Source of the DNA: Weissella ceti
GTDB taxonomy: Bacteria > Bacillota > Bacilli > Lactobacillales > Lactobacillaceae
Direction: 5' to 3'
DNA length: 64,000 nt
Assembly: GCF_018394055.1 (NCBI RefSeq)
Contig: NZ_CP074441.1
Location: 1,178,001-1,242,000 of the forward strand
Part shown: positions 1 through 64,000 of the stretch, in pieces
How positions within the stretch are numbered: the first letter of the stretch is position 1
How the letters are laid out: each line of letters begins with the position of its first letter
Position numbers and translations under genes: made by a program
The notes under the pieces: model-generated
Databases searched by the model: none
Seen by the model: only the letters and a program-made list of their open reading frames with translations
What the model was told of the DNA's origin: nothing

Positions 1-1009
1 CTGAAACCTTCAACGGAATACCAGCTGACATATTAACCATTCCAGCAACTGACCAGCTTGAACCATACGTTTGTTGTGGGCCACCGAACTTATCCGTGTC
101 AGAGAAGTGCACACCTTCATCAGAAAGCTTTTGCAAATCTGGCATCAAGTTGGTGTTCATGTAACCACCATCTTTTTTCTCTAGGTATGAGTTTTCATAT
201 GATTCTAAGTAAATATGAATCAAGTTACGCTTCTTCTTTGGGAATGTTAGCTTAGCCTTTTCAGGATCAACATAGTTGTCCTTTACGTATTCAGACGTTG
301 TGTAACGTGAACGGTACAAGCTAACAACACGCAATTCATGCCCAGCAAAGAATAGACTTCCTAGTACGATTGCCAATTGCACAATCACAAACCAAATCTT
401 AAATGTCTTTTCCTTCATGTGCCAGTTCTTAATAGCAAGCGTCCAGCTTCCCCACAACAAACGTAGGTTAATCATCACGATCACTAACCAGGCAACGATT
501 GGCCCGTTCCAGACTGAATTCATAACTGATGAATCAGCACCATCAGTTGTTGATGTCAATTGGAATGACAATTGTTCTGGTGTAATCTTACCGAATGTAC
601 CCACGAACCACATTGCCCCAACTGTAACAAATGTTCCAGCCACAACGATGATACTCATCACTGAGTAGCCAGCCCATTCACACGGCGTTAACTTGTGGTC
701 TTCCAGTGTCAAACGAATTGGTGACTTGTGTCCGTACATACGTGCCAACATGTAGATGCCCGCAAGTACAGCCACAACCATTAGGTAAAATAGCAAATGT
801 ACCCAATTTGTCATGCCTAACAAAGTTAATACAATGTCTTCAAAGTCAAACACGTAACGCATTACCAATAAAGCAAATGCATTTAGTAGGACTGAGTGCC
901 ACAATACCACTGGAATTTGACGCCAACTCGTTAATTCTGGCCCAAACTTACGTCCACTGATATATGTTAGCCCGCTACCTAGCAGCAGGCACAAAATTAG
1001 ATAAAACAT
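1..1009 (-). CDS. LTA synthase / OpgB-like sulfatase-family membrane protein, partial (3' end outside window)
   Basis: My own reading of the minus strand from the ATG at 1009 stays open for 336 codons to the window edge. The first ~210 residues are hydrophobic segments separated by short loops (about five membrane spans). Then follows the start of an extracellular sulfatase-type domain with LIHIYLESYENSYL, an N-x-x-P-D-L stretch and a G-G-P-Q-Q-T region ending in AGIPL, the order seen in LtaS/OpgB phosphoglycerol transferases (metal-binding Glu, then nucleophile Thr). Such enzymes polymerise or transfer glycerol-phosphate outside the membrane. The weak ribosome site GGAAA precedes the ATG. 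The catalytic C-terminus is not visible, so true LtaS versus a paralogue cannot be decided. Confidence 0.8.
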   Translation of the reverse strand, partial: MFYLILCLLLGSGLTYISGRKFGPELTSWRQIPVVLWHSVLLNAFALLVMRYVFDFEDIVLTLLGMTNWVHLLFYLMVVAVLAGIYMLARMYGHKSPIRLTLEDHKLTPCEWAGYSVMSIIVVAGTFVTVGAMWFVGTFGKITPEQLSFQLTSTTDGADSSVMNSVWNGPIVAWLVIVMINLRLLWGSWTLAIKNWHMKEKTFKIWFVIVQLAIVLGSLFFAGHELRVVSLYRSRYTTSEYVKDNYVDPEKAKLTFPKKKRNLIHIYLESYENSYLEKKDGGYMNTNLMPDLQKLSDEGVHFSDTDKFGGPQQTYGSSWSVAGMVNMSAGIPLKVS

Positions 1010-1163
1010 ATTTATTTCCTTTTTCTCTCTATAACATATGTATCACGTTATGTTGTCACAGCACTCCGTGTTTATCGCACTAAATTTTCCGATTCTCAAA
1101 AAGCACTATTTAAGTAGTATAACAAAAAGAAGTGCTTTCGACTGTATTTTTATTGTGCAATAA

Positions 1164-1202
1164 AACAAAAAAAACACATGTCTGTTTAAAACAGACATGT
1201 GT
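1164..1202 (-). terminator. Rho-independent terminator of the APC permease gene
   Basis: A 14-bp perfect inverted repeat (1174-1187 with 1189-1202) is followed on the minus strand by a run of eight T. It lies 8 bp after the permease stop codon. Confidence 0.9.
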
Positions 1203-1210
1203 CTAGATGC

Positions 1211-2539
1211 TTAGGCGCGGCGGTTCATAAAGACATATACCGGCAAACCAAGCAATGTTAATGATAGTCCGATCAATGCCAAACTAAATTGCGTGAACAA
1301 CGTAATGATAACGATGAACAAACCACTAGCAATCGCAATAATTGGAATCACTGGGTACAAAGGTACCTTGTATGGACGTGGCAAATCTGGTTCGCGACGA
1401 CGCAAGATAATTACGGCAACAAAGACCATTGTGTAGAACATCCAGATAACGAAGATCAACATGTCAGTCAACATGTCAAATCCACCCATGAACATCAAAC
1501 CAATTGACAATGCCAATTGGAACAATCCAGCCACAAATGGAATTTGGAAACGGTTCAAACGTGACAATTGCGCTGCGAAAGGCAACATCTTAGCTTGAGC
1601 CATCACGTATGGCAAGCGCATTCCAGTCAATGTGTATCCATTCAAAGTTCCAAAGATTGAAACCAAGATACCAACGGTGATCAACTTACCACCCATATCA
1701 CCAAAGATGATTGAGGCAACGTCCATCGCTGCGTTAGGGTTTCCAGCAAGTGCTTCTGTTGGCAATGTACGAACGAATACCAAGCTAACTAGCATGTAGA
1801 TAACTGTGATTCCGACCAAACCACCAAGGATGGCACGTGGCAAGTCACGTGATGGGTTCTTCATTTCACCAGCAATGTTACCAACGTGGATCCAACCATC
1901 GTAAGCATACATCGTTGCTAGCAAACCAGCACCAAGTGCTGTGATAAATCCACCAGCTTGTGATCCAGCTTCGACTGGGAACAAGCTCACTTCAACGTGA
2001 CCTGGTTGCAACAAACCGAAGAAGATAATCAATGCCAATGGTACTAACTTGAAGACCAATGTGATTGTTTGGAAGCTTCCAGCAACCTTTGATCCTAAGA
2101 AGTTAATCAAAGTAACAAAGACTAGTGCAATAACTCCAACAGGGACAATCATCTTCATGTCCAAGTGGAACAAGTTTACAACTTGCGTTCCAAAGATAAC
2201 ACCTTTAGCGGCGATACTAGCTGGGAAGTAAATAATAACTTGTGCCCAACCTAGTAGGAAGCTCCAAAGCTTTCCATACGCACGTTCGATGTAGACCAAC
2301 ATTCCCCCAGTTTCAGGGATTGCTGCTGCTAATTCCGCACCAGTCAAACCGGCGGCGATACTAACCAAACCACCCAACAACCAAACCAAAAGCGTCATGC
2401 TTGTTGATCCAGTAACTTCCGCAACGTTTGATGCCTTAAAGAAAACACCCGCTCCGATAACAGTACCCATGACTGTTGAAATCGCAGGAATTAGGGTCAT
2501 CATGCGATTCAAGCCTTGTGGACTTGTCGTATTGCTCAT
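1211..2539 (-). CDS. APC-superfamily amino acid permease (SteT/YkbA-like)
   Basis: 442 residues with about 12 hydrophobic segments. The first segment carries the APC hallmark GTVIGAGVFF (about residues 25-34), and the second half of TM2 to TM3 has ELAAAIPETGG followed by YGKLWSFLLGW, as in L-type exchangers such as the serine/threonine exchanger SteT. It should move neutral amino acids by proton symport or exchange across the cell membrane. Start supported by AGAGGT upstream. It is a single-gene unit closed by the terminator at 1164-1202. The exact amino acid specificity cannot be read from the sequence. Confidence 0.88.
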   Translation of the reverse strand: MSNTTSPQGLNRMMTLIPAISTVMGTVIGAGVFFKASNVAEVTGSTSMTLLVWLLGGLVSIAAGLTGAELAAAIPETGGMLVYIERAYGKLWSFLLGWAQVIIYFPASIAAKGVIFGTQVVNLFHLDMKMIVPVGVIALVFVTLINFLGSKVAGSFQTITLVFKLVPLALIIFFGLLQPGHVEVSLFPVEAGSQAGGFITALGAGLLATMYAYDGWIHVGNIAGEMKNPSRDLPRAILGGLVGITVIYMLVSLVFVRTLPTEALAGNPNAAMDVASIIFGDMGGKLITVGILVSIFGTLNGYTLTGMRLPYVMAQAKMLPFAAQLSRLNRFQIPFVAGLFQLALSIGLMFMGGFDMLTDMLIFVIWMFYTMVFVAVIILRRREPDLPRPYKVPLYPVIPIIAIASGLFIVIITLFTQFSLALIGLSLTLLGLPVYVFMNRRA

Positions 2540-2683
2540 GTTTCTAACCTCTACTCGTTCAAATTTATTTTTGTGATTACGTTACTTCAACGACTAACGT
2601 AATTTTGAATACCGCTCATTATAGCACTTAAAAAAAACATAAAGAAAACTTTTTGTTAATATTCCTTACACATACGAGTGTCA

Positions 2684-4003
2684 TCATGTAAAGATTGCGA
2701 GATATCCGCCCGCAACAACTAACATCAAAGCCCCACCCATACGGTTTCCCATCTGGGCAAATCCAATTAAATCAAGTCGATTAGCAGCACTCAAAACCCC
2801 TAGATTTCCAGTACCACCCATTGAATTGTTAACTAATCCAGCCGTAATTGCTGATTCTAGTGGATATAGGCCCATTAGATATCCCAGGAATCCGGCCACA
2901 ATACTAATAATAACAACGCTCAAAATGACCATTAGCGCCAAACGCCAAGTCACGGTATTCCAAACAACATCCAAATTCAATTTTGTTAATCCAACCCCTG
3001 CCAAAACTGCATGAGACAAATTCTTCGTAATTGATTGACTAAATGAAACTGATGCCCGTTCATATTTCAACGGTAAATGTCCAGATAGCTTTACCACCAT
3101 CACACTCAAAATAATGAATGCATACCGGTTAACTACAGGCACAATGGCATGCAGTAAGGTTCCAACCATGTAGAATGATAAAATAATCATCAACCCAACG
3201 CCCATATCAGTTGCATCAGCCCGTTGAAATGAACGTTTCGCAACATTTTTTTGGTTACGTAACAGGACCCCATGACCATCAAATTTTGTATCTTCACCCC
3301 ATTTTGAGAGCCAACCAGACACAATAATGGCAACGATATTCCCAAAGATAACCGCCGGTAGAATCATTGAAAGATAATCACGACTGACCCCAAAAGCGGA
3401 AGCATATAATTCTGATAACGGAATAGCACCTGCGCTAATACCACCACCCATAATTGGAAATCCAACGAATAATAACGTTTGATTGACATCAAACCCAAAG
3501 ATATAGGCAATTAGTGCTAACGCACCCAATGTAATCCCCATGGATATAAAGGCAACTGGTAAAAACCGTACCGCTGCTTGCGCCATTAATTGACTGCTAA
3601 TCCCTAAAATAGACCCAACAATCAAAGAAATGATAAAGAAGTCAATGAACTTAACATCACTCAATAGACCTTCAACTGATTCGACCACGTATGGTGGCAC
3701 AATATTAAACATCGCTAGTGCAGCTGATCCAACTAAGGTCACAACAGCACCACCACCAACATATTTATTTAAAAATGGTACACGTGATCCAACGTTATAA
3801 AGCAGGTTTCCCAAGACCAACATCATAAATAGATCACCTAAAATATTTTGCGGATATAAGTCAAAATGGATCAAAATAATCAATAATGACACCATTAGGG
3901 CATACATACTTAAGCCCATGCCATCAATTGGCCGCCCGCTAAATTTTTGGAGTGCTGAAGCACTACTTTGTTGTTCTTTTTCTTCTAATCCCATTTTATC
4001 CAT
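2684..4003 (-). CDS. 2-hydroxycarboxylate transporter family protein (CitS/MleP/CimH type)
   Basis: 439 residues, strongly hydrophobic. Both re-entrant loop signatures of the 2-HCT family are present: GGGISAGAIPLSELY near residue 190 and NSMGGTGNLGVLSAANR in the C-terminal half, followed by GNRMGGALML, which holds the Arg known in CitS to contact the substrate carboxylate. The family exchanges or symports citrate, malate or lactate. No citrate lyase, malolactic enzyme or oxaloacetate decarboxylase gene is nearby, so the substrate (malate or citrate) is open. It starts 38 bp after the drug-efflux gene and may share its transcript. Confidence 0.88.
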   Translation of the reverse strand: MDKMGLEEKEQQSSASALQKFSGRPIDGMGLSMYALMVSLLIILIHFDLYPQNILGDLFMMLVLGNLLYNVGSRVPFLNKYVGGGAVVTLVGSAALAMFNIVPPYVVESVEGLLSDVKFIDFFIISLIVGSILGISSQLMAQAAVRFLPVAFISMGITLGALALIAYIFGFDVNQTLLFVGFPIMGGGISAGAIPLSELYASAFGVSRDYLSMILPAVIFGNIVAIIVSGWLSKWGEDTKFDGHGVLLRNQKNVAKRSFQRADATDMGVGLMIILSFYMVGTLLHAIVPVVNRYAFIILSVMVVKLSGHLPLKYERASVSFSQSITKNLSHAVLAGVGLTKLNLDVVWNTVTWRLALMVILSVVIISIVAGFLGYLMGLYPLESAITAGLVNNSMGGTGNLGVLSAANRLDLIGFAQMGNRMGGALMLVVAGGYLAIFT

Positions 4004-4041
4004 ACTCTCTTAAACCATTAGCACGGGCATAAAACATCTTG

Positions 4042-5220
4042 CTAATTAAATGACTTTGATTTGATATACATGTGGCTTCCTAAAATTTGTACCACAATCA
4101 CAACAATTGCTAATGGTACCAAAGAATCGGCGCCCATTAGTCCAACTAATGGTGACACAAGTCCCCCCATCGCATAACGCATCAAGCCCAAAATCCCTGA
4201 TGCTGCTCCGGTCCCTGTTTCCACATGTTGCATGGCGATTGACGTAGACAAACTGCTGACACCACCAACTGGCGCAACAATTAGGAAAAATGCCAAACAC
4301 ATTAATAACACATTGTTAGACAGTACCACATTCAACCACAATAAACCACCACCAACTAACGAGATGACAATAAAGGCCCCCAAAGCACGGTATTCACCAA
4401 CCTTCTCAGCTAAACGCGCAGAAAGATGTGCCGCGATTAAGATACCTAGACCATTAATTGCATACACGATTGAAAATTGTAGAATTGATAAGTGATAAAT
4501 CGTTTCTAAGACAAAAGTTGATCCAGCAATATACGCAAATAATCCAGCCATCATAAGTGCTTGCGTCCAAGCCATGTACATAAATCCTTTATTGTGTCCT
4601 AAGGCAATAAAAGATTGTTTTGGTGAGACTTGTTTCGCGCTCACTTCTTGGACTGGTGCAGTTTCCGGAAGGCTTGTATAGATAGCTACCCATAAAATCA
4701 CACCTAAGATTGCTAATGTAATAAAGGTCATTTGCCAATGTGACATGGCGATAATAACACCACCAATAACGGGTGCCACAATCGGAAAGACACCATTGAT
4801 CATCTGATTCAAAGCGACGTTTCGTGTTAGTTGTAGTCCTTCAAACGAATCCGCAATAACAGCTAATGACAAAACGATTCCCGCAGAACCACCTAAGCCT
4901 TGAATGAAACGGAATAAGATAACTCCGTAAATATTTGGCGTCACAATGATACCAATTGTTGCTAATGTAAAGAGTCCCACACCAACAAGTAATGCGCGAC
5001 GGCGGCCAACACGATCAGACCAAGGTCCAATAATGATTTGACCAATAGCTAACCCAATCAATGACGCTGTAATCGTCAATTGAATCATTGTTGGTGTTGT
5101 ATGCAAATTTTGTTGCATTTCTGGTAATCCCGGCAAATATAAGTCCAGTGATAATGGTCCAAATGCGCTCAAGATTCCTAGTAAAAATAACTGTACTGCC
5201 CCTAACTTTTGTCGTGCCAA
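4042..5220 (-). CDS. Bcr/CflA-type MFS drug efflux transporter
   Basis: 392 residues, twelve predicted membrane segments. N-terminal GPLSLDLYLPGLP is the Bcr/CflA signature of TM1 and the loop GPWSDRVGRRRAL is MFS motif A; GGSAGIVLSLAVIAD holds antiporter motif C-like residues. It should export hydrophobic drugs or metabolites with protons. Ribosome site AAGGAGG lies just upstream of the ATG. First gene of a probable pair with the 2-HCT transporter. The natural substrate is unknown. Confidence 0.88.
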   Translation of the reverse strand: MARQKLGAVQLFLLGILSAFGPLSLDLYLPGLPEMQQNLHTTPTMIQLTITASLIGLAIGQIIIGPWSDRVGRRRALLVGVGLFTLATIGIIVTPNIYGVILFRFIQGLGGSAGIVLSLAVIADSFEGLQLTRNVALNQMINGVFPIVAPVIGGVIIAMSHWQMTFITLAILGVILWVAIYTSLPETAPVQEVSAKQVSPKQSFIALGHNKGFMYMAWTQALMMAGLFAYIAGSTFVLETIYHLSILQFSIVYAINGLGILIAAHLSARLAEKVGEYRALGAFIVISLVGGGLLWLNVVLSNNVLLMCLAFFLIVAPVGGVSSLSTSIAMQHVETGTGAASGILGLMRYAMGGLVSPLVGLMGADSLVPLAIVVIVVQILGSHMYIKSKSFN

Positions 5221-5336
5221 AACAAATCCTCCTTATCACAAAACCACCTATGTTGTGTTACATTATGGCATATTTAACTAACAAAAAATAGGCTTTTTAT
5301 CGGTCTATGCCTAGCTAACAACAGGGTTCACAAGAA

Positions 5337-5365
5337 TTGTGAGAATCATGTGACTTTGGTATACT
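5337..5365 (+). promoter_or_regulatory. Sigma-A promoter for the GtrA gene
   Basis: TTGTGA (5337-5342), 17-bp spacer, TATACT (5360-5365) with an extended -10 TGG. It sits 31 bp before the start codon. Confidence 0.75.
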
Positions 5366-5396
5366 CAGGGTAATCTAAAAAAATCAGGTAATTAAC

Positions 5397-5804
5397 ATGC
5401 GAAATCTTTATAACAAATATGCTCACATTCTGTCATATCTTTTCTGGGGTGTCATGACTACGATTATTAGTCTAGCTTCATATGCTCTGTTCCTATCCGT
5501 CTGGAATGTGAACTACCAAATTAGTAACGTCTTATCATGGATTATCTCAGTGACATTCGCCTTCTTTGTGAATAAGTATTTTGTTTTCCATTCAAAGCAA
5601 TCAGATTTAAAAACACTTCTTATAGAAGGAATGAACTTCTATGGTGCCCGTTTAGGTACACTTTTCATGGAAATGTTTGTATTGTGGGTTGGTGTCAGTG
5701 TCTTACAAGGAGATGCTTACCTATGGAAGCTAATTGTCCAAGTTCTTATCTTGGTGGCAAACTACGTCGCAAGTAAGTTTATCTTTAAAAACAAGGCTGC
5801 TTAA
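5397..5804 (+). CDS. GtrA family membrane protein
   Basis: 135 residues with four hydrophobic segments, the usual GtrA size and layout. TM1 carries the W-G-V-M-T-T signature and the region between TM2 and TM3 has FAFFVNKYFVFHS, the conserved N-K-x-x-V-F motif of the family. GtrA proteins act in flipping or handling undecaprenyl-linked sugars for surface glycosylation (teichoic acid or polysaccharide decoration). The gene stands alone between its own promoter and a bidirectional terminator, so no glycosyltransferase partner is visible. Confidence 0.88.
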   Translation: MRNLYNKYAHILSYLFWGVMTTIISLASYALFLSVWNVNYQISNVLSWIISVTFAFFVNKYFVFHSKQSDLKTLLIEGMNFYGARLGTLFMEMFVLWVGVSVLQGDAYLWKLIVQVLILVANYVASKFIFKNKAA

Positions 5805-5835
5805 AGCAACTAAATCGTCATATATCTTAAATTAT

Positions 5836-5873
5836 AAAAAGCAGGTGAACATCATGATGTTCACCTGCTTTTT
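5836..5873. terminator. Bidirectional terminator between gtrA and the dehydrogenase gene
   Basis: A perfect 38-base palindrome with A and T runs at its two ends. It can stop the GtrA transcript on the plus strand and the dehydrogenase transcript on the minus strand. Confidence 0.9.
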
Positions 5874-5903
5874 CGTTATCTTTTATTATTCACACTTACG
5901 TGC

Positions 5904-6950
5904 TTACTTTGACAAATCTACCAAGATCTTAGCTTGAGACTTATCTGTTGTTAGTGTTTCAAATCCCTTTGTTACGATATCATCTAGCACAATTTCATCT
6001 GTGATAACAGGTGTCACGTCTAGCAATCCTTGGCTAACCAAATCAACGGTTTGTTGGAATGATTCACGTGAGTAAGCAATAGTTGTTGTTAGCTTAACCC
6101 CTGAGTTCATCAATTGCATTGGGTCAAATGAGATTGGCTTAGCAAAGATTGATACAATCACTGAAGTTCCACGAGGCTTTGTACTATCGATTGCTTGTTC
6201 GAAAGTTGATTGAACTCCTGCCACTTCAAATGAGACATCCGCTCCACCAGGAATGATTTCCTTGATAGCAGCCACAGTATCGTCAACCTTGGATGGGTTG
6301 ATGACATCAGTTGCGCCCATAGCCAACGCCTTTTCAAGACGAACATCTGACAAATCAACAACCACAATCTTAGTTGCTCCGGCTGCCTTTGCAGCAGCGG
6401 CAACCAAGACACCGATTGGACCTGAACCGAAAATTACGACCTTTTGTCCGAACTTCAATCCACCTTCTTTAACGGCTTGAACCGCAACGGCAGCTGGTTC
6501 AATTGTTGCGGCCAAACGTAGTGAGAAGTCTTCTGGGATTGGGTAAATGTTAACTTCCGGTACGTTAACAAATTCTGCGAATCCACCATCAGTACTTAGC
6601 CCCAAGAAGCTGTATCCATCGTAGACATCAACGTCATCAGCAGAGTCCATGTGTGTCACTGTTGGGTTGATCGCAACGTGATCCCCTACCTTAACCTTTG
6701 TCACATCCTTACCAACACGTTCAACGATTCCTGAGAATTCATGTCCCATTGTGATAGGTGCTTGTCCACCAGTCAATGCATCTTGCTTTTCAACAGGGAT
6801 AAACACTGGCCCTTCCAAGTATTCGTGCAAGTCACTTCCACAGATTCCTGCGTACGCCACTTTCACAACAACTTCGTTATCCTTCGTTTCCTTCAAGTCC
6901 ACGTTTTCTACTCGAACGTCCTTAACTCCGTGCCATACTGCTGCCTTCAT
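5904..6950 (-). CDS. bdhA: 2,3-butanediol dehydrogenase-like MDR zinc alcohol dehydrogenase
   Basis: 348 residues, medium-chain dehydrogenase fold. Catalytic zinc ligands are visible: C37 in GICGSD, H70-E71 in MGHEF, and E151; the NAD site is GSGPIG at 175-180. Closest in feel to (R,R)-butanediol/acetoin reductases, which interconvert acetoin and 2,3-butanediol and balance NADH in heterofermenters. Oddity: the structural-zinc loop (about 95-115), which normally carries four Cys, has none, and C37 is the only Cys in the protein. Ribosome site GGGAGG precedes the ATG. The name is by family resemblance; a sorbitol-type or other polyol dehydrogenase is possible. Confidence 0.75.
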   Translation of the reverse strand: MKAAVWHGVKDVRVENVDLKETKDNEVVVKVAYAGICGSDLHEYLEGPVFIPVEKQDALTGGQAPITMGHEFSGIVERVGKDVTKVKVGDHVAINPTVTHMDSADDVDVYDGYSFLGLSTDGGFAEFVNVPEVNIYPIPEDFSLRLAATIEPAAVAVQAVKEGGLKFGQKVVIFGSGPIGVLVAAAAKAAGATKIVVVDLSDVRLEKALAMGATDVINPSKVDDTVAAIKEIIPGGADVSFEVAGVQSTFEQAIDSTKPRGTSVIVSIFAKPISFDPMQLMNSGVKLTTTIAYSRESFQQTVDLVSQGLLDVTPVITDEIVLDDIVTKGFETLTTDKSQAKILVDLSK

Positions 6951-7318
6951 GATGAATCCTCCCTATGCATATCCTTTTATCTGTTCTCTACACTTTATAT
7001 TTTAAACTTTTTAAATTAAAAAACAAGCATTAAATTACTTTTTTCACATTCTTTCATCTCCAAGCGTTTCTTTCGTGACAACTCAATAAAATACTGAACA
7101 AATCTAAAACACATACTTTAGATTAATTAAACAAGACAATTACCATATTCATAATTAAAGACACAAAAAATGCCCGCAAAACCACCCACAACCTTTGTGG
7201 AATGTTTCACGGACGAATACATTCAATTCAACGTTTAAAACGTTTAACTGTTTTAAATTTAAAATTGTCATTGAAATTTCAAGACATTAAGCACGATTCA
7301 TAATGAACGAACTTTAAT
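6951..7318. other. Intergenic region between dehydrogenase and pdp genes
   Basis: Very AT-rich. It must hold the dehydrogenase promoter (reading left) and the end of the deo operon transcript. A weak hairpin, CCACAA/TTGTGG near 7185-7200, followed on the minus strand by a GC block and TTTTTT, could be the deo terminator, but the stem is short. No gene-like reading frame with a ribosome site was seen. Confidence 0.4.
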
Positions 7319-8614
7319 TTACATCTCAAAATGAATCAATGGTGGTACATCAGCCTTATCCGATACACGAATATGATCCGCTAGATAGGCTAGTTCATGA
7401 GAAATATCTTCTCGATTCGCATGCAAAGTTAGAATCGTGTCACCAACTGTAACCTCATCCCCCAACTTCTTATGCATCGTAATCCCAACACCATAATCTA
7501 GGACATCATCCTTAGATGCGCGACCACCACCAAGATACATTGATGCCATTCCCAACGAATCTGCATCCATTTCAGCTAGTACACCAGCTACTTGCGCTGT
7601 GAATGGAATATGAAACTCAGCTTGTGGCATTAAGCTGTAATCATTAATAACTTCTGGATTACCGTCTTGCGCAATAATCATTTGTTTGAATGCCTCTAGC
7701 GCTGTGCCATCTGTCAATGTAGCTTGCAACATGTCACGTGCTTCAGGTTCAGATGTCGCCTTACCAGCCATCATGACCATTGGCGCTCCAAGTGCAAGAC
7801 ATAGTTGGACTAAGTCAGCTGGTCCATTGCCCTTCAAAGTCTCAATGGTCTCTTGAATTTCTAGTGCATTTCCAATTTCACGACCCAAAGGTTGATTCAT
7901 ATCCGAAATAACAGCCTTCATTTGTAGACCTGCTGCTTTACCGATATCAACTAATGACTTGGCTAACGCCTTCGAATCATCAAGCGTCTTCATAAATGCA
8001 CCTGAACCAGTCTTCACATCTAAGACCAAAGCATCATTTCCAGTTGCTAGTTTCTTGGACATGATTGAACTAGAAATCAATGAAATTGAATCTACTGTTG
8101 CGGTTACATCACGTAGTGCATAGATTTTCTTATCAGCGGGTGCAATATCACCAGTCGCAGAAATAATCGCTGTTCCAACAGAACGGATTTGTTCCTTGAA
8201 TTGTTCTTCAGTCAAATTAACATTGAAACCGGGAATCGCTTCTAGCTTATCCAATGTCCCACCAGTGTGACCTAACCCACGGCCAGAAATCATCGGTACT
8301 TTGATATCTAATGCCGCAACCATTGCCGCTAATGGCAAACTCGTCTTATCGCCCACACCACCTGTTGAATGCTTATCAACCTTAATGCCTGGAATGTCTG
8401 ACATATCTAAGACATCCCCAGAACGCATCATCGCATCCGTTAAAGCAGCGCGTTCAGTGACATTCATTTCATTGAAGAACACGGTCATCAAAAATGCACT
8501 CATTTGGTAATCTGAAATTGTCCCATCTGTATATCCATCGACGACAAATTGAATTTCTTCGCCGGATAACGCTTCCCCATTACGCTTCTTCATCAATACA
8601 TCGATCATTTTCAT
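7319..8614 (-). CDS. pdp: Pyrimidine-nucleoside phosphorylase
   Basis: 431 residues from the ATG at 8614, which matches family members starting M-[KR]-M-[IV]-D; a GTG nine bases further up (8623) is possible, and the GGGAG ribosome site lies ambiguously between. The motif KHSTGGVGDKTSLPL (about residues 80-95) is the phosphate-binding signature of the thymidine/pyrimidine phosphorylase family. It cleaves uridine, thymidine and deoxyuridine to base and (deoxy)ribose-1-phosphate in the cytosol. Last gene of the deo operon, 24-33 bp after deoD; its sugar phosphate product feeds DeoB and DeoC encoded upstream. Confidence 0.93.
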   Translation of the reverse strand: MKMIDVLMKKRNGEALSGEEIQFVVDGYTDGTISDYQMSAFLMTVFFNEMNVTERAALTDAMMRSGDVLDMSDIPGIKVDKHSTGGVGDKTSLPLAAMVAALDIKVPMISGRGLGHTGGTLDKLEAIPGFNVNLTEEQFKEQIRSVGTAIISATGDIAPADKKIYALRDVTATVDSISLISSSIMSKKLATGNDALVLDVKTGSGAFMKTLDDSKALAKSLVDIGKAAGLQMKAVISDMNQPLGREIGNALEIQETIETLKGNGPADLVQLCLALGAPMVMMAGKATSEPEARDMLQATLTDGTALEAFKQMIIAQDGNPEVINDYSLMPQAEFHIPFTAQVAGVLAEMDADSLGMASMYLGGGRASKDDVLDYGVGITMHKKLGDEVTVGDTILTLHANREDISHELAYLADHIRVSDKADVPPLIHFEM

Positions 8615-8646
8615 ACTATTCACCGTCTCCCAATTGATGGTCAGAA

Positions 8647-9354
8647 TTACAAGGTAATTGCTGTTTCAAGCGCCACTAGCATCATGTCCTTGAAGGATGT
8701 TTGTCGTTCTTCAGGTGACAGCGCTTCATCACGATAGATATGATCTGATGCCGTTAAAATGTCCAAAGCACGGAACTTCAACTTTGCGCCTAATAGATAT
8801 AGACCTGCCGCTTCCATCTCGGTACCTAGTACGCCATAATCTTTCAACTTATTCATGTCGATTTCATCATTATAGAAACGATCAGCGGCAAAAATGTTTC
8901 CGACCTTAACAGGCACATTTAAATCCTTTGCCTTATGGAAAGCCATGTCTAACAATTCAAAGTCAGGTAAAGCTGACCAGTGAATACCTGGTCCAAACGT
9001 CTGCGCAATCACTGCAGAGTCAGTTGATGCCCCTGAGGCCAACACAACATCTCCCAATTCAATGTCATCGGCCATCGCACCAAATGAACCAACACGCATA
9101 ATATTCTTCACGCCATAAACTGTCGCTAATTCATTCACATAAATCGACATAGATGGAATTCCCATTCCAGATCCTTGTACGGAAACGCGATGCCCCTTGT
9201 AAGTTCCGGTGAAGCCCAGCATGCCACGAACATCATTGACTTGCACAACGTCTTCTAAAAAGGTTTCCGCAATGAACTTCGCACGTAATGGATCTCCTGG
9301 CAACAAAACTGTTTCTGCGTAATCACCAATCTTGGCATTAATATGTGGTGTCAT
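8647..9354 (-). CDS. deoD: Purine-nucleoside phosphorylase, DeoD type
   Basis: 235 residues, the normal size of the hexameric bacterial enzyme. N-terminal MTPHI, the phosphate-binding LPGDPLRAK (about 18-26), GMGIPSMSIYVNEL and the C-terminal SDHIYRDEALSPEERQ region with the catalytic Asp are all present. It phosphorolyses purine (deoxy)nucleosides to base and (deoxy)ribose-1-phosphate. It sits between deoB (16 bp gap) and pdp in the same transcript. Confidence 0.95.
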   Translation of the reverse strand: MTPHINAKIGDYAETVLLPGDPLRAKFIAETFLEDVVQVNDVRGMLGFTGTYKGHRVSVQGSGMGIPSMSIYVNELATVYGVKNIMRVGSFGAMADDIELGDVVLASGASTDSAVIAQTFGPGIHWSALPDFELLDMAFHKAKDLNVPVKVGNIFAADRFYNDEIDMNKLKDYGVLGTEMEAAGLYLLGAKLKFRALDILTASDHIYRDEALSPEERQTSFKDMMLVALETAITL

Positions 9355-9370
9355 GTGTCTATCCTCCCAA

Positions 9371-10570
9371 TTATTTCCCGTTAGTTAAGTTAGCTAAGAA
9401 ACTTTCACCGGCTGGTCCACCGGTAACATTAAAGTTTTCTAGAATGGTTTGTCCTAAGTCAGCAAATGAATGCCTCACACCTAAGTCATGACCAGTGCCC
9501 ATACTTGGTGAGTACGCCAACAATGGCACTTGCTCACGTGTATGGTCCGTTCCCTTAAAGCCAGGATCATTCCCATGATCGGCTGTTAGGAGTAGTAAAT
9601 CATCCGGCTTCATGTTAGCCATCACATCACCTAGGCGGGCATCAAAGGCCATTAAGGCTTCTCCCATGCCTTGTGGATCACGGCGGTGCCCATACATCGC
9701 ATCAAAATCAACTAAATTCGCAAATGCGAAGCCAGTGAAATCAGTCGCAATCCATTTATCAACTTGGTCCATCCCATCCATGTTTGATTCAGTATGCACA
9801 CCTTCACTAATTCCTTCACCAGAGAAAATGTCATTGACCTTACCAATTCCAATCACCTTGATCCCAGCATCAGACAAACGATTTAAATCAGTTGTCCCAT
9901 TTGGCTTCAATGTAAAGTCATGACGGTTAGATGTACGTTTGAAACTTGTGCTATCTTCTCCAATAAATGGACGCGCAATAATACGCCCAATCATATTAGG
10001 TGCATCATTAACTAACGTACGTGCATATTCACAAATGCGGTACAACTCTTCTAACGGAACTACATCTTCATGCGCTGCAATCTGTAAGACTGAGTCGCCA
10101 GATGTATAAATAATGAGCGCGCCTTCATTCACAGCTTGTTGGCCGTAATCACGGATAACATCTGTTCCGGAGTAAGGCTTATTAACTAATAATGGTCGGC
10201 CTGAGAATTCAGCTAGCTTATCCATGATTTCTGTGGGGAAACCATTTGGATAAGTTGCTAATTCTGTTTTGACTGGTAGTCCCATCATTTCCCAATGACC
10301 GTCCATACTATCTTTACCAGCCGACGTTTCTTGCATCACGCCATAGTCCCCAATAGGGTGCCTAATTGGTTCAACGCCCAAGATAGGCGTTTCGCGTGCA
10401 ATGTTACCTAAGCCAATTTTTTGTAGGTTTGGTAACTTTAATTTTCCTTGGAAATGCGCTCCCACATGTCCAAGGGTATCTGATCCGACATCCCCATAGT
10501 TTGCTGCGTCTGGTGCTTCACCAATGCCAACTGAGTCTAATACAATACTAAAAATACGCTTATAAGCCAT
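9371..10570 (-). CDS. deoB: Phosphopentomutase
   Basis: 399 residues from the ATG at 10570, chosen because GGGAGA lies 6 bp upstream and the protein then begins [21 protein letters not shown], the usual DeoB start with its metal-binding Asp. [13 protein letters not shown] holds the phosphorylated Thr, and [12 protein letters not shown] and [11 protein letters not shown] hold C-terminal metal ligands of the alkaline-phosphatase fold. It converts (deoxy)ribose-1-phosphate to the 5-phosphate, linking the phosphorylases to DeoC. A cre-like palindrome overlaps its upstream region, and a terminator lies between deoC and this gene. Confidence 0.95.
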
Positions 10571-10585
10571 CGTCACTCTCCCTTT

Positions 10586-10601
10586 AAGTAAACGTTTACA
10601 T
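10586..10601. promoter_or_regulatory. cre-like site upstream of deoB
   Basis: Palindromic core GTAAACGTTTAC; one mismatch to the CcpA consensus WTGNAARCGNWWWCAW. It lies just downstream (minus strand) of a TTGACA at 10607-10612, so an internal deoB promoter under CcpA control is possible, although no good -10 box is seen. Confidence 0.6.
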
Positions 10602-10614
10602 ATAATTGTCAAAG

Positions 10615-10642
10615 AAAAGGTAGGGTCAGCCCCTACCTTTTT
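10615..10642 (-). terminator. Hairpin terminator or attenuator between deoC and deoB
   Basis: Stem GGTAGGG/CCCTACC with flanking A and T runs, 34 bp after the deoC stop. It may limit read-through into deoB or act in both directions. Confidence 0.7.
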
Positions 10643-10675
10643 GTTCCCTTATTTAGTTCTCATGCTGACTAATTT

Positions 10676-11359
10676 TTAGTAGTCACCTGCGTATTCTTCT
10701 TCATTCATGATCGCAACTGACGCACTAACGCCCAAACGGCTTGCGCCTGCTTCAATCATCGCTAAGGCTTCTTCACGTGAGTGAATACCACCGGATGCTT
10801 TAACGCCTAAATCTGGTCCAACTGTTGCACGCATAATGCGTACGTCTTCAACCTTAGCACCACCAGTTGAGAATCCTGTTGATGTTTTAACGAAGTCTGC
10901 ACCACCATCTACCGTCGCTTGGCTAGCAAGAATAATCTCTTCATGTGTTAGTAAAGCTGTTTCGATAATCACCTTCAAAATTGCACCACGTTGATGCGCT
11001 GCTTCAGCTAATTGATGAATTTCATCTGTCACCATTGCAACGTTACCCGCCTTTAGTTCACCAACATTGATGACCATATCAACTTCTGTCGCACCATTTT
11101 CGATGGCATCTACTGTTTCCGCGACCTTAATCGCTGTTGTATTGGCACCCAAAGGGAATCCAATTACCGTACATGTGGCAACGTTTGTGCCCTTCAAAGC
11201 ATCAGATACCGTTGAAACCCAGTATGGGTTAATACACACTGACGCAAAATCGTATTGCTTGGCTTCCGCAACAATTTGCATCACTTGTTCCTTAGTTGCA
11301 TTGGCCTTCAATAGGGTGTGGTCCATTGTCTTGGCCAATTCTTGTAGTGTCATCGTCAT
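10676..11359 (-). CDS. deoC: Deoxyribose-phosphate aldolase
   Basis: 227 residues. The Schiff-base lysine is K158 in DFVKTSTGF, with the second active-site lysine K187 in [13 protein letters not shown]-barrel enzyme that splits 2-deoxyribose-5-phosphate to glyceraldehyde-3-phosphate and acetaldehyde, the last step of deoxynucleoside catabolism. AAGGAGAT lies 6 bp before the ATG. First gene of the operon, behind a strong promoter and a perfect cre at 11467-11482. Confidence 0.95.
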
Positions 11360-11466
11360 AACGTGATCTCCTTATAATGTAAGAAATAAAAGTGTCTATG
11401 AGATTGCCCTAGCTCTCATGATTAACGACAGTCTCCACGCCACACCACTGCCACCCGCTGCGTTTT

Positions 11467-11482
11467 TTGCAAACGCTTACAA
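11467..11482. promoter_or_regulatory. cre site (CcpA) of the deo operon
   Basis: All 16 positions match WTGNAARCGNWWWCAW. The site overlaps the expected transcription start of the deoC promoter (11488-11516), the classic position for catabolite repression. Confidence 0.88.
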
Positions 11483-11487
11483 AAGTA

Positions 11488-11516
11488 AGTTTAACTGCCG
11501 TAGCCAGGATTGTCAA
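11488..11516 (-). promoter_or_regulatory. Promoter of deoC
   Basis: On the minus strand: TTGACA (11511-11516), 17-bp spacer, TAAACT (11488-11493). The transcript would have a ~120-base leader before deoC. Confidence 0.82.
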
Positions 11517-11770
11517 TTAAAAGGTATTTTGTGAAACGTTTTAACACAAAAGGTGGCTTGGTCCCCTCATATAAAGCGGTACGGACCAGTTTTGATTTTG
11601 TGAAACAACCAAAATTTTTTTGATAAAATTCAGCGGATTGGTCTATACATGTCACTTTATTTGCATAAGTGACACTGTGCCATTTTAAACCAGTTCCTTA
11701 AAAAGAACTGGTATACCTTTGGTATACATATGCCATTCAAAAAACCTATAAATAAGGCTTTCCTTTTAGT
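11517..11770 (+). promoter_or_regulatory. Operator-rich upstream region of the PTS/mupG operon
   Basis: Several inverted repeats are stacked here: TGGTCC/GGACCA (11559-11564 and 11583-11588), GTCACTT/AAGTGAC (11651-11657 and 11667-11673), ACCAGTTC/GAACTGGT (11689-11696 and 11705-11712) and GTATACC-TTT-GGTATAC (11711-11727). The recurring GGT(C)TATAC half-sites resemble operators of HutC/GntR-type sugar regulators such as NagR. A possible promoter is TTGATA (11620-11625), 18 bp, TATACA (11644-11649). No regulator gene lies in the operon itself. Confidence 0.5.
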
Positions 11771-11786
11771 TTGAAAACGGTTACAT
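11771..11786. promoter_or_regulatory. cre site (CcpA) of the PTS/mupG operon
   Basis: All 16 positions match WTGNAARCGNWWWCAW, about 70 bp before the IIC start codon. Confidence 0.87.
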
Positions 11787-11854
11787 TATGTGTGTAAGGA
11801 AGTTGTAGTATATGTTTATTTCTTAAATTCATTGTTTTTTCGGAGGAAACAGTT

Positions 11855-13156
11855 ATGAATGATAAAGTTACACAGTTTTTAGAAAAGTATTTACAGCCGG
11901 TCGGGGTTAAACTTGCCGCTAACAAGCCGCTTAACGCTATCCGTGATGGAATCGCACTAAGTATGCCACTTGTTATTGTTGGTTCAATGGCTTTGTTGAT
12001 TGCCAACGGATTCTCAATCGACCCATTTAAGATGTGGTTGATGGACAACGGTATCTTTGATTGGTTGGTAAAGATCGTTAATTCAAGTTTCGGTTTGATT
12101 GGTTTGGTTGCTTCATTTGGAATCGCCTACCGTTACGCTGAATCACACGGTAGTGATGCCCTATCAGCCGGTGTCCTATCTCTTGCAAGTTTCTTCTTAA
12201 TCACCCCAGACTTGATGGGTGGGCCTGAAGGTTTGCAAACTGGAATTGCTTACAGCTTCTTGGGAGCTGGTGGTTTGTTCGCCGCAATTCTAGTGGCCTT
12301 GATCAGTACAGCCATCTTCAATTGGTTCGTTAAGAACAACATTCGAATTAAGATGCCTGACGGTGTGCCACCTGCAGTATCAAATTCATTCGCTGCCTTG
12401 ATTCCTGGCTTCGTAATCCTTGTCTTCTGGGGACTTGTTTACGCCGGAATGGCCGTCACACCATTTGAAAACATTCACCAAGTTCTACAAGTTTTGCTAG
12501 GACAACCATTGAGCGCCTTTGGTGGTTCATTGACTGGTGCGATTGTTGTGACAATTTTGACTTCTCTTCTATGGTTCATTGGTATCCACGGTGGTAACAT
12601 CACTGGTGCTGTTATGAGCCCAATCTGGTTGGCATTGATGGCTGAAAACTTGAGTGCTTACCAAGCTGATCCAAATGCCGTTATGCCACACATCGTGACA
12701 CAACCATTTATGGACTTCTTCGTCTACCTAGGTGGTGGAGGTGCAACCCTTGGACTAGTTTTGGCCATGTGGATTGTTGCTAAGTCTAAGCGTTACAAGA
12801 CCCTTGAAAAGTTGATCACACCTCCTGGTATGTTCAACATTAACGAACCTACAATGTTCGGTGTCCCTGTTGTTTTGAACGTTAGCTTGATTATTCCATT
12901 CGTTATGGTGCCAGTTATTAACGCCATCATCACTTACACAGCGATGGCAACTGGACTTGTCCACGCAACTGTCGGAGTTGTTGTTCCTTGGGTTACACCA
13001 CCAATCATCTCAGGATTCTTGGCTACAGGTTCACACATCTCTGGTGCCCTACTACAAATTGTCTTGATCGTAATCGACGTTGCCCTATACATTCCATTCA
13101 TGCGTAATGTTGACCGCATGGAATACAAGAAGGAATTGGCAACAGTTGAAAACTAA
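11855..13156 (+). CDS. PTS lactose/cellobiose-family EIIC permease
   Basis: 433 residues, about ten membrane segments. The family motifs GIHGGNITGAVMSPIW (middle) and FNINEPTMFGVPVV (C-terminal third) are present, as in CelB/LicC/ChbC; the NEP motif contributes to sugar binding. It imports a disaccharide or glucoside with phosphorylation by the IIB and IIA proteins encoded downstream. GGAGG lies before the ATG. Pairing with MupG suggests a MurNAc- or GlcNAc-containing substrate rather than cellobiose; this is inference. Confidence 0.9.
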   Translation: MNDKVTQFLEKYLQPVGVKLAANKPLNAIRDGIALSMPLVIVGSMALLIANGFSIDPFKMWLMDNGIFDWLVKIVNSSFGLIGLVASFGIAYRYAESHGSDALSAGVLSLASFFLITPDLMGGPEGLQTGIAYSFLGAGGLFAAILVALISTAIFNWFVKNNIRIKMPDGVPPAVSNSFAALIPGFVILVFWGLVYAGMAVTPFENIHQVLQVLLGQPLSAFGGSLTGAIVVTILTSLLWFIGIHGGNITGAVMSPIWLALMAENLSAYQADPNAVMPHIVTQPFMDFFVYLGGGGATLGLVLAMWIVAKSKRYKTLEKLITPPGMFNINEPTMFGVPVVLNVSLIIPFVMVPVINAIITYTAMATGLVHATVGVVVPWVTPPIISGFLATGSHISGALLQIVLIVIDVALYIPFMRNVDRMEYKKELATVEN

Positions 13157-13180
13157 TTTAGATATACAGGAGGTTAACAG

Positions 13181-14269
13181 ATGCATGAATTAGGTGTTTC
13201 AATCTATCCATCGCAATCTTCATTTGAAGACATGCGAGACTATTTAGACACAGCTAGTCGCTTAGGCTACACACGTATCTTTACCTCACTATTAGAAGTG
13301 ACGGGTGATACAGCAGAAGTCGTGTCTAAGTTTAAGAACATTATCCAACATGGTAATAGCCTGAATATGGCCACAACCATTGATATCAACCCTAACTTGT
13401 TTAAGCAATTGGGGATTACGTACGACGATCTAAGTTTCTTCAATGATTTGGGAGCGGCCTCTATCCGACTTGATGAAGGATTCACTGGCTATGAAGAAGC
13501 GAAGATGACGTACAATCCTTACAACATTAAAATTGAAACAAATATCTCACGTGGCCAACACTACATTGATATGGTTTGGGACTTCGGTCCTAACCCACGT
13601 AACTTGATTGGTTCACACAATTTCTACCCCCAAGTTCGTACTGGTTTAGAACAAGGTTACTTCGTTGATACAACTAAGCGTTATAAACAATACAATCTAG
13701 AAACATCTGCCTTCATCGATGGTGATACAGGAAAGCTTGGGCCTTGGCCATTGGCTGACAAGATGGTTTCTATGGAAGCACAACGTCAAATGTCATCAAC
13801 GAGCCAGGTTCAACTGCTTAAGCAATTGAATGTGATCGACAATTTGTTTATCTCAAGTTCATTACTTGAAGCTAGCGAACTAGAAACGATCCGTGATGCT
13901 TATCTAACCCCCTACCCGGTTCTAGAAGTCGAGTTATCAGATAGTATTTCAGATTTGGAAAAGAAGATTGTGACTGAAGAAATTCACCTATACCGTGGTG
14001 ACTTCTCTGGTTACATGATTCGATCATCTCAACCACGCGTTAAATACGCGAAGGAATCTGTCCCTGCGCACAACTTGAACGATATTCAAGTCGGTGACAT
14101 CGTCATTGGAAATGATTCATTTGGTCAATATAAGGGCGAACTACAAGTCGCGCTTAAGCCTTGGACAAATGACGGCCACTACAATGTCGTTGGACATGTA
14201 AAAACATCAAATGTACCTGTGCTTGAAAGTATCAAGCCATGGCAAACATTCACTCTAACCCAACAATAA
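13181..14269 (+). CDS. mupG: MupG-family (DUF871) TIM-barrel protein, putative 6-phospho-N-acetylmuramidase
   Basis: 362 residues, the full family size: an N-terminal TIM barrel opening with LGVSIYPSQSSFED and GYTRIFTSLLE, then SIRLDEGF, and a C-terminal cyclophilin-like domain from about residue 240 (HLYRGDFSGYMIRSSQPR). MupG of Bacillus and Staphylococcus cleaves MurNAc-6-phosphate-GlcNAc after PTS import of cell-wall disaccharides. Here the gene lies inside a lactose/cellobiose-type PTS operon between IIC and IIB, so it very likely hydrolyses the imported phospho-disaccharide. No murQ or nagA/nagB genes are adjacent. AGGAGG lies 8 bp before the ATG. Confidence 0.85.
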   Translation: MHELGVSIYPSQSSFEDMRDYLDTASRLGYTRIFTSLLEVTGDTAEVVSKFKNIIQHGNSLNMATTIDINPNLFKQLGITYDDLSFFNDLGAASIRLDEGFTGYEEAKMTYNPYNIKIETNISRGQHYIDMVWDFGPNPRNLIGSHNFYPQVRTGLEQGYFVDTTKRYKQYNLETSAFIDGDTGKLGPWPLADKMVSMEAQRQMSSTSQVQLLKQLNVIDNLFISSSLLEASELETIRDAYLTPYPVLEVELSDSISDLEKKIVTEEIHLYRGDFSGYMIRSSQPRVKYAKESVPAHNLNDIQVGDIVIGNDSFGQYKGELQVALKPWTNDGHYNVVGHVKTSNVPVLESIKPWQTFTLTQQ

Positions 14270-14282
14270 AGGAGGCCTTATC

Positions 14283-14606
14283 ATGGCTGAAAAAGTAATT
14301 ATGCTAGCTTGTGCTGCTGGAATGTCTACATCACTAATGGTTCAAAAGATCCAAGAAGCTGCGGCTAAGGATGGTAAGGAATACGACGTCTTTGCTAAGT
14401 CTACTGCTGACGTAGAATCACAATTGAACTCAGATAAGATTCCTGACGTTGTCTTGCTTGGCCCTCAAGTTTCATACTTGAAGGATGACATCAAGGCTAA
14501 GACAGATGCTAAGGGGATTCCAATGGACGTTATGAACATGATGGACTACGGAATGATGAACGGTGAAAAGATTTTGAAGTTCGCCGAAGATTTGATGGAG
14601 GACTAA
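14283..14606 (+). CDS. PTS lactose/cellobiose-family EIIB
   Basis: 107 residues, one IIB domain. The phospho-accepting cysteine is C10 in VIMLACAAGMSTSLM. It takes phosphate from IIA and passes it to the sugar in IIC. It starts 14 bp after mupG behind AAAGGAGG and is part of the same transcript. Confidence 0.93.
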   Translation: MAEKVIMLACAAGMSTSLMVQKIQEAAAKDGKEYDVFAKSTADVESQLNSDKIPDVVLLGPQVSYLKDDIKAKTDAKGIPMDVMNMMDYGMMNGEKILKFAEDLMED

Positions 14607-14609
14607 GCC

Positions 14610-14921
14610 ATGGATGAACAATACATGCAAGTTGTGATGGGAATCATCATGCACGCTGGTAACTCAAAGGGTTTGGCTCACGAGGCTTTGGCTGCGGCTA
14701 AGACTGGTGATTTCGAAGCTGCGCATGATTTCATGTCAAAGGCTGACAGTGCCCTATCAGAAGCACACAATGTACAAACTGACATGCTAACTAAAGAAGC
14801 ACAAGGTGAACACACTGAAGTGAACCTATACATGGTTCACGCTCAAGATCACTTGATGAACGCAATCACTTATAAAGACCTTGTTAAGGAGTTCATCGAA
14901 CTCTACGAAACAAAGGTATAA
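14610..14921 (+). CDS. PTS lactose/cellobiose-family EIIA
   Basis: 103 residues, all-helical IIA of the lactose type. The active-site histidine is H77 in LYMVHAQDHLM and D80 is the expected metal ligand of the trimer. It accepts phosphate from HPr. It starts 4 bp after the IIB stop and ends the operon before the terminator at 14931-14969. Confidence 0.93.
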   Translation: MDEQYMQVVMGIIMHAGNSKGLAHEALAAAKTGDFEAAHDFMSKADSALSEAHNVQTDMLTKEAQGEHTEVNLYMVHAQDHLMNAITYKDLVKEFIELYETKV

Positions 14922-14930
14922 AACTAAAAT

Positions 14931-14969
14931 AAGCCCCACACAAAACTCTCTCCTTTGTGTGGGGCTTTT
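14931..14969 (+). terminator. Terminator of the PTS/mupG operon
   Basis: 14-bp perfect stem (14931-14944 with 14954-14967) rich in GC, followed by T residues. Confidence 0.93.
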
Positions 14970-14997
14970 AGTATGTATTTAAATAAACACCCGTGAA

Positions 14998-15258
14998 TCA
15001 ATTACTGTTCATTCGGTATGAGATAACAATAAACACACTCCCTAAGATGACTAATAGGCCAATGAATACAACATCTGGTGGTGTAATAACGTAGCCCATT
15101 ACAATGTTGAAGGCTAGATATGCAACACCCACGATTAGACTAGCGTTTCCTTGCCATCGTAAGTTTTTTGCCTTATCTTTTGGCCAATACCTTTTATTAA
15201 TCTGTGCTGCAATAATCCCTACAAGGGCAATCAATATCGGTACAATTGGATTTAACAT
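14998..15258 (-). CDS. Small membrane protein of unknown function
   Basis: 86 residues with three hydrophobic segments (about 3-20, 40-58 and 64-80) and a basic loop KRYWPKDKAK after the first. GGGGAAG lies before the ATG, supporting translation. I do not recognise a family. It is an isolated gene facing the PTS operon terminator. Confidence 0.6.
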   Translation of the reverse strand: MLNPIVPILIALVGIIAAQINKRYWPKDKAKNLRWQGNASLIVGVAYLAFNIVMGYVITPPDVVFIGLLVILGSVFIVISYRMNSN

Positions 15259-15430
15259 GGCTATACTTCCCCTCTTATGTGACTCTTCATGTCACAACCA
15301 TATGATAGATTGTCTCAAGTATATCGAAATATATAAAACACGCATGAAACTTTACAACTTATTAAAACACAAGTATATTAAAATTAACAATATTCAAAGA
15401 CATTCTACTTTTTAAAAGGAGATACATATT

Positions 15431-15808
15431 ATGAAAAAAACAACACTTAGTTCAATCACTAGCGGACTTGGTGTCTTAATTGCCATTAATTTATTTCAAT
15501 TCCTAGATGATAAATTTTCAGACACAGTCCAATGGACAATCGTTTTCTTTGTATTATTAATCATAAATTATGTGCCTACTTTGTTCATCAAGACAATTGA
15601 TGATTCCGAAAAACAAAAAGCCTTTAGAAAAAATCATCCAACAATCCTCTTCTTATTTATTGCACTCTTTGTTTTCTTTGGCCTATTTACAATGTTTACG
15701 ATTGTATCTACTGGCTCAATTAACAACGGTATCTTTAATTTGGCATCTGGAATTGCTGCACTAGGTCTTTCAGGTTACGAATCATACAAAATTATTGCAA
15801 AGAAATAA
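15431..15808 (+). CDS. Small membrane protein of unknown function
   Basis: 125 residues with four hydrophobic segments and a charged loop (about 56-72) in the middle. It has a textbook ribosome site (AAAAGGAG) 8 bp before the ATG and its own terminator, so it is a real gene, but no family is recognised. Confidence 0.65.
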   Translation: MKKTTLSSITSGLGVLIAINLFQFLDDKFSDTVQWTIVFFVLLIINYVPTLFIKTIDDSEKQKAFRKNHPTILFLFIALFVFFGLFTMFTIVSTGSINNGIFNLASGIAALGLSGYESYKIIAKK

Positions 15809-15841
15809 AACCCACCAAAGCTCACGCTTTAGTGGGTTTTT
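15807..15841 (+). terminator. Terminator of the 125-residue membrane protein gene
   Basis: Stem AAAACCCAC/GTGGGTTTTT with an inner AAGC/GCTT pairing; it overlaps the stop codon. Confidence 0.88.
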
Positions 15842-16002
15842 GTCTGTTTATAATTCTTAAATAGGGAACTCAGTGTATCCCTCATGCAAACTTCTTGAGT
15901 TAAGCGTTACTATTATCGTGAATTACTAACCAATACAAAAACGACCACTCAGTTAATACTAAGTAGCCGCATTTTAACGTCCTCTAACGCATTAATTTAC
16001 TT

Positions 16003-18246
16003 TTATAGGTATTTACCAGTCACAGAATTAGGATCCGTTACAGAACCTTCTGGTGTCCCTGTATAGATGATTTGCCCACCAGCCTTACCCCCAGTTGGTC
16101 CCATATCAATCATCCAATCTGCTTGACGAATCACATCAACATTGTGTTCGATAATAACGACCGTATTTCCGTTATCAACTAAGCGGTTTAGGATTTCAAG
16201 AATCAAACTAATGTCTGACATGTGTAGTCCGGTAGTTGGTTCGTCCAGAACATAGATACCGTTCTTTCCAGATAGTTCCTTAGCCAACTTCAAACGTTGG
16301 GCTTCACCACCTGATAGTGTATCTAACCCTTGACCAAGACTTAGATAACCCAGTCCTACATCAACTAATTGTTGGATTTTCTTCAAGATTGGCTTTGCTT
16401 CAAAGTAGTCCAACGCAGATTCGACGGTCATATCCATCACTTCCACAATGTTCTTATTTTTGTACGTGTATTGTAGAACGAAGTCTTCAAAACGTGTGCC
16501 ATGACAACGTGGACATTCAATATCATTTTGGTCCATGTATGACATGTTTAGTTGCAGCTTTCCAGTTCCATTACATTCCGTACATGCACCCTTTGAGTTG
16601 TAGCTGAAGTAACCATTATCGACATCATTTTCTGTCGCAAACAATTTACGAATTGGTGTCATCAAATCCATGTATGTCGCTGGGTTTGAGCGACTATTTG
16701 TATGAATTGACTTTTGATCAATGTAAATTGCCTCAGGATGTTCTTGTAAGAAGACTCCTTGAATCAATGAACTCTTTCCCGAACCAGCTACTCCTGTCAA
16801 AACAGTCAGAACATGTTCTGGTAGTTCCAAGGCTACATCCTTCAAATTGTGTAAATGACTTGTCTTCGTCTTGATTGTTGTGGTGATAGCACGTGGCTTT
16901 TCCTTGAATGGCATGGCGTTATCTAGGAAACGTCCAGTCAATGTATCTGACTTTAGTAACCCCGCGTAATCACCAGTGTACATCACGTTACCACCGTGCA
17001 CGCCTGCCTTAGGGCCAACGTCCACAATATAATCCGCAATCTTAATCACATCTGGGTCATGTTCGACGACCAAGACAGTATTACCATTATCACGAATTTG
17101 ACGCAGTAGTTCATTCAAACGATGCACGTCCTTAGGATGTAGTCCAGTACTCGGTTCATCAAAGATATACACCATGTCGGTCAAACTACTTGATAGATTC
17201 TTCATCATCTTGACACGTTGTGATTCACCACCTGAGAGTGAGCTTGTTTCACGCGTTAGATTCATGTAGCCAAGCCCAATATTAATCAAGTTATTGGCAC
17301 GGCCCAAGATACCATCAATAAGCCCCTTGGCTGTTTCAGGTACAGATAGTTTAGATAGTACTTCTACTAAGTCATCCAATTCCATATCTGTTAGATCAAA
17401 AATAGAATACCCATCAATCTTTGAACTTAGGACATCATCGTTGTAACGCGCACCATGACAATCAGGACATTCTTCAGCGATACTGAAGTCTTCCATAATC
17501 TTGGCTGATGTCTTTGTTTGTTCCTTGTCTGTCTTCACTTGTGTACGAATGAAGTGCGTTACAAAACCTTCGTACGTAACTTCTAGCTTTGACTTCTTGT
17601 AGGTGATTTCAACCCTAGTTGCCTCGCCATACAAGAATTGGTGCCACTCTTCATCAGTGTAATCTTCCAACGCTTTATCGTTATCAAAGAAACCTGATTC
17701 TGCGAACATACGCCATTGCATGCTATCTACCTTGTAACCAGGATAGATGAACGGCCCTTCATTCAATGACTTTGTCTTATCAAACGCAGCATCAATGTTT
17801 AGGGTGATAATTCGTCCCAAACCTTCACAGGTTAGACACATTCCCTGTGGATCATTGAATGAGAATTGGTTAGCGTAATCACCAATGTGGGGATGTCCGA
17901 CACGTGAAAACAAGATACGGAACAATGAATTAATGTCCGTTGTGGTCCCCATCGTTGAACGAGCATTCCCACCCATCGGCTTTTGATTAACGATGATTAC
18001 CGGTGAGATACCTGTAATATCGTCAATATCAGGCCGCTTATATTTTGGCAAAAATGTACGTACAATCCCCGTGTATGTTTCATTCATTTGACGTCCTGAT
18101 TCTTGAGCAATTGTATCGAAGACAATTGATGACTTCCCTGATCCTGAAACCCCAGTAAAAATAGAGATTTTATTCTTTGGAATTTCAAGGCTGATGTTCT
18201 TTAAGTTATTTTCTCGTGCATTCGTCAGTACAATTTTGTCTGGCAT
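16003..18246 (-). CDS. UvrA-like excinuclease ATPase, short form (drug-resistance type)
   Basis: 747 residues from the ATG at 18246 (upstream in-frame ATGs would add a non-homologous tail). It has two ABC ATPase halves: Walker A FTGVSGSGKSS and LTGVAGSGKSS, signatures SSLSGGESQRV and DTLSGGEAQRL, Walker B VYIFDEPSTGLH and IYVLDEPTTGLH. Zinc-finger pairs CLTCEGLG, CPDCHGAR, CTECNGTG and CPRCHGTR are present. Housekeeping UvrA is about 940 residues; this form lacks much of the UvrB-binding insertion, as in the UvrA2/DrrC-like class linked to tolerance of DNA-binding drugs. It is a stand-alone gene. Confidence 0.85.
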   Translation of the reverse strand: MPDKIVLTNARENNLKNISLEIPKNKISIFTGVSGSGKSSIVFDTIAQESGRQMNETYTGIVRTFLPKYKRPDIDDITGISPVIIVNQKPMGGNARSTMGTTTDINSLFRILFSRVGHPHIGDYANQFSFNDPQGMCLTCEGLGRIITLNIDAAFDKTKSLNEGPFIYPGYKVDSMQWRMFAESGFFDNDKALEDYTDEEWHQFLYGEATRVEITYKKSKLEVTYEGFVTHFIRTQVKTDKEQTKTSAKIMEDFSIAEECPDCHGARYNDDVLSSKIDGYSIFDLTDMELDDLVEVLSKLSVPETAKGLIDGILGRANNLINIGLGYMNLTRETSSLSGGESQRVKMMKNLSSSLTDMVYIFDEPSTGLHPKDVHRLNELLRQIRDNGNTVLVVEHDPDVIKIADYIVDVGPKAGVHGGNVMYTGDYAGLLKSDTLTGRFLDNAMPFKEKPRAITTTIKTKTSHLHNLKDVALELPEHVLTVLTGVAGSGKSSLIQGVFLQEHPEAIYIDQKSIHTNSRSNPATYMDLMTPIRKLFATENDVDNGYFSYNSKGACTECNGTGKLQLNMSYMDQNDIECPRCHGTRFEDFVLQYTYKNKNIVEVMDMTVESALDYFEAKPILKKIQQLVDVGLGYLSLGQGLDTLSGGEAQRLKLAKELSGKNGIYVLDEPTTGLHMSDISLILEILNRLVDNGNTVVIIEHNVDVIRQADWMIDMGPTGGKAGGQIIYTGTPEGSVTDPNSVTGKYL

Positions 18247-18347
18247 ATTCCCACCCATACCTTCATTTAATAACAACACTTACATTCTTAATTATACAGA
18301 ACACATATCAAAAGCACAGTGTCACTATTTCAAATGATTTTAAATAA

Positions 18348-18371
18348 AAAAAGACGCCCTAAGGCGCCTTT
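18348..18371 (-). terminator. Terminator of the heme-uptake operon
   Basis: GC-rich stem GGCGCC/GGGCGTC with a 3-base loop, followed on the minus strand by seven T, shortly after the ABC ATPase stop. Confidence 0.88.
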
Positions 18372-18387
18372 AATTTTGTTTATCTAA

Positions 18388-19071
18388 TTATTTAGGGACT
18401 ATTAATACACTTTGCTCAACGTTTACGATGTGTAAAGGTACGCCAAATGTATTTGACAACAAGTTCTCATCTAACATAGTCGGAACTATTCCTGACAATA
18501 GGTTCTCCTGATTATTCATCAACCAGATATTGTCCCCTACATTAAAAGCCTGCGTTAAATCATGTAAGACCATCAAGACCGTGAATCGGCGTTGCTTTTG
18601 TAAGGTCGTTAGCGCTTGTAAGAATAATTGTTGGTAACGCAGATCAAGATATGTTGTTGGCTCATCTAATAATAATAGGTCTGGTTTTTGATGTAAGACA
18701 TAACCTAACCAAGCTAATTGGCGTTGTCCACCCGATAGCTGATCCATCTGCTTATCCAGTAAAGCTGTTAACTGTAATAAGTCTACGACTTCTTCATCGA
18801 TATCATTACTTTGAATCGTCAACAATTCACGAACCGTTAACGGTTCGAAGAGTTCATTATGTTGTGCTAACAGCGCAATTCTTTCTGGCACATCTTTAAT
18901 TTCACCAGTAGTTGGTTGAAGCTGTTTTGTAATCAAATTGAATAATGTTGATTTTCCGACACCATTCGGTCCAATTAAACAGGTGATTTCATGATCGATT
19001 AGTTGCGCGCTAACATTATTTAAAATGACTTTGTCACCTACTGAATATGAAAGATGATTTAGTTCTACCAT
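18388..19071 (-). CDS. Heme/iron ABC transporter ATP-binding protein (FecE/FhuC-like)
   Basis: 227 residues from the ATG at 19071. Walker A is GPNGVGKST, the Q-loop AQHNELFEPLTV, the signature LSGGQRQLA, Walker B LLLLDEPTTYLD and the H-loop VLHDLTQA: a complete ABC ATPase of the siderophore/heme class. The start codon abuts the permease stop, with GGGTGG as ribosome site. It powers the permease encoded upstream, and the NEAT proteins point to heme as cargo. Confidence 0.92.
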   Translation of the reverse strand: MVELNHLSYSVGDKVILNNVSAQLIDHEITCLIGPNGVGKSTLFNLITKQLQPTTGEIKDVPERIALLAQHNELFEPLTVRELLTIQSNDIDEEVVDLLQLTALLDKQMDQLSGGQRQLAWLGYVLHQKPDLLLLDEPTTYLDLRYQQLFLQALTTLQKQRRFTVLMVLHDLTQAFNVGDNIWLMNNQENLLSGIVPTMLDENLLSNTFGVPLHIVNVEQSVLIVPK

Positions 19072-19072
19072 A

Positions 19073-20002
19073 CTATTTACCACCCTTCATAAGTAACAGA
19101 ACAAACAACGGTCCACTAATCGCTAACAACACCGCACCAGTTGATAATTCAGTTGGTGCCACAATTGTTCGTGCAATTGTATCAGCGTTCAATAACAATA
19201 GACTGCCGCATAAGCCAGTTGGCATAAACAAGGCTTGTGACTTAGCATGCGGTGCGATAAACCGTGTAATCTGTGGCAATACTGCGCCTAAAAAGAAGAT
19301 AACCCCTAAGAGACTTGTCACCGCTCCAGACCATAGTCCCACAGTCCCTAGAACAAGATATACTGTCTTATGCTCTGATATTTTTAACAGACTTAGCTGT
19401 TCTGATGACAATGCAAAGTATTTCAGATTAGGCCAGACAACAATTAATCCCATTAATCCTATTAATAAGATAACTAGTAGTTGGATAGTCTGGCTTAAAG
19501 TTACCGTACTCAGAGTTGGTAGTGGCACGCCAAAGCCCGTTGTTGTTAATTGCGTCAGCGCTTGGAAGGTCATTGCTGTCGCAATTCCCATCAAAATTAA
19601 TTGCATAGTTGTACGTTGCTTTGGCATAACAATCCGCCAACCAATACTAATAATGACGCCACAGAAACTCGCTACCAAGACATTAATTGTCGTAAGCATG
19701 GGCATTAACACAATCAGACACAACATCAAAAATTGAGCGCCATTCATCATCCCCAAAATAGACGTATCAATTAATCGATTGCGTAATACAAGTTGAATCA
19801 ACACACTACTCCAACCGATCATTGCACCACCTACGACAGCGGTAATAATCCGTGGTAGTCGATAATGGATGATTAATTGCCACGCTTCTGGCTTCGCTTG
19901 AATCAAATTCTGTGGATTTATATACGTACTTCCTAACAAGAAAGCCGCCCCAATACTAAGAATAAGGGCGGCTGTTAGGACGCCGGTATATGCTTTAGGC
20001 AT
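19073..20002 (-). CDS. Heme/iron ABC transporter permease (FecCD family)
   Basis: 309 residues, eight to nine membrane segments. Family motifs are RLPRIITAVVGGAMIGWSSVLIQ near residue 50 (cited in parts: RLPRI, GGAMIG), and near the end GVIFFLGAVLPQITRF with the coupling-helix glycine region, then TIARTI and LSTGAVLLAISGPLFVLLL. It is a half-transporter that dimerises and passes heme or iron complexes from the binding protein into the cytosol. It sits 14 bp after the binding-protein gene. Confidence 0.9.
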   Translation of the reverse strand: MPKAYTGVLTAALILSIGAAFLLGSTYINPQNLIQAKPEAWQLIIHYRLPRIITAVVGGAMIGWSSVLIQLVLRNRLIDTSILGMMNGAQFLMLCLIVLMPMLTTINVLVASFCGVIISIGWRIVMPKQRTTMQLILMGIATAMTFQALTQLTTTGFGVPLPTLSTVTLSQTIQLLVILLIGLMGLIVVWPNLKYFALSSEQLSLLKISEHKTVYLVLGTVGLWSGAVTSLLGVIFFLGAVLPQITRFIAPHAKSQALFMPTGLCGSLLLLNADTIARTIVAPTELSTGAVLLAISGPLFVLLLMKGGK

Positions 20003-20016
20003 AACTGGTCTCCTTT

Positions 20017-20910
20017 TTATTTAGACTTTACTTCCGCAAGCCAATCTTGAATTTGCTTAAATGCTTGTGGTGCATTCAAATTAGCAGTCATGCCAAAAAT
20101 TGGTTCTTTAGCTTGATAAACATGCTTATTTTTTACAGCGCGCATTTGTTGCCAATTAGCGGATTGCAATGTTTCTTTGAAACTTGCAAAGACACTATCT
20201 TCCATCGCATGAGCCATGGTAATAATCACGTCGGGTTGTTCATGAACAAGTTGTTCCATATTTGGTTGGACATAGTCACTCTTTGCATCACTAGTGGTCA
20301 TAATTTCACCACCGGCACGTTCGACTAAATCCCCAACATAACTATACTTCGTTCCAGCTAAGAATGATCCACCTGGCATACCCATCAAAAGTAACACTTT
20401 GGGATGCTTAGTCATTTTTCGGTCTTTTAAATCTAACGTTCTGTTTAATTTAACCGCTTCTTGTTCTTTACCAAAAGTATCACCTAACTTAGTGATACTA
20501 TCTTGTAAATTAGCGACTGTTTTAAAATTAAGTACTTCAACTTTAATACCATCACTAGTTAATCGCTTCTTGTAATCATCAATCAGTGCTGCATCCACGT
20601 AGACGGCATCTGGCTTTAGCGACCCAATTTTTTCCATGTTGGGTGACACATGATTGCCTACTTGCGGTAACTCAGCATAACGAGTTGGTACTTGTTTATT
20701 CGTACCCGGCGTAGCAACACCTACAACTTGCTCAATTCCTAATTGATCAAACACTTCACTCTGTGCATTAGTTGTTGTTACTACCCGCTTAAATGCTTGA
20801 TCTGAATTACCAGGCGTCATTTGAGCAAACGCCAACCATAACCAGCCCCCAGCCAATAAGACAAGTACAAGTACACATCCGGCCATCAATCGTAATTGTG
20901 TTTTTGTCAT
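20017..20910 (-). CDS. Heme/iron ABC transporter substrate-binding protein (IsdE-like), membrane-anchored
   Basis: 297 residues. After a hydrophobic segment (about 7-30) comes a class III binding fold: RVVTTTNAQSEVFDQLGIEQVVGVATPG, then MEKIGSLKPDAVYVDA, and a C-terminal AVKNKHVYQAKEPI region (motifs cited in short pieces). The only early Cys, C12 in LMAGC, precedes most of the hydrophobic stretch, so a lipoprotein is unlikely; the protein probably stays tethered by an uncleaved helix. It should hand heme from surface NEAT proteins to the permease. It starts 1 bp after the upstream NEAT gene stop. Confidence 0.85.
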   Translation of the reverse strand: MTKTQLRLMAGCVLVLVLLAGGWLWLAFAQMTPGNSDQAFKRVVTTTNAQSEVFDQLGIEQVVGVATPGTNKQVPTRYAELPQVGNHVSPNMEKIGSLKPDAVYVDAALIDDYKKRLTSDGIKVEVLNFKTVANLQDSITKLGDTFGKEQEAVKLNRTLDLKDRKMTKHPKVLLLMGMPGGSFLAGTKYSYVGDLVERAGGEIMTTSDAKSDYVQPNMEQLVHEQPDVIITMAHAMEDSVFASFKETLQSANWQQMRAVKNKHVYQAKEPIFGMTANLNAPQAFKQIQDWLAEVKSK

Positions 20911-20911
20911 A

Positions 20912-21757
20912 TTATTTCTTTCTTGATGTAAACCAAATCACAGCACCTGCCGCTAAAATACCGACTGCTAAACCACTACCAATAAAGATAAGAATTTTAT
21001 TCGTTACGTCTGACTTCTTAGCTGCATGATTCTGCTTACTACGTTCCGTCATTCTAGATTCCTTTGCCTGACTGTCTGCAGACTTCTTGTTTGTGCTATA
21101 TCCAAACGCAGATTCTTTTTTAGCAGGTTCATGCTCGCTTGATGCTTTCTTTGTTTCGACGTCTGATAATTCAGACATAGCTTTTGTCTTCTCTGTAGAT
21201 GACATATCTGCTCGCTTGGATGTCGTAATTTCTTGTTTCTTGGCTTGCTTGTCAGCTTGCGAAGCTACTTCTCGTGTAGTCATTTTTTTCGTAGACTTCA
21301 TCTGGGTAGGTTCTTTAATAGAGCTAGCATCAATTTGTAGCCCAACATTGTAAACATGATGATAATTGATGCTATCCACATCAACCTTAATGACCGCATT
21401 CTGTCGTGCACTTAAATTATTCGTTTGAAACGAGTAAGTGATAGTTTGCGTCTGACCGTTAGCTGACTTCGACGTATTAGCTGCCCCACCATTAATACTC
21501 ATAATCTGGACTGGGTAATTTCCCAATGATTTATTTGTTGTTACGCTTGAAGTAATAGTATATTGGCCATTACCCAGCGGCGTGACACTGGCAACATTTG
21601 AAAAATATGATGCCGCGTAAGACGTTTGGTTTGTTCCCTCTTTCAACACAGATAGCGGAACTGTCTGTGTGTTCGCACTAGTGATCGGCACCCCCACAAA
21701 CAATGCACTGATTGCCAGGAACAGTGTAATTAAAATATTTTTCTTGATGTTCATCAT
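20912..21757 (-). CDS. NEAT-domain heme-binding surface protein
   Basis: 281 residues: signal peptide (1-29), one NEAT domain (about 33-145), a charged Lys/Ser/Glu-rich stalk (150-250) and a C-terminal membrane helix followed by SRKK. The NEAT heme motif YxxxY is intact as YHHVY (132-136), with the helix SYAASYF at 46-52. Such proteins relay heme across the wall (IsdC/Shp role). There is no LPxTG; anchoring is by the membrane helix. It lies 1 bp after the large NEAT gene and 1 bp before the binding protein. Confidence 0.88.
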   Translation of the reverse strand: MMNIKKNILITLFLAISALFVGVPITSANTQTVPLSVLKEGTNQTSYAASYFSNVASVTPLGNGQYTITSSVTTNKSLGNYPVQIMSINGGAANTSKSANGQTQTITYSFQTNNLSARQNAVIKVDVDSINYHHVYNVGLQIDASSIKEPTQMKSTKKMTTREVASQADKQAKKQEITTSKRADMSSTEKTKAMSELSDVETKKASSEHEPAKKESAFGYSTNKKSADSQAKESRMTERSKQNHAAKKSDVTNKILIFIGSGLAVGILAAGAVIWFTSRKK

Positions 21758-21758
21758 T

Positions 21759-24700
21759 TTATCCTTTAAACATTAGCCAAGCTAATGTAACTGAAATAAA
21801 TCCTAGCAGTGCTGCAATAACACTTCCTAGCAACAAGAACGCATTATTGATATCAGCTTGTTCTTCCGCTGAATTGGTCATTGCTGCATCGTTAGATTGC
21901 GCCGCATCAATTAATTGTTCCATTGTGTTCTTGGCTGGTTCTTTGGTGTCTGATGCCTTAGCTACATCTGTTGAATCCATATCGTCATCAAGGTTAGCAT
22001 CCACCTTAGTTGTAGGAACAAAATGCATTGGCAAAACAGTATCCGTTTGGTTTGTCGTTGTTGCATTATTCAATGGCTTCACTACCTCGATTGGTGTCGT
22101 TGCATCGGCTGATTCAACAGTATTCTTGTTCACTCGTAATTCACGTGACTTAGTTACACCCTTATTATTCGTGTGTACTTGTCCATCTTGTGTTGGTACT
22201 TGCGGAGCAACTTCTTCATGTACTGCATCTTCTGTTTTAGGTGTTCCCTTAAAGCCAGCAATTAGGCGTAATGAGAATGGTTGTGATTCCTTAATAACGC
22301 CCGGTACATCAACGTCCACGTGTCCAACAATTGTCGTTGTCAAAACTGACTTTGGCAAAGTTACTGTGAAACTGTTACCAGAACGGACGGCCTTTTGACC
22401 GCCAATCATCAAACGCGTAATCATATTCGCCGCTGCTTCATTGTTGGCGAAAATAGTGATTGTCGCTTGGTTCCCCTTAATTTCAACATGCGCTGCGTTT
22501 AGCATGTATTGCGCCATCACTGAAGTTTGATCCGTACCTAACTTCAAGAACTTCGCTACATAATTGTGGTATTTATTTGGTGTCACGTTGTTTTTGTTTG
22601 GTGTGCCAGACTTATCTTCTGAATCAGACTTATTCGGCTTAGTCTTATCCGGTTGCTTGTCTTGTTCTGATTCTTTTTCAGGTTTGTTCTTTTGCTCATC
22701 AACTTGTTTATCAGCATCGTCATGTTCAACTGGCTTATCAGGTACAATACCCTTTTGAACCGTACGTCCATCTAAGCGAAGCGTGAACGGTTGTTCTTCC
22801 TTAAATTGTCCAAGGCCTGGGATAAATGTTGAGACACTTACAAAACCGTCCAATGTAATCGTTACATCGTTTTGTAGCTTCTTAGTTCCCAAATCGAAAT
22901 AGAACTTAGTTCCTTCGCGCTTTACGTAGCTTTTTCCATTCAACATCAAGTTTTGAATCATCGCTGCTGCTTTATCATTATTAGCACTGACCACCAAATA
23001 TTGATGTCCATTTTGATAGTACATTTGTGCACTCTTCAGCATGTATTGTGCCATCACGGAAGCATCAGACGTTCCTAGCTTCAAGTAATGTGCTTTATAA
23101 GTTACAAGATCTTGTTCCTTAGATGGTTTTGTATCTTGCTGTGGTTCTTTATCTTTATTCACATCTTGTGGCTTCTCAGGAACATTCGGTGTTTCTGGTG
23201 TTTCTGGTGTTTCTGGTGTTTGCTTTTCTGGCTCTTGCTTTTCTGGCTCGGTACTTTCAGTGTTTTTATTCTTATCAGGTACACTATCTTTTTGAACCGT
23301 ACGTCCATCTAAGCGAAGTGTGAATGGTTGTTCTTCCTTAAATTGTCCAAGGCCTGGGATAAACGTTGAGACACTTACAAACCCGTTTAATGTAATCGTT
23401 ACATCGTTTTGTAGCTTCTTAGTTCCCAAATCGAAATAGAACTTAGTTCCTTCGCGCTTTACGTAGCCTTTTCCATTCAACATCAAGTTTTGAATCATCG
23501 CTCCTGCTTTATCATCATTTGCACTGATTAATACGTATTGATGTCCATTTTGATAGTACATTTGTGCGCTCTGCAACATATATTGCGCCATTACAGATGT
23601 ATCATTTGTCCCTAACTTTAAGTAATGAGCCTTATACGTCACAACATCTTGTTCCTTAGATGGATTAACATCGTTATGTGATTCTGTATCCTTATTCACA
23701 TCTTGTGGCTTATCAGGAACATTCGGTGTTTCTGGTGTTTGCTTTTCTGGTGTTTGCTTTTCTGGTTCTTGCTTTTCTGGTTCTTGCTTTTCTGGTGTCT
23801 TATTCTCTTGAACAGTACGTTCATCTAACTGTAACGTAAATGGTTGTTCTTCTTTGAATTGACCAAGACCAGGAATATACGCTGAGACACTTACAAATCC
23901 GTTCAATGTAATCGTTACATCGTTTTGTAACTTCTTAGTTCCCAAATCAAAATAGAACTTAGTACTTTCACGCTTCACGTATGATTTTTCATTCATCAAC
24001 ATGTTTTGAATCATCGCTGCGGCTTTGTCATCATTTGCACTAATGACTAAGTATTGATGTCCATTTTGATAGTACATTTGTGCGCTCTTCAACATATATT
24101 GCGCCATTACAGATGTATCATTTGTCCCCACCTTTAAATAATGGGCCTTATATGTCACAACATCTTGTTCTTTAGATGGTGTGACATCATTGTTAGATTC
24201 TGTGTCCTTATTCACATCCTCTGGCTTATCTTCAGTCTCAGGCTTAGTAGCTTCTTCATCCGGATTAGGCTTCACTTCAGGTTCTGCAGGTTGTTCTGCA
24301 TCCTTGTCGGCATCATTTGTTAACCCATAAAGCTTGAAGAAAACATCATAATGATGATCATAATTCAGCACTTCAGGATTAATCTTAACGTGCATATTTT
24401 CCTTAAATGGCGTGCCATTAAGAGCATCCTCAGTTAACGCAAAGCGATATTCAAGTACGTATGTTTCTCCAACTAACTTGGTTGAAACCTTAGTTCCGTG
24501 CAAGAAAGTGATACTATCTGCACCATAAGTCTTTGGAACAATGACTTTAATCAACAATGTCTTTTGTCCGTCAGCCTGGGTTTCTACCACTGCATTCGTT
24601 TGAATAAAGTTACTTGCAACTGACGTTAGGTTGCTGCCATCACCCTTTAAGACAGAAATCTTAACGGCTTGATTTTCGTCAGTCTTGTCTGCACCCTTTA

Positions 24701-26072
24701 GTTGAACAGGTTGCGTCAATGTCCCAGTAAATTTAATCGCCTTATCTTCCGCATCGGTCTCCCAAGACATGTAAACTTCATTATCTTTATTCACATCAAT
24801 ATCAGTTAGTAACAGTCCCTCATCGTTCACTGTTAGTTGACCATCAGATTGTAGTTTTATTGGTAATACATTTGCGTTACGAGACTTCACTAATACCGGA
24901 ATTAATCCTGATGCCTTCTTATCATTAATCATCGCTACCGGCAGCGTTACTGCTTGGAACTTCGCATTTACACGTGTGATTTTAGTCAAATCTTTCAACG
25001 CGCTCAAATCGTAAATATGATTACGCATCATGTTGATTGTTTCCAATCCACTTAATTCTTTCAAGACAGAAATATCAGATACGTTATTATTTGAAAAACC
25101 AAGATACTTTAGATTTTTTAATTCAGCCAACGGCGTCAAAGATGACACATTATCTTTGCTAAAATCTAAATCACTTAATTTCGTTAGCTTACTTAAGCTG
25201 CTTAAATCTGAAATTTGATCATTAAAGTCAATTGCCAAAATTTCTAAGTCCTTCATACCTGCGAAGATTGACATTTCATTATTTGATAATCCCATTTGTG
25301 AGAAATTAGCTTTTTTCAATTTCGTCAAACTCTTCAAGGAACTCACATCGGCAGAACGATTATTTCCAAGCGCAATACGCTCTAGATTGGTTAGATGTGA
25401 CACAGGCTCAAAATTAGTAATTTGATTTGAATTAATTTCTAATTCTGTCAATTCCGTCATACTTGCCAATGCACTCACATCAGTTAATTGATTACCACCC
25501 ATCCCCAATGAACGTAATTTTGTTAACTTACTTAGATCAGGTACGACACTCAATTTAGTATTTTGCATTTCTAGTGTTACCAAATTGGTTAAATCACTAA
25601 CCGCTGATAACTTGTCCGGTTCTAGCCCATAGGCATTAGCCACTAAATTCAATTGTGCAACAGATGTAGTCTTTAACGGCGCCAAGTCAGGTAGGACTTT
25701 AGATTTATTGAAGCGTAGGCTCACAGATTCTAAATGATGTAACTGTCCTAAAGGTTCAATACTAGCAATGGCATTCCCAGACAAATCAATTAATTTTAGA
25801 TTTTTGGCATATTCTAAACCAGTTAAATCAGTGATATCAGAATACGTTAGATTTAGACTTGTGACTTTCAACAAGTTTTCCTTCGTTAATGGAACGCCCG
25901 TCCCCAAAGCACGTTGTAATTCCTTTTGTAAATTCTCATCTGGAATCACGACAACGTTATCTTCTGTTAAATTAGTTTCATCCGCATGAATAATGTTCAC
26001 ATCCATGAACTCACCCGCGCTCAAACCGATCAGTAATGTACTCATCAGTGTCATGACAATATGCTTTTTCAT
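21759..26072 (-). CDS. Large surface protein with leucine-rich repeats and five NEAT-type domains (hemophore/adhesin)
   Basis: 1437 residues. Signal peptide 1-30; internalin-like leucine-rich repeats about 65-375 (22-residue units with L-x-x-L-x-L-x-x-N); a linker domain 380-455; NEAT1 about 466-585 with an intact YDHHY at 571-575; then NEAT-like copies at about 640-752, 812-923, 990-1102 and 1168-1272. The first three copies are nearly identical. All four keep the helix SVMAQYM but lack YxxxY. Linkers are rich in Pro/Glu/Lys (EPEKQ, TPETP). A C-terminal membrane helix (1408-1434) replaces a sortase signal. LRR+NEAT recalls IlsA of Bacillus cereus. Probable role: capture heme or hemoproteins at the surface and feed the operon's transporter. 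Confidence 0.88.
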   Translation of the reverse strand: MKKHIVMTLMSTLLIGLSAGEFMDVNIIHADETNLTEDNVVVIPDENLQKELQRALGTGVPLTKENLLKVTSLNLTYSDITDLTGLEYAKNLKLIDLSGNAIASIEPLGQLHHLESVSLRFNKSKVLPDLAPLKTTSVAQLNLVANAYGLEPDKLSAVSDLTNLVTLEMQNTKLSVVPDLSKLTKLRSLGMGGNQLTDVSALASMTELTELEINSNQITNFEPVSHLTNLERIALGNNRSADVSSLKSLTKLKKANFSQMGLSNNEMSIFAGMKDLEILAIDFNDQISDLSSLSKLTKLSDLDFSKDNVSSLTPLAELKNLKYLGFSNNNVSDISVLKELSGLETINMMRNHIYDLSALKDLTKITRVNAKFQAVTLPVAMINDKKASGLIPVLVKSRNANVLPIKLQSDGQLTVNDEGLLLTDIDVNKDNEVYMSWETDAEDKAIKFTGTLTQPVQLKGADKTDENQAVKISVLKGDGSNLTSVASNFIQTNAVVETQADGQKTLLIKVIVPKTYGADSITFLHGTKVSTKLVGETYVLEYRFALTEDALNGTPFKENMHVKINPEVLNYDHHYDVFFKLYGLTNDADKDAEQPAEPEVKPNPDEEATKPETEDKPEDVNKDTESNNDVTPSKEQDVVTYKAHYLKVGTNDTSVMAQYMLKSAQMYYQNGHQYLVISANDDKAAAMIQNMLMNEKSYVKRESTKFYFDLGTKKLQNDVTITLNGFVSVSAYIPGLGQFKEEQPFTLQLDERTVQENKTPEKQEPEKQEPEKQTPEKQTPETPNVPDKPQDVNKDTESHNDVNPSKEQDVVTYKAHYLKLGTNDTSVMAQYMLQSAQMYYQNGHQYVLISANDDKAGAMIQNLMLNGKGYVKREGTKFYFDLGTKKLQNDVTITLNGFVSVSTFIPGLGQFKEEQPFTLRLDGRTVQKDSVPDKNKNTESTEPEKQEPEKQTPETPETPETPNVPEKPQDVNKDKEPQQDTKPSKEQDLVTYKAHYLKLGTSDASVMAQYMLKSAQMYYQNGHQYLVVSANNDKAAAMIQNLMLNGKSYVKREGTKFYFDLGTKKLQNDVTITLDGFVSVSTFIPGLGQFKEEQPFTLRLDGRTVQKGIVPDKPVEHDDADKQVDEQKNKPEKESEQDKQPDKTKPNKSDSEDKSGTPNKNNVTPNKYHNYVAKFLKLGTDQTSVMAQYMLNAAHVEIKGNQATITIFANNEAAANMITRLMIGGQKAVRSGNSFTVTLPKSVLTTTIVGHVDVDVPGVIKESQPFSLRLIAGFKGTPKTEDAVHEEVAPQVPTQDGQVHTNNKGVTKSRELRVNKNTVESADATTPIEVVKPLNNATTTNQTDTVLPMHFVPTTKVDANLDDDMDSTDVAKASDTKEPAKNTMEQLIDAAQSNDAAMTNSAEEQADINNAFLLLGSVIAALLGFISVTLAWLMFKG
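22767..24155 (-). repeat. Three near-identical ~340-bp repeats encoding NEAT-like domains
   Basis: Copies at 23817-24155, 23304-23639 and 22767-23105 share long identical stretches in both DNA and protein, separated by variable Pro-Glu-Lys linkers made of short reiterated codons. A fourth, diverged copy is at 22257-22571. Confidence 0.9.
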
Positions 26073-26616
26073 CTTCTATTCCTTTGTTTGTACAAAATTC
26101 AATATGTTTATATATTTAAGATTTGTGTACAGATAACATAATAACTGTTTTTAAACAGCCCTATCTCAATAAACATTACACTTATTAACCAAATCAATTG
26201 AACCGTTATAATATTCACAAATCGCTTTAACTTTATTTCAAAAACAACCTACAATCACGATATATATATATTAAAAAAATCGTTTAAATCGCATAAAATT
26301 CACACAAAAAATATAACGTTAATCATACACCTCCTGTTCACAATAGTTATTTCATTCACAATCAGTCTACTACAGAGTACACCCTAATTATTCAAATTAA
26401 AAGGTATTTAGTAAGTAAAAAACACCGCATCACATAAAGTGACACGGTGTCATGATTGTATATCAAATGTATTTAACTGTTCACGAACATACACATTGCT
26501 TTCTATCAACATATGTAAGCTAACATAAATGAAAACGCATTTTTATTTTAATTTTTTTAGTTTAAAAATTGAATTTATCTACTTTTTTCAAATAATCAAT
26601 CTTTCACGAATCTTTT
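26073..26616. other. Intergenic region upstream of the heme-uptake operon
   Basis: Extremely AT-rich. It holds the opp terminator (26415-26450) and must hold the promoter of the NEAT operon, which I could not assign with confidence: there are several TATA-like boxes and no clear TTGACA. A perfect AGGAGG is followed by an eight-codon frame (26300-26326, minus strand). I see no clear Fur box. Confidence 0.5.
26415..26450 (-). terminator. Terminator of the opp operon
   Basis: 12-bp stem with central wobble pairs (ACACCG at one end, CGGTGT at the other) followed on the minus strand by six T, about 165 bp after the oppF stop. Confidence 0.85.
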
Positions 26617-27534
26617 CTACACGTGCGCTAAATGAATACGGAAACGCTCCAGATTCTGATCATCAGTACGTACCCAACGGTCATCTGACACTTTCATCAG
26701 CTTTTGTTCTTCAACAAATGAGACGATTGGTTGCAGCCAATCTTGTTTTTCATGTTCATCTTCAACTGGCATCGCTTGAATTAATGTTTGGGTATATGGA
26801 TGAAGCGGGTTATTGAAAATGTCGTTCGCATGCCCAACCTCCACTAATTCACCATGATACAAAACACCAATTCGATCTGAGATATGTTGTACCATAGGTA
26901 AATCATGCGCAATAAACAAGTAAGTCAATTTTAATGTTTCTTTCAGATCCTGCATTAGATTAATTACCTGAGCTTGAATTGACACATCTAACGCCGAGAT
27001 TGGTTCGTCCGCAATCACAAACTTTGGATGCATGATTAGTGCCCGGGCGATTCCAATTCTTTGGCGTTGTCCACCAGAAAACTCATGGGGGTAACGATTA
27101 CCATCGGTTTCTTTCAATCCCACTACCTTTAAAATCTCGGTGATTTTTTGTTGGCGTTCGTCTTTAGAAGCATATAGTTTATGTGCATCTAGCCCTTCCG
27201 CGATAATGTCTGAAACCTTCATTTGTCCATTTAACGATGCACTAGGATCTTGAAAAATCATTTGAATCGTTTGTTTAAACTGCTTCATCTCACGTTTATT
27301 CATTGCTTGAACATCTTGTCCATCAAAGCGAATATTGCCTGACTCTGGTTTAATGATACCTAATAATGCCCGACTTAAGGTCGTTTTCCCTGATCCAGAT
27401 TCACCAACCAGACCAAATACTTCTCCTGGCATAATGTCGAAAGATACATCTTTTAATACTGTTTTTTGATGCTTCGTGTCTGCATCAAAAGTGACTGATA
27501 CATTTGAAAAAGACACAATTGGTTTAACTGTCAT
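26617..27534 (-). CDS. oppF: Oligopeptide ABC transporter ATP-binding protein OppF
   Basis: 305 residues from the ATG at 27534, which has GGAGG 9 bp upstream; the coding start overlaps the end of oppD by 11 bp. Walker A GESGSGKTT, signature FSGGQRQRIG, Walker B VIADEPISALD, H-loop AHDLPMV, and the Opp/Dpp C-terminal NPLHPYTQTLIQAMP. One of the two ATPases that drive peptide import. Confidence 0.94.
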   Translation of the reverse strand: MTVKPIVSFSNVSVTFDADTKHQKTVLKDVSFDIMPGEVFGLVGESGSGKTTLSRALLGIIKPESGNIRFDGQDVQAMNKREMKQFKQTIQMIFQDPSASLNGQMKVSDIIAEGLDAHKLYASKDERQQKITEILKVVGLKETDGNRYPHEFSGGQRQRIGIARALIMHPKFVIADEPISALDVSIQAQVINLMQDLKETLKLTYLFIAHDLPMVQHISDRIGVLYHGELVEVGHANDIFNNPLHPYTQTLIQAMPVEDEHEKQDWLQPIVSFVEEQKLMKVSDDRWVRTDDQNLERFRIHLAHV

Positions 27535-28579
27535 GAGCAACGACCTCCTTTTTAGCTTTAAACGCCTGCCAACGATGGATAATTTCTGCCGGTGGCGTTA
27601 TTTCAGGTGCTCTTTCATCAAGCAACCACGTGGCTGCTTGATGTGTATCTGATACCGTAAACATTGGCGGACGTGCCATCAAATCAACTTCCAATGCGAA
27701 GGGATTACGTGGTGCAAAGGCATCCCCAGTCGGCTCGTGTAACAAGTCCGGCGGCGTTCCCGGAATCGTGTGCAAACGTGTCATCTTAGATTGCACACTT
27801 GGCATTGAGGCCAGTAACCCCCATGTGTATGGGTGTTGGGGATTTAAGAACACTTCTTGCTTCGTCCCAACTTCGACAATTTCTCCAGCGTACATAACCG
27901 CAACACGATCAGCAATATTAGCAACCACGCCTAAATCATGTGTAATGAAAATAATTGCGGTACCTAATTGCTGCTGTAACTTATGCATCACGTCTAGAAT
28001 TTGCGCCTGAATGGTTACATCCAAAGCCGTTGTGGGCTCGTCCGCAATCATAATCTGTGGTTGGGTAATTAACGCAATTGCAATCACAATACGTTGACGC
28101 ATCCCTCCTGAAAATTGGTGTGGGTAGGCGTCTAAACTCTTTTGACTATCTGGAATACCAATTTCAGCTAACAATGCAGCTGCTTGTTGCCAAGCATCTT
28201 CTTTACTTACTCCACGGTGAAGCATCAATGGTTCCACCAATTGATTACCAATTGTCATCGTTGGATCTAACGCCGTCATAGGATCTTGAAAAATCATGGT
28301 GATATCTGAACCACGAATGCTTTCAAATTCCTTTTCGGTTGCGCCAACTAGTTGTTTCCCCGCGAAATCAATCTCTCCCGAATCAATATGCGCATTACCA
28401 GGTAATAGGCCCATAATCGCTTGGGTTGTTACTGACTTTCCTGATCCTGATTCACCAACAATGGCTAAAGTTTCACCGGCCTTAATATCAAAATTAACAC
28501 CACGTAGCGCATGTACTTGACCACGTTTAGTATCGAAAGATACATGTAGATTTTTCACACTCAAGATTGTGTCTGTCAT
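27524..28579 (-). CDS. oppD: Oligopeptide ABC transporter ATP-binding protein OppD
   Basis: 351 residues. Walker A GESGSGKSV, signature FSGGMRQRIV, Walker B MIADEPTTALD, H-loop THDLGVV, and the Opp/Dpp C-terminal region NPQHPYTWGLLASMP with IPGTPPDLLHEP. The Fe-S cysteines found in some OppD proteins are not seen here. AAAGGAG precedes the ATG. It lies between oppC (24 bp) and oppF (overlap). Confidence 0.94.
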   Translation of the reverse strand: MTDTILSVKNLHVSFDTKRGQVHALRGVNFDIKAGETLAIVGESGSGKSVTTQAIMGLLPGNAHIDSGEIDFAGKQLVGATEKEFESIRGSDITMIFQDPMTALDPTMTIGNQLVEPLMLHRGVSKEDAWQQAAALLAEIGIPDSQKSLDAYPHQFSGGMRQRIVIAIALITQPQIMIADEPTTALDVTIQAQILDVMHKLQQQLGTAIIFITHDLGVVANIADRVAVMYAGEIVEVGTKQEVFLNPQHPYTWGLLASMPSVQSKMTRLHTIPGTPPDLLHEPTGDAFAPRNPFALEVDLMARPPMFTVSDTHQAATWLLDERAPEITPPAEIIHRWQAFKAKKEVVAHDS

Positions 28580-28603
28580 AGCTTTAACTCCTTTCGTTAA
28601 TTA

Positions 28604-29626
28604 TTAATTGTTAATGGTTTCTTTTGGATTTAAGGCATCTTGTAGGCCATCCCCTAAGGCGTTAAAACTCATCATCAATAGTGACAAGACAATCATTGGA
28701 ATCACCAATTGGTATGGGTAGAATTGGAATGACTTTTGCCCTTCATTCAATAGTGTTCCCAAGGATGCTGTTGATAGACCCAAACCCATGAATGACAATA
28801 ATGCTTCAAAGAAAATCGCACCCGGAATCGTAAACATCAGTTGGACAATAATCGTTGAACTCATATTTGGTAGTAAGTGTTTCCAAGCAATTTTCCAATC
28901 AGACGTTCCTAGTGTTTTCGCAGCAATCACGAATTCCGCTGACTTTAAATGTAGGACTTCTCCGCGGACTAGTCGTGCCATCGTTACCCATGATGTTAGT
29001 CCAATTCCCAAGGCGATTGTTAACATCCCCGGCTTCATCCACAGAATTAATAAAACGAAAATAACTAGACTCGGAATTGCTGCCAAAATCTCTAGAAAAC
29101 GTTGCATGAATAAGTCCGTTTTTCCACCGCGCCAGCCAGCAATCATGCCGTATAAGACACCAATACTTAAATCAATCACCGTAGCGATTAATGCGACTAA
29201 TAACGAAATACGTGTACCGTATAAAATACGCTTGAAAATATCGCGGCCAAATTCATCAGTCCCCATAATGTGGAATTCATTCGGTACACCTGCTTGTGCA
29301 TACGCATCAATTGTTTTACCTCCCACTAAATGCTGGCTTCCATCAAAGCCCATAACCCCACCTGGTAACTTAGGTGGTAAATTCTGTTGTCGAATATTTT
29401 GCACCGACGTTGTTTCTTCTGTTGCGAATCCAACCGATGCCGTTACTGCAAAGAAAATAATCCCTAGAATTGCTAAAGCAATCATAGCTCCACGATGTCG
29501 TTTTAATCGGCCAAACGCGCCACGCCAAAATGACACAGCTGGTGTTGTATCTTCCTTGGTATCATGCTTAAAATCCGGTGATAGGAGTTTAAAATGTGCA
29601 TCAGTTATTTGTTGTGTCTCAACCAT
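28604..29626 (-). CDS. oppC: Oligopeptide ABC transporter permease OppC
   Basis: 340 residues with a cytoplasmic N-terminal tail, six membrane segments and a large first external loop typical of OppC. The EAA-like coupling loop is EFVIAAKTLGTSDWKIAWKHLLPN (cited as AAKTLGTSDWKI). It forms the channel with OppB. AGGAGAAAAG precedes the ATG, 9 bp after oppB. Confidence 0.93.
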   Translation of the reverse strand: MVETQQITDAHFKLLSPDFKHDTKEDTTPAVSFWRGAFGRLKRHRGAMIALAILGIIFFAVTASVGFATEETTSVQNIRQQNLPPKLPGGVMGFDGSQHLVGGKTIDAYAQAGVPNEFHIMGTDEFGRDIFKRILYGTRISLLVALIATVIDLSIGVLYGMIAGWRGGKTDLFMQRFLEILAAIPSLVIFVLLILWMKPGMLTIALGIGLTSWVTMARLVRGEVLHLKSAEFVIAAKTLGTSDWKIAWKHLLPNMSSTIIVQLMFTIPGAIFFEALLSFMGLGLSTASLGTLLNEGQKSFQFYPYQLVIPMIVLSLLMMSFNALGDGLQDALNPKETINN

Positions 29627-29635
29627 ACTTTTCTC

Positions 29636-30556
29636 CTATCTATCAAAACGAATACGTGGATCTAACCAACCGTAAATCAAATCTGTAATCAGTAACACAA
29701 TCATCAATAAACTTGCGTAGACAATTGTGGTTCCCATAATCATTGGGTAGTCATTTGTTAAGATTGCTGATACGAATTGATTTCCAATTCCCGGAATCGC
29801 AAAGACTTGTTCAATAACAACTGAACCGGTCATCAAGCCAACCGCTAACGGTCCACAAATCGTAACCAACGGTAACAATGCGTTACGTAACATATGATTC
29901 TTAACAATTTGACGTGGTGTTAGTCCTTTTGCGCGGGCAAAAGCAACATAGTCTGTTTGCATGACATCAATCAACTTAGCGCGCATAAAGCGTGTTGATA
30001 ACGCAAAAGGTGCAATCGTCAATGCCAAGGTTGGTAAGATGGTAAATTTAAATCCTTCCCACCCAGCGATTGGCAACCAACCTAGCTTTAAACCAACAAA
30101 ATATTGCAGTAAGGCCGCCACCACAAATGATGGCACAGACATACCAACCATACTCATGAATGAGACTACCTTATCGCCACGGCGATGATGATGCATCATG
30201 GCAAAGATTCCCATCAAGATACCTAATGTGACCCCAAAAACTAAAGCTTGTAGGCCAATTTGAACTGATGGTCCTAGACGCATACTGATTAGTTGCGATA
30301 CTGTTTGACCAGGAAATTGGAATGATTCACCAAAATCAAAGTGCAACGCACGCCATACGTAATTACCGTATTGCATCCACAACGGATCATTTAGGCCGTA
30401 TTGCGCAGCTAAGGCTGCTTGTTGATCTGGTGTTAATTTATCTGCATTCGCAAAAGGCGAACCAGGCATTAATTTCATCAAGAAGAAGGTTGCTGAGATG
30501 ACTAGAAACAACGTCACCAGCAGCATGCTTAATCTTTTCATTACGTATTTAAACAT
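29636..30556 (-). CDS. oppB: Oligopeptide ABC transporter permease OppB
   Basis: 306 residues, six membrane segments, starting MFKYVMKRLSMLLVTLF as usual for OppB. LMPGSPFANADKLTPDQ follows TM1, and the coupling loop is DYVAFARAKGLTPRQIV. The C-terminal FAIPGIGNQFVSAILTNDYP is a strong OppB/DppB marker. It follows oppA by 14 bp behind GAGGAGAGAG. Confidence 0.94.
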   Translation of the reverse strand: MFKYVMKRLSMLLVTLFLVISATFFLMKLMPGSPFANADKLTPDQQAALAAQYGLNDPLWMQYGNYVWRALHFDFGESFQFPGQTVSQLISMRLGPSVQIGLQALVFGVTLGILMGIFAMMHHHRRGDKVVSFMSMVGMSVPSFVVAALLQYFVGLKLGWLPIAGWEGFKFTILPTLALTIAPFALSTRFMRAKLIDVMQTDYVAFARAKGLTPRQIVKNHMLRNALLPLVTICGPLAVGLMTGSVVIEQVFAIPGIGNQFVSAILTNDYPMIMGTTIVYASLLMIVLLITDLIYGWLDPRIRFDR

Positions 30557-30570
30557 CTACTCTCTCCTCT

Positions 30571-32223
30571 TTATTGCTCACGATGTGCCCATTTCCAATC
30601 AACTGCGGCACCAGATGGATGAAAGACAACGTCTTTAACTTCTGGGTTCTGCAGCGCTGCCTGTGAGCCGTAGTATAGCGGTATCGTTGCTAATTCATCT
30701 GTTAGTAATTCTTCCGCTTCCTTCAACTGCTTAAAGCGGGCTTCTGGCGCGGTTGCGTTTACTGTACTGGCTTCTTTCAGTAACTGATCAAACTTTGGAT
30801 TGCCCCAACCGCTATTATTCATCTCACTATCACTTTTGAAACTATCTAAGAATGCGGTTGGGTCTGCGACATCCGCCCCCATTTTAGTGACGGTCATTTC
30901 AAAGTCACCTGCTTGTGACATCATGATACGTGAACGTGGTGGCACTGTCTTAATACTGATTTCAATCCCATCTAACGCTTCTAATTGCGCCTTGATGAAT
31001 TGAGCAGTTCGACTTCCACCATCTGAATCATCTGCTAACAAAGTAATCTTCAAGTTTTTTTGATTCAGGTCTTTCAGACCTTGCGTCAACTTTTCTTGCG
31101 CTTTTTCAGGGTTGAAACGTAAGACGTCGTTAGTTGGAATATCTTGGGTAAAGTCTTTATGCGTATTTGGATCTTCAACTAAGTTTTCTGCGACGAAGGT
31201 ACGTGCTGGTTTCGCACTTCCAGTTAGAATCTTGTCGGTCAATAATTCCCGATCCAAACTCATCGAAAGTGCTTCGCGAATGTGCTTGTTTTTAAATGCG
31301 GGAACTTTGTTTTGGTTCAGCGCAACTGATGCTGCCATCGCATTTGATTGGACTTTGAAATCAGGACTGAATTTAGAAGCACTCACTTGTTGTGCCGTTA
31401 ACGGTGTGAAATCAATTACACCGGATTGGTACAAGTTGTAGCCGGTATTACGATTACTAATGACTGACACTTTCACCTTAGGCACCTTCACATGTGCTGC
31501 ATCAAAGTATTGATCATTCTTTTCAAATGCGTATTTATCTGATGAACCATCCCATTCGGTCATTTTAAATGGTCCAGAAGAAATCGTGTTTTTCGCTGTT
31601 GTGCCAAACTTATTGCCTTGTGCTTTAACGAATTTTTCGTTTTGTGGCAAAAATGGCGATAACGTTAAGAGACTTTTTAATTGCGGTAATGGGCGCTCTA
31701 ACTTTACAACCAAGGTGTGATCATCTAATGCTTCAATTCCTAATTTTTCGACATTCTTTTCTTTGCCTAAGACAATATCATCCGCAAAAGCAATCCCCGA
31801 AAATGAACTGCCACTTGTTGATTGACTAGTCGGATCAACCGCTCGACGCCAACCAAACACAAAATCGTGTGCTGTTAGTGCGTCACCATTTGACCACTTC
31901 AAATTAGGCTTTAGCTTGAAGTGTACCGTTAGCCCATCACTACTCATCGTCATCTTGTCTGCCAATGCTAGTTGTGGTTTATTTTGTTGATCACTTCGTA
32001 CTAGCCCTTCCCCAATTGCCACCTGGGCATTGGAATCAACGTTTACCGCTCCTTTCACAGGATCCATCGTTGTTAGTGGTCCTGCTTCAGTCCAGTGAAT
32101 CGTTCCGACAGGATCAACCGTACTTCCTGTCTTGGCATGTAACTGACTAGCTGCAAGTCCCGTAATCGCAACTGCACTTACTGACACCAGCATCAAGCCT
32201 GATAGACTTTTTGTTATTTTCAT
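30571..32223 (-). CDS. oppA: Oligopeptide-binding protein OppA
   Basis: 550 residues, solute-binding protein family 5: early TIHWTEAGPLTTMDP, the signature region WSNGDALTAHDFVFGWRR (residues ~110-127), and a C-terminal ATIPLYYGSQAAL. It captures peptides outside the membrane. The signal sequence runs ITGLAASQLHAKTG: at the position of a lipobox Cys there is Ser, and the whole protein has no Cys, so it cannot be a standard lipoprotein. It may be cleaved after LHA and released, or stay by an uncleaved helix. First gene of oppABCDF; its ~500-base leader holds two T-boxes. Confidence 0.9.
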   Translation of the reverse strand: MKITKSLSGLMLVSVSAVAITGLAASQLHAKTGSTVDPVGTIHWTEAGPLTTMDPVKGAVNVDSNAQVAIGEGLVRSDQQNKPQLALADKMTMSSDGLTVHFKLKPNLKWSNGDALTAHDFVFGWRRAVDPTSQSTSGSSFSGIAFADDIVLGKEKNVEKLGIEALDDHTLVVKLERPLPQLKSLLTLSPFLPQNEKFVKAQGNKFGTTAKNTISSGPFKMTEWDGSSDKYAFEKNDQYFDAAHVKVPKVKVSVISNRNTGYNLYQSGVIDFTPLTAQQVSASKFSPDFKVQSNAMAASVALNQNKVPAFKNKHIREALSMSLDRELLTDKILTGSAKPARTFVAENLVEDPNTHKDFTQDIPTNDVLRFNPEKAQEKLTQGLKDLNQKNLKITLLADDSDGGSRTAQFIKAQLEALDGIEISIKTVPPRSRIMMSQAGDFEMTVTKMGADVADPTAFLDSFKSDSEMNNSGWGNPKFDQLLKEASTVNATAPEARFKQLKEAEELLTDELATIPLYYGSQAALQNPEVKDVVFHPSGAAVDWKWAHREQ

Positions 32224-32336
32224 CTTATCTCTCCTTATGTATTTGCTTTAGTGTCAATGTTTCCTTATCCGTCATCTAACCGGTTTAACTGTTTATACTT
32301 ACGCCATAACCCATTGTTCATTCTCCTTTTGTAAAC

Positions 32337-32540
32337 AAAAAAGCCCCAGCTATGTCAAAGACATAACTGGGACGAATTTAATATCCGCGGTACCACCCAC
32401 ACTGTAACTACCGAAATAGTTACCACTCAAAGTTGATTTAATTGTTCAATCGCCACCTAAAAAAGCATTTTGAGTAGCACTAAACAAGATAATCGTCTGC
32501 CTAAAAAGCCTACAATTATCTTTGATAAATACCTCAAGAT
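32337..32540 (-). promoter_or_regulatory. T-box riboswitch 2 (proximal copy) of the opp operon
   Basis: T-box sequence GGGTGGTACCGCGG on the minus strand at 32385-32398, followed by an intrinsic terminator at 32337-32373 (GTCCCAGTTATGTC stem, then T run). The sequence before it is short, ~130 bases, and I could not fold a full Stem I with a specifier; a GATTGAACAATTAAATC stretch resembles part of the distal copy. It lies ~110 bases before oppA. Confidence 0.82.
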
Positions 32541-32542
32541 AT

Positions 32543-32760
32543 AAAAAAAGTCCCAGTTACGTCAAAAGACATAACTGGGACGAATTAGATATCCGCGGTA
32601 CCACCCAAAAACTTGCACTCATCCTCTGATGAGCACCTCTTTAATCTGATTTAATTGTTAATAGTTCAATTTCCGGACCTGCGCTGTTCACAGCAACCAC
32701 AGCTTCTCTTACATACAATCCGAAATTCTACTGAAACCGTTTATCAACGGCTTATCGATA
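32543..32760 (-). promoter_or_regulatory. T-box riboswitch 1 (distal copy) of the opp operon
   Basis: T-box sequence GGGTGGTACCGCGG at 32593-32606 (minus strand), terminator at 32543-32581 with the same stem as the second copy. A Stem I-like pairing is visible: AATTTCGGA near 32720 pairs with TCCGGAAATT near 32670, with AGTAG on the 5' side and TTGAACTATT on the 3' side. The specifier could be TAT (Tyr) or CTA (Leu); I cannot decide by eye. Confidence 0.88.
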
Positions 32761-32766
32761 GACATA

Positions 32767-32794
32767 ACATTACCAGAACTATTTCAGTTGTCAA
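32767..32794 (-). promoter_or_regulatory. Promoter of the T-box/opp transcript
   Basis: Minus strand TTGACA (32789-32794), 16-bp spacer, TAATGT (32767-32772) with an extended TGG. The transcript would start near 32760, just before T-box 1. Confidence 0.75.
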
Positions 32795-33035
32795 CAAGCT
32801 TTGTTTAAGTAAGCTGTCGAACCGTGAGTTTTAACACTTAAATCCAAAACTCGTATAGAGGACTCAAACCACTGCTACATAGCCTTTTAATTAGTAAGTA
32901 AAACGCCGACATCGACTTACAAAAAATTATTTAAAAAACTTTTCAAATAACCCTTTTCAACCGACATTTTCTGAGAATCACGCTCAATTATCGATGCGCC
33001 ATTTCTTATATTATGCACAGTATCTGTGATTAAAT
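32795..33035. other. Non-coding stretch between opp promoter and the XRE/membrane pair
   Basis: No gene with a ribosome site and no recognised RNA. A GAGTTTT/AAAACTC inverted repeat (about 32825-32852) has no T run. Nothing else is evident. Confidence 0.4.
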
Positions 33036-33512
33036 TTAAAATTCTGAATCATCCAAGTTGCGTTCAATTTCGTTTTGGCGCCAATTATTTAGTAACAGAA
33101 TTGGTACAATAATCATCATTGTGATCACCATAGCAGATAGCGCAGAAATAATAAAAATCGGAATTAACATAAACACTTGTTCATTTTTATAATGTGACGC
33201 ATAATTTGCAAGATTATTAATTGTTACAATTATCCCCACAATCAATCCACAAATTGAACTACTTAACAAACCTGTTTTAATTGACATAGTTTCTTTTTCA
33301 ATGATGCCAACTAAGATTGGTGCCACAGCTATGTATAGTATGATGCCCGCTAATAGGTAAATTGCGAATGCATACTCATGATACGGAGCTTTTAACATTG
33401 CGCTCATTAATACTACATAAATAACCGTAACAGTCAGTATAAGCCAAAATCCTGCCGTATATAGCCGTTGTAGCGTTGCCGTTACCCGTTCATCCTTATT
33501 CGTAAACATCAT
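33036..33512 (-). CDS. Membrane protein paired with an XRE regulator
   Basis: 158 residues with four to five hydrophobic segments and charged ends. The start codon overlaps the stop codon of the upstream XRE gene, so the two are translationally coupled. Small XRE regulators with a membrane partner are common in Firmicutes; the partner's function is generally unknown, and I do not assign one here. Confidence 0.7.
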   Translation of the reverse strand: MMFTNKDERVTATLQRLYTAGFWLILTVTVIYVVLMSAMLKAPYHEYAFAIYLLAGIILYIAVAPILVGIIEKETMSIKTGLLSSSICGLIVGIIVTINNLANYASHYKNEQVFMLIPIFIISALSAMVITMMIIVPILLLNNWRQNEIERNLDDSEF

Positions 33513-33706
33513 TATTCCTCACAAAACAAATCATTCAAAGTGACATTAAGCACCTTACAAATATCAATACATAATTTGATAGACGGATTATATTTCCCTA
33601 ACTCAATCAACCCAATTGTTTGTCGGGTAACTCCTACTTTTTCCGCCAAACTCGCTTGACTCAGATCAGCTTCTATACGCGCCAATTTCATTTTAGTATT
33701 CTTCAT
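33512..33706 (-). CDS. Short XRE-family HTH transcriptional regulator
   Basis: 64 residues from the ATG at 33706 (AAAGGGG upstream; the longer frame lacks one). It is nothing but an HTH_3 domain: LARIEADLSQASLAEKVGVTRQTIGLIELGKYNP (cited as SQASLAEKVGVTRQTI), ending LNVTLNDLFCEE, typical of the YgzD/YozG group. It probably controls its own pair with the membrane protein. Confidence 0.85.
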   Translation of the reverse strand: MKNTKMKLARIEADLSQASLAEKVGVTRQTIGLIELGKYNPSIKLCIDICKVLNVTLNDLFCEE

Positions 33707-33808
33707 AAGCACCCCTTTCAAAATCAATTATACAATATACATGTCTTTTAGCAATATATATATGTCACATTAAATGAATCGATTTCGGTAATTATTGAAT
33801 TTCTGCAC

Positions 33809-33846
33809 AAAAAAAGCCCTTACCACGTAAATGGTAAAGGCTTTTT
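33809..33846 (-). terminator. Terminator of the rplU-rpmA transcript
   Basis: Stem of GCCTTTACCA with its partner TGGTAAGGGC, with A and T runs on both sides; it lies 15 bp after the rpmA stop. Confidence 0.9.
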
Positions 33847-33860
33847 AAATCAAGTAGAAA

Positions 33861-34178
33861 TTACTTTCCGATGATTTCGTTGTACTCTTCACGAGAGATA
33901 ACAGATACTTGGCGCTTGTCACGGCCCATACGACCGAACTTAACCACACCATCTGTCAAAGCGAACAATGTGTCGTCGCTTCCACGTCCAACGTTTACAC
34001 CTGGGTAGATGTGAGTTCCACGTTGACGGTAGATAATTGATCCAGCGTTGATGCTTTGTCCATCAGCGCGCTTAGTTCCTAGACGACGTCCAGCAGAGTC
34101 ACGACCGTTGGCAGATGATCCACCACCCTTGTGCTTTGAGTGCATCGTCAAGTTGTTCAAATTCAATTGCATTTGCAT
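33861..34178 (-). CDS. rpmA: 50S ribosomal protein L27 (bL27)
   Basis: 105 residues. The body is ordinary bL27 ([15 protein letters not shown], then [11 protein letters not shown] and [10 protein letters not shown]). In front is a translated N-terminal extension, [12 protein letters not shown], set by AAGGAGG 9 bp upstream of the first ATG; an internal ATG at 34145 has no ribosome site. Most Firmicutes extend L27 with a ...LQFFA/LQLFA motif cut by the Prp protease, encoded between L21 and L27. Here neither that motif nor a prp gene is present. Confidence 0.95.
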
Positions 34179-34200
34179 GATTTAAATCCTCCTTAGATGC

Positions 34201-34503
34201 CTAGGCGATAGTGTCAATGACAACCTTAGTGTAAGGTTGACGGTGACCTTGCTTAGAATGTGAGTGCTTCTTTGGCTTGTACTTGAAAGTGATAACCTTC
34301 TTTTCCTTACCTTGCTTCTCAACAGTTCCTGAAACTGAAACGCCTTCAACGTAAGGTGCTCCGAATTGACCGTCAATGAAAACGACCTTATCAAAAGTAA
34401 CCTTTTCGCCTGCTTCAGCGTCCAACTTTTCGATGTAAATTACATCACCAGCGGCAACCTTGTATTGCTTACCACCAGTCTCAATGATTGCATATTCTGC
34501 CAT
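34201..34503 (-). CDS. rplU: 50S ribosomal protein L21 (bL21)
   Basis: 100 residues from the ATG at 34503, with GGAGGT 10 bp upstream; it begins [16 protein letters not shown] as usual. The conserved C-terminal [19 protein letters not shown] is intact. It binds 23S rRNA. The gene is followed after 22 bp directly by rpmA. Confidence 0.96.
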
Positions 34504-34521
34504 AAGTCTGTAGACCTCCAT

Positions 34522-34620
34522 TTTTATTTATGTCATTTCTGACTAACTTAGACTCACCGTGCCCGCGGGATAAACCTCTTAATACAGACGACGAATGGTT
34601 GAAATTTGTGAGTTCCACAA
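34522..34620 (-). promoter_or_regulatory. Possible L21 leader in the rplU 5' UTR
   Basis: The region just upstream contains GTTTATCCCGCGGGCACGG and TCTAAGTTAGTCAG in the sense orientation, reminding me of the autoregulatory L21 leader of Firmicutes. No fold was computed. Confidence 0.4.
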
Positions 34621-34699
34621 ACACAACGTTGTTTATTATAAACCACTTTTCCGATTTATGCAATGTTTCTCATATATAGGAAAAGATTAATTAAAGCAG

Positions 34700-34727
34700 A
34701 AAAGCCACTTCAAGAGAAATGGCTTTT
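34700..34727 (-). terminator. Terminator of the uhpT-like gene
   Basis: Stem AAAAGCCA/TGGCTTTT, directly after the stop codon of the transporter gene. Confidence 0.8.
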
Positions 34728-34734
34728 ATCGAGC

Positions 34735-36084
34735 TTAATGCAAGTCTGCTTCTTCGCGTGCAATCACCTTTCGTTCGTTGACTGACAAGTATGTCAACAA
34801 CAATACGGCAGCCGTTGCGGCAGCGAACAAGACGTAATTTGATGCTTGCCAACCGTAGATTGATACCAAGATACCAATCAAGGCTGTGGCTAGTGTTTCA
34901 CCTACCATGTATTGGAAGAATCCCATGAATCCAGTTGATGACCCAACCGCAAACTTTGGCACTGCTTCGTTAACCATCAATCCAACAAGGGTCAATGGTG
35001 CGTAGATTAGTGTTCCCATGATAAACAATGTAATGATGATGTATGTGTGGTTCATTGTTGTGAAGTACACGAACAAACATCCAGCAAGACCAATCACACT
35101 AATTAAACTAACTAAGGCACGACGTCCTTTCAAGAAATCAGAAACCATCCCCAACAAGATAACCCCTGGTACGGCAGCTAATTCAAACATTCCAATCAGC
35201 CACTTCGCTTGGTTCGGATCAAAGCCCTTTTCATCACGTAGGTAAGTTGGAATCCATGACATAATTCCGAAACGAATCAAATACATAGACATTGAAGTTA
35301 ACGTAATTGCCCAAACAATCTTGTTTGTCAAAATGTACTTCTTAAAAATTTGAACGATGCTCAAATCTGTTGTTTCAGCTTCAACAACCTGACCATCAGC
35401 AATCACTTCATCACCAGTGTATTCAGTAATACTTGGCAACCCAACTGATGTTGGACGATCTGAACCAACAATCAAGATAAAGGCCGCAATTAGCAATGAT
35501 ACGAATGAGGCTGTGTAGAAGATGGCTGGCAATGAACCGGCAAACAAGAATGTTGCCAATTGCACAATGGCCACACAGACAAAGGCTCCAGCATTGTGGG
35601 CTGAAGACCAGATTGAGTAGACAGTTCCACGGTTCTTACGTCCCCACCAAAGTTGTACTAACTTTTGACAGGCCGCAGCTCCCATTCCTTGGGTGACTGA
35701 AATCATAAGCATCAAAATCAAAATGACACTAAAGTTTCCTGTTGATCCTAGGAAGATGTTCAAGATTGATGACAAAATCAACCCCGTGGCCAAGTAACGA
35801 TTTGGATTACTCTTATCACTCAAAGCTCCCATGAATAGCTTTGAGAATCCATATCCTACACCAAAGGTTGATAGAATCAACCCCATTTGTGCCAACGAAA
35901 GGTTATACGTCTCCATGATGGCCGTTTGTTCTGTTGTAAAGATCAAACGAATCACGTAATACCCTATGTACCCAATACACGCTGCCAACAACACCCCTAA
36001 TTGATGTTTGCGGTATGAACCTGCAATTTTATCAGGCGCAACCTTTACCGTTGCATCTGGTGCCGGCTTCAAAAAATTAAACAT
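34735..36084 (-). CDS. uhpT: MFS organophosphate transporter, UhpT/GlpT family
   Basis: 449 residues, twelve membrane segments split by a loop around 210-245. Family traits: TM1 GYIGYYVIRLIF with the conserved Arg, GALSDKSNPNRY (motif A variant), ACQKLVQLWWGRKNRGTVYSIWSSAHNAG (cited as QLWWGRKNRGT), and the C-terminal GFFQYMVGE region. UhpT/GlpT proteins exchange sugar phosphates or glycerol-3-phosphate for inorganic phosphate. Control: strong promoter with a perfect cre over the transcription start. Hexose-6-phosphate versus other organophosphates cannot be told. Confidence 0.85.
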   Translation of the reverse strand: MFNFLKPAPDATVKVAPDKIAGSYRKHQLGVLLAACIGYIGYYVIRLIFTTEQTAIMETYNLSLAQMGLILSTFGVGYGFSKLFMGALSDKSNPNRYLATGLILSSILNIFLGSTGNFSVILILMLMISVTQGMGAAACQKLVQLWWGRKNRGTVYSIWSSAHNAGAFVCVAIVQLATFLFAGSLPAIFYTASFVSLLIAAFILIVGSDRPTSVGLPSITEYTGDEVIADGQVVEAETTDLSIVQIFKKYILTNKIVWAITLTSMSMYLIRFGIMSWIPTYLRDEKGFDPNQAKWLIGMFELAAVPGVILLGMVSDFLKGRRALVSLISVIGLAGCLFVYFTTMNHTYIIITLFIMGTLIYAPLTLVGLMVNEAVPKFAVGSSTGFMGFFQYMVGETLATALIGILVSIYGWQASNYVLFAAATAAVLLLTYLSVNERKVIAREEADLH

Positions 36085-36117
36085 ATACTCGTAGTCCTCC
36101 GATTTGACTGAGAAGTT

Positions 36118-36133
36118 TTGTAAACGTTTACAA
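36118..36133. promoter_or_regulatory. cre site (CcpA) of the uhpT-like gene
   Basis: Perfect match to WTGNAARCGNWWWCAW and itself fully palindromic; it starts at the edge of the -10 box (36133-36138) and covers the transcription start. Confidence 0.9.
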
Positions 36134-36160
36134 TATTACACCCAAATTGGTATACGTCAA
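36133..36160 (-). promoter_or_regulatory. Promoter of the uhpT-like gene
   Basis: Minus strand TTGACG (36155-36160), 16-bp spacer, TAATAT (36133-36138). Confidence 0.75.
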
Positions 36161-36224
36161 CTCAATTTTATGAAATTTTGTATGCGCTTTCTTGGAAATC
36201 ACGACTGTACGGGTTTTCATGTGC

Positions 36225-36800
36225 TTAATCAATTGGCCACAAACGCCCATTGTCATGCCATTGGCCAATTATTTTTCCTTCGCGTAACGACTCTAAAAAT
36301 TTGTTCAATCTTTTTTCATAAGTTTCACGATCATCACGAACACTTTGGATTGTATCGATACAGATACGTGTGTATAGTTCCGGTAATTCAGTAAATTTTT
36401 CAACCAAAACTGGTTCGTTTTCAATACGATCTTTAATTTCAGAATCAATCAAAAATGATGAAATATCCATATTTGGTAAGACCGCACGTCCAGCATCCGT
36501 CATTAGATTTAATCGTTCCAAACGCCGTACACGTTCCTTATTTAACTCTGTCCAGTTACTCTTTTTACTGCGAGGTGATAAACGTTGTACTGTTTGTGTA
36601 TCAGACAATTTCTTCTTCGTACTATCAACCCAGCCGAAACATAAAGCTGCTTCAACAGCATCTAAATACTGTAATTTATTTGGTTCTGGCTTAATACTAA
36701 CCGTTACCCAACAGACCTTTTCAGTTTTATAATTCTGGGCTAGCCACGTCAGTAGTTCGGCTTGCGTTGTGACCTCAAGTAAGTCTTCAATCTCCATCAT
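36225..36800 (-). CDS. YdeI/OmpD-associated family protein
   Basis: 191 residues. The family core is visible: VCWVTVSIKPEP, then YLDAVEAALCFGWVDS (about 45-60), QRLSPRSKKSNWTELNKERVRRLE and a C-terminal helical tail. YdeI-type proteins are small cytosolic proteins of uncertain function, linked by annotation to bacteriocin or peptide protection. Ribosome site GGGAG. It is a single-gene unit beside the tRNA gene. Confidence 0.75.
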   Translation of the reverse strand: MMEIEDLLEVTTQAELLTWLAQNYKTEKVCWVTVSIKPEPNKLQYLDAVEAALCFGWVDSTKKKLSDTQTVQRLSPRSKKSNWTELNKERVRRLERLNLMTDAGRAVLPNMDISSFLIDSEIKDRIENEPVLVEKFTELPELYTRICIDTIQSVRDDRETYEKRLNKFLESLREGKIIGQWHDNGRLWPID

Positions 36801-36842
36801 AATCTCCCAAATATGCTTTCCTGCATAAAATCTTGTGTAATA

Positions 36843-36882
36843 AAAAGACCCCTATCACCTATTCATGGGATAGAGGTCTTCT
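36843..36882 (-). terminator. Terminator downstream of tRNA-Arg
   Basis: Stem AAGACC-CTATC/GATAG-GGTCTT with five T on the minus strand, 24 bp after the tRNA 3' end. Confidence 0.85.
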
Positions 36883-36905
36883 TAGTCGTTATTTCTTGCC
36901 TGATA

Positions 36906-36979
36906 TGTACCTGGTGGGGTTCGAACCCACAATCGCTCGGGTAGAAACCGAGTGCATTATCCAGTTATGCTACAGGTAC
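36906..36979 (-). tRNA. tRNA-Arg (anticodon TCT)
   Basis: A full cloverleaf can be drawn: acceptor GTACCTG/CAGGTAC, D-arm GCATAACTGGATAATGC, anticodon stem CTCGG/CCGAG with loop TTTCTAC (anticodon TCT, reads AGA), T-arm GTGGG-TTCGAAC-CCCAC, discriminator A. The 3' CCA is not encoded. Confidence 0.96.
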
Positions 36980-37041
36980 GCCGTAAAAGGCAATGTAAAC
37001 ACTGCCTTATTATTGTAGCTTGATTTTATATGCGATACAAG

Positions 37042-37554
37042 CTAATCATTAGCCATTTGTAACGTTTTCTGCACTTGTTCATCCAACGCTTCAGGCGACA
37101 ATTGTAATTCAACTAAGCCCAACTTTAAAAATGAACGCCATGCATGTGAAAAGTCACTCTGACGCTTTTGATGGTAACTGTTTAGCAACATCGTTTTAAT
37201 ACCCATAAATTGGTGCGCTAATTGACGTTGCGGGAAACGTGAAAATTTTGCCAAGTCTTCATCTTCCATGACCATTAAATGCGTCCACTGCATTAAGTTT
37301 GATGCTTGTAGGAATAATACAAAGGCATGGGCATAGGCCGCCAAAACCGCCGCTTCATCCTGTTCTTCGTGCATTTCCATCGGCACAGTTGGTTGTGTGA
37401 CATGAGCTACCTGCATCAATTCACTTAGCGCAATATCTAGGTTTAGATAGACATTCAATGGTACATCGTCACGCTTAACCGGTGTTGCCCATTCATAGCT
37501 CATATCAGCATGCACCGCACGGGCAGTACGTAAATATCCAGCAAAATCTAACAT
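37042..37554 (-). CDS. Helical protein of unknown function, third gene of a three-gene operon
   Basis: 170 residues from the ATG at 37554, just after the upstream stop. It is predicted all-helical, with LNVYLNLDIALSELMQVAHV near the N-terminus, an acidic EEQDEAAVLAAYAHAFVLFLQ stretch, and a C-terminal FLKLGLVELQLSPEALDEQV. The pattern faintly recalls dimeric dUTPases/MazG-type proteins (acidic helices plus a C-terminal LG-x(n)-EEL helix), but the metal-binding ExxE motif is not clear. I do not assign a function. Confidence 0.6.
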   Translation of the reverse strand: MLDFAGYLRTARAVHADMSYEWATPVKRDDVPLNVYLNLDIALSELMQVAHVTQPTVPMEMHEEQDEAAVLAAYAHAFVLFLQASNLMQWTHLMVMEDEDLAKFSRFPQRQLAHQFMGIKTMLLNSYHQKRQSDFSHAWRSFLKLGLVELQLSPEALDEQVQKTLQMAND

Positions 37555-37558
37555 GTCA

Positions 37559-38581
37559 TTAACCCTTCTTAGGTTCAAGCACTTCAACTTGAACAGTCGG
37601 TGCAACAGCTGATGTTTCAGTTACGACACTTGGATTTTGCTTAGCTAGGAACAATGCATTGATATCATGACCCAAGCCAGTTTGGTTTTCAAACAAATTA
37701 ACATCGTATGCTAGCTCAAAGTCAGCACGTTGTCCCATGTACCAGTTAGCCAAAAAGTCATGTGCTAACAATAGGTCCATGATTGAAACTTGGCTTTGCT
37801 TATCCAATACTTGGACAGCCCACAAATGATCATCATTTGGTTGGAATAGTCGTAGTTCAACATCATTTTCCAAAACCATTACCGCTTCATCACCAACACG
37901 TTGTAGGATGTATGGTGTTTGTGCTGATTGCACAAACAAGTTATCCAACACAGCAGCTGTATTTTCAGTTTGCATGATACCGTAAACGTATTCGTTAGCT
38001 GTTTCTAAGACGTTATAGTCGACTACATATCCCAAGACTTCTTCCATGTAACGTGCCCAGTCTAAGAACATCTTCGTAAAGACCGCACGATTTTTACTAT
38101 CGGCTAACTTACCAATTAATAAGTCTGCCAATGTGTGCGCATTAAACTTAATTTCACGACGTTCTAGTGACCAGTAGAATAGACGCAGACCTGTCGCGAC
38201 TTCAACAAACGCGGCACCCCCTTCAGTCCCCTTGTTAGGCACAAAGGCGAATGCAGCGGTTGAACCAAAGCCAGTAAATGACATATGCATTTCTTCATGT
38301 GCTTCTGGCAAAATCATGTCGTAGGCATCGATACCAGTCAATGACATAAAGCGGCTCAATGCCACTAGATACCAATCTGCAAATGAGTATTGGCGTGGTA
38401 CTGTAACCCACACAGTTTCCAAAGAAGTTTGGGTTAAGAACTCTGCCAATGTCTGTAGTTCTTCAGGTTGATGCTTTACCGTCAAATCACGCGCAGCAGT
38501 ATTGTAGTGATTGATCAACGCCAAGTCTGCATCAATGTGATTTTCGTATTGCATTAAACGTTCTTGTAGACGATCACTCAT
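37559..38581 (-). CDS. Protein of unknown function, second gene of a three-gene operon
   Basis: 340 residues, soluble, Asp/Glu-rich, no signal peptide or membrane helix. Distinct segments are WVTVPRQYSFADWYLVALSRF, GFGSTAAFAFVPNKG and AHDFLANWYMGQRADFELAYD (given in part). No nucleotide-binding or catalytic motif was recognised. It is separated by 2 bp from the upstream gene and 4 bp from the downstream start, so the three products probably work together. Confidence 0.65.
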   Translation of the reverse strand: MSDRLQERLMQYENHIDADLALINHYNTAARDLTVKHQPEELQTLAEFLTQTSLETVWVTVPRQYSFADWYLVALSRFMSLTGIDAYDMILPEAHEEMHMSFTGFGSTAAFAFVPNKGTEGGAAFVEVATGLRLFYWSLERREIKFNAHTLADLLIGKLADSKNRAVFTKMFLDWARYMEEVLGYVVDYNVLETANEYVYGIMQTENTAAVLDNLFVQSAQTPYILQRVGDEAVMVLENDVELRLFQPNDDHLWAVQVLDKQSQVSIMDLLLAHDFLANWYMGQRADFELAYDVNLFENQTGLGHDINALFLAKQNPSVVTETSAVAPTVQVEVLEPKKG

Positions 38582-38583
38582 GA

Positions 38584-39453
38584 TTACTTACCTCCTTCTA
38601 CACGCAAAGCGTTTAGATAGTCCGCATACAAAGTACTTACAGCGGTTTCGAAGTCCGTAAATGAGCCAAATGTTTCGTTAATAGCGCGTTGTTCATACAA
38701 CAGGATTGTATCTTCCTTTGAGTATTCCAAAATCTTGGCATTGTTTTCAGCAATGACGGCTGGTACTTCATCAGCCTTAGCATCCAATGCATCCAACTTA
38801 GCTAATTCTTCTTGTACTTCTTCACGTTCTTCTGAATTTCCACGACCTAAGAAGAAGCCATTCTTATCACCCAATTCCGCAAGCTTATTTTCTAACTCAC
38901 GACGTTGTGCATTGCGTTCTTCTTGACCATCCAACAATTGTTGGTGAATTTCATTCGTCTTAGTTGTTTCTTCAATCGCAGCGGCGTGGTAACGTTCATC
39001 GTTCTTAGCCATTTCTACGGCACGACTTAGCATGCTGTAGGCTTGATCGTCAAAAATAAATGACACAGATAGCGGATCTAGAATTCCAAAGCGGCGACGT
39101 CCCCACCAATTACCAAAGTACAATTCAAACACACCTAGATGCGTTTCTTCGTAGTAAAAGAATGGGAACTTTTCTGACAAGTACGCAATTAACTTAGTTG
39201 CCAAGTAGTGTCCCATATCGTGGTGCATGTTGTTAACTAGCAAAGGCAAGTCAGTATCTGTTTCTTCAAGTTCAACACCGTTTAGTTCTAATTGGAAACG
39301 ACGTTGGTCTAGCAGTTCATAGACATTCAAGTCTTGTTCTGCGTTAATCGCTGCTTGTACAGCTTGAATATAATTAATTTTTGTATCAAACTTTTCGTTG
39401 ATGATAGCGTCGTTGTTAGCTACCTCAGACGTTAGGTATGGGATCTTTTCCAT
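38584..39453 (-). CDS. Coiled-coil protein of unknown function with HHDMGH motif, first gene of a three-gene operon
   Basis: 290 residues from the ATG at 39453 (AAGGAGGG 7 bp upstream). N-terminal domain with NNMHHDMGHYLATKL (HHDMGH at 77-82, a possible metal site) and an aromatic stretch FPFFYYEE...YFGNWWGRRRFG; then a long charged coiled coil about 155-245, and a short helical tail. I do not recognise the family. Confidence 0.65.
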   Translation of the reverse strand: MEKIPYLTSEVANNDAIINEKFDTKINYIQAVQAAINAEQDLNVYELLDQRRFQLELNGVELEETDTDLPLLVNNMHHDMGHYLATKLIAYLSEKFPFFYYEETHLGVFELYFGNWWGRRRFGILDPLSVSFIFDDQAYSMLSRAVEMAKNDERYHAAAIEETTKTNEIHQQLLDGQEERNAQRRELENKLAELGDKNGFFLGRGNSEEREEVQEELAKLDALDAKADEVPAVIAENNAKILEYSKEDTILLYEQRAINETFGSFTDFETAVSTLYADYLNALRVEGGK

Positions 39454-39619
39454 GTTCATTCCCTCCTTCACAAGGGGTGTATTATATTTGTAATATACTC
39501 CTTCTATCATAGCAGAAAATTAAAAAACAGGCTTATATTTATAATTAATGGTTCCGCAATTTTTTAAAGCCGTTACACAAAACACTTGCACTAGTGCGAA
39601 TAGTCTCTGCTTATTAGCT

Positions 39620-40009
39620 TTACATCGCATCCCACATTAACTTGGTATCTGTAATTTGTGTAAATGATGCCACCTTATCATCTGCATTAATTTCGTACAA
39701 ATGGACAAATGGGGCGCTAAATGCCTTACCAGTTTGACGATTAATCCCTGAATACTCACCATAAACAAAAACAGTATTCCCATTCACAGCATATACATCA
39801 TCTATCGCTTTAAAGTCGGCCCAATCTGCATTTAAACGGGCGTGCACATTTTCAACCACAGCATCTGGGCCAATAAATTCTCCGGCATATGGGGCACCAG
39901 TTGCTTCACGCCAAACAATATCGTTTGCCAAAGCTGCTTTAAACTCTGCAATCTTACCTTGTGCCATCAATTTATACGTATTTGCCACAATTTCTTGATA
40001 GTTATTCAT
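39620..40009 (-). CDS. SnoaL-like / NTF2-fold protein
   Basis: 129 residues from the ATG at 40009 (AGAGGAA upstream). Typical NTF2-like run: YKLMAQGKIAEFKAALANDIVWREATGAPYAGEFIGPDAV, then VFVYGEYSG, FVHLYEINADDKVASFTQITDT (given in parts). These cone-shaped proteins bind small molecules or act as isomerase-like enzymes; the substrate is unknown. Confidence 0.78.
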   Translation of the reverse strand: MNNYQEIVANTYKLMAQGKIAEFKAALANDIVWREATGAPYAGEFIGPDAVVENVHARLNADWADFKAIDDVYAVNGNTVFVYGEYSGINRQTGKAFSAPFVHLYEINADDKVASFTQITDTKLMWDAM

Positions 40010-40120
40010 GTCAGTTCCTCTTGATTTCTTGTTCATTAGTGCCGGCGTGCTCTACTTATTATTTATAAGTATAGACTAAAATTACCACATTACCACTTTG
40101 TAAATTTTATACATAAAGAA

Positions 40121-40160
40121 AAACAGCGCATTTGCTCTTATATCAAGCAATGCGCTGTTT
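40121..40160 (-). terminator. Terminator of glnR-glnA
   Basis: Long stem AAACAGCGCATT/AATGCGCTGTTT with a bulge, 30 bp after the glnA stop. Confidence 0.8.
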
Positions 40161-40192
40161 ATTTACTTTTTATAGTGATGCATGCACTAATT

Positions 40193-41539
40193 TTAGTATT
40201 GATCCAAGTACGTATCTAGTTCCCATTGTGATACGGCTTGACGGAATGCCTTGTATTCCAGACGCTTAGCATCTGCGAAAGTACGTGCCATGTAAGGTCC
40301 GATGGCATCTAGCATGATATCATCCCCTTCAAAGCTGTTTACGGCATCCAACAATGTGTCAGGCAGGTCAGTGATTCCAGCCTTACGACGTTCTGATTCA
40401 TCCATTAGGTAGATGTTTTGATCAACTGAATCACGTGGTTCGATATCACGACGAACTCCATCCAATCCAGCACCCAATACTGCAGCAAAGGCCAAGTATG
40501 GGTTAGCCGTTGGGTCAACTGTACGTAATTCTAGACGTGTTGATTGTCCACGAGATGCTGGAACACGTACCATTGGTGAGCGGTTTGATCCAGACCAGGC
40601 AACGTAAACTGGCGCTTCAAATCCAGGTGTCAAACGCTTGTATGAGTTGACTGTTGGGTTTGTAATCGCTGTGTAGTTGGCCGCGTGTTCTAGCAAACCA
40701 CCCAAGAATGAGTATGCTGTGTGTGATAGACGGTCTGCACCTGCCTCATCAAAGAAGACGTTCTTGCCATCCTTCAACAATGACATGTTAACGTGCATTC
40801 CGTTACCGTTAATACCCGCAACGGGCTTTGGCATGAATGTTGCGTACAAACCATGCTTACGCGCAATCGTCTTAACAATCAGCTTGAATGTTTGAATGTT
40901 GTCCGCTGCGTCTAAAGCGTCCGCATACTTGAAATCAACTTCGTGTTGTCCTGGCGCCACTTCGTGGTGCGCTGCTTCAACTTCAAAGCCCATCTTTTCC
41001 ATTTCCAACACAATTTCACGACGTGTGTCTTCACCCATGTCCAATGGCGCAAGGTCAAAGTATCCACCCTTGTCGTTTAGTTGTGTTGTTGGATTTCCAA
41101 ATTCATCTAACTTGAACAAGAAGAATTCTGGTTCTGTTCCCAAGTTAAAGTCATCAAAGCCAGCTTCATTCATTTCACGTAGGACACGCTTCAAGTTATT
41201 ACGTGGATCTCCAGCAAATGGTTCACCGTCAACTGTGTAGATATCACAGATCAAACGTCCAACCTTACCACCACGGCTATCTGTTGCCCATGGGAAAATC
41301 AAAAATGTAGACAAATCAGGATATAGGTACATATCTGATTCTTCAATACGCACAAATCCGTCAATTGAAGAACCGTCAAACATCATCTTGTTATCTAGAA
41401 CTTTTTCTAATTGCGAAACAGGTACTTCAACGTTCTTGATTGTTCCAAAAACGTCAGAAAATTGCAGACGTAGGAATTCTACATTTTCAGTTTTAATAAT
41501 TTCGCGGATGTCATCTTTTGTGTAATTCTTACGTACCAT
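40193..41539 (-). CDS. glnA: Glutamine synthetase, type I
   Basis: 448 residues from the ATG at 41539 (GGGGAG upstream; starts [15 protein letters not shown]), the size of Gram-positive GSI-alpha, lacking the adenylylation-type insertion. Visible motifs: [20 protein letters not shown] (metal site start, given as DGSSIDGF), [18 protein letters not shown], and [13 protein letters not shown] near the ATP site. It makes glutamine from glutamate, ammonia and ATP. Second gene of the glnRA operon, so GlnR controls it, and feedback-inhibited GS normally modulates GlnR. Confidence 0.97.
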
Positions 41540-41579
41540 TATTTCTCCCCTTTTTACTACATGCATCAATAGTTATTAT

Positions 41580-41921
41580 CTAAAATTGCTTACGATCTGA
41601 AAAACGTCCAATTGACAACATTTCATCCGCCAAGAATCGACGAAGATCTTGGTCAGACTTTTGCGTCTCTTTTTGCTTTTGCTTGTGCTCAACGGCGCGA
41701 ATTTCTGCAATGCTATATCCTGCATCCATATAATCCACAATTTCAATTAAACGATCAATGTCATCTAACGAATAACGTCGTTGCTTCCCTGCACCACGTG
41801 AAGGCTCAATCAGAGCTTGTTGATCATAGTATCGAATCTGTCGATCTGATAATCCGGTCAATTCACGTACAGCACTAATCGTTAAGACCGCTAGGTCTCG
41901 TCGTAATGTTCGTTCACTCAT
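41580..41921 (-). CDS. glnR: MerR-family nitrogen regulator GlnR
   Basis: 113 residues. MerR HTH: LTISAVRELTGLSDRQIRYYDQQALIEPSR, then a dimerisation helix and a short charged tail ending SIGRFSDRKQF, as in GlnR (cited as LTGLSDRQIRYYD). It represses glnRA and other nitrogen genes when glutamine is plentiful. A perfect GlnR box lies upstream at 41981-41997. Confidence 0.95.
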   Translation of the reverse strand: MSERTLRRDLAVLTISAVRELTGLSDRQIRYYDQQALIEPSRGAGKQRRYSLDDIDRLIEIVDYMDAGYSIAEIRAVEHKQKQKETQKSDQDLRRFLADEMLSIGRFSDRKQF

Positions 41922-41945
41922 ATGCCTACCTCCCTATACCTAAGT

Positions 41946-41973
41946 ATTCTAGCATTAAATGAAACATGAACAA
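41946..41973 (-). promoter_or_regulatory. Promoter of glnRA
   Basis: Minus strand TTGTTC (41968-41973), 16-bp spacer, TAGAAT (41946-41951) with extended TGC. The GlnR box ends 7 bp upstream of the -35. Confidence 0.7.
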
Positions 41974-41980
41974 GAGAGAA

Positions 41981-41997
41981 TGTCATGTATTATGACA
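41981..41997. promoter_or_regulatory. GlnR/TnrA box
   Basis: Perfect TGTNA-N7-TNACA. It overlaps the last codons and stop of miaA (stop 41990-41992). Confidence 0.9.
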
Positions 41998-42910
41998 TGA
42001 AAGAATGTACATCATCTAGTATAACGTTTAATGTGTCAGGTTTTTGCACTAAGTCCGCCCAATGGATATCTGTAAATTGGTTATTGAACCAAGTTAATTG
42101 ACGTTTTGCGTAACGGCGTGAGGCCATTTTCAATTCCTCACTCGCTTGTTCTAACGTAGCGTGACCTTCGTAATATGGGAATAACTCTTTATAACCAATC
42201 GCTTTACGCGCAGTCGCATCTTCTGACAAAGCATGTACCAACGCCACTTCATCCATCAAGCCTTCTGCTAACATCATATCGACACGTAAATTAATACGTT
42301 CGTATAACTTCGCACGATCAGTATTCAAACCAATAATATAAGCATCATATTGACGCTTAGGTTCTGGTTGTAAGCTAGAGAAAGGTTGTTGCATTTGTTG
42401 GCTAATCAATAACGCTCGCTTCAATCGACGAATCTGGCCTGGCAAGATTCGTTCTGCACTGATCGGATCTACAGCACGCAAGGCATCGCGTAGTCCTTCC
42501 TCACCATATTCTTGCACATGCGCATCCCAATAATCTTCAAAGGCTTGGTCTGGCTGTTCTTCAATCACAGACAATGGCCGATCACCTAACAAAGCTTGCA
42601 CATAAAAGCCAGTTCCACCAACTAAAATTGGTGTCTTACCTCGACTAGCAATGTCAGAAATAGCGGCTTGTGCCATCTCCACAAATTTTGCCGCTGAATA
42701 ATGTTCTTCTGGGTCTGCAACATCAATTAAATGGTGTGGTGCTTGCGCTTGTTCTTCCGAGGTTGCCTTAGCGGTCCCAATACTTAACTCACGGTAAATT
42801 TGCATTGAGTCGCCTGAAATAATTTCACCATCAATCGCGTTGGCAATTTCTAATGATAGCTTTGTCTTCCCAACCGCAGTTGGTCCAACAATCACAATTA
42901 ATTTTTGCAT
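41990..42910 (-). CDS. miaA: tRNA dimethylallyltransferase
   Basis: 306 residues. P-loop GPTAVGKTKLS (8-18), GDSMQIYRELSIGTAK, PHHLIDVADPEEHYSAA and GGTGFYVQALL are the MiaA signature blocks. It adds dimethylallyl to A37 of tRNAs reading UNN codons. In many Firmicutes miaA lies just before glnRA, as here; its 3' end carries the GlnR operator. Confidence 0.96.
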   Translation of the reverse strand: MQKLIVIVGPTAVGKTKLSLEIANAIDGEIISGDSMQIYRELSIGTAKATSEEQAQAPHHLIDVADPEEHYSAAKFVEMAQAAISDIASRGKTPILVGGTGFYVQALLGDRPLSVIEEQPDQAFEDYWDAHVQEYGEEGLRDALRAVDPISAERILPGQIRRLKRALLISQQMQQPFSSLQPEPKRQYDAYIIGLNTDRAKLYERINLRVDMMLAEGLMDEVALVHALSEDATARKAIGYKELFPYYEGHATLEQASEELKMASRRYAKRQLTWFNNQFTDIHWADLVQKPDTLNVILDDVHSFMS

Positions 42911-42995
42911 ATGATATCCTTTTATCTTTTTTCATTCAAAATCGATATGTGAATATGTTAAAATGAGTTATTACATCATAACGGAGGATTAACAC

Positions 42996-43178
42996 ATGAA
43001 CAATTTTGGTAAGGGTGTTTTAGCTGGAGTCGTGGGAACAGTGGCAGCAGCCATTGCGGCTGGTGTAGCATTCCATGAAGTAGCAGTTAAGCCGGTCGAA
43101 GAAGTTGAAGCTAAGTTCGACGAAACAGAATTCAAGTCAGCTCGTAAGGCTGCACATTCACACGGATCTCGCTACTAA
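42996..43178 (+). CDS. DUF3042 family small protein
   Basis: 60 residues: a short N-terminal hydrophobic helix rich in Gly and Ala (5-27), then VKPVEEVEAKFDETEFKSARKAAHS, the family pattern. GGAGG lies 9 bp before the ATG, and a good terminator follows. Function unknown; commonly found beside miaA in lactobacilli. Confidence 0.85.
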   Translation: MNNFGKGVLAGVVGTVAAAIAAGVAFHEVAVKPVEEVEAKFDETEFKSARKAAHSHGSRY

Positions 43179-43198
43179 TCTAGCATCCATCTTAACAT

Positions 43199-43240
43199 AA
43201 AACGGAGACAGCACCTGATGTGCCGTCTCCGTTTTTATTT
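43199..43240 (+). terminator. Terminator of the DUF3042 gene
   Basis: Stem ACGGAGAC-GCAC/GTGC-GTCTCCGT followed by TTTTT. Confidence 0.92.
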
Positions 43241-43253
43241 TATCTTTTAAACC

Positions 43254-43646
43254 TTACACCATGTTAGTCTTTGTGCGACCAGTGTAGGCAGTGAATCCAC
43301 CCTTTAGGATGTAGATGTCTGAGTAACCATCCTTCTTCAAGTCCTTGGCCAAGCGAGCCGCTTGTTGGACGTTACCATCGTACAAGAATACTGGCTTGTC
43401 CTTACGGATGGCGCTGTGGTTTTCCTTTAACATTGGGTACGCAATGTTACGTGCGCCCAATACGTGCTTCACCTTGAAAGCTCCTGCATCACGCAAGTCA
43501 ATGATTTGTTGTCCACGACTTTGGTCTTCAAATTCTTCTGAAGTCAAAAGTGTCGCGTTCTTCTTAATCAATGAACGCATGTAAAAGTAGTTAAATCCTA
43601 CCCAAGCTGCTGTTGCGATAAATAGTGCCAATAAAATATTTAACAT
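43254..43646 (-). CDS. Membrane-anchored rhodanese-fold protein (YqhL-like), catalytic Cys missing
   Basis: 130 residues: N-terminal membrane helix (1-23), then a rhodanese domain (LTSEEFEDQSRGQQIIDLRDAGAFKVKHVLGARNI, given as IIDLRDAGAFKVKHVLGARNI in parts IIDLRD and HVLGARNI). At the catalytic loop, where active enzymes have Cys, it reads FLYDGNVQQAARLA, so sulfur transfer by the normal mechanism is impossible. It lies after glk, the same order as yqgQ-glcK-yqhL in many Firmicutes. Probably a binding or structural role. Confidence 0.85.
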   Translation of the reverse strand: MLNILLALFIATAAWVGFNYFYMRSLIKKNATLLTSEEFEDQSRGQQIIDLRDAGAFKVKHVLGARNIAYPMLKENHSAIRKDKPVFLYDGNVQQAARLAKDLKKDGYSDIYILKGGFTAYTGRTKTNMV

Positions 43647-43673
43647 TGTAAACCCCTTTAAATTCGATATTAA

Positions 43674-43698
43674 TAAAAAAGTGCCCTAAGGCACTTTT
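43674..43698 (-). terminator. Terminator after glk
   Basis: Stem AAAAGTGCC/GGCACTTTT with a CTAA/TTAG loop and T run; 5 bp after the glk stop, so the rhodanese gene may need read-through or its own promoter. Confidence 0.88.
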
Positions 43699-43702
43699 CA
43701 CT

Positions 43703-44689
43703 TTAATTAGCTTCGTTTTCAGCAGCTGCAGTTTGCAAAGCCAATGAAGCAGCTCCGTAAGCACCAGCATCATTTCCCAATTGAGCCAAACGCAATTCAG
43801 TTACATCGCGAGTAGTCTTGAAGGCGAAGTTTTGGAATTCCTTTTCAACACGTTCTAGCAAGAATGATCCTGCAGCTGAAACTCCACCACCGATAACGAT
43901 CTTTGATGGGTTCAATGTGTTAGCCAAGTTAGCAGTTGCTAGTCCAAGGTAGTAAGCCACCTTGTTAACAACTTCGTTAGCCAAGAAATCGTTCTTCTTT
44001 GCTAGGTCAAAGACGATCTTTGATGTGACTTCATCACCGTTATCAACCATTTGCTTCAATTCTGAAGTTCCCATGTAGGCATCTGCCAAATCGTGGGCCA
44101 AGTGAACAACACCAGTTGCTGATGCGTATTGTTCCAAACATCCCTTGTTTCCACAAGTACATTGGTAACCGTATGGTTCAACGATAACGTGTCCAACTTC
44201 ACCAGCTGCTCCTGATGTTCCGTGGATCAACTTACCTTCGTGGATCAATCCTCCACCAACACCAGTTCCAAGAGTCAAGAAGGCAACTTCAGGTTCGTTA
44301 TCTCCGGCACCACGCCATTGTTCACCCAATGCAGCTGAGTTAGCATCGTTATCAATTGTAACCTTGAACCCAGTTCCAGCTTCGATTTCGTCACGAACTG
44401 GACGTGCTTCACGCCAGTTAAGGTTGAAGGCTCCTTGAACAGTTCCAGATGCTTGATCAACTGTTCCCGGTGTTCCCATTCCGATTCCAATCACACGTTC
44501 CTTGTCCAATTGGTACAAGTCCAAGTGGTGGTTCACTGATTCAACGATATCTGGCACGATGTGATTTCCATCATCCAAAATATTTGTCTTGATTGACCAC
44601 TTTTGTTGGATTTCTCCTTCTGCAGTCATAATGGCAAACTTTACAGTAGTTCCACCCAAATCAATTCCAATTAACTTATCTTTAACCAT
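43703..44689 (-). CDS. glk: Glucokinase (ROK family)
   Basis: 328 residues from the ATG at 44689 (GAGGG upstream; an in-frame ATG 6 bases earlier is too close). ROK features: IGIDLGGTTVKF phosphate loop, DNDANSAALGE with catalytic Asp, GTGVGGGLI, and the zinc motif YQCTCGNKGCLEQYAS. It phosphorylates glucose to glucose-6-phosphate with ATP. It belongs to the conserved gluP-yqgQ-glk cluster. Confidence 0.94.
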   Translation of the reverse strand: MVKDKLIGIDLGGTTVKFAIMTAEGEIQQKWSIKTNILDDGNHIVPDIVESVNHHLDLYQLDKERVIGIGMGTPGTVDQASGTVQGAFNLNWREARPVRDEIEAGTGFKVTIDNDANSAALGEQWRGAGDNEPEVAFLTLGTGVGGGLIHEGKLIHGTSGAAGEVGHVIVEPYGYQCTCGNKGCLEQYASATGVVHLAHDLADAYMGTSELKQMVDNGDEVTSKIVFDLAKKNDFLANEVVNKVAYYLGLATANLANTLNPSKIVIGGGVSAAGSFLLERVEKEFQNFAFKTTRDVTELRLAQLGNDAGAYGAASLALQTAAAENEAN

Positions 44690-44718
44690 GTCCATACCCT
44701 CATTAACATTTATTTTAT

Positions 44719-44745
44719 GTAAACCCTTAAGCTATGTAAGGGTTT
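44719..44745 (-). terminator. Hairpin between yqgQ and glk
   Basis: Stem AAACCCTTA/TAAGGGTTT; T-poor on the minus strand, so perhaps an attenuator or processing site rather than a full terminator. Confidence 0.45.
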
Positions 44746-44844
44746 TCTTGTTACTCACAAGGGTCATTATATCTTAAAAAAAGCGGAAATAAAAGGGCTT
44801 TCACGGTGAAATTATGCGTTAAATTCATATTTATTGTCTAAGCT

Positions 44845-45066
44845 TTAAATATCTTGACGATTTGCTTCAGCTTCGTGTTCATGTTGTAACACAAGTTTAA
44901 TTCGCGCGTATTCTTCTGGTTGAATCAAACCAGCTCGTGCCATGTTATCAATTTCAATCGCCGCTAACTCAATATCCCATAAACGGTTCCCTAAATGTAC
45001 GTAAATGTCATAACGCTTTAATAGATTTAAGACATCTAAGAACGTCTTCATCTGTGTCTCTTGCAT
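44845..45066 (-). CDS. yqgQ: YqgQ family protein (DUF910)
   Basis: 73 residues: FLDVLNLLKRYDIYVHLGNRLWDIELAAIEI and LIQPEEYARIKLVLQHEH, a small helical protein. Ribosome site AAGGAGA. Always found between the rhomboid protease and glucokinase genes in many Firmicutes; its biochemical role is unknown, possibly nucleic-acid binding by structural resemblance. Confidence 0.9.
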   Translation of the reverse strand: MQETQMKTFLDVLNLLKRYDIYVHLGNRLWDIELAAIEIDNMARAGLIQPEEYARIKLVLQHEHEAEANRQDI

Positions 45067-45077
45067 TGATCTTCTCC

Positions 45078-45791
45078 TTAGTAAAAAATCCCATTTAAAC
45101 GTGTCAAGACACCAAATACCAGCGCGCCTAGTATGATAGCTGTACTTACGTAAGCTAAGATTGTCGTTGTCTTAGATGACTTAAAAGTATTTTGCGCATA
45201 GCGGCTTTGAATCAAACCACCCGTTAAGGTCAATCCCATCAAGAAACCACCTACGTGGGCCCAGATACCAATTGAGGAATCGAATAAACTGAAGACGACA
45301 TTCATCCCCACAAAAATAATCATCGTCTGCATTTGTTCCCGCCAGACACCCCGACGATTTTCTCGTAGTCCTAGATAGATAATCGCACCGACTAAGGTAA
45401 ATGCGCCCCCAGATGCACCTAAACTAATCACAAGGACATTTCCTAGTAACATAGCAAATAAGTTACCGCCAATCACACCAACTAGAAATAACACGGCTAA
45501 TTGAAGGGATCCTAGCGACATTTCTAATAGACGACCAATGAAATAAATGACTACCACATTTAACAACATATGTGTCAATGAGACGTGAATAAAGCCAGCC
45601 GTTAATAGCCGCCACCATTCATTTTGAGCGAATACTGCCGCCGGCACTAAACCACCAAAGTTGTACATAGTCGCCATATCAATGGTTAAGCTACCTGACC
45701 GTAGGGCTTCAGCTAAATAAATAACAACTAATAAAACACTCAAACCAACTGCCACTGGGACTTGTTTAAATTCTCGTTCAAAATTATGCAT
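45078..45791 (-). CDS. gluP: Rhomboid family intramembrane serine protease (GluP-like)
   Basis: 237 residues, six to seven membrane segments. Catalytic dyad S127 in LGASGGAF and H179 in WAHVGGFLMG; the loop WWRLLTAGFIHVSLTHMLLN is the conserved L1/TM2 block (cited as WWRLLTAGFIHVSLTH). It lacks the C-terminal TPR part of B. subtilis GluP. It cleaves membrane protein substrates in the lipid bilayer. It overlaps the 3' end of the cyclo-ligase gene by 8 bp. Confidence 0.92.
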   Translation of the reverse strand: MHNFEREFKQVPVAVGLSVLLVVIYLAEALRSGSLTIDMATMYNFGGLVPAAVFAQNEWWRLLTAGFIHVSLTHMLLNVVVIYFIGRLLEMSLGSLQLAVLFLVGVIGGNLFAMLLGNVLVISLGASGGAFTLVGAIIYLGLRENRRGVWREQMQTMIIFVGMNVVFSLFDSSIGIWAHVGGFLMGLTLTGGLIQSRYAQNTFKSSKTTTILAYVSTAIILGALVFGVLTRLNGIFY

Positions 45792-46344
45792 GTTCTGCTC
45801 CTATCACCAATACTTGTTTAACTCGTTGATCAAATTCGTCCACTTGCCAAATCGGCTCTTCAAAGTAAAAGGGGGCACTCACGATACCTAGCGTCGGCAC
45901 CACTGGATACTTCATTAGTAAACGATCATAGTAACCACCACCAAAGCCAACTCGACTCCCATCACGACTAAAAGCCAATCCTGGGACGACAATTAAGTCG
46001 AGGTGATTGATGTCTGCTAACGTATCTCCTATTGGCTCCAACATGCCAAAACGATGTTCCTCATACTCAGTCGCTTCGGTAATCCGAATAAAGTTTAATT
46101 GACGTCCTGGTGCCACCTTAGGTAAATAGACTTCCTTCTTTTGTAACAAAGCCGTTTGAATCAATAACTGCGTTGGTAGCTCATTATTTTGTGCCAAGGT
46201 TAGTGCAATCTTTTCTGCTTCCTGCCAGTTTGGTAATACAGTCACCTTTTTGACCATTTCTTGCATTAAAGTAGCACGTATTGTTGAACTTTGTTGTTCG
46301 TAGAAGGCCTGAGCCTTTTTTCTAATCACTTGTTTCGTTTCCAT
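45784..46344 (-). CDS. 5-formyltetrahydrofolate cyclo-ligase
   Basis: 186 residues from the ATG at 46344 (GAGGCG upstream). Family motifs: RKKAQAFYEQQ N-terminal helix, RFGMLEPIGD near residue 110, and the ATP/folate motif LAFSRDGSRVGFGGGYYDRLL. It converts 5-formyl-THF to 5,10-methenyl-THF with ATP. First gene of the gluP-yqgQ-glk cluster, as with yqgN in Bacillus. Confidence 0.93.
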   Translation of the reverse strand: METKQVIRKKAQAFYEQQSSTIRATLMQEMVKKVTVLPNWQEAEKIALTLAQNNELPTQLLIQTALLQKKEVYLPKVAPGRQLNFIRITEATEYEEHRFGMLEPIGDTLADINHLDLIVVPGLAFSRDGSRVGFGGGYYDRLLMKYPVVPTLGIVSAPFYFEEPIWQVDEFDQRVKQVLVIGAEHA

Positions 46345-46370
46345 CTTTGTTCGCCTCGTTTTCAGGATAC

Positions 46371-46400
46371 AAAAAAACTGAATCATTTCTGATTCAGTTT
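46371..46400 (-). terminator. Terminator of the PBP2b gene
   Basis: Stem AAACTGAATCA/TGATTCAGTTT with T run on the minus strand, placed 44 bp after the pbp stop and before the cyclo-ligase start. Confidence 0.85.
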
Positions 46401-46443
46401 AACATATCGTCTATTAGCGTGAAGATTTCACCTCTCAGAAATC

Positions 46444-48513
46444 TTACTTTTCATCGTTCTTTTGCTTGTCAGCACCAGTTTCTGGGTTAACACGCACATT
46501 CTTCCAGAACGCATCTAGAATTTCATTGGCGATTGTTTGGTTAACAATGGTTTCCATTTGTGCCGGCACTCCCGGAATGACAACTGACAAAGCAACGTCT
46601 TCACCTGGAACAAAGGCTACTAATGAGTAAGTTAGTGTACTTGCACCATTAGTAAATGTTTCTGCCGTACCTGTCTTAGCAAAGACCGTTGGCTTTTGCT
46701 TTTGCAATGGACGACCAGTCATAAATTTACTGCTTCCATTAACAACCTTGTCCATACCATCTAGAATCACTTGACGTTCGGCTGCCGTCCAGTTCACTGT
46801 CCCTAGTACTTCTGGCTGCATTGTTGTCGCAACACGATCTTGACGCCCGTTTTCACGGTGTTGAATTTGTTGTACCACACGCGGACGGATACGGTAACCA
46901 CCATTGGCAATCGTTGAAACATATTGCGCTAATTGCATCGTCGTATACGTATCGTACTGACCGAATGATTCGTCTAACGCATTACCAATACGTTCACGGC
47001 TAGCTTCACCACGTACACCAGATGTTTCGCCTGGCAAATCAATTCCAGTCTTGACCCCCAAACCGAAGGCATTAAATCCTTGACGCATTGTCGTGAAAAT
47101 TTCTGGATTCAAAGCTCCCAAGTCCATTCCAGCAGAGTAATTTAATCCACCCATCTTCAGCATCAATTGCATCACATACGAGTTAGAAGATACCATCAAG
47201 GCATCTGACCCGGTCAACGGAATTGAATTTTCACCATTCTTGTTAAACCATGATGACTTAGATGCTGTTCCAGCAATTTCAATCGGCCTATCGACAAATG
47301 TATTATTCTTTGGGGTAATTGTCTTCGTCAACAAACCTTGTGTAATCAAGGCGGGCTTAACAACAGATCCAACAACCGCAGAACTATTAATCGTTGCCAT
47401 CGCATCATCTTGCGACTTTCCATTTGAATTAGTAATTCCGTTCATCGCATAGATTCCACCCGTTGATGGATTCATTACAACTGAGTAAGCACCTTGAGTT
47501 GTCCCACCAGGCATGTTTTTACGTAGAATCTTTTGCACTTCTGATTGGAACTTTGAGTTGATTGACAACGTCATATTATCCCCAGATTGACCAGCGAAAC
47601 GGACCTTTTCAGTATTTTCACCTTCTGAGTTTTGCGTCACTTCAACTTCACGCTTCGTTCCACGCAATGCGTCTTCATAAAACATTTCTAGGTTAGAGGT
47701 TCCAACAGAATCATCTCGTGAGTATCCTTCTGTTAGCATTTGGTTAACGCGATCTTCAGGTAGTCCCGTTGTAGACGTTGAGACACGTCCTAAGATTGAC
47801 GCCATCAAATCATCATCTTTCACCCCTTGGCGCTTGTAGTATAGTCCAACACGCACACCAGGCAATAGGGCTTGACGTTCCCCAATACTAGCAATTTCCT
47901 CACTGGTAACGTCATCTTCCTTCAAGTAAACCGTTGATAGCGCGTACGCATTCAGCATCTTTTGGAAAATCATGGCATTGTTCTTTTGTTGATCACTCAA
48001 TTTAACAATGTCTGGATTAGCATTCACATATGTCTTTAACGCTTCCACGTATGGGTCAGTTCCAGGTGCCTTAGTCGTACCACTTAATTCGGCTACTTGC
48101 TTTTGATTATCTTTATCTTGCAAGAAGTACAAACGAACATTGGCATCTGACAAACGCTTTGTATCAATCTTCAAATGTTCCCCAACTGCATTCGCAATGG
48201 CATACATTTCTTTTTCCGTTACAAACTTTGGCTTTGTATACGTAATCGCTTGGTTTCCTTCGTTTGATACCAACTTACGCCCAGTACTGTCAAAGATCAT
48301 GCCACGTTGGACACCAACTTGTTCGATACTCTTTTCAGCACTATTAACTTCATGTTTGTATTTTGCTGTATCTGTGATTTGTAAATTAGCTAATCGAATT
48401 GCCAACAATCCTAGCATCACAATGACAATTCCCATTAAAATATTTAGTCGCGCTGGGATACGTGATGAAGCCTGACGCTTCCCACGACTACCGCGTCGTT
48501 TTGGTGCTTGCAT
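46444..48513 (-). CDS. pbp2b: Class B penicillin-binding protein, PBP2b type
   Basis: 689 residues: basic cytoplasmic tail, membrane helix about 24-46, dimerisation domain with RGMIFDSTGRKL, and a transpeptidase domain. Active-site motifs are S383-VVK, SSN at 442-444 and KTG at 613-615. It crosslinks peptidoglycan outside the membrane, working with a RodA/FtsW partner. PBP2b versus septal PBP2x: no C-terminal PASTA domains, favouring PBP2b (elongation). Single-gene unit. Confidence 0.92.
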   Translation of the reverse strand: MQAPKRRGSRGKRQASSRIPARLNILMGIVIVMLGLLAIRLANLQITDTAKYKHEVNSAEKSIEQVGVQRGMIFDSTGRKLVSNEGNQAITYTKPKFVTEKEMYAIANAVGEHLKIDTKRLSDANVRLYFLQDKDNQKQVAELSGTTKAPGTDPYVEALKTYVNANPDIVKLSDQQKNNAMIFQKMLNAYALSTVYLKEDDVTSEEIASIGERQALLPGVRVGLYYKRQGVKDDDLMASILGRVSTSTTGLPEDRVNQMLTEGYSRDDSVGTSNLEMFYEDALRGTKREVEVTQNSEGENTEKVRFAGQSGDNMTLSINSKFQSEVQKILRKNMPGGTTQGAYSVVMNPSTGGIYAMNGITNSNGKSQDDAMATINSSAVVGSVVKPALITQGLLTKTITPKNNTFVDRPIEIAGTASKSSWFNKNGENSIPLTGSDALMVSSNSYVMQLMLKMGGLNYSAGMDLGALNPEIFTTMRQGFNAFGLGVKTGIDLPGETSGVRGEASRERIGNALDESFGQYDTYTTMQLAQYVSTIANGGYRIRPRVVQQIQHRENGRQDRVATTMQPEVLGTVNWTAAERQVILDGMDKVVNGSSKFMTGRPLQKQKPTVFAKTGTAETFTNGASTLTYSLVAFVPGEDVALSVVIPGVPAQMETIVNQTIANEILDAFWKNVRVNPETGADKQKNDEK

Positions 48514-48665
48514 GGTTTTACCCCTTTAACTTGTTCTTCATGTAATGTTGCTATTGTAGCATAATTCAAGCGTCATTTTTATGTCCGTGCTCAATTCTTA
48601 CTATTAAATATCATTTGCAGATGTGTTTTAATGGTATTAGTTATATTTCGTAGGAGGAAGATATT

Positions 48666-51293
48666 TTGGCCAGTTTAAATCCAATGCGTTGGCAACATAA
48701 AACACGTCTATTATGGCTTAGTTTTATGTTACCCGCGGTCTTTATGACCTTATATTTTGCCTACCGACAAATGGCCCCATTTGGGGACAATACCATCTTA
48801 ACCGTTGACCTAGGCCAACAGTACATTGACTTTTTCGAGGCGTTTCGCACCGCCATCATCCATGACCCTAGTCAATTATTCTTTAACTTCAGTAAAGGAT
48901 TAGGCGGCGAAATGTATGGCGATTGGGCTTATTACCTTTTAAGCCCCACTAATATTATTTTGTTATTTTTCCCAAATACATATTTACCGGCTGGTATTTT
49001 ATGGCTAACCGTTATCAAGTATGGACTGGCCAGCTTAAGTTTTGGTTATGCACTTTATAAATTAAATTGGCAACGTAATTACGCTGTTCCTATTTTTGGC
49101 TTCGCCTATTCTCAGTGTGGTTGGTTCGTTGCCAATCAATTAAATGTCATTTGGCTTGATGCCGCCATTTTATTGCCGCTGATTATTTTAGGGATTGAAT
49201 ATCTATTTGATCATAGACCAGGTTGGTTCTATGTCATCACCCTAACCATGTGTATTATTTGTAACTACTACATGGCTTACATGGTTGGTCTCTTTGTTGT
49301 TTGTTATGTCTTTTGGCGTTTATTTGTCTATCAGTTAAGTTGGAATCAACGTTTTAGATTAGTCCGCCAATTTACAGCCTACACGTTAATTGCCATTGGG
49401 GTATCTGCGATTGTCTGGTTACCGACTGCCTACACGCTATTAGGCAGTAAAGGGCAATACATGTTGCAGAACCTAACATGGACCTTCCAATATATGCCAC
49501 CCGATATCTTAGCTAAGTTTTTCGGTGGCACATTCAATTTCGATCAAATGCCTAGTGGTTTGCCAAATATTTTTGTTGGGTCAATTCCCCTGATTACCTT
49601 CTGGGCATGTTTAATAACGCGTAAGATTCGATGGCAAACTAAAGTAGCCACAGTTATTGTGACAACTTTCTTAGTTATTTCAATGATGTTTGCCCCATTA
49701 GATTTGATGTGGCATGGGTTCCAATATCCGGTTTGGTATCCATACCGTTTCTCTTTTGTTTTCTGTTTCTGGTTATTGTGGTTATGTGCTGCAACTTGGC
49801 ATCCCAACTTCCGAATCAGTCTGAAGCAAAGCGTCAGCCTATTCATTGTGGCTGTCGTTGCATGGCTTTGGTTGGCCGCACGTTATGAAGATCTAAATTT
49901 CTTAAGTTTGTCACAACTTACGGTTGGAATTGTATTCTTCTTACTATTTTTACTTTGCTTAACACTTCCATACAAACAAATTTATTGGGGTGTATTAGTG
50001 AGTATCTTGGTCTTAATCGAAATGAGTTCAAGTACCATTTTAACTTTGAACAATTTCTCTTACTTATCAAATTCAGAGTATCAAACGAGCATTAAAAATC
50101 TCAATACAATCACCGCGAATCTGCCTCAAGATAAGCAAGACTTCTATCGCGTTACACAAAGTTTCCACCGTACTAAGGGTGATCCTTTGCAAGGACACTA
50201 TTATGGTGGTTCCACTTTCTCATCTGGCCTTGAGCACCAACAAAGTGATTTCATGGCTACGATTGGTCAACCTGAAGGTGATAACTATATCAACTATACC
50301 AATGGTACATTGGTCACTGATAGTTGGCTAAGCATGCGTTACTTAATGCAGAGCAATGGCTTGCAACAAAGTACTCCGGGAACCCCTGCGGCGGATCAAG
50401 TATTCCCACGTTATGATACCAACGGAATCTATGACCTCTATGCCGCCAATCCACTAACCCTGTTGTCGGAAAACCCATATAGCTTACCCTTAGGGTTTAT
50501 GGCCAACGATCAATTGCACGCTATTCAACTACAACCGAATACCCCGTTGCTAAATCAAAACACACTTTGGTCTGCTGCGACTAATCAAAAGAAACCTTTA
50601 TTTACTAAAGCTGATTTTTCTAGCGCTATCAGTCGTAACACTTCAACACCAACGCAAGTGACCAATGCAAGTTTCACAAAGAAAGATCATAAGAAACCAG
50701 CCAGTCTTGAATTAAGCTTTGTTGCAACGTCAAATGATCCCTATTACCTAACACTAGGTAATAGTGTTACCGCCGATGCTACAACCATCACACTTAATGG
50801 TCGTGAGTTAGGACGGATTCCAAGTCATCGTCATACGATTGTCTTACCCCTAACTGCTGGTAAAGTAGGTAAAGTTCAAACCATTAAATTTGATTTCCAT
50901 GAAGATGACCTTTGGCTACAAAATGTGGCATTGTACCGCTTGAACATGGCTCCTTTCAAAGCCGGCATCAAAGAACTTAAGCAGCAAGAATTAAAGTTGT
51001 CACACTTCTCTGATACACATATCACCGGTACAATCACCGCGACGTCAGATCAACGATATCTAACAACAAGTATTCCAAATAGCAAAGGTTGGCATGTTTA
51101 CGTTGATGGCAAACCCGCTGAAATTGAACCAACGCTTGATTTCTTTATTGGTCTTTCATTAACACCAGGTGAACATGAAATCATGTTCACTTATCGCCCA
51201 CCTTGGCTAATAATTGGTGCAATTATCTCCGCATTGGCTCTGTCAGTGGGAGTAACCGCATTCATTTTTCAACGCCGTAATCAAAAAAACTAA
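48666..51293 (+). CDS. yfhO: YfhO family membrane glycosyltransferase-like protein
   Basis: 875 residues. A TTG start is chosen because AGGAGG lies 7 bp upstream; the next ATG is at 48684. About 13 membrane segments, then an extracellular C-terminal domain (about 440-840) and a last helix (848-866). N-terminal TILTVDLGQQYIDFF with the GT-C-like Asp, and SKGLGGEMYGDWAYYLLSPTNI are YfhO marks. YfhO adds sugars (GlcNAc) to lipoteichoic or wall teichoic acid at the outer face. Own promoter region, no neighbours in the operon. Confidence 0.88.
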   Translation: MASLNPMRWQHKTRLLWLSFMLPAVFMTLYFAYRQMAPFGDNTILTVDLGQQYIDFFEAFRTAIIHDPSQLFFNFSKGLGGEMYGDWAYYLLSPTNIILLFFPNTYLPAGILWLTVIKYGLASLSFGYALYKLNWQRNYAVPIFGFAYSQCGWFVANQLNVIWLDAAILLPLIILGIEYLFDHRPGWFYVITLTMCIICNYYMAYMVGLFVVCYVFWRLFVYQLSWNQRFRLVRQFTAYTLIAIGVSAIVWLPTAYTLLGSKGQYMLQNLTWTFQYMPPDILAKFFGGTFNFDQMPSGLPNIFVGSIPLITFWACLITRKIRWQTKVATVIVTTFLVISMMFAPLDLMWHGFQYPVWYPYRFSFVFCFWLLWLCAATWHPNFRISLKQSVSLFIVAVVAWLWLAARYEDLNFLSLSQLTVGIVFFLLFLLCLTLPYKQIYWGVLVSILVLIEMSSSTILTLNNFSYLSNSEYQTSIKNLNTITANLPQDKQDFYRVTQSFHRTKGDPLQGHYYGGSTFSSGLEHQQSDFMATIGQPEGDNYINYTNGTLVTDSWLSMRYLMQSNGLQQSTPGTPAADQVFPRYDTNGIYDLYAANPLTLLSENPYSLPLGFMANDQLHAIQLQPNTPLLNQNTLWSAATNQKKPLFTKADFSSAISRNTSTPTQVTNASFTKKDHKKPASLELSFVATSNDPYYLTLGNSVTADATTITLNGRELGRIPSHRHTIVLPLTAGKVGKVQTIKFDFHEDDLWLQNVALYRLNMAPFKAGIKELKQQELKLSHFSDTHITGTITATSDQRYLTTSIPNSKGWHVYVDGKPAEIEPTLDFFIGLSLTPGEHEIMFTYRPPWLIIGAIISALALSVGVTAFIFQRRNQKN

Positions 51294-51382
51294 CTTTACA
51301 GACTTGAAACAACATGATAACCTAGCATTTGAAACCATACGAGTTATGAGTAAAATTTATTTATAGGGACAAGGACATACGC

Positions 51383-51868
51383 ATGAGCGCAGAAAAAGAA
51401 TATCCAATGACGGCCGACGGCCAACAAAAACTTGAAGATGAACTAAACACGTTGATTATGGAAACACGTGCCGAAATTACTGGCCGTATCCAAAACGCCC
51501 GAAGCTTTGGAGATCTTTCTGAAAACTCAGAATACCAATCAGCTAAGGATGAACAAGCCTTCGTTGAAGGACGTATCAAGACATTGCAACACATGCTTGA
51601 TAACGCTGTTATCATCGACTCATCTGAAGTTGCTTCAGATGAAGTGTCTGTTGGTAAGATTGTCACGTTCAAGGAACTTCCTGACGAAGAACCAGAAACA
51701 TACAGCATCGTTGGTGCCGTTGAAGCTGATCCTCTAGAAGGTAAGATTTCAAACGAATCACCAATCGCTAAGGCTTTGCTTGGACACGTTATCGGTGACC
51801 AAGTTGAAGTACCACTTCCTAACGGAATTGTGATTACTGTTGAAATCTTGGCAGTCGAAGCTGCTTAA
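51383..51868 (+). CDS. greA: Transcription elongation factor GreA
   Basis: 161 residues: N-terminal coiled coil with the acidic tip [16 protein letters not shown] (Asp/Glu that reach the polymerase active site), and a C-terminal FKBP-like domain with [17 protein letters not shown] and [14 protein letters not shown]. It stimulates RNA polymerase to cleave backtracked transcripts. AAGGA lies before the ATG; the terminator follows directly. Confidence 0.96.
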
Positions 51869-51870
51869 TT

Positions 51871-51903
51871 AAAAAGACCACTACTGATGTAGTGGTCTTT
51901 TTT
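51871..51903 (+). terminator. Terminator of greA
   Basis: Stem AAAGACCACTAC/GTAGTGGTCTTT, loop TGAT, then T run. Confidence 0.93.
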
Positions 51904-51991
51904 GTATCTTCAAGGATCCTCATATCTTTGCACTTATGTTGTATCTCCTCCACCAATGCAACTATCCGGAAAGAGCTGAATTAAAGCCAAC

Positions 51992-52022
51992 AAAAAAGGA
52001 CTGTGAAACTCACAGTCCTTTT
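51992..52022 (-). terminator. Terminator of mltG
   Basis: Stem AAGGACTGTG/CACAGTCCTT with six T on the minus strand, 15 bp after the stop. Confidence 0.92.
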
Positions 52023-52037
52023 CTTTGTTTATACAAT

Positions 52038-53159
52038 TTATTCAGGCTTATCTAGTAATCCGATTTGATCGTTATCAGCTTGAACTGAGTCAGTCAAACC
52101 AAGATGCGCATCGTAATCGTGTGAATAGTAAATTTTACCATCCTTCAAGTTAGCCACGAAATACAAGTAATCTTGTTCACGATCCTTAGGGTTCAATACA
52201 GCCAAGACTGCATTCACACTAGGGTTGTTCATTGGACCAGGTCCAAAGCCAGCGTGTACATAATTATTGTATGGATCTTCGTTTTGAACATCCTTAATAC
52301 TCAAGTTAGCACGCTTTGTCTTCAACGCATACTTCGTTGAGACGTCAGATTGCAATGGCATATCAATGTCCAAACGGTTCAAGAAGACCCCTGCAATCTT
52401 ACCACGACTTTCCTTATCAACTCCTTCACGTTCAACAAGTGACGCAAGTGTCAAAACTTCGTGGATAGTCATCTTAGAATCCTTGATTTCCTTAAAGTAA
52501 GGCTTCAAAGCGATGTATTCTTGACGCACCATCATCGTTACCAAGTCTTCAACGGTTTCTGCATCTTGCCAGTTATATGTGGCTGGGTATAGGTACCCTT
52601 CCAACAAGTAACGGACACCCTTTGCCTTAGCCGCTGAATCAAGCAAACCAGGATAATCTGCCTTCAAAGCATCAAACAACTTCTTGTCGTTAACTGCCTT
52701 CAAGAAACTCTTTTCACTAAAATTAGTCTTTTCACCGACTTGCTTAGCGATGTCATCAATGATTTCACCTTCACGAACAAGAATAACATTCTTGTTATTT
52801 GAAGGAACCGCTGATCCCCCAAGACGTAACGCTAACACAATGTCTTCAACCGGCATAGCAGGTGAAAGTTGGTAGTAGCCTGCCTTCAAATCTGTATAAT
52901 TTTCAGTACTTACGAAATTAACAAAGGCGCGTTGTGAGCGCAATACACCGGCTTCGCTCAAGGCTGACGCCATTTGCTTTGGTGATGAACCTTCCTTAAT
53001 ACGTACTTCACGCGCCTTATCATCCTTTGTGTTCAGCGCAGAGTAGTCTTGTTTATCGTTTTGAATGTAGGTCACTGTAATTCCTCCAACAACAACAATC
53101 ACCGTCATCGCTAGTAAGAACTTCACCCAACCTGGTAGTTTGGATAAAAACTTAATCAT
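52038..53159 (-). CDS. mltG: Endolytic transglycosylase MltG (YceG-like)
   Basis: 373 residues from the ATG at 53159 (GAGGAG 8 bp upstream). Membrane helix about 12-34, LysM-like region with REVRIKEGSSPKQMAS, then the YceG domain. Catalytic Glu E246 in LTLASLVEREG; EGYLYPATY and VFLNRLDIDMPLQSD and NNYVHAGFGPGPMNNPS are conserved blocks. It cuts nascent glycan strands near the membrane and sets their length. Own terminator; no operon partner. Confidence 0.94.
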   Translation of the reverse strand: MIKFLSKLPGWVKFLLAMTVIVVVGGITVTYIQNDKQDYSALNTKDDKAREVRIKEGSSPKQMASALSEAGVLRSQRAFVNFVSTENYTDLKAGYYQLSPAMPVEDIVLALRLGGSAVPSNNKNVILVREGEIIDDIAKQVGEKTNFSEKSFLKAVNDKKLFDALKADYPGLLDSAAKAKGVRYLLEGYLYPATYNWQDAETVEDLVTMMVRQEYIALKPYFKEIKDSKMTIHEVLTLASLVEREGVDKESRGKIAGVFLNRLDIDMPLQSDVSTKYALKTKRANLSIKDVQNEDPYNNYVHAGFGPGPMNNPSVNAVLAVLNPKDREQDYLYFVANLKDGKIYYSHDYDAHLGLTDSVQADNDQIGLLDKPE

Positions 53160-53218
53160 TAAATTCACTCCTCATGTATACGTAACACACGTTTTTTATG
53201 TGACTCTTATCCCGAATT

Positions 53219-55633
53219 CTATCGAATTTCAGCAGAAAAGGCAACATTTAATGCCTGTGTGATCTTTTCGATCGCTGCGTTAATGTCTTCGTCAACTAGT
53301 GTGTGCGCTGCATTTTCAAAGCGTAGTGAGTAGGCAACTGACTTCTTGTCTTCAGTCACATTGCTTCCAGTGTAAACGTCAAAGACTGTAACTGTCTTCA
53401 AATCTTCCCCACCGTTTTCACGAATGATGGCCATCAAATCAGCTGATGCGACATCACGATCAACCAAAATTGCCAAGTCACGTGAAATGGCTGGGAAACG
53501 TGACACAACTTCATAGTTTGTACCAGCAATGTGTAGGTCGGCAATCTTATCCATGTCAATTTCAAAGGCAACTGTTTGGTTAATCTTGTATGCCTTAGCA
53601 GTCAATGGATGTACTTCACCAATAAATCCAACAACTTCGTCATTAATGATGATATCGGCTGTACGACCTGGGTGCATTTCTGGACGTTCTGCATTTGGTA
53701 CAAAACGTGCTTCCATTCCCCAGTTAGTCAACAATTGTTCAACAATTCCCTTCAAAGTGAAGAAGTCAGCAACTTCTGCTCCTTGATCCCAGTTACGGGC
53801 ACGAAAATTACCTGACAAGACACCTGCTAGGTGTTCAGTTTCAAGTGGTTGTTGGTCATCCCCTTGTGCAGCGAAGACACGCCCTTGTTCGTACAAAGCC
53901 AAATCGCTTTGGTTACGAGCCGTGTTGTAAGCAACATCATCCAACAAGCTTGTCAACAAGCTACCACGCGTTGCGCGACGGTCTTGTGACATTGGGTAGC
54001 TCAATTCAACTGGTGTGCTATCAGTAATTGTAAATTGCGTTGCCTTTTCAGGTGTTGTCAAAACGTATGAGATGGCTTGGTTCAATCCCAATCCTTCTAG
54101 ATCATGACGTGTTGCACGCAATAGGCTTTGCTTAGGTGTTAGTTGCCCTGGTGTTGTTTCTCCAGTTGGCAAAGTTGCAGGTAGGTTATCGTAACCGTAC
54201 ATACGAGCAACTTCTTCAATCAAGTCAGCAGGAATTGTGATATCCCAACGACGTGCAGGGACTGAAACGGTAAAGCTATCGTTAACTTCAACAAATTCAA
54301 AGCCTAGACGTGTAAAGATAGCTGCAACATCTGAACCAGTGATTGTTGTTCCTAGCACATGGTTAATGTCATCAACACTAACCACAACTTCAGGGGCTTC
54401 GTAAGCTGCGTCTTGGGCAATGACTTGACCAGCCAAAACTTCACCACCCGCAATTTCAGCAATCAATGCTGCGGCGTGATCCAAAGCTTGGAATGTCATG
54501 GTCATGTCGACACCACGTTCGAAACGTTGTGAAGCTTCTGAGTGCAAGTTTTGGTCACGAGCTGCATGACGGATGGCCTTTGGTTCGAAAATCGCTGCTT
54601 CCAAGACAACGTCTTGTGTTTGAGCAGTTACTTCAGTAGATTGTCCACCCATAACTCCTGCAAACATCAATGCTTCATCACCAGATGCAATCACGAGGTC
54701 ACCAGCCGCAGCTTCACGGTCTTGGCCATCAAGTGTTGTAATCTTTTCTCCTGCAACGGCTTCACGTACGTGAAGTGCCTTTTCTGGCAAATTGTTGTAG
54801 TCAAAGGCATGCAATGGTTGTCCGTATGTCAACAACATCAAGTTTGTCACGTCGACAACGTTAGAGATTGGACGGATGCCCATCTTCCATAGACGTTGTT
54901 GCAACCAAAGTGGTGAATCACCTACCGTTACGTTCTTAACAACACGCACCCCGTACTTAGGTGCCAAAGCTGCATCAGCAGAAACTGAGATCATATCAGC
55001 TGCCGCTTCATTTGATTCAACCAATTCAAAGCTAGGTAGCTTAACTGGTTCGTCCATAATCGCGGCAACTTCCCAAGCAGTTCCATTCATTGACAACATG
55101 TCGGCACGGTTAGGTGTAATTCCTAGTTCCAAAACATTATCGTCAAAGCCAAGTACTTCAAGTGCGTTGTCACCAGCATTAAGCTTAGCTGATTCTTCTT
55201 CACTAAATACCCAGATGCCTTCGTCAAAGTCCTTAGGTGAAACCTTTTCTTCCAAACCAAGTTCTTGTAAGGCACACAACATACCGTTTGATGGGACACC
55301 ACGTAGCTTGCCCTTCTTGATCTTCACACCATCAGCGATAACTGACTTGTGCTTAGCCAAGATAACTGTTTGTCCAGCAGCGACGTTAGGAGCTCCAGTC
55401 ACAACTTGCACGGGTTCTTCTTCACCAGCATCCAATTGAGTCACAACCAAGTGATCTGAATCTTCGTGTGGTGCCACAGACAAAACCTTTGCAATCACGA
55501 TATTCTTCATATCACCTTGCAAATCGATTTGATCTTCTACTTCAACGGCTGTACGTGAAATCTTTTCGGCCAATTCATTTACTGGCAATGAAATAGGCAA
55601 GTATTCTTTTAACCAATCAACTGAAATCTTCAT
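53219..55633 (-). CDS. pheT: Phenylalanine-tRNA ligase beta subunit
   Basis: 804 residues, full length: N-terminal start MKISVDWLKEYLP, a tRNA-binding EMAP-like domain (VVTQLDAGEEEPVQVVTGAPNV, in part VVTGAPNV), B3/B4 editing region with SEASQRFERGVD, B5 domain, and a C-terminal anticodon-binding FDX-ACB domain (SRFPAISRDLAILVD). With PheS it forms the alpha2-beta2 enzyme that charges tRNA-Phe and edits Tyr mischarging. It starts 6 bp after pheS. Confidence 0.97.
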   Translation of the reverse strand: MKISVDWLKEYLPISLPVNELAEKISRTAVEVEDQIDLQGDMKNIVIAKVLSVAPHEDSDHLVVTQLDAGEEEPVQVVTGAPNVAAGQTVILAKHKSVIADGVKIKKGKLRGVPSNGMLCALQELGLEEKVSPKDFDEGIWVFSEEESAKLNAGDNALEVLGFDDNVLELGITPNRADMLSMNGTAWEVAAIMDEPVKLPSFELVESNEAAADMISVSADAALAPKYGVRVVKNVTVGDSPLWLQQRLWKMGIRPISNVVDVTNLMLLTYGQPLHAFDYNNLPEKALHVREAVAGEKITTLDGQDREAAAGDLVIASGDEALMFAGVMGGQSTEVTAQTQDVVLEAAIFEPKAIRHAARDQNLHSEASQRFERGVDMTMTFQALDHAAALIAEIAGGEVLAGQVIAQDAAYEAPEVVVSVDDINHVLGTTITGSDVAAIFTRLGFEFVEVNDSFTVSVPARRWDITIPADLIEEVARMYGYDNLPATLPTGETTPGQLTPKQSLLRATRHDLEGLGLNQAISYVLTTPEKATQFTITDSTPVELSYPMSQDRRATRGSLLTSLLDDVAYNTARNQSDLALYEQGRVFAAQGDDQQPLETEHLAGVLSGNFRARNWDQGAEVADFFTLKGIVEQLLTNWGMEARFVPNAERPEMHPGRTADIIINDEVVGFIGEVHPLTAKAYKINQTVAFEIDMDKIADLHIAGTNYEVVSRFPAISRDLAILVDRDVASADLMAIIRENGGEDLKTVTVFDVYTGSNVTEDKKSVAYSLRFENAAHTLVDEDINAAIEKITQALNVAFSAEIR

Positions 55634-55639
55634 TGATAA

Positions 55640-56680
55640 TTACCCCTTTTGATCAAATTGCGTTAGGAAACGAACGTCGTTCAAGTAGAAGTTACGGATA
55701 TCTTCCACCCCGTACTTCAACATTGCGAAACGATCAGGTCCCATACCAAAGGCAAATCCACCGTATACTTCTGGATCAACACCAGCCATACGTAACACAT
55801 TTGGATGTACCATTCCAGCACCAAGTACTTCAATCCATTCGATATCTTCTGGCTTAGTATCTGGTGTTACTGGTCCCCATGAAACGTCAACTTCAACTGA
55901 AGGTTCTGTAAATGGGAAGTAAGATGGACGTAAACGGATGTCGTGGTCTGCTCCAAACAATTGGTGCGCAACTGCCAACAAAGTGCCCTTCAAGTCACCC
56001 ATTGTGATGTGTTTGTCGATAACAAGTCCTTCAAATTGGTGGAATTGGTGTGAGTGTGTTGCATCGTCAGTGTCACGACGGTAAACACGACCCGGAGAAA
56101 CCATCTTCAATGGTCCCTTAGCAAAGTCATGTGTTTCCAATGCACGTGCTTGTACTGGTGATGTTTGTGTACGCATCAACAAGTTTTCAGTGATGTAGAA
56201 AGTGTCTTGCATATCACGTGCAGGGTGATCCTTAGGTAGGTTCATCATTTCGAAGTTGTACTTATCTTGTTCAACTTCAGGCCCTTCCATCACTTGGTAA
56301 CCCATCCCCATGAATTGGTCTTCCAATTCTTCGATGATTTGTTGCAAGACGTGTGGTTGCCCTTGGACAACTGGCTTACCCGGCAAAGTAACATCCAAAG
56401 TTTCAGTAGCCAACTTTCGTTGCAAAGCCGCAGCTTCTAGCGTTGTTTGTGCTTTTGCGATTGTTTCTGTCAATGCATCACGCACTTCGTTAGCCAAAGC
56501 TCCTACAACCGGGCGTTCTTCCGCTGTTAGATCCTTCATACCACGCAATACTTCTGTTAGTGGCCCCTTCTTACCTAGCCACTTAACGCGGACATCATTC
56601 AATGCCTTCATTGCGTCTGTTCCTTCAATTTCCGCCAAGGCTTGTGCCTTTAGCGCTTGCAAGTCTTCTTGTAAACTCAT
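55640..56680 (-). CDS. pheS: Phenylalanine-tRNA ligase alpha subunit
   Basis: 346 residues: N-terminal coiled coil, class II motifs including [15 protein letters not shown] (motif 2 region), [19 protein letters not shown], and C-terminal [17 protein letters not shown] (motif 3). Catalytic subunit for Phe activation. First gene of pheST behind a T-box leader. Confidence 0.97.
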
Positions 56681-56709
56681 GTTCGGACTCCTTCTGTCTG
56701 AAATAAAAA

Positions 56710-56945
56710 AAGCGCCCCTTCGATGCGAACATCGAAGGGACGTTTGTTAACGTGGTACCACCCAAAATTTAGTCTTAATAGTAATTAAGACCCTTTGAAG
56801 TCAGTTAACGCTGACTATACGGGTACCCCTTATCAAGGTACCAGCTCCTGACTGAATGACTGTTTCTCCTATGCATCAGGCTTCCACTTCTCCCGACTCG
56901 CTGTCCACGGTTTTAAACAATCCGGCCATTCCTAGCTGTTATCAC
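56710..56945 (-). promoter_or_regulatory. T-box riboswitch of pheST
   Basis: T-box core GGGTGGTACCACG at 56751-56763 (minus strand), with a terminator at about 56708-56742 whose stem CCCTTCGATG/CATCGAAGGG precedes T7. The upstream ~180 bases hold Stem I material. Phe (TTC) specificity is expected from the genes; I did not prove the specifier. A promoter TTGCGT-18-TAAAAT lies near 56950-56980. Confidence 0.9.
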
Positions 56946-56984
56946 TAATTTTACTAAATAAAGCTATGTAGACGCAAGCCTTTT

Positions 56985-57335
56985 CTAGGCTTCAACCGGG
57001 CTTTCTTCTTGCCATTCGTTAGCCCATTCATGGATTTCTTCCATCATGTGGCGCATCCCTTCACCCTTTTCAGTTAGTGAGTATTCAATCAAAGCTGAAT
57101 CTTCATATGTCAAACGGTTGATAATTCCGGCCGCTTCTAATTCCTTTAGTCGTTCAACCAAGACACGGTCAGAGCACTTCTCGACCATCTTAGCTAGATC
57201 CTTGAAGCGCATGACACCATTGTTTAGCAATGATTTGATAATCAACCCGTTCCATTTGCGACCTAGTAGGTCAAATGTCGTAATAAACTTTGTACACAGT
57301 TTTTCGTTTACCACGGGATTCTTTGCATCAGTCAT
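56985..57335 (-). CDS. HxlR-family transcriptional regulator
   Basis: 116 residues from the ATG at 57335 (GGAGG 8 bp upstream). Winged-helix HxlR: FITTFDLLGRKWNGLIIKSLLNNGVMRFKDLAKMVEKCSDRVLVERLKELEAAGIINRL (given in parts LLGRKWNGLII and SDRVLVERLKELE) and YSLTEKGE. C-terminal acidic tail. Family members sense aldehydes or redox through Cys; here Cys are C14 (near the N-terminus) and C54 in KCSDR. Target genes unknown; no adjacent divergent gene. Confidence 0.9.
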   Translation of the reverse strand: MTDAKNPVVNEKLCTKFITTFDLLGRKWNGLIIKSLLNNGVMRFKDLAKMVEKCSDRVLVERLKELEAAGIINRLTYEDSALIEYSLTEKGEGMRHMMEEIHEWANEWQEESPVEA

Positions 57336-57600
57336 GTTACATCCTCCATCGATATTCATCGCATTTATGTATTTTAATTTAGTGTGAGCTTTTAAATTGT
57401 TAATAGCCTTTCACAATTTTAGACGTATTGCCTTTTAATTACTAGCATAAAATATCATTTTCGCGAAATTTTTATTTTTTTACTTATTTTAGTATAGCGC
57501 TTTTTAGACCAAATTGCACTTTTTCTTCTAAAAGTAATGTTTTTGTAATTAAAAAAACCAAAACAACACTTTAAATAAGTGGTATTTTGGTTGTTCAATA
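57336..57600. other. AT-rich intergenic region with hxlR promoter and femX terminator
   Basis: Long A/T tracts upstream of the HxlR gene; no clear -35. At 57554-57593 lies the terminator of femX (see next entry). Confidence 0.4.
57554..57593 (-). terminator. Terminator of femX
   Basis: Stem AACCAAAA-CACTT/AAGTG-TTTTGGTT, T run on the minus strand. Confidence 0.82.
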
Positions 57601-58608
57601 TTACTTTACTAACTCATTGTAAACGTCATTATCCAATACAACATCAATTTCACCAATGTATTCCAATGGCGCTGCCTTCACGAAGGTATGCTTGAACACA
57701 TAAAGTGGATCTGAAGTGCTTTCTTCTTCAATTCCACCCATGTCATATAACGCAATGTTTTCATCGAGCGCCCATTGAATCATCGCAGATTGAACAGCAT
57801 ATGGTGCGTAGTAAACATTCCCGTCCATTGAACCGGCGTACATATACCAAATCTTTTCACCGTATTTAAACGCAATTCCGGTAGACAACAATTCACCTTC
57901 ACGCGTCGCCATAAAGATGCGCATTGTGTCATCATCGAATGCTGCTTGCATACGTTCGAAGTATTCCTTTGGACGGTATGAAATTTCATGACGCTTAGCC
58001 ATTGTTTCATATGTGTTGTAGAAAGCTTCTAGTGCTTCTGCATCATTAGCCCAGGCGACTTCAACGCCATCACGGAATGGACGCTTCAACTTACTCTTCG
58101 TCTTTGATGGGTACAAGTCTAGCGTTTCCTTGGCATCAGGGAAATCACGTAGGTTAATCACCATGTTCAAACGGGGTTGAATCGTTGCGTGCATTCCTGC
58201 ATCTGCAACGTTACGGTTACGAGTTGTGTAACCCGCTTCAATCAATGCAGCATTCAATTCATCTGAGTAGTCAATTTCTGGATCCATACGTAGCACATAG
58301 GCATCATCCAAAATTTGCTTTGCTTCAGTTACCAAGGCATTCAACACATCCAGGTTAAATCCACCTGCAATAACAGGTCCCTTTGATGCATAAGCAAACT
58401 TCTTCCCAGCTGGTGTATCAGTCAATAACATTGTCATTGCCCCTGTGATTTCACCAACTTCATTTTCGACGAAGACTTCGCGTGATTCCCAGTTATTCTT
58501 CACTTGTCCCCAAGCCAAATCTTGCGTCACACGCCCTTCAGGTGTTGATTGCATAAATGTTGTATAGCGCGTCATTTGTTCAGCGTTTTGACGATCTAAA
58601 ATTGGCAT
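57601..58608 (-). CDS. femX: FemX: UDP-MurNAc-pentapeptide aminoacyl (alanyl) transferase, FemA/FemB family
   Basis: 335 residues, the length of single FemX enzymes. Two GNAT-like domains; YASKGPV, NRNVADAGMHATIQPRLNMV, LYPSKTKSKLKRPFRDGVEV, WYMYAGSMDGNVYYAPYAVQ and YVFKHTFVK closely follow FemX of Weissella viridescens, where Lys in KTKSK and Arg in RPFRDG contact UDP-MurNAc. That enzyme transfers Ala from Ala-tRNA to the Lys side chain of the cytosolic precursor, starting the interpeptide bridge. Own extended -10 promoter (58657-58662). Residue added here (Ala or Ser) is not proven. Confidence 0.92.
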   Translation of the reverse strand: MPILDRQNAEQMTRYTTFMQSTPEGRVTQDLAWGQVKNNWESREVFVENEVGEITGAMTMLLTDTPAGKKFAYASKGPVIAGGFNLDVLNALVTEAKQILDDAYVLRMDPEIDYSDELNAALIEAGYTTRNRNVADAGMHATIQPRLNMVINLRDFPDAKETLDLYPSKTKSKLKRPFRDGVEVAWANDAEALEAFYNTYETMAKRHEISYRPKEYFERMQAAFDDDTMRIFMATREGELLSTGIAFKYGEKIWYMYAGSMDGNVYYAPYAVQSAMIQWALDENIALYDMGGIEEESTSDPLYVFKHTFVKAAPLEYIGEIDVVLDNDVYNELVK

Positions 58609-58656
58609 TTTTGATATCCTCTTTCCTTACTAGTATATCGATTCTCTCTTTACCGT

Positions 58657-58662
58657 ATTATA
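58657..58662 (-). promoter_or_regulatory. Extended -10 promoter of femX
   Basis: Minus strand TGC-TATAAT with no good -35; start would lie ~40 bases before femX. Confidence 0.6.
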
Positions 58663-58688
58663 GCATATGCAACATGGCCTTTATGGCG

Positions 58689-58694
58689 TATAAT
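58689..58694 (+). promoter_or_regulatory. -10 box of the SpoU methyltransferase gene, implying a leaderless mRNA
   Basis: Perfect TATAAT ending 7 bases before the ATG at 58702; no ribosome binding site exists between. Poor -35. Confidence 0.5.
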
Positions 58695-58701
58695 TTAATT
58701 T

Positions 58702-59472
58702 ATGGAAACTATTAAATCAGCTCAAAATAGCCGAGTGAAGACATGGCAAAAATTACAAACAAAGAAGGGTCGTCAAACGACTCAAACTTACCTACTAGAT
58801 GGTTGGCACTTGGTGCAAGAAGCTATCGAAAATAACGGACGTCTACGCGCCCTTATTGGTACACCAGAACAATTGGCATTGCACGCAGATGCAATTCCTC
58901 ATGGTGTTCCTGTTTTCGAAATCACAGCTGACATTGCAAAGAAGTTGTCAGACCTAGTTACACCACAAGGAATCTTCGCGGAAGTATCACTTCCAACAAG
59001 TAACCGTGACCCAAAGTACATCCACGATGGTGCTTGGTTGTTCCTTGATGGTATCCAAGATCCTGGTAACGTTGGAACAATGGTCCGTACTGCAGACGCT
59101 GCTGGATTTACTGGTGTGGTCTTCGGTGAAGGATCAGTTGATCCATACTCACCAAAGGCTATCCGCGCAATGCAAGGAAGCCAATTCCACCTAGAACTTG
59201 CTAGTGGAGACTTGGTTAACTGGACACGTACATTCCAAGACAACAACATGGATGTCTACGGAACAAAGTTGGATACAGATGCTGCTGACTTGTTCAGCAT
59301 GACACCTGCTGAAAACTTCGCCCTAATCATGGGTAACGAAGGACAAGGTATGCAAGAAGACGTTGCTAACGCAACAACTCAAAACTTGTACATTCCACTG
59401 TCTGGACATGCTGAATCATTGAACGTCGGTGTCGCAGCCGGTGTTGCAATGTTCGCCTTAAAGTCTCGTTAA
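58702..59472 (+). CDS. TrmH/SpoU-family RNA 2'-O-methyltransferase
   Basis: 256 residues: N-terminal substrate-binding domain (IKSAQNSRVKTWQKLQTKKGR, given as SAQNSRVK and YLLDGWHLVQEA) and a SPOUT domain with motif 1 DPGNVGTMVRTADAAG, motif 2 ALIMGNEGQGM and motif 3 LYIPLSGHAESLNVGVAAGVAMF. It methylates a ribose 2'-OH in rRNA or tRNA using SAM; YsgA-like by layout. No ribosome site is seen before the ATG. Next gene is an HD protein 36 bp downstream. Confidence 0.92.
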   Translation: METIKSAQNSRVKTWQKLQTKKGRQTTQTYLLDGWHLVQEAIENNGRLRALIGTPEQLALHADAIPHGVPVFEITADIAKKLSDLVTPQGIFAEVSLPTSNRDPKYIHDGAWLFLDGIQDPGNVGTMVRTADAAGFTGVVFGEGSVDPYSPKAIRAMQGSQFHLELASGDLVNWTRTFQDNNMDVYGTKLDTDAADLFSMTPAENFALIMGNEGQGMQEDVANATTQNLYIPLSGHAESLNVGVAAGVAMFALKSR

Positions 59473-59508
59473 TATTCATTTGTTAGGATGAAGTTATGGA
59501 GGTGTTTT

Positions 59509-59997
59509 ATGCAAAATTGGCAACATGATCAAGCATATCGTGAGATCGTCGACGGACTGCTTGCAGAACCGTCGGTACAACACCTAAGTGATTATATTCA
59601 ACATCACCATACCGACCGTCTAACTCATTCAATTAGCGTTTCTTATAGAAGTTATCGGATTGCTAAACGCCTACACTTAAATGCAACGGCTGTTGCGCGT
59701 GCAGGTATCTTACATGACCTCTTCTATTATGATTGGCGTGAAACTAAGTTCGAATCTGGAAATCATGCGTATATTCATCCCCGTATTGCGTTACGTAATG
59801 CGGAACGATTAACACCACTCTCTCCAATGGAACGAGATATTATTCTTAAACATATGTGGGGTGTGACTGCCGCGTTACCAAAGTATCGTGAAAGTCTGTT
59901 GGTTGATATCGTTGATGATTATGTCGCGGTTACTGAATTCTTTATTCCAACAAAACGTCGTGTTAAAAACATATTGTCTCATGTAAAAAACCATTAA
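59509..59997 (+). CDS. HD-domain phosphohydrolase-like protein
   Basis: 162 residues from the ATG at 59509 (GGAGGTG 6 bp upstream; an ATG at 59488 overlaps that site). HD fold: H40 in RLTHSISVSYRS, H69-D70 in GILHDLFYYD, then a later D in VDIVDDYVAVTE. Likely a cytosolic metal-dependent phosphohydrolase; the substrate (nucleotide or other) is unknown. Common neighbour of the trmH gene in lactobacilli. Confidence 0.88.
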   Translation: MQNWQHDQAYREIVDGLLAEPSVQHLSDYIQHHHTDRLTHSISVSYRSYRIAKRLHLNATAVARAGILHDLFYYDWRETKFESGNHAYIHPRIALRNAERLTPLSPMERDIILKHMWGVTAALPKYRESLLVDIVDDYVAVTEFFIPTKRRVKNILSHVKNH

Positions 59998-60019
59998 ACA
60001 TTTGTTTAATGGTTTTTTT
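59985..60019. terminator. Bidirectional terminator between HD gene and defence-like operon
   Basis: Stem CCATTAAACA/TGTTTAATGG flanked by A6 and T7; it overlaps the HD gene stop and sits 10 bp from the end of the helicase gene. Confidence 0.9.
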
Positions 60020-60028
60020 GTGCCTTAA

Positions 60029-61606
60029 TTATGAATCTCTATTACCGAAAATACAGTTTGCAAAAACTTCCACAACATCAGGATTATTTACAACTGCAAT
60101 GGCGATTTTCTCTTTTGCTCTACTTAAATTTACATATAGCCCTTCAATCGGATGATAATGATTTTGAACTTCATTAATATGGTGTAACTTGTATTTTCCT
60201 GATCCTCTTGTACCTGGTTCAGGTTCAATCCATTTATACTCATATCTCTCATCAATCATGATAGCTACTTTAGAGACGTCCTCGCCAATGACATCCGTCG
60301 TAACTAGAGATGTCGAACGTTCTTTTTCCTTCTGCCATTCAGGTACCTGTTCCAATACCGAATATCCATTTTCAGAACAAGTTGATAGCCATTGATTTGC
60401 ATCATTCTTGTTTGTAAAATATCGAAACATTACGTCATTCGCAATAGTTTGATGAGTAACTCCTTTTTTATATGAATATGATAAATCTAAGAATTTGTTT
60501 ACAAACGCGTTGATATTTTCATTTGATCTAACATTATCTGTCAAACTTAATTCATTTGCCCTTCCAGCTAATAAGCTTTTAACCCCACCACCAAAATCCT
60601 TTTTACTTAAGGATTGTTTAACATCATAAAAAACCACTGTTTTCTGTACTTCATTATTACTGGCTAGACGGATTGCTTTATCAAGTTGAGGTCTAACATT
60701 ATCAAATGATCGTTGGGCTTCATCAATAAGAATCACATCGAAATCTTCTAAAGACAGCTGTGCAAATTCTTTTGCCCCTACAATAGTAAGATTCGGTATT
60801 TTTTTCTCTAAGTCAAAATGCCCCTGACGTTTTCTTCCAGTAAACGAATAGAGTTTTCTAGCCCTGGGGAGTTTTAATATAATATCAAAAGCTACCATGG
60901 TTTTCCCAGATCCTCCCGCCCCTTCGATTGAAAACGCGTTACTGATCAAATTTGCATTCATAACTTTTTTAACAACATTATTCTGATCTTCCGTTAACCA
61001 ATACTCGTGGTTTAAAAATTTGTCAGTATTCGTTACCGGAGAGATAATAAAATCAGATGGATTAATGTTTAGAATTTCATTATTTAACGCAGTAGTTCCC
61101 AACGATTGAAAAATTTTACACACTTCATTTATTGAAATTTCCTCTAAATTTTTTTCAGTTTTAGAATACTTCCAATACTTAATGCCATATTCACTCACAT
61201 ACATCGCAACATGACATAAATATCTACCTTTCTGCATCGTACATAATAGTCTTTCTTGTCTTTGAAATTTTTCTAACACAGATATTTTGATCTCCTCTTC
61301 AGGTTTAATACCAATAGTATTATCTTTAAAATCAAAATTTAGTATTTTCTTTTCATTATTAAAGAACATGTCAAATTCATCATTAATAGGTGCCGGAGGC
61401 TTTATTCCAAAATAAAAACTGGTTTCAGAATCGTTAAATCCATGTGACACTAGTTCCCTTATTAATTCGCTTAAATTTTTTAGTTCTTGCTCTTTTAATA
61501 TGAACGAGTGTGACTTAAGTGCATTCTTTAATACATCTAATTTTTCTGGTGATGCATTGAACGTGTTTTTTAAATCATTAAACGCTATTGGTTGTCCTAA
61601 GCTCAC
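60029..61606 (-). CDS. SF1 helicase/ATPase, DUF2075-like, third gene of a candidate defence operon
   Basis: 525 residues. N-terminal ~200 residues are AT-rich in code and not recognised, possibly nuclease-like or regulatory. The ATPase half has Walker A GAGGSGKT (229-236), SFTGRKRQ (motif Ia-like), Walker B ILIDEAQRS with DEAQ at 295-298, VVFYDVKQSLS (motif III), and motif VI VNLSRAKEKIAIA (about 492-504), as in DUF2075/UvrD-like ATPases of prophage and defence islands. It starts 13 bp after the second gene. It is not a Gabija component in known systems. Confidence 0.85.
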   Translation of the reverse strand: MSLGQPIAFNDLKNTFNASPEKLDVLKNALKSHSFILKEQELKNLSELIRELVSHGFNDSETSFYFGIKPPAPINDEFDMFFNNEKKILNFDFKDNTIGIKPEEEIKISVLEKFQRQERLLCTMQKGRYLCHVAMYVSEYGIKYWKYSKTEKNLEEISINEVCKIFQSLGTTALNNEILNINPSDFIISPVTNTDKFLNHEYWLTEDQNNVVKKVMNANLISNAFSIEGAGGSGKTMVAFDIILKLPRARKLYSFTGRKRQGHFDLEKKIPNLTIVGAKEFAQLSLEDFDVILIDEAQRSFDNVRPQLDKAIRLASNNEVQKTVVFYDVKQSLSKKDFGGGVKSLLAGRANELSLTDNVRSNENINAFVNKFLDLSYSYKKGVTHQTIANDVMFRYFTNKNDANQWLSTCSENGYSVLEQVPEWQKEKERSTSLVTTDVIGEDVSKVAIMIDERYEYKWIEPEPGTRGSGKYKLHHINEVQNHYHPIEGLYVNLSRAKEKIAIAVVNNPDVVEVFANCIFGNRDS

Positions 61607-61619
61607 AGCTTTCTCCTTT

Positions 61620-62744
61620 TTAAAAATCTAGTGCTAACTGTTTTGCTGGTCTCTCCCAATCATCAGATATAAAAAATTTCCAACAATCTGGTGAAATCAA
61701 ATATACATCGCTTTTTGAACGAGTCAGCGCAACATACAATTTATTTCTAGTAGAAATCGATAATTCCTTACTGGCATCTACCAATAATTTATCATATGTT
61801 GTTGGGGTTAAAATAATTGCAACATTTTCAAATGTACTCCCTTTGGAAATCGTCCAATTGTACGTTTTATTTCTGTACTTTTCGGGTACAATTGTTTTTC
61901 TATCAAATATCAAAATACTCTCTACTTTTTCAAGAACATCGTCTGCAAAGTCATCTATGAAATGTACATAACCACTATTTTTTTTATTTGACGTAATGTT
62001 TATTCCTAATTTTTCTTTTACAAATTCAGCAACATTTTCTGTAATTCTTTTGCTGTCTAAAAATAACTCGCCATCAACTTGAATATTAAAGGGTTCAGTT
62101 TCAAACTGTTTTTTGATGAAAAAGACATCACTTGAATAATCATTTTTATAGGGGGTTACTGTTGTCGATGTCGTTGTCACCAATGATTGATATACATCTC
62201 CGACATAAACAATGTCCATTTTACTTTTTTGGATAAGTTCCCTCAAAAATGAAAAGTCATAATTTGTAAAGTCTTGAAATTCATCAACAATAATTACATC
62301 AAAATATTTTCTTAGACGTTGTAACCCTTTTTCAAATACGAACTTATTGTCTAGTATTAATCTGCTTACTCGGTTCCCGTATATTTGTCCATTACTATTT
62401 GTCCAAAAATCGATATTTTGCTTCTTCGCAAATCTTTTTTCACCAATTTCTTGTTCACTTACCCAACTTATTCCATTTGATAAATTAATATTCTCAGTAA
62501 AACAACTATTAATGTCATTAATATAGGGTCTAATAAAATTGTTTATCAGCATCGAGTGATATGTTTGAATATAAACATTCTCACTCTTGTGTGATGAATC
62601 CTGAACAAGAAAGGTAATATTCTTTATATTTTCATTTGTAAATGTTGTATATAAAATTCGCTTTCCAATAAATTCATTAGATTGTGTAACGTATCTCGTT
62701 TTTCCAGCACCAGCTTTTGCTAATATTATTTTTTTAGTTGTCAT
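61620..62744 (-). CDS. Compact UvrD-like SF1 helicase (GajB-like), second gene of a candidate defence operon
   Basis: 374 residues. Walker A AKAGAGKT (9-16), TTFTNENI (Ia), VYIQTYHSM (Ib, as in GajB-type proteins), Walker B DVIIVDEFQD with DEFQD at 154-158, VGDVYQS (III, 182-187), ISKGSTFENVAIILTP (V) and LYVALTRSKSDVYLI (VI). It is shorter than GajB (about 490-500 residues) and seems to lack most 1B/2B insertions. Its start overlaps the end of the OLD-family gene by 11 bp. Probable partner ATPase or DNA-end sensor for that nuclease. Confidence 0.88.
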   Translation of the reverse strand: MTTKKIILAKAGAGKTRYVTQSNEFIGKRILYTTFTNENIKNITFLVQDSSHKSENVYIQTYHSMLINNFIRPYINDINSCFTENINLSNGISWVSEQEIGEKRFAKKQNIDFWTNSNGQIYGNRVSRLILDNKFVFEKGLQRLRKYFDVIIVDEFQDFTNYDFSFLRELIQKSKMDIVYVGDVYQSLVTTTSTTVTPYKNDYSSDVFFIKKQFETEPFNIQVDGELFLDSKRITENVAEFVKEKLGINITSNKKNSGYVHFIDDFADDVLEKVESILIFDRKTIVPEKYRNKTYNWTISKGSTFENVAIILTPTTYDKLLVDASKELSISTRNKLYVALTRSKSDVYLISPDCWKFFISDDWERPAKQLALDF

Positions 62745-64000
62745 TCAATAACCAACTTAGTCCATTTTCAATATAACTAGGCATAACCAATGATCCATCT
62801 GTAAATCTATCCACCATATCTAATGCTATTATCGTCTTATTATCTAGCATGTAATTCAATTCACTGTTTACAGTTCTAGTACTAAAAGGCGTCTTTTCAA
62901 TTCTTTGTTTATTCCGCTCATATACGGCAGCTTCAAAAGTCCATTCAGTCTCCAAATCTTCACCTAGAAAAATCCTTACATCTTCATTTTTTTCATTGTT
63001 ATTCTTCGCCTGTTGTAATCGCTTCTCGTCTCGATCGTTATCTGTAAAAATAACTACCCGAGCATTTGTTATTCTTGCTAATTCATAAAAGGCATCGTAA
63101 TATCTCCCTTTATACGAAATCACTTCTACAGAATCAGCTAAAGCTGGATTAGCAATCTTTAATAAGGTTTCCATCACAATATATTCAGCCGTTCCCTCAA
63201 CTAACACAATATATTTTGCACTCAACAAATTCAGAAAATTCAAATTATCTAAGCGTTCAAAAAAACTTGTTGTTTTTTGAGTCAATTTAGAGAATGTTTG
63301 AATAGTTGGCTTATTATTTTTGATCCACAAAACGTTTTTAATCCCCATCCTGCTTATAATTTGAGGATTATGCGTGGTAACAATTAATTGTGATTCATTT
63401 ATATTTTTTTTGATATTTGTAATTTGTTGTTTAGTATTATTTGTAGATAAATGATTTTCTGGTTCTTCAATCAAAATCAATCGCGTATCTTCTGACTCTA
63501 ACGCGAGTTTCGTTTTTATAAGATTTTCTTGTCCACTACCTAAATGCCTTATAGATACTTGATTATTTACATTTATCACATCTAAAATTGACTCTAGACT
63601 GGTTGTATTTGGATTGATTTTTAATTCGTACTCCTCAATATTTTCAGAGTGTATTTGAGAAATTGATTGTCTGTACGAAGATTGCATTTTTTGTTTTTTT
63701 GAGTCAGTTAATCCATTGAATAATTGTTTTGCGAATATATTGAATGGATCGCCTATCCAATTACTGTTATCAATAGTTATTGTTTTTAATGGGTCTTGTC
63801 TCATTAAATATGCAACACCTGAAAATGTTCTCCAGGTTGCTTGATACAAGTCAAACGGTAACGTAAACACACCTAAATCCGATTGATTTAACGTCCATTC
63901 CATATATTGTTCTTTGAAATCTTCATTGAATTTATATTCAAAAATCACACCACTCGATCCCAGATTCCAATTTTTCATGGATTGTGGATAATTTTCTCCA
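62734..64000 (-). CDS. OLD-family ATPase/TOPRIM nuclease (GajA-like), partial: 5' end outside window
   Basis: The frame stays open past the first visible ATG (63978) to the window edge, so the Walker A part is missing here. Present, counted from that ATG: ABC signature-like LGSGQEN (146-152), Walker B LILIEEPENHLS (167-178), H-loop TTHN (201-204), then a TOPRIM domain with E261 in IVLVEGTAEY and FTDNDRDEKR (D313, D315, D317). This is the layout of OLD/GajA nicking endonucleases. Paired with a UvrD-like gene it recalls Gabija. Very AT-rich, A/T-ending codons compared with the housekeeping genes nearby. Confidence 0.88.
   Translation of the reverse strand, partial: GENYPQSMKNWNLGSSGVIFEYKFNEDFKEQYMEWTLNQSDLGVFTLPFDLYQATWRTFSGVAYLMRQDPLKTITIDNSNWIGDPFNIFAKQLFNGLTDSKKQKMQSSYRQSISQIHSENIEEYELKINPNTTSLESILDVINVNNQVSIRHLGSGQENLIKTKLALESEDTRLILIEEPENHLSTNNTKQQITNIKKNINESQLIVTTHNPQIISRMGIKNVLWIKNNKPTIQTFSKLTQKTTSFFERLDNLNFLNLLSAKYIVLVEGTAEYIVMETLLKIANPALADSVEVISYKGRYYDAFYELARITNARVVIFTDNDRDEKRLQQAKNNNEKNEDVRIFLGEDLETEWTFEAAVYERNKQRIEKTPFSTRTVNSELNYMLDNKTIIALDMVDRFTDGSLVMPSYIENGLSWLLNDN

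What the first reader, a model, noticed from the sequence alone, without database searches (positions are those of the whole stretch)
60029..64000. Candidate three-gene anti-phage system: OLD/TOPRIM protein + compact UvrD-like helicase + DUF2075-like helicase
Seen: three overlapping or closely spaced minus-strand genes, AT-richer than the housekeeping genes around them, with OLD ATPase/TOPRIM motifs, UvrD motifs and a second SF1 ATPase. Known: Gabija is GajA (OLD ATPase+TOPRIM) plus GajB (UvrD-like, ~500 aa). Differences: the UvrD partner is only 374 aa, and a third ATPase of 525 aa with an unrecognised 200-residue N-terminus is tightly coupled. Inference: a Gabija variant with an extra sensor/effector helicase, or a distinct system.
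Basis: partly seen in the sequence, partly recalled or inferred. Interest (0 to 1): 0.78.

Follow-up and report, generated by a model that had tools for sequence, protein, structure and literature searches.

The report
Compact Gabija beside an AbiO/Nhi gene
A small block of three genes in a lactic acid bacterium looks like two already known virus-defence systems, Gabija and AbiO/Nhi, sitting one after the other, rather than a new three-part system.

Summary
In detail: three tandem minus-strand genes, 31% GC against 43% in the flanks. Extending upstream completes the 531-aa OLD/TOPRIM protein with its ATPase half. Genes 1 and 2 are Gabija by PADLOC: GajA 1.5e-74, GajB 3.9e-41. The short GajB is a widespread compact form already held there as 365- and 369-residue models; the missing ~112 residues equal the 2B subdomain in size. 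Gene 3 is AbiO/Nhi (7.2e-85), a named single-gene nuclease-helicase; its N-terminus shows an invariant E...D...(D/E)xK pattern, suggesting a PD-(D/E)XK nuclease. The trio was not found elsewhere: of 80 compact GajB loci, 80 have GajA adjacent and 0 have AbiO/Nhi (71 with at least 1.7 kb downstream), though one has a different Schlafen-type helicase 1.2 kb downstream. Of 35 other AbiO/Nhi loci, 2 have Gabija within 5 kb, in reversed order. A sister species shows the site without the cassette (109 bp against 4,464 bp). Most likely two independent defence systems acquired together, perhaps on one transcript. Functional coupling is not excluded but lacks comparative support.

The parts
62734..64000 (-). 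gajA (OLD ATPase + TOPRIM nuclease), 531 aa; continues past the window end to window-equivalent 64329 (L002:10734-12329)
   Evidence: PADLOC GajA PDLC00102 1.5e-74 over 3-525; ATPase and TOPRIM residues conserved in 74 aligned sequences, own plus 73
61620..62744 (-). gajB, compact form, 374 aa, SF1 (UvrD-like), probably without a 2B subdomain
   Evidence: PADLOC GajB PDLC00148 3.9e-41 and PDLC00140 1.2e-32; AlphaFold model pLDDT 80.5; structure matches to PcrA and to chains of the Gabija complex
60029..61606 (-). AbiO/Nhi-family nuclease-helicase, 525 aa; N-terminal domain with PD-(D/E)XK-like residues E41, D79, D92, K94; C-terminal Schlafen group 3 SF1 helicase
   Evidence: PADLOC AbiO 7.2e-85 and Nhi 4.4e-83; Pfam PF09848 6.6e-13; invariant residues in 19 aligned sequences; AlphaFold model pLDDT 78.1
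61607..61619 (-). 13-bp gap between gajB and the AbiO/Nhi gene with a ribosome-binding-site-like AGGAG
   Evidence: sequence read
59985..60018 (-). 15-pair AT-rich hairpin after the AbiO/Nhi gene, a likely end of the transcript
   Evidence: -15.8 kcal/mol, z -6.8 against 200 shuffles; the consensus scan did not list it
59488..59997 (+). flanking HD-domain gene; left border of the cassette; 109 bp from tRNA-Lys in the sister species

Best explanation
Two independent, already named anti-phage systems sit together between an HD-domain gene and tRNA-Lys: a compact-type Gabija (GajA + GajB) and, 13 bp downstream on the same strand, a single-gene AbiO/Nhi nuclease-helicase; the spacing suggests one transcript. 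Inferred working: GajA assembles into the core complex and cuts or nicks DNA with its TOPRIM site, gated by nucleotide binding at its ATPase; compact GajB docks on it and supplies a second ATPase that senses or licenses the target. The AbiO/Nhi protein acts on its own: an SF1 motor carrying a PD-(D/E)XK-like nuclease that attacks replicating phage DNA, for Nhi reported to depend on the phage single-stranded DNA-binding protein. Shown here: gene identities by profile, motif integrity, no other trio in the samples searched, a site without the cassette in a sister species. From papers on relatives: complex formation and triggers. Inferred: that these copies work, are co-transcribed and act independently.
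For: PADLOC matches for all three. Compact GajB plus GajA is a stand-alone pair: 80 of 80 GajB loci have GajA adjacent, 0 of 80 have AbiO/Nhi at E < 1e-20 (by blast also 0). 0 of 7 further family loci and 0 of 8 further class loci. AbiO/Nhi is mostly without Gabija: of 35 other loci with flanks (12 family, 11 viral, 12 class) 2 have a Gabija pair (L193, L263), about 2.9 and 4.4 kb downstream of AbiO/Nhi, the reverse order to the window. GajA keeps its ATPase and TOPRIM residues. Low GC, and a sister species without the cassette. One likely hairpin terminator after the third gene and an RBS but almost no room for a promoter between genes 2 and 3.
Against: The 13-bp spacing is tighter than mere neighbourhood needs and would also fit a coupled operon. 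L085 has a 646-aa Schlafen-group-3 helicase (PF09848 3e-84; PADLOC PDC-S41 4.6e-14, Nhi 6.7e-14 over the helicase half only) about 1.2 kb downstream of compact GajB, so a helicase of the same superfamily can stand there. All homologues found are distant (nearest GajA 45%, GajB 41-45%, AbiO/Nhi about 30% identity), so closer relatives that keep the trio may lie outside the sampled collections. No activity or transcript was measured.
Confidence: 0.85

Rival explanations
1. A lineage-specific three-gene Gabija variant in which AbiO/Nhi serves as an extra sensor or effector for the GajAB complex.
For: One strand, 11-bp overlap and 13-bp gap, RBS, one terminator-like hairpin. A Gabija pair near AbiO/Nhi recurs at two other places, and another Schlafen-group-3 helicase lies 1.2 kb behind a compact GajB in L085.
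Against: AbiO/Nhi was not found at any of the other compact GajB loci whose flanks were examined. In the two other neighbourhoods the order differs and the genes are kilobases apart, one with a different, long-form Gabija.
Confidence: 0.1
2. The OLD + SF1 pair is some other OLD-type system (class-2 OLD with a helicase, retron-like or Septu-like effector) and not Gabija.
For: OLD-type ATPases are shared by many defence systems; the sequence search of solved structures gave an ABC-F protein, retron/PtuA ATPases and SMC proteins, not GajA.
Against: Among PADLOC models GajA and GajB are the best for both genes; gene order and overlap match; TOPRIM is present; I saw no reverse transcriptase or HNH partner among the neighbouring ORFs.
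Confidence: 0.04
3. A decayed, non-functional defence remnant.
For: Relatives in the same family are broken: AbiO/Nhi split in G060 and G132, GajA interrupted in G267.
Against: All three frames here are intact and full length and the examined catalytic residues are kept.
Confidence: 0.05

Closest known systems
Gabija (GajA-GajB), compact branch (PADLOC models PDLC00102/PDLC00098 for GajA and PDLC00148/PDLC00140 for GajB)
   Same: Near whole-length profile matches, gene order, overlapping junction, OLD ATPase and TOPRIM residues, SF1 motifs
   Different: The structurally studied Bacillus cereus GajB is 494 aa with a 2B subdomain (PMC10822852, passages); this one is 374 aa and appears to lack it
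AbiO / Nhi single-gene nuclease-helicase (PADLOC PDLC02350 and PDLC02372)
   Same: Near whole-length match of the third gene; Schlafen group 3 helicase C-terminus; N-terminal nuclease-like residues
   Different: Lies 13 bp behind a Gabija pair; only 23-29% identical to the nine family members aligned; the models do not decide between AbiO and Nhi

Membership tests
Gabija | gajA and gajB adjacent in one orientation, in that order | tested here: met
   11-bp overlap
Gabija | GajA with a complete ABC-type ATPase (P-loop, signature, Walker B, H-loop) | tested here: met
   G32, N34, G37, K38, G264, G266, E288, E289, H320 identical in 74 of 74 aligned GajA (own plus the 73 of 80 loci with a near full-length match); P-loop supplied by the upstream extension
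Gabija | class 2 TOPRIM active site (B. cereus GajA E379, E383, D432, D434, D511, D513, K541; passages of PMC10822852 and PMC10781630) | tested here: met
   E378, E382, D430, D432, K498, each in 74 of 74; T464 and E466 (74 of 74) stand where D511/D513 would be, as T506/E508 in the B. pseudomallei OLD named in PMC10822852. The equivalences are by motif; no B. cereus sequence was aligned
Gabija | GajB is an SF1/UvrD-like protein with DExQD-type Walker B | tested here: met
   DEFQD 154-158 and other motifs; Pfam UvrD-helicase 2e-12; Foldseek rank 2 is chain F of Gabija complex 8tk1, taken to be GajB
Gabija | GajB with 1A, 1B, 2A and 2B subdomains | tested here: inconclusive
   Motif II stands at 154 here and D162/E163 in B. 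cereus GajB, so the 1A/1B half is alike in length; after it 220 residues here against 332 there, a loss of 112 where 2B measures 111 (306-416, PMC10822852 passages). The compact form is in PADLOC as GajB, so 2B does not define the family there
Gabija | 4:4 GajA-GajB complex and phage defence | not testable with these tools
   needs expression and phage challenge
AbiO/Nhi | near whole-length match to the family models | tested here: met
   AbiO 7.2e-85 over 12-514 of 525; Nhi 4.4e-83 over 16-515
AbiO/Nhi | SF1 helicase motor | tested here: met
   PF09848 6.6e-13; G232, G234, D295, E296 invariant in 10 of 10 members of A2; Foldseek top hit human SLFN11
AbiO/Nhi | nuclease domain | tested here: inconclusive
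   E41, D79, K94 invariant in 19 of 19 and alpha-beta-beta-beta-alpha-beta order in the model; no convincing Pfam or PDB match for the N-terminus alone; the original Nhi paper was not found under the DOI tried
AbiO/Nhi | acts as a single gene, with dependence on phage SSB | not testable with these tools
   reported for Nhi in passages of PMC12904381 and PMC10732053

The most novel reading that the evidence does not exclude
A three-gene defence operon in which the AbiO/Nhi nuclease-helicase is functionally wired to a 2B-less Gabija, the pair of motors covering DNA ends (Gabija) and SSB-coated replication intermediates (AbiO/Nhi) of the same phage, expressed and inherited as one unit.
Probability: 0.1. 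Interest if true: 0.5.

Novelty: new member of a known kind. Interest (0 to 1): 0.22.

Why it matters
As found, it is a clean example of two known systems sharing one short defence cassette. Of more general use: the compact GajB form, found in several phyla and apparently without the 2B subdomain, tests whether the UvrD-type 2B lid matters in Gabija at all, which fits the report that B. cereus GajB showed no helicase activity (PMC10681800, passages). The AbiO/Nhi N-terminus also gains a testable active site (E41, D79, D92, K94).

Tried and rejected
Viral-contig scan with the window's GajB: no relative. Plasmid searches: 1,737 records for GajB and 61 for AbiO/Nhi, all under 60% identity; their neighbourhoods were not checked. 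Sequence search of solved structures: no GajA or GajB hit by sequence, none for AbiO/Nhi; the AbiO/Nhi N-terminal profile gave only ribosomal P0 at E 1.1 and 1.4.

Weak AbiO/Nhi-profile matches beside compact GajB, checked before being dropped: L073, L088 and L269 are UvrD helicases, L269 with a NERD domain; L085 is a Schlafen-group-3 helicase that matches Nhi only over its helicase half. A partial GajA-profile match about 7 kb from AbiO/Nhi in L266 fits NsnB (2e-6) better than GajA (1.1e-4) and is cut by the edge, so it is not counted as Gabija.

A tRNA attachment-type repeat was looked for: no shared stretch of 9 or more bases on the same strand between 12441-12540 and 7401-12400 of L002, and nothing longer than 8 between the borders 7901-8100 and 12301-12560. 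I saw no integrase among the cassette's ORFs of 80 aa or more. Promoter scan not informative: 33 sites against 24.7 (sd 5.5) in shuffles; a 10-of-12 match lies upstream of gajA at L002 12413-12386.

Genome co-occurrence: in the family sample of 397 genomes, 12 strong AbiO/Nhi and 9 compact GajB genomes besides the own one, none with both; in the class sample of 398, 12 and 10 besides the own one, one with both (G789), about 76 kb apart. Chance would give about 0.3 in each, so these counts have little power. Dropped before counting as other helicases, by score and frame length: 9 weaker AbiO/Nhi genomes, 14, and the weak rows. Wider flanks were fetched for 7 of 9 family GajB genomes (the other two, G348 and G370, only in the short loci, without AbiO/Nhi) and 8 of 11 class GajB places.

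Paper searches: 'AbiO-Nhi' + Gabija none (64); AbiO + Gabija + defense 7 (67); Nhi + Gabija + phage + nuclease 10 (68); Weissella + Gabija 2 (92). In the listings and passages that I saw, no paper describes a Gabija-AbiO/Nhi operon; most of these papers were seen as listings only.
Full report
What is there. The window ends inside a minus-strand cassette of three genes. Taking the next bases of the same contig completes the first: a 531-aa OLD-type ATPase/TOPRIM protein, then a 374-aa SF1 protein (11-bp overlap), then a 525-aa protein 13 bp further on with AGGAG ahead of a GTG start. The cassette has 31% GC against 43% on both sides. An AT-rich hairpin, far more stable than shuffles, follows the third gene. 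Beyond gajA lies tRNA-Lys.

How it got there. In the sister species G055 the same HD gene and tRNA-Lys are 109 bp apart, with the prfB-like gene of this genome next; here the gap is 4,464 bp. The HD gene was found in 28 of 28 genus genomes, own included. Within the 1.5 kb held, tRNA-Lys appears behind it in G055 and, 1.0-1.1 kb away, in three more (L153, L157, L158), where one gene of about 250 aa lies between (by my reading a glycerophosphodiester phosphodiesterase). So G055 is one informative site without the cassette; I cannot say from one case whether it was never filled. No repeat or integrase that I found marks the means of entry.

Gene 3 is AbiO/Nhi. PADLOC AbiO 7.2e-85 and Nhi 4.4e-83, both nearly end to end. 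The C-terminal part is a Schlafen group 3 helicase and the model's best structural matches are human Schlafens. In the N-terminal 200 residues, E41, D79 and K94 are invariant in 19 of 19, with D or E two residues before K94 in the alignments read; with the strand order of the model this looks like a PD-(D/E)XK nuclease. No domain library confirms it, so it stays an inference.

Do the three belong together? A genome-contig scan gave 80 compact GajB loci, the best of 235. 80 of 80 have GajA adjacent and 0 of 80 have AbiO/Nhi at E < 1e-20; 71 have at least 1.7 kb of downstream sequence, 44 at least 5 kb on both sides. Three of the 80 carry weak matches to the AbiO/Nhi profile: two are UvrD helicases and one (L085) is another Schlafen-group-3 helicase 1.2 kb downstream of gajB, related to AbiO/Nhi in its helicase half only.

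In reverse, of 35 other AbiO/Nhi loci (12 family, 11 viral, 12 class; some cut by contig ends) two have a Gabija pair: L193 on a viral contig (compact form, about 2.9 kb downstream with ORFs between) and L263 (long-form GajA 1e-239 and GajB 6.9e-179, about 4.4 kb downstream, GajB cut by the edge of the stretch). In both, AbiO/Nhi precedes gajA, the reverse of the window. This is what defence islands look like, not a fixed operon.

Mechanism. For Gabija: a GajA core with docked GajB, both ATPases needed, DNA cutting by TOPRIM (PMC10822852, PMC10781630, passages); and a report that Gabija acts on DNA lacking RecBCD activity (PMC12904381, passages). [quoted passage not shown] I apply these to the window's genes by homology only. 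A survey of lactic acid bacteria reports Gabija as a gajA-gajB cluster in about 9.3% of strains, frequently next to restriction-modification genes (PMC13304284, abstract and passages).

Verdict. The sequence observation is right; the proposed new three-gene system is not supported. Two known systems share a small, probably acquired cassette. The most novel reading left is a lineage-specific coupling of the two, at about 10%.

Noticed in passing
window 18388-26072 (-): A probable haem/iron uptake cluster: ABC transporter genes (my reading), a periplasmic-binding-type protein, a 281-aa NEAT protein and a 1,437-aa protein with leucine-rich repeats, a NEAT domain and several similar repeats.
   Followed up: partly
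L110:688-3270: One open frame of about 860 aa matches both GajA and GajB profiles: a possible natural GajA-GajB fusion in a Bacteroidales metagenome assembly.
   Followed up: no
L172 (G060), L176 (G132), L189; L164 (G267): AbiO/Nhi split into two or three frames in three loci and GajA interrupted in one, suggesting frequent decay of these defence genes.
   Followed up: no
L263 and L274 (G789): One genome carries a compact Gabija, a long-form Gabija and AbiO/Nhi, the last two about 4.4 kb apart.
   Followed up: partly
L085:10333-12270: A 646-aa Schlafen-group-3 helicase (PF09848 3e-84) about 1.2 kb downstream of a compact Gabija.
   Followed up: partly
L193:7844-10203: Between AbiO/Nhi and a compact Gabija on a viral contig lie ORFs of 258, 101 and 291 aa; the first and last have no PADLOC match, the middle one was not scanned.
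   Followed up: no
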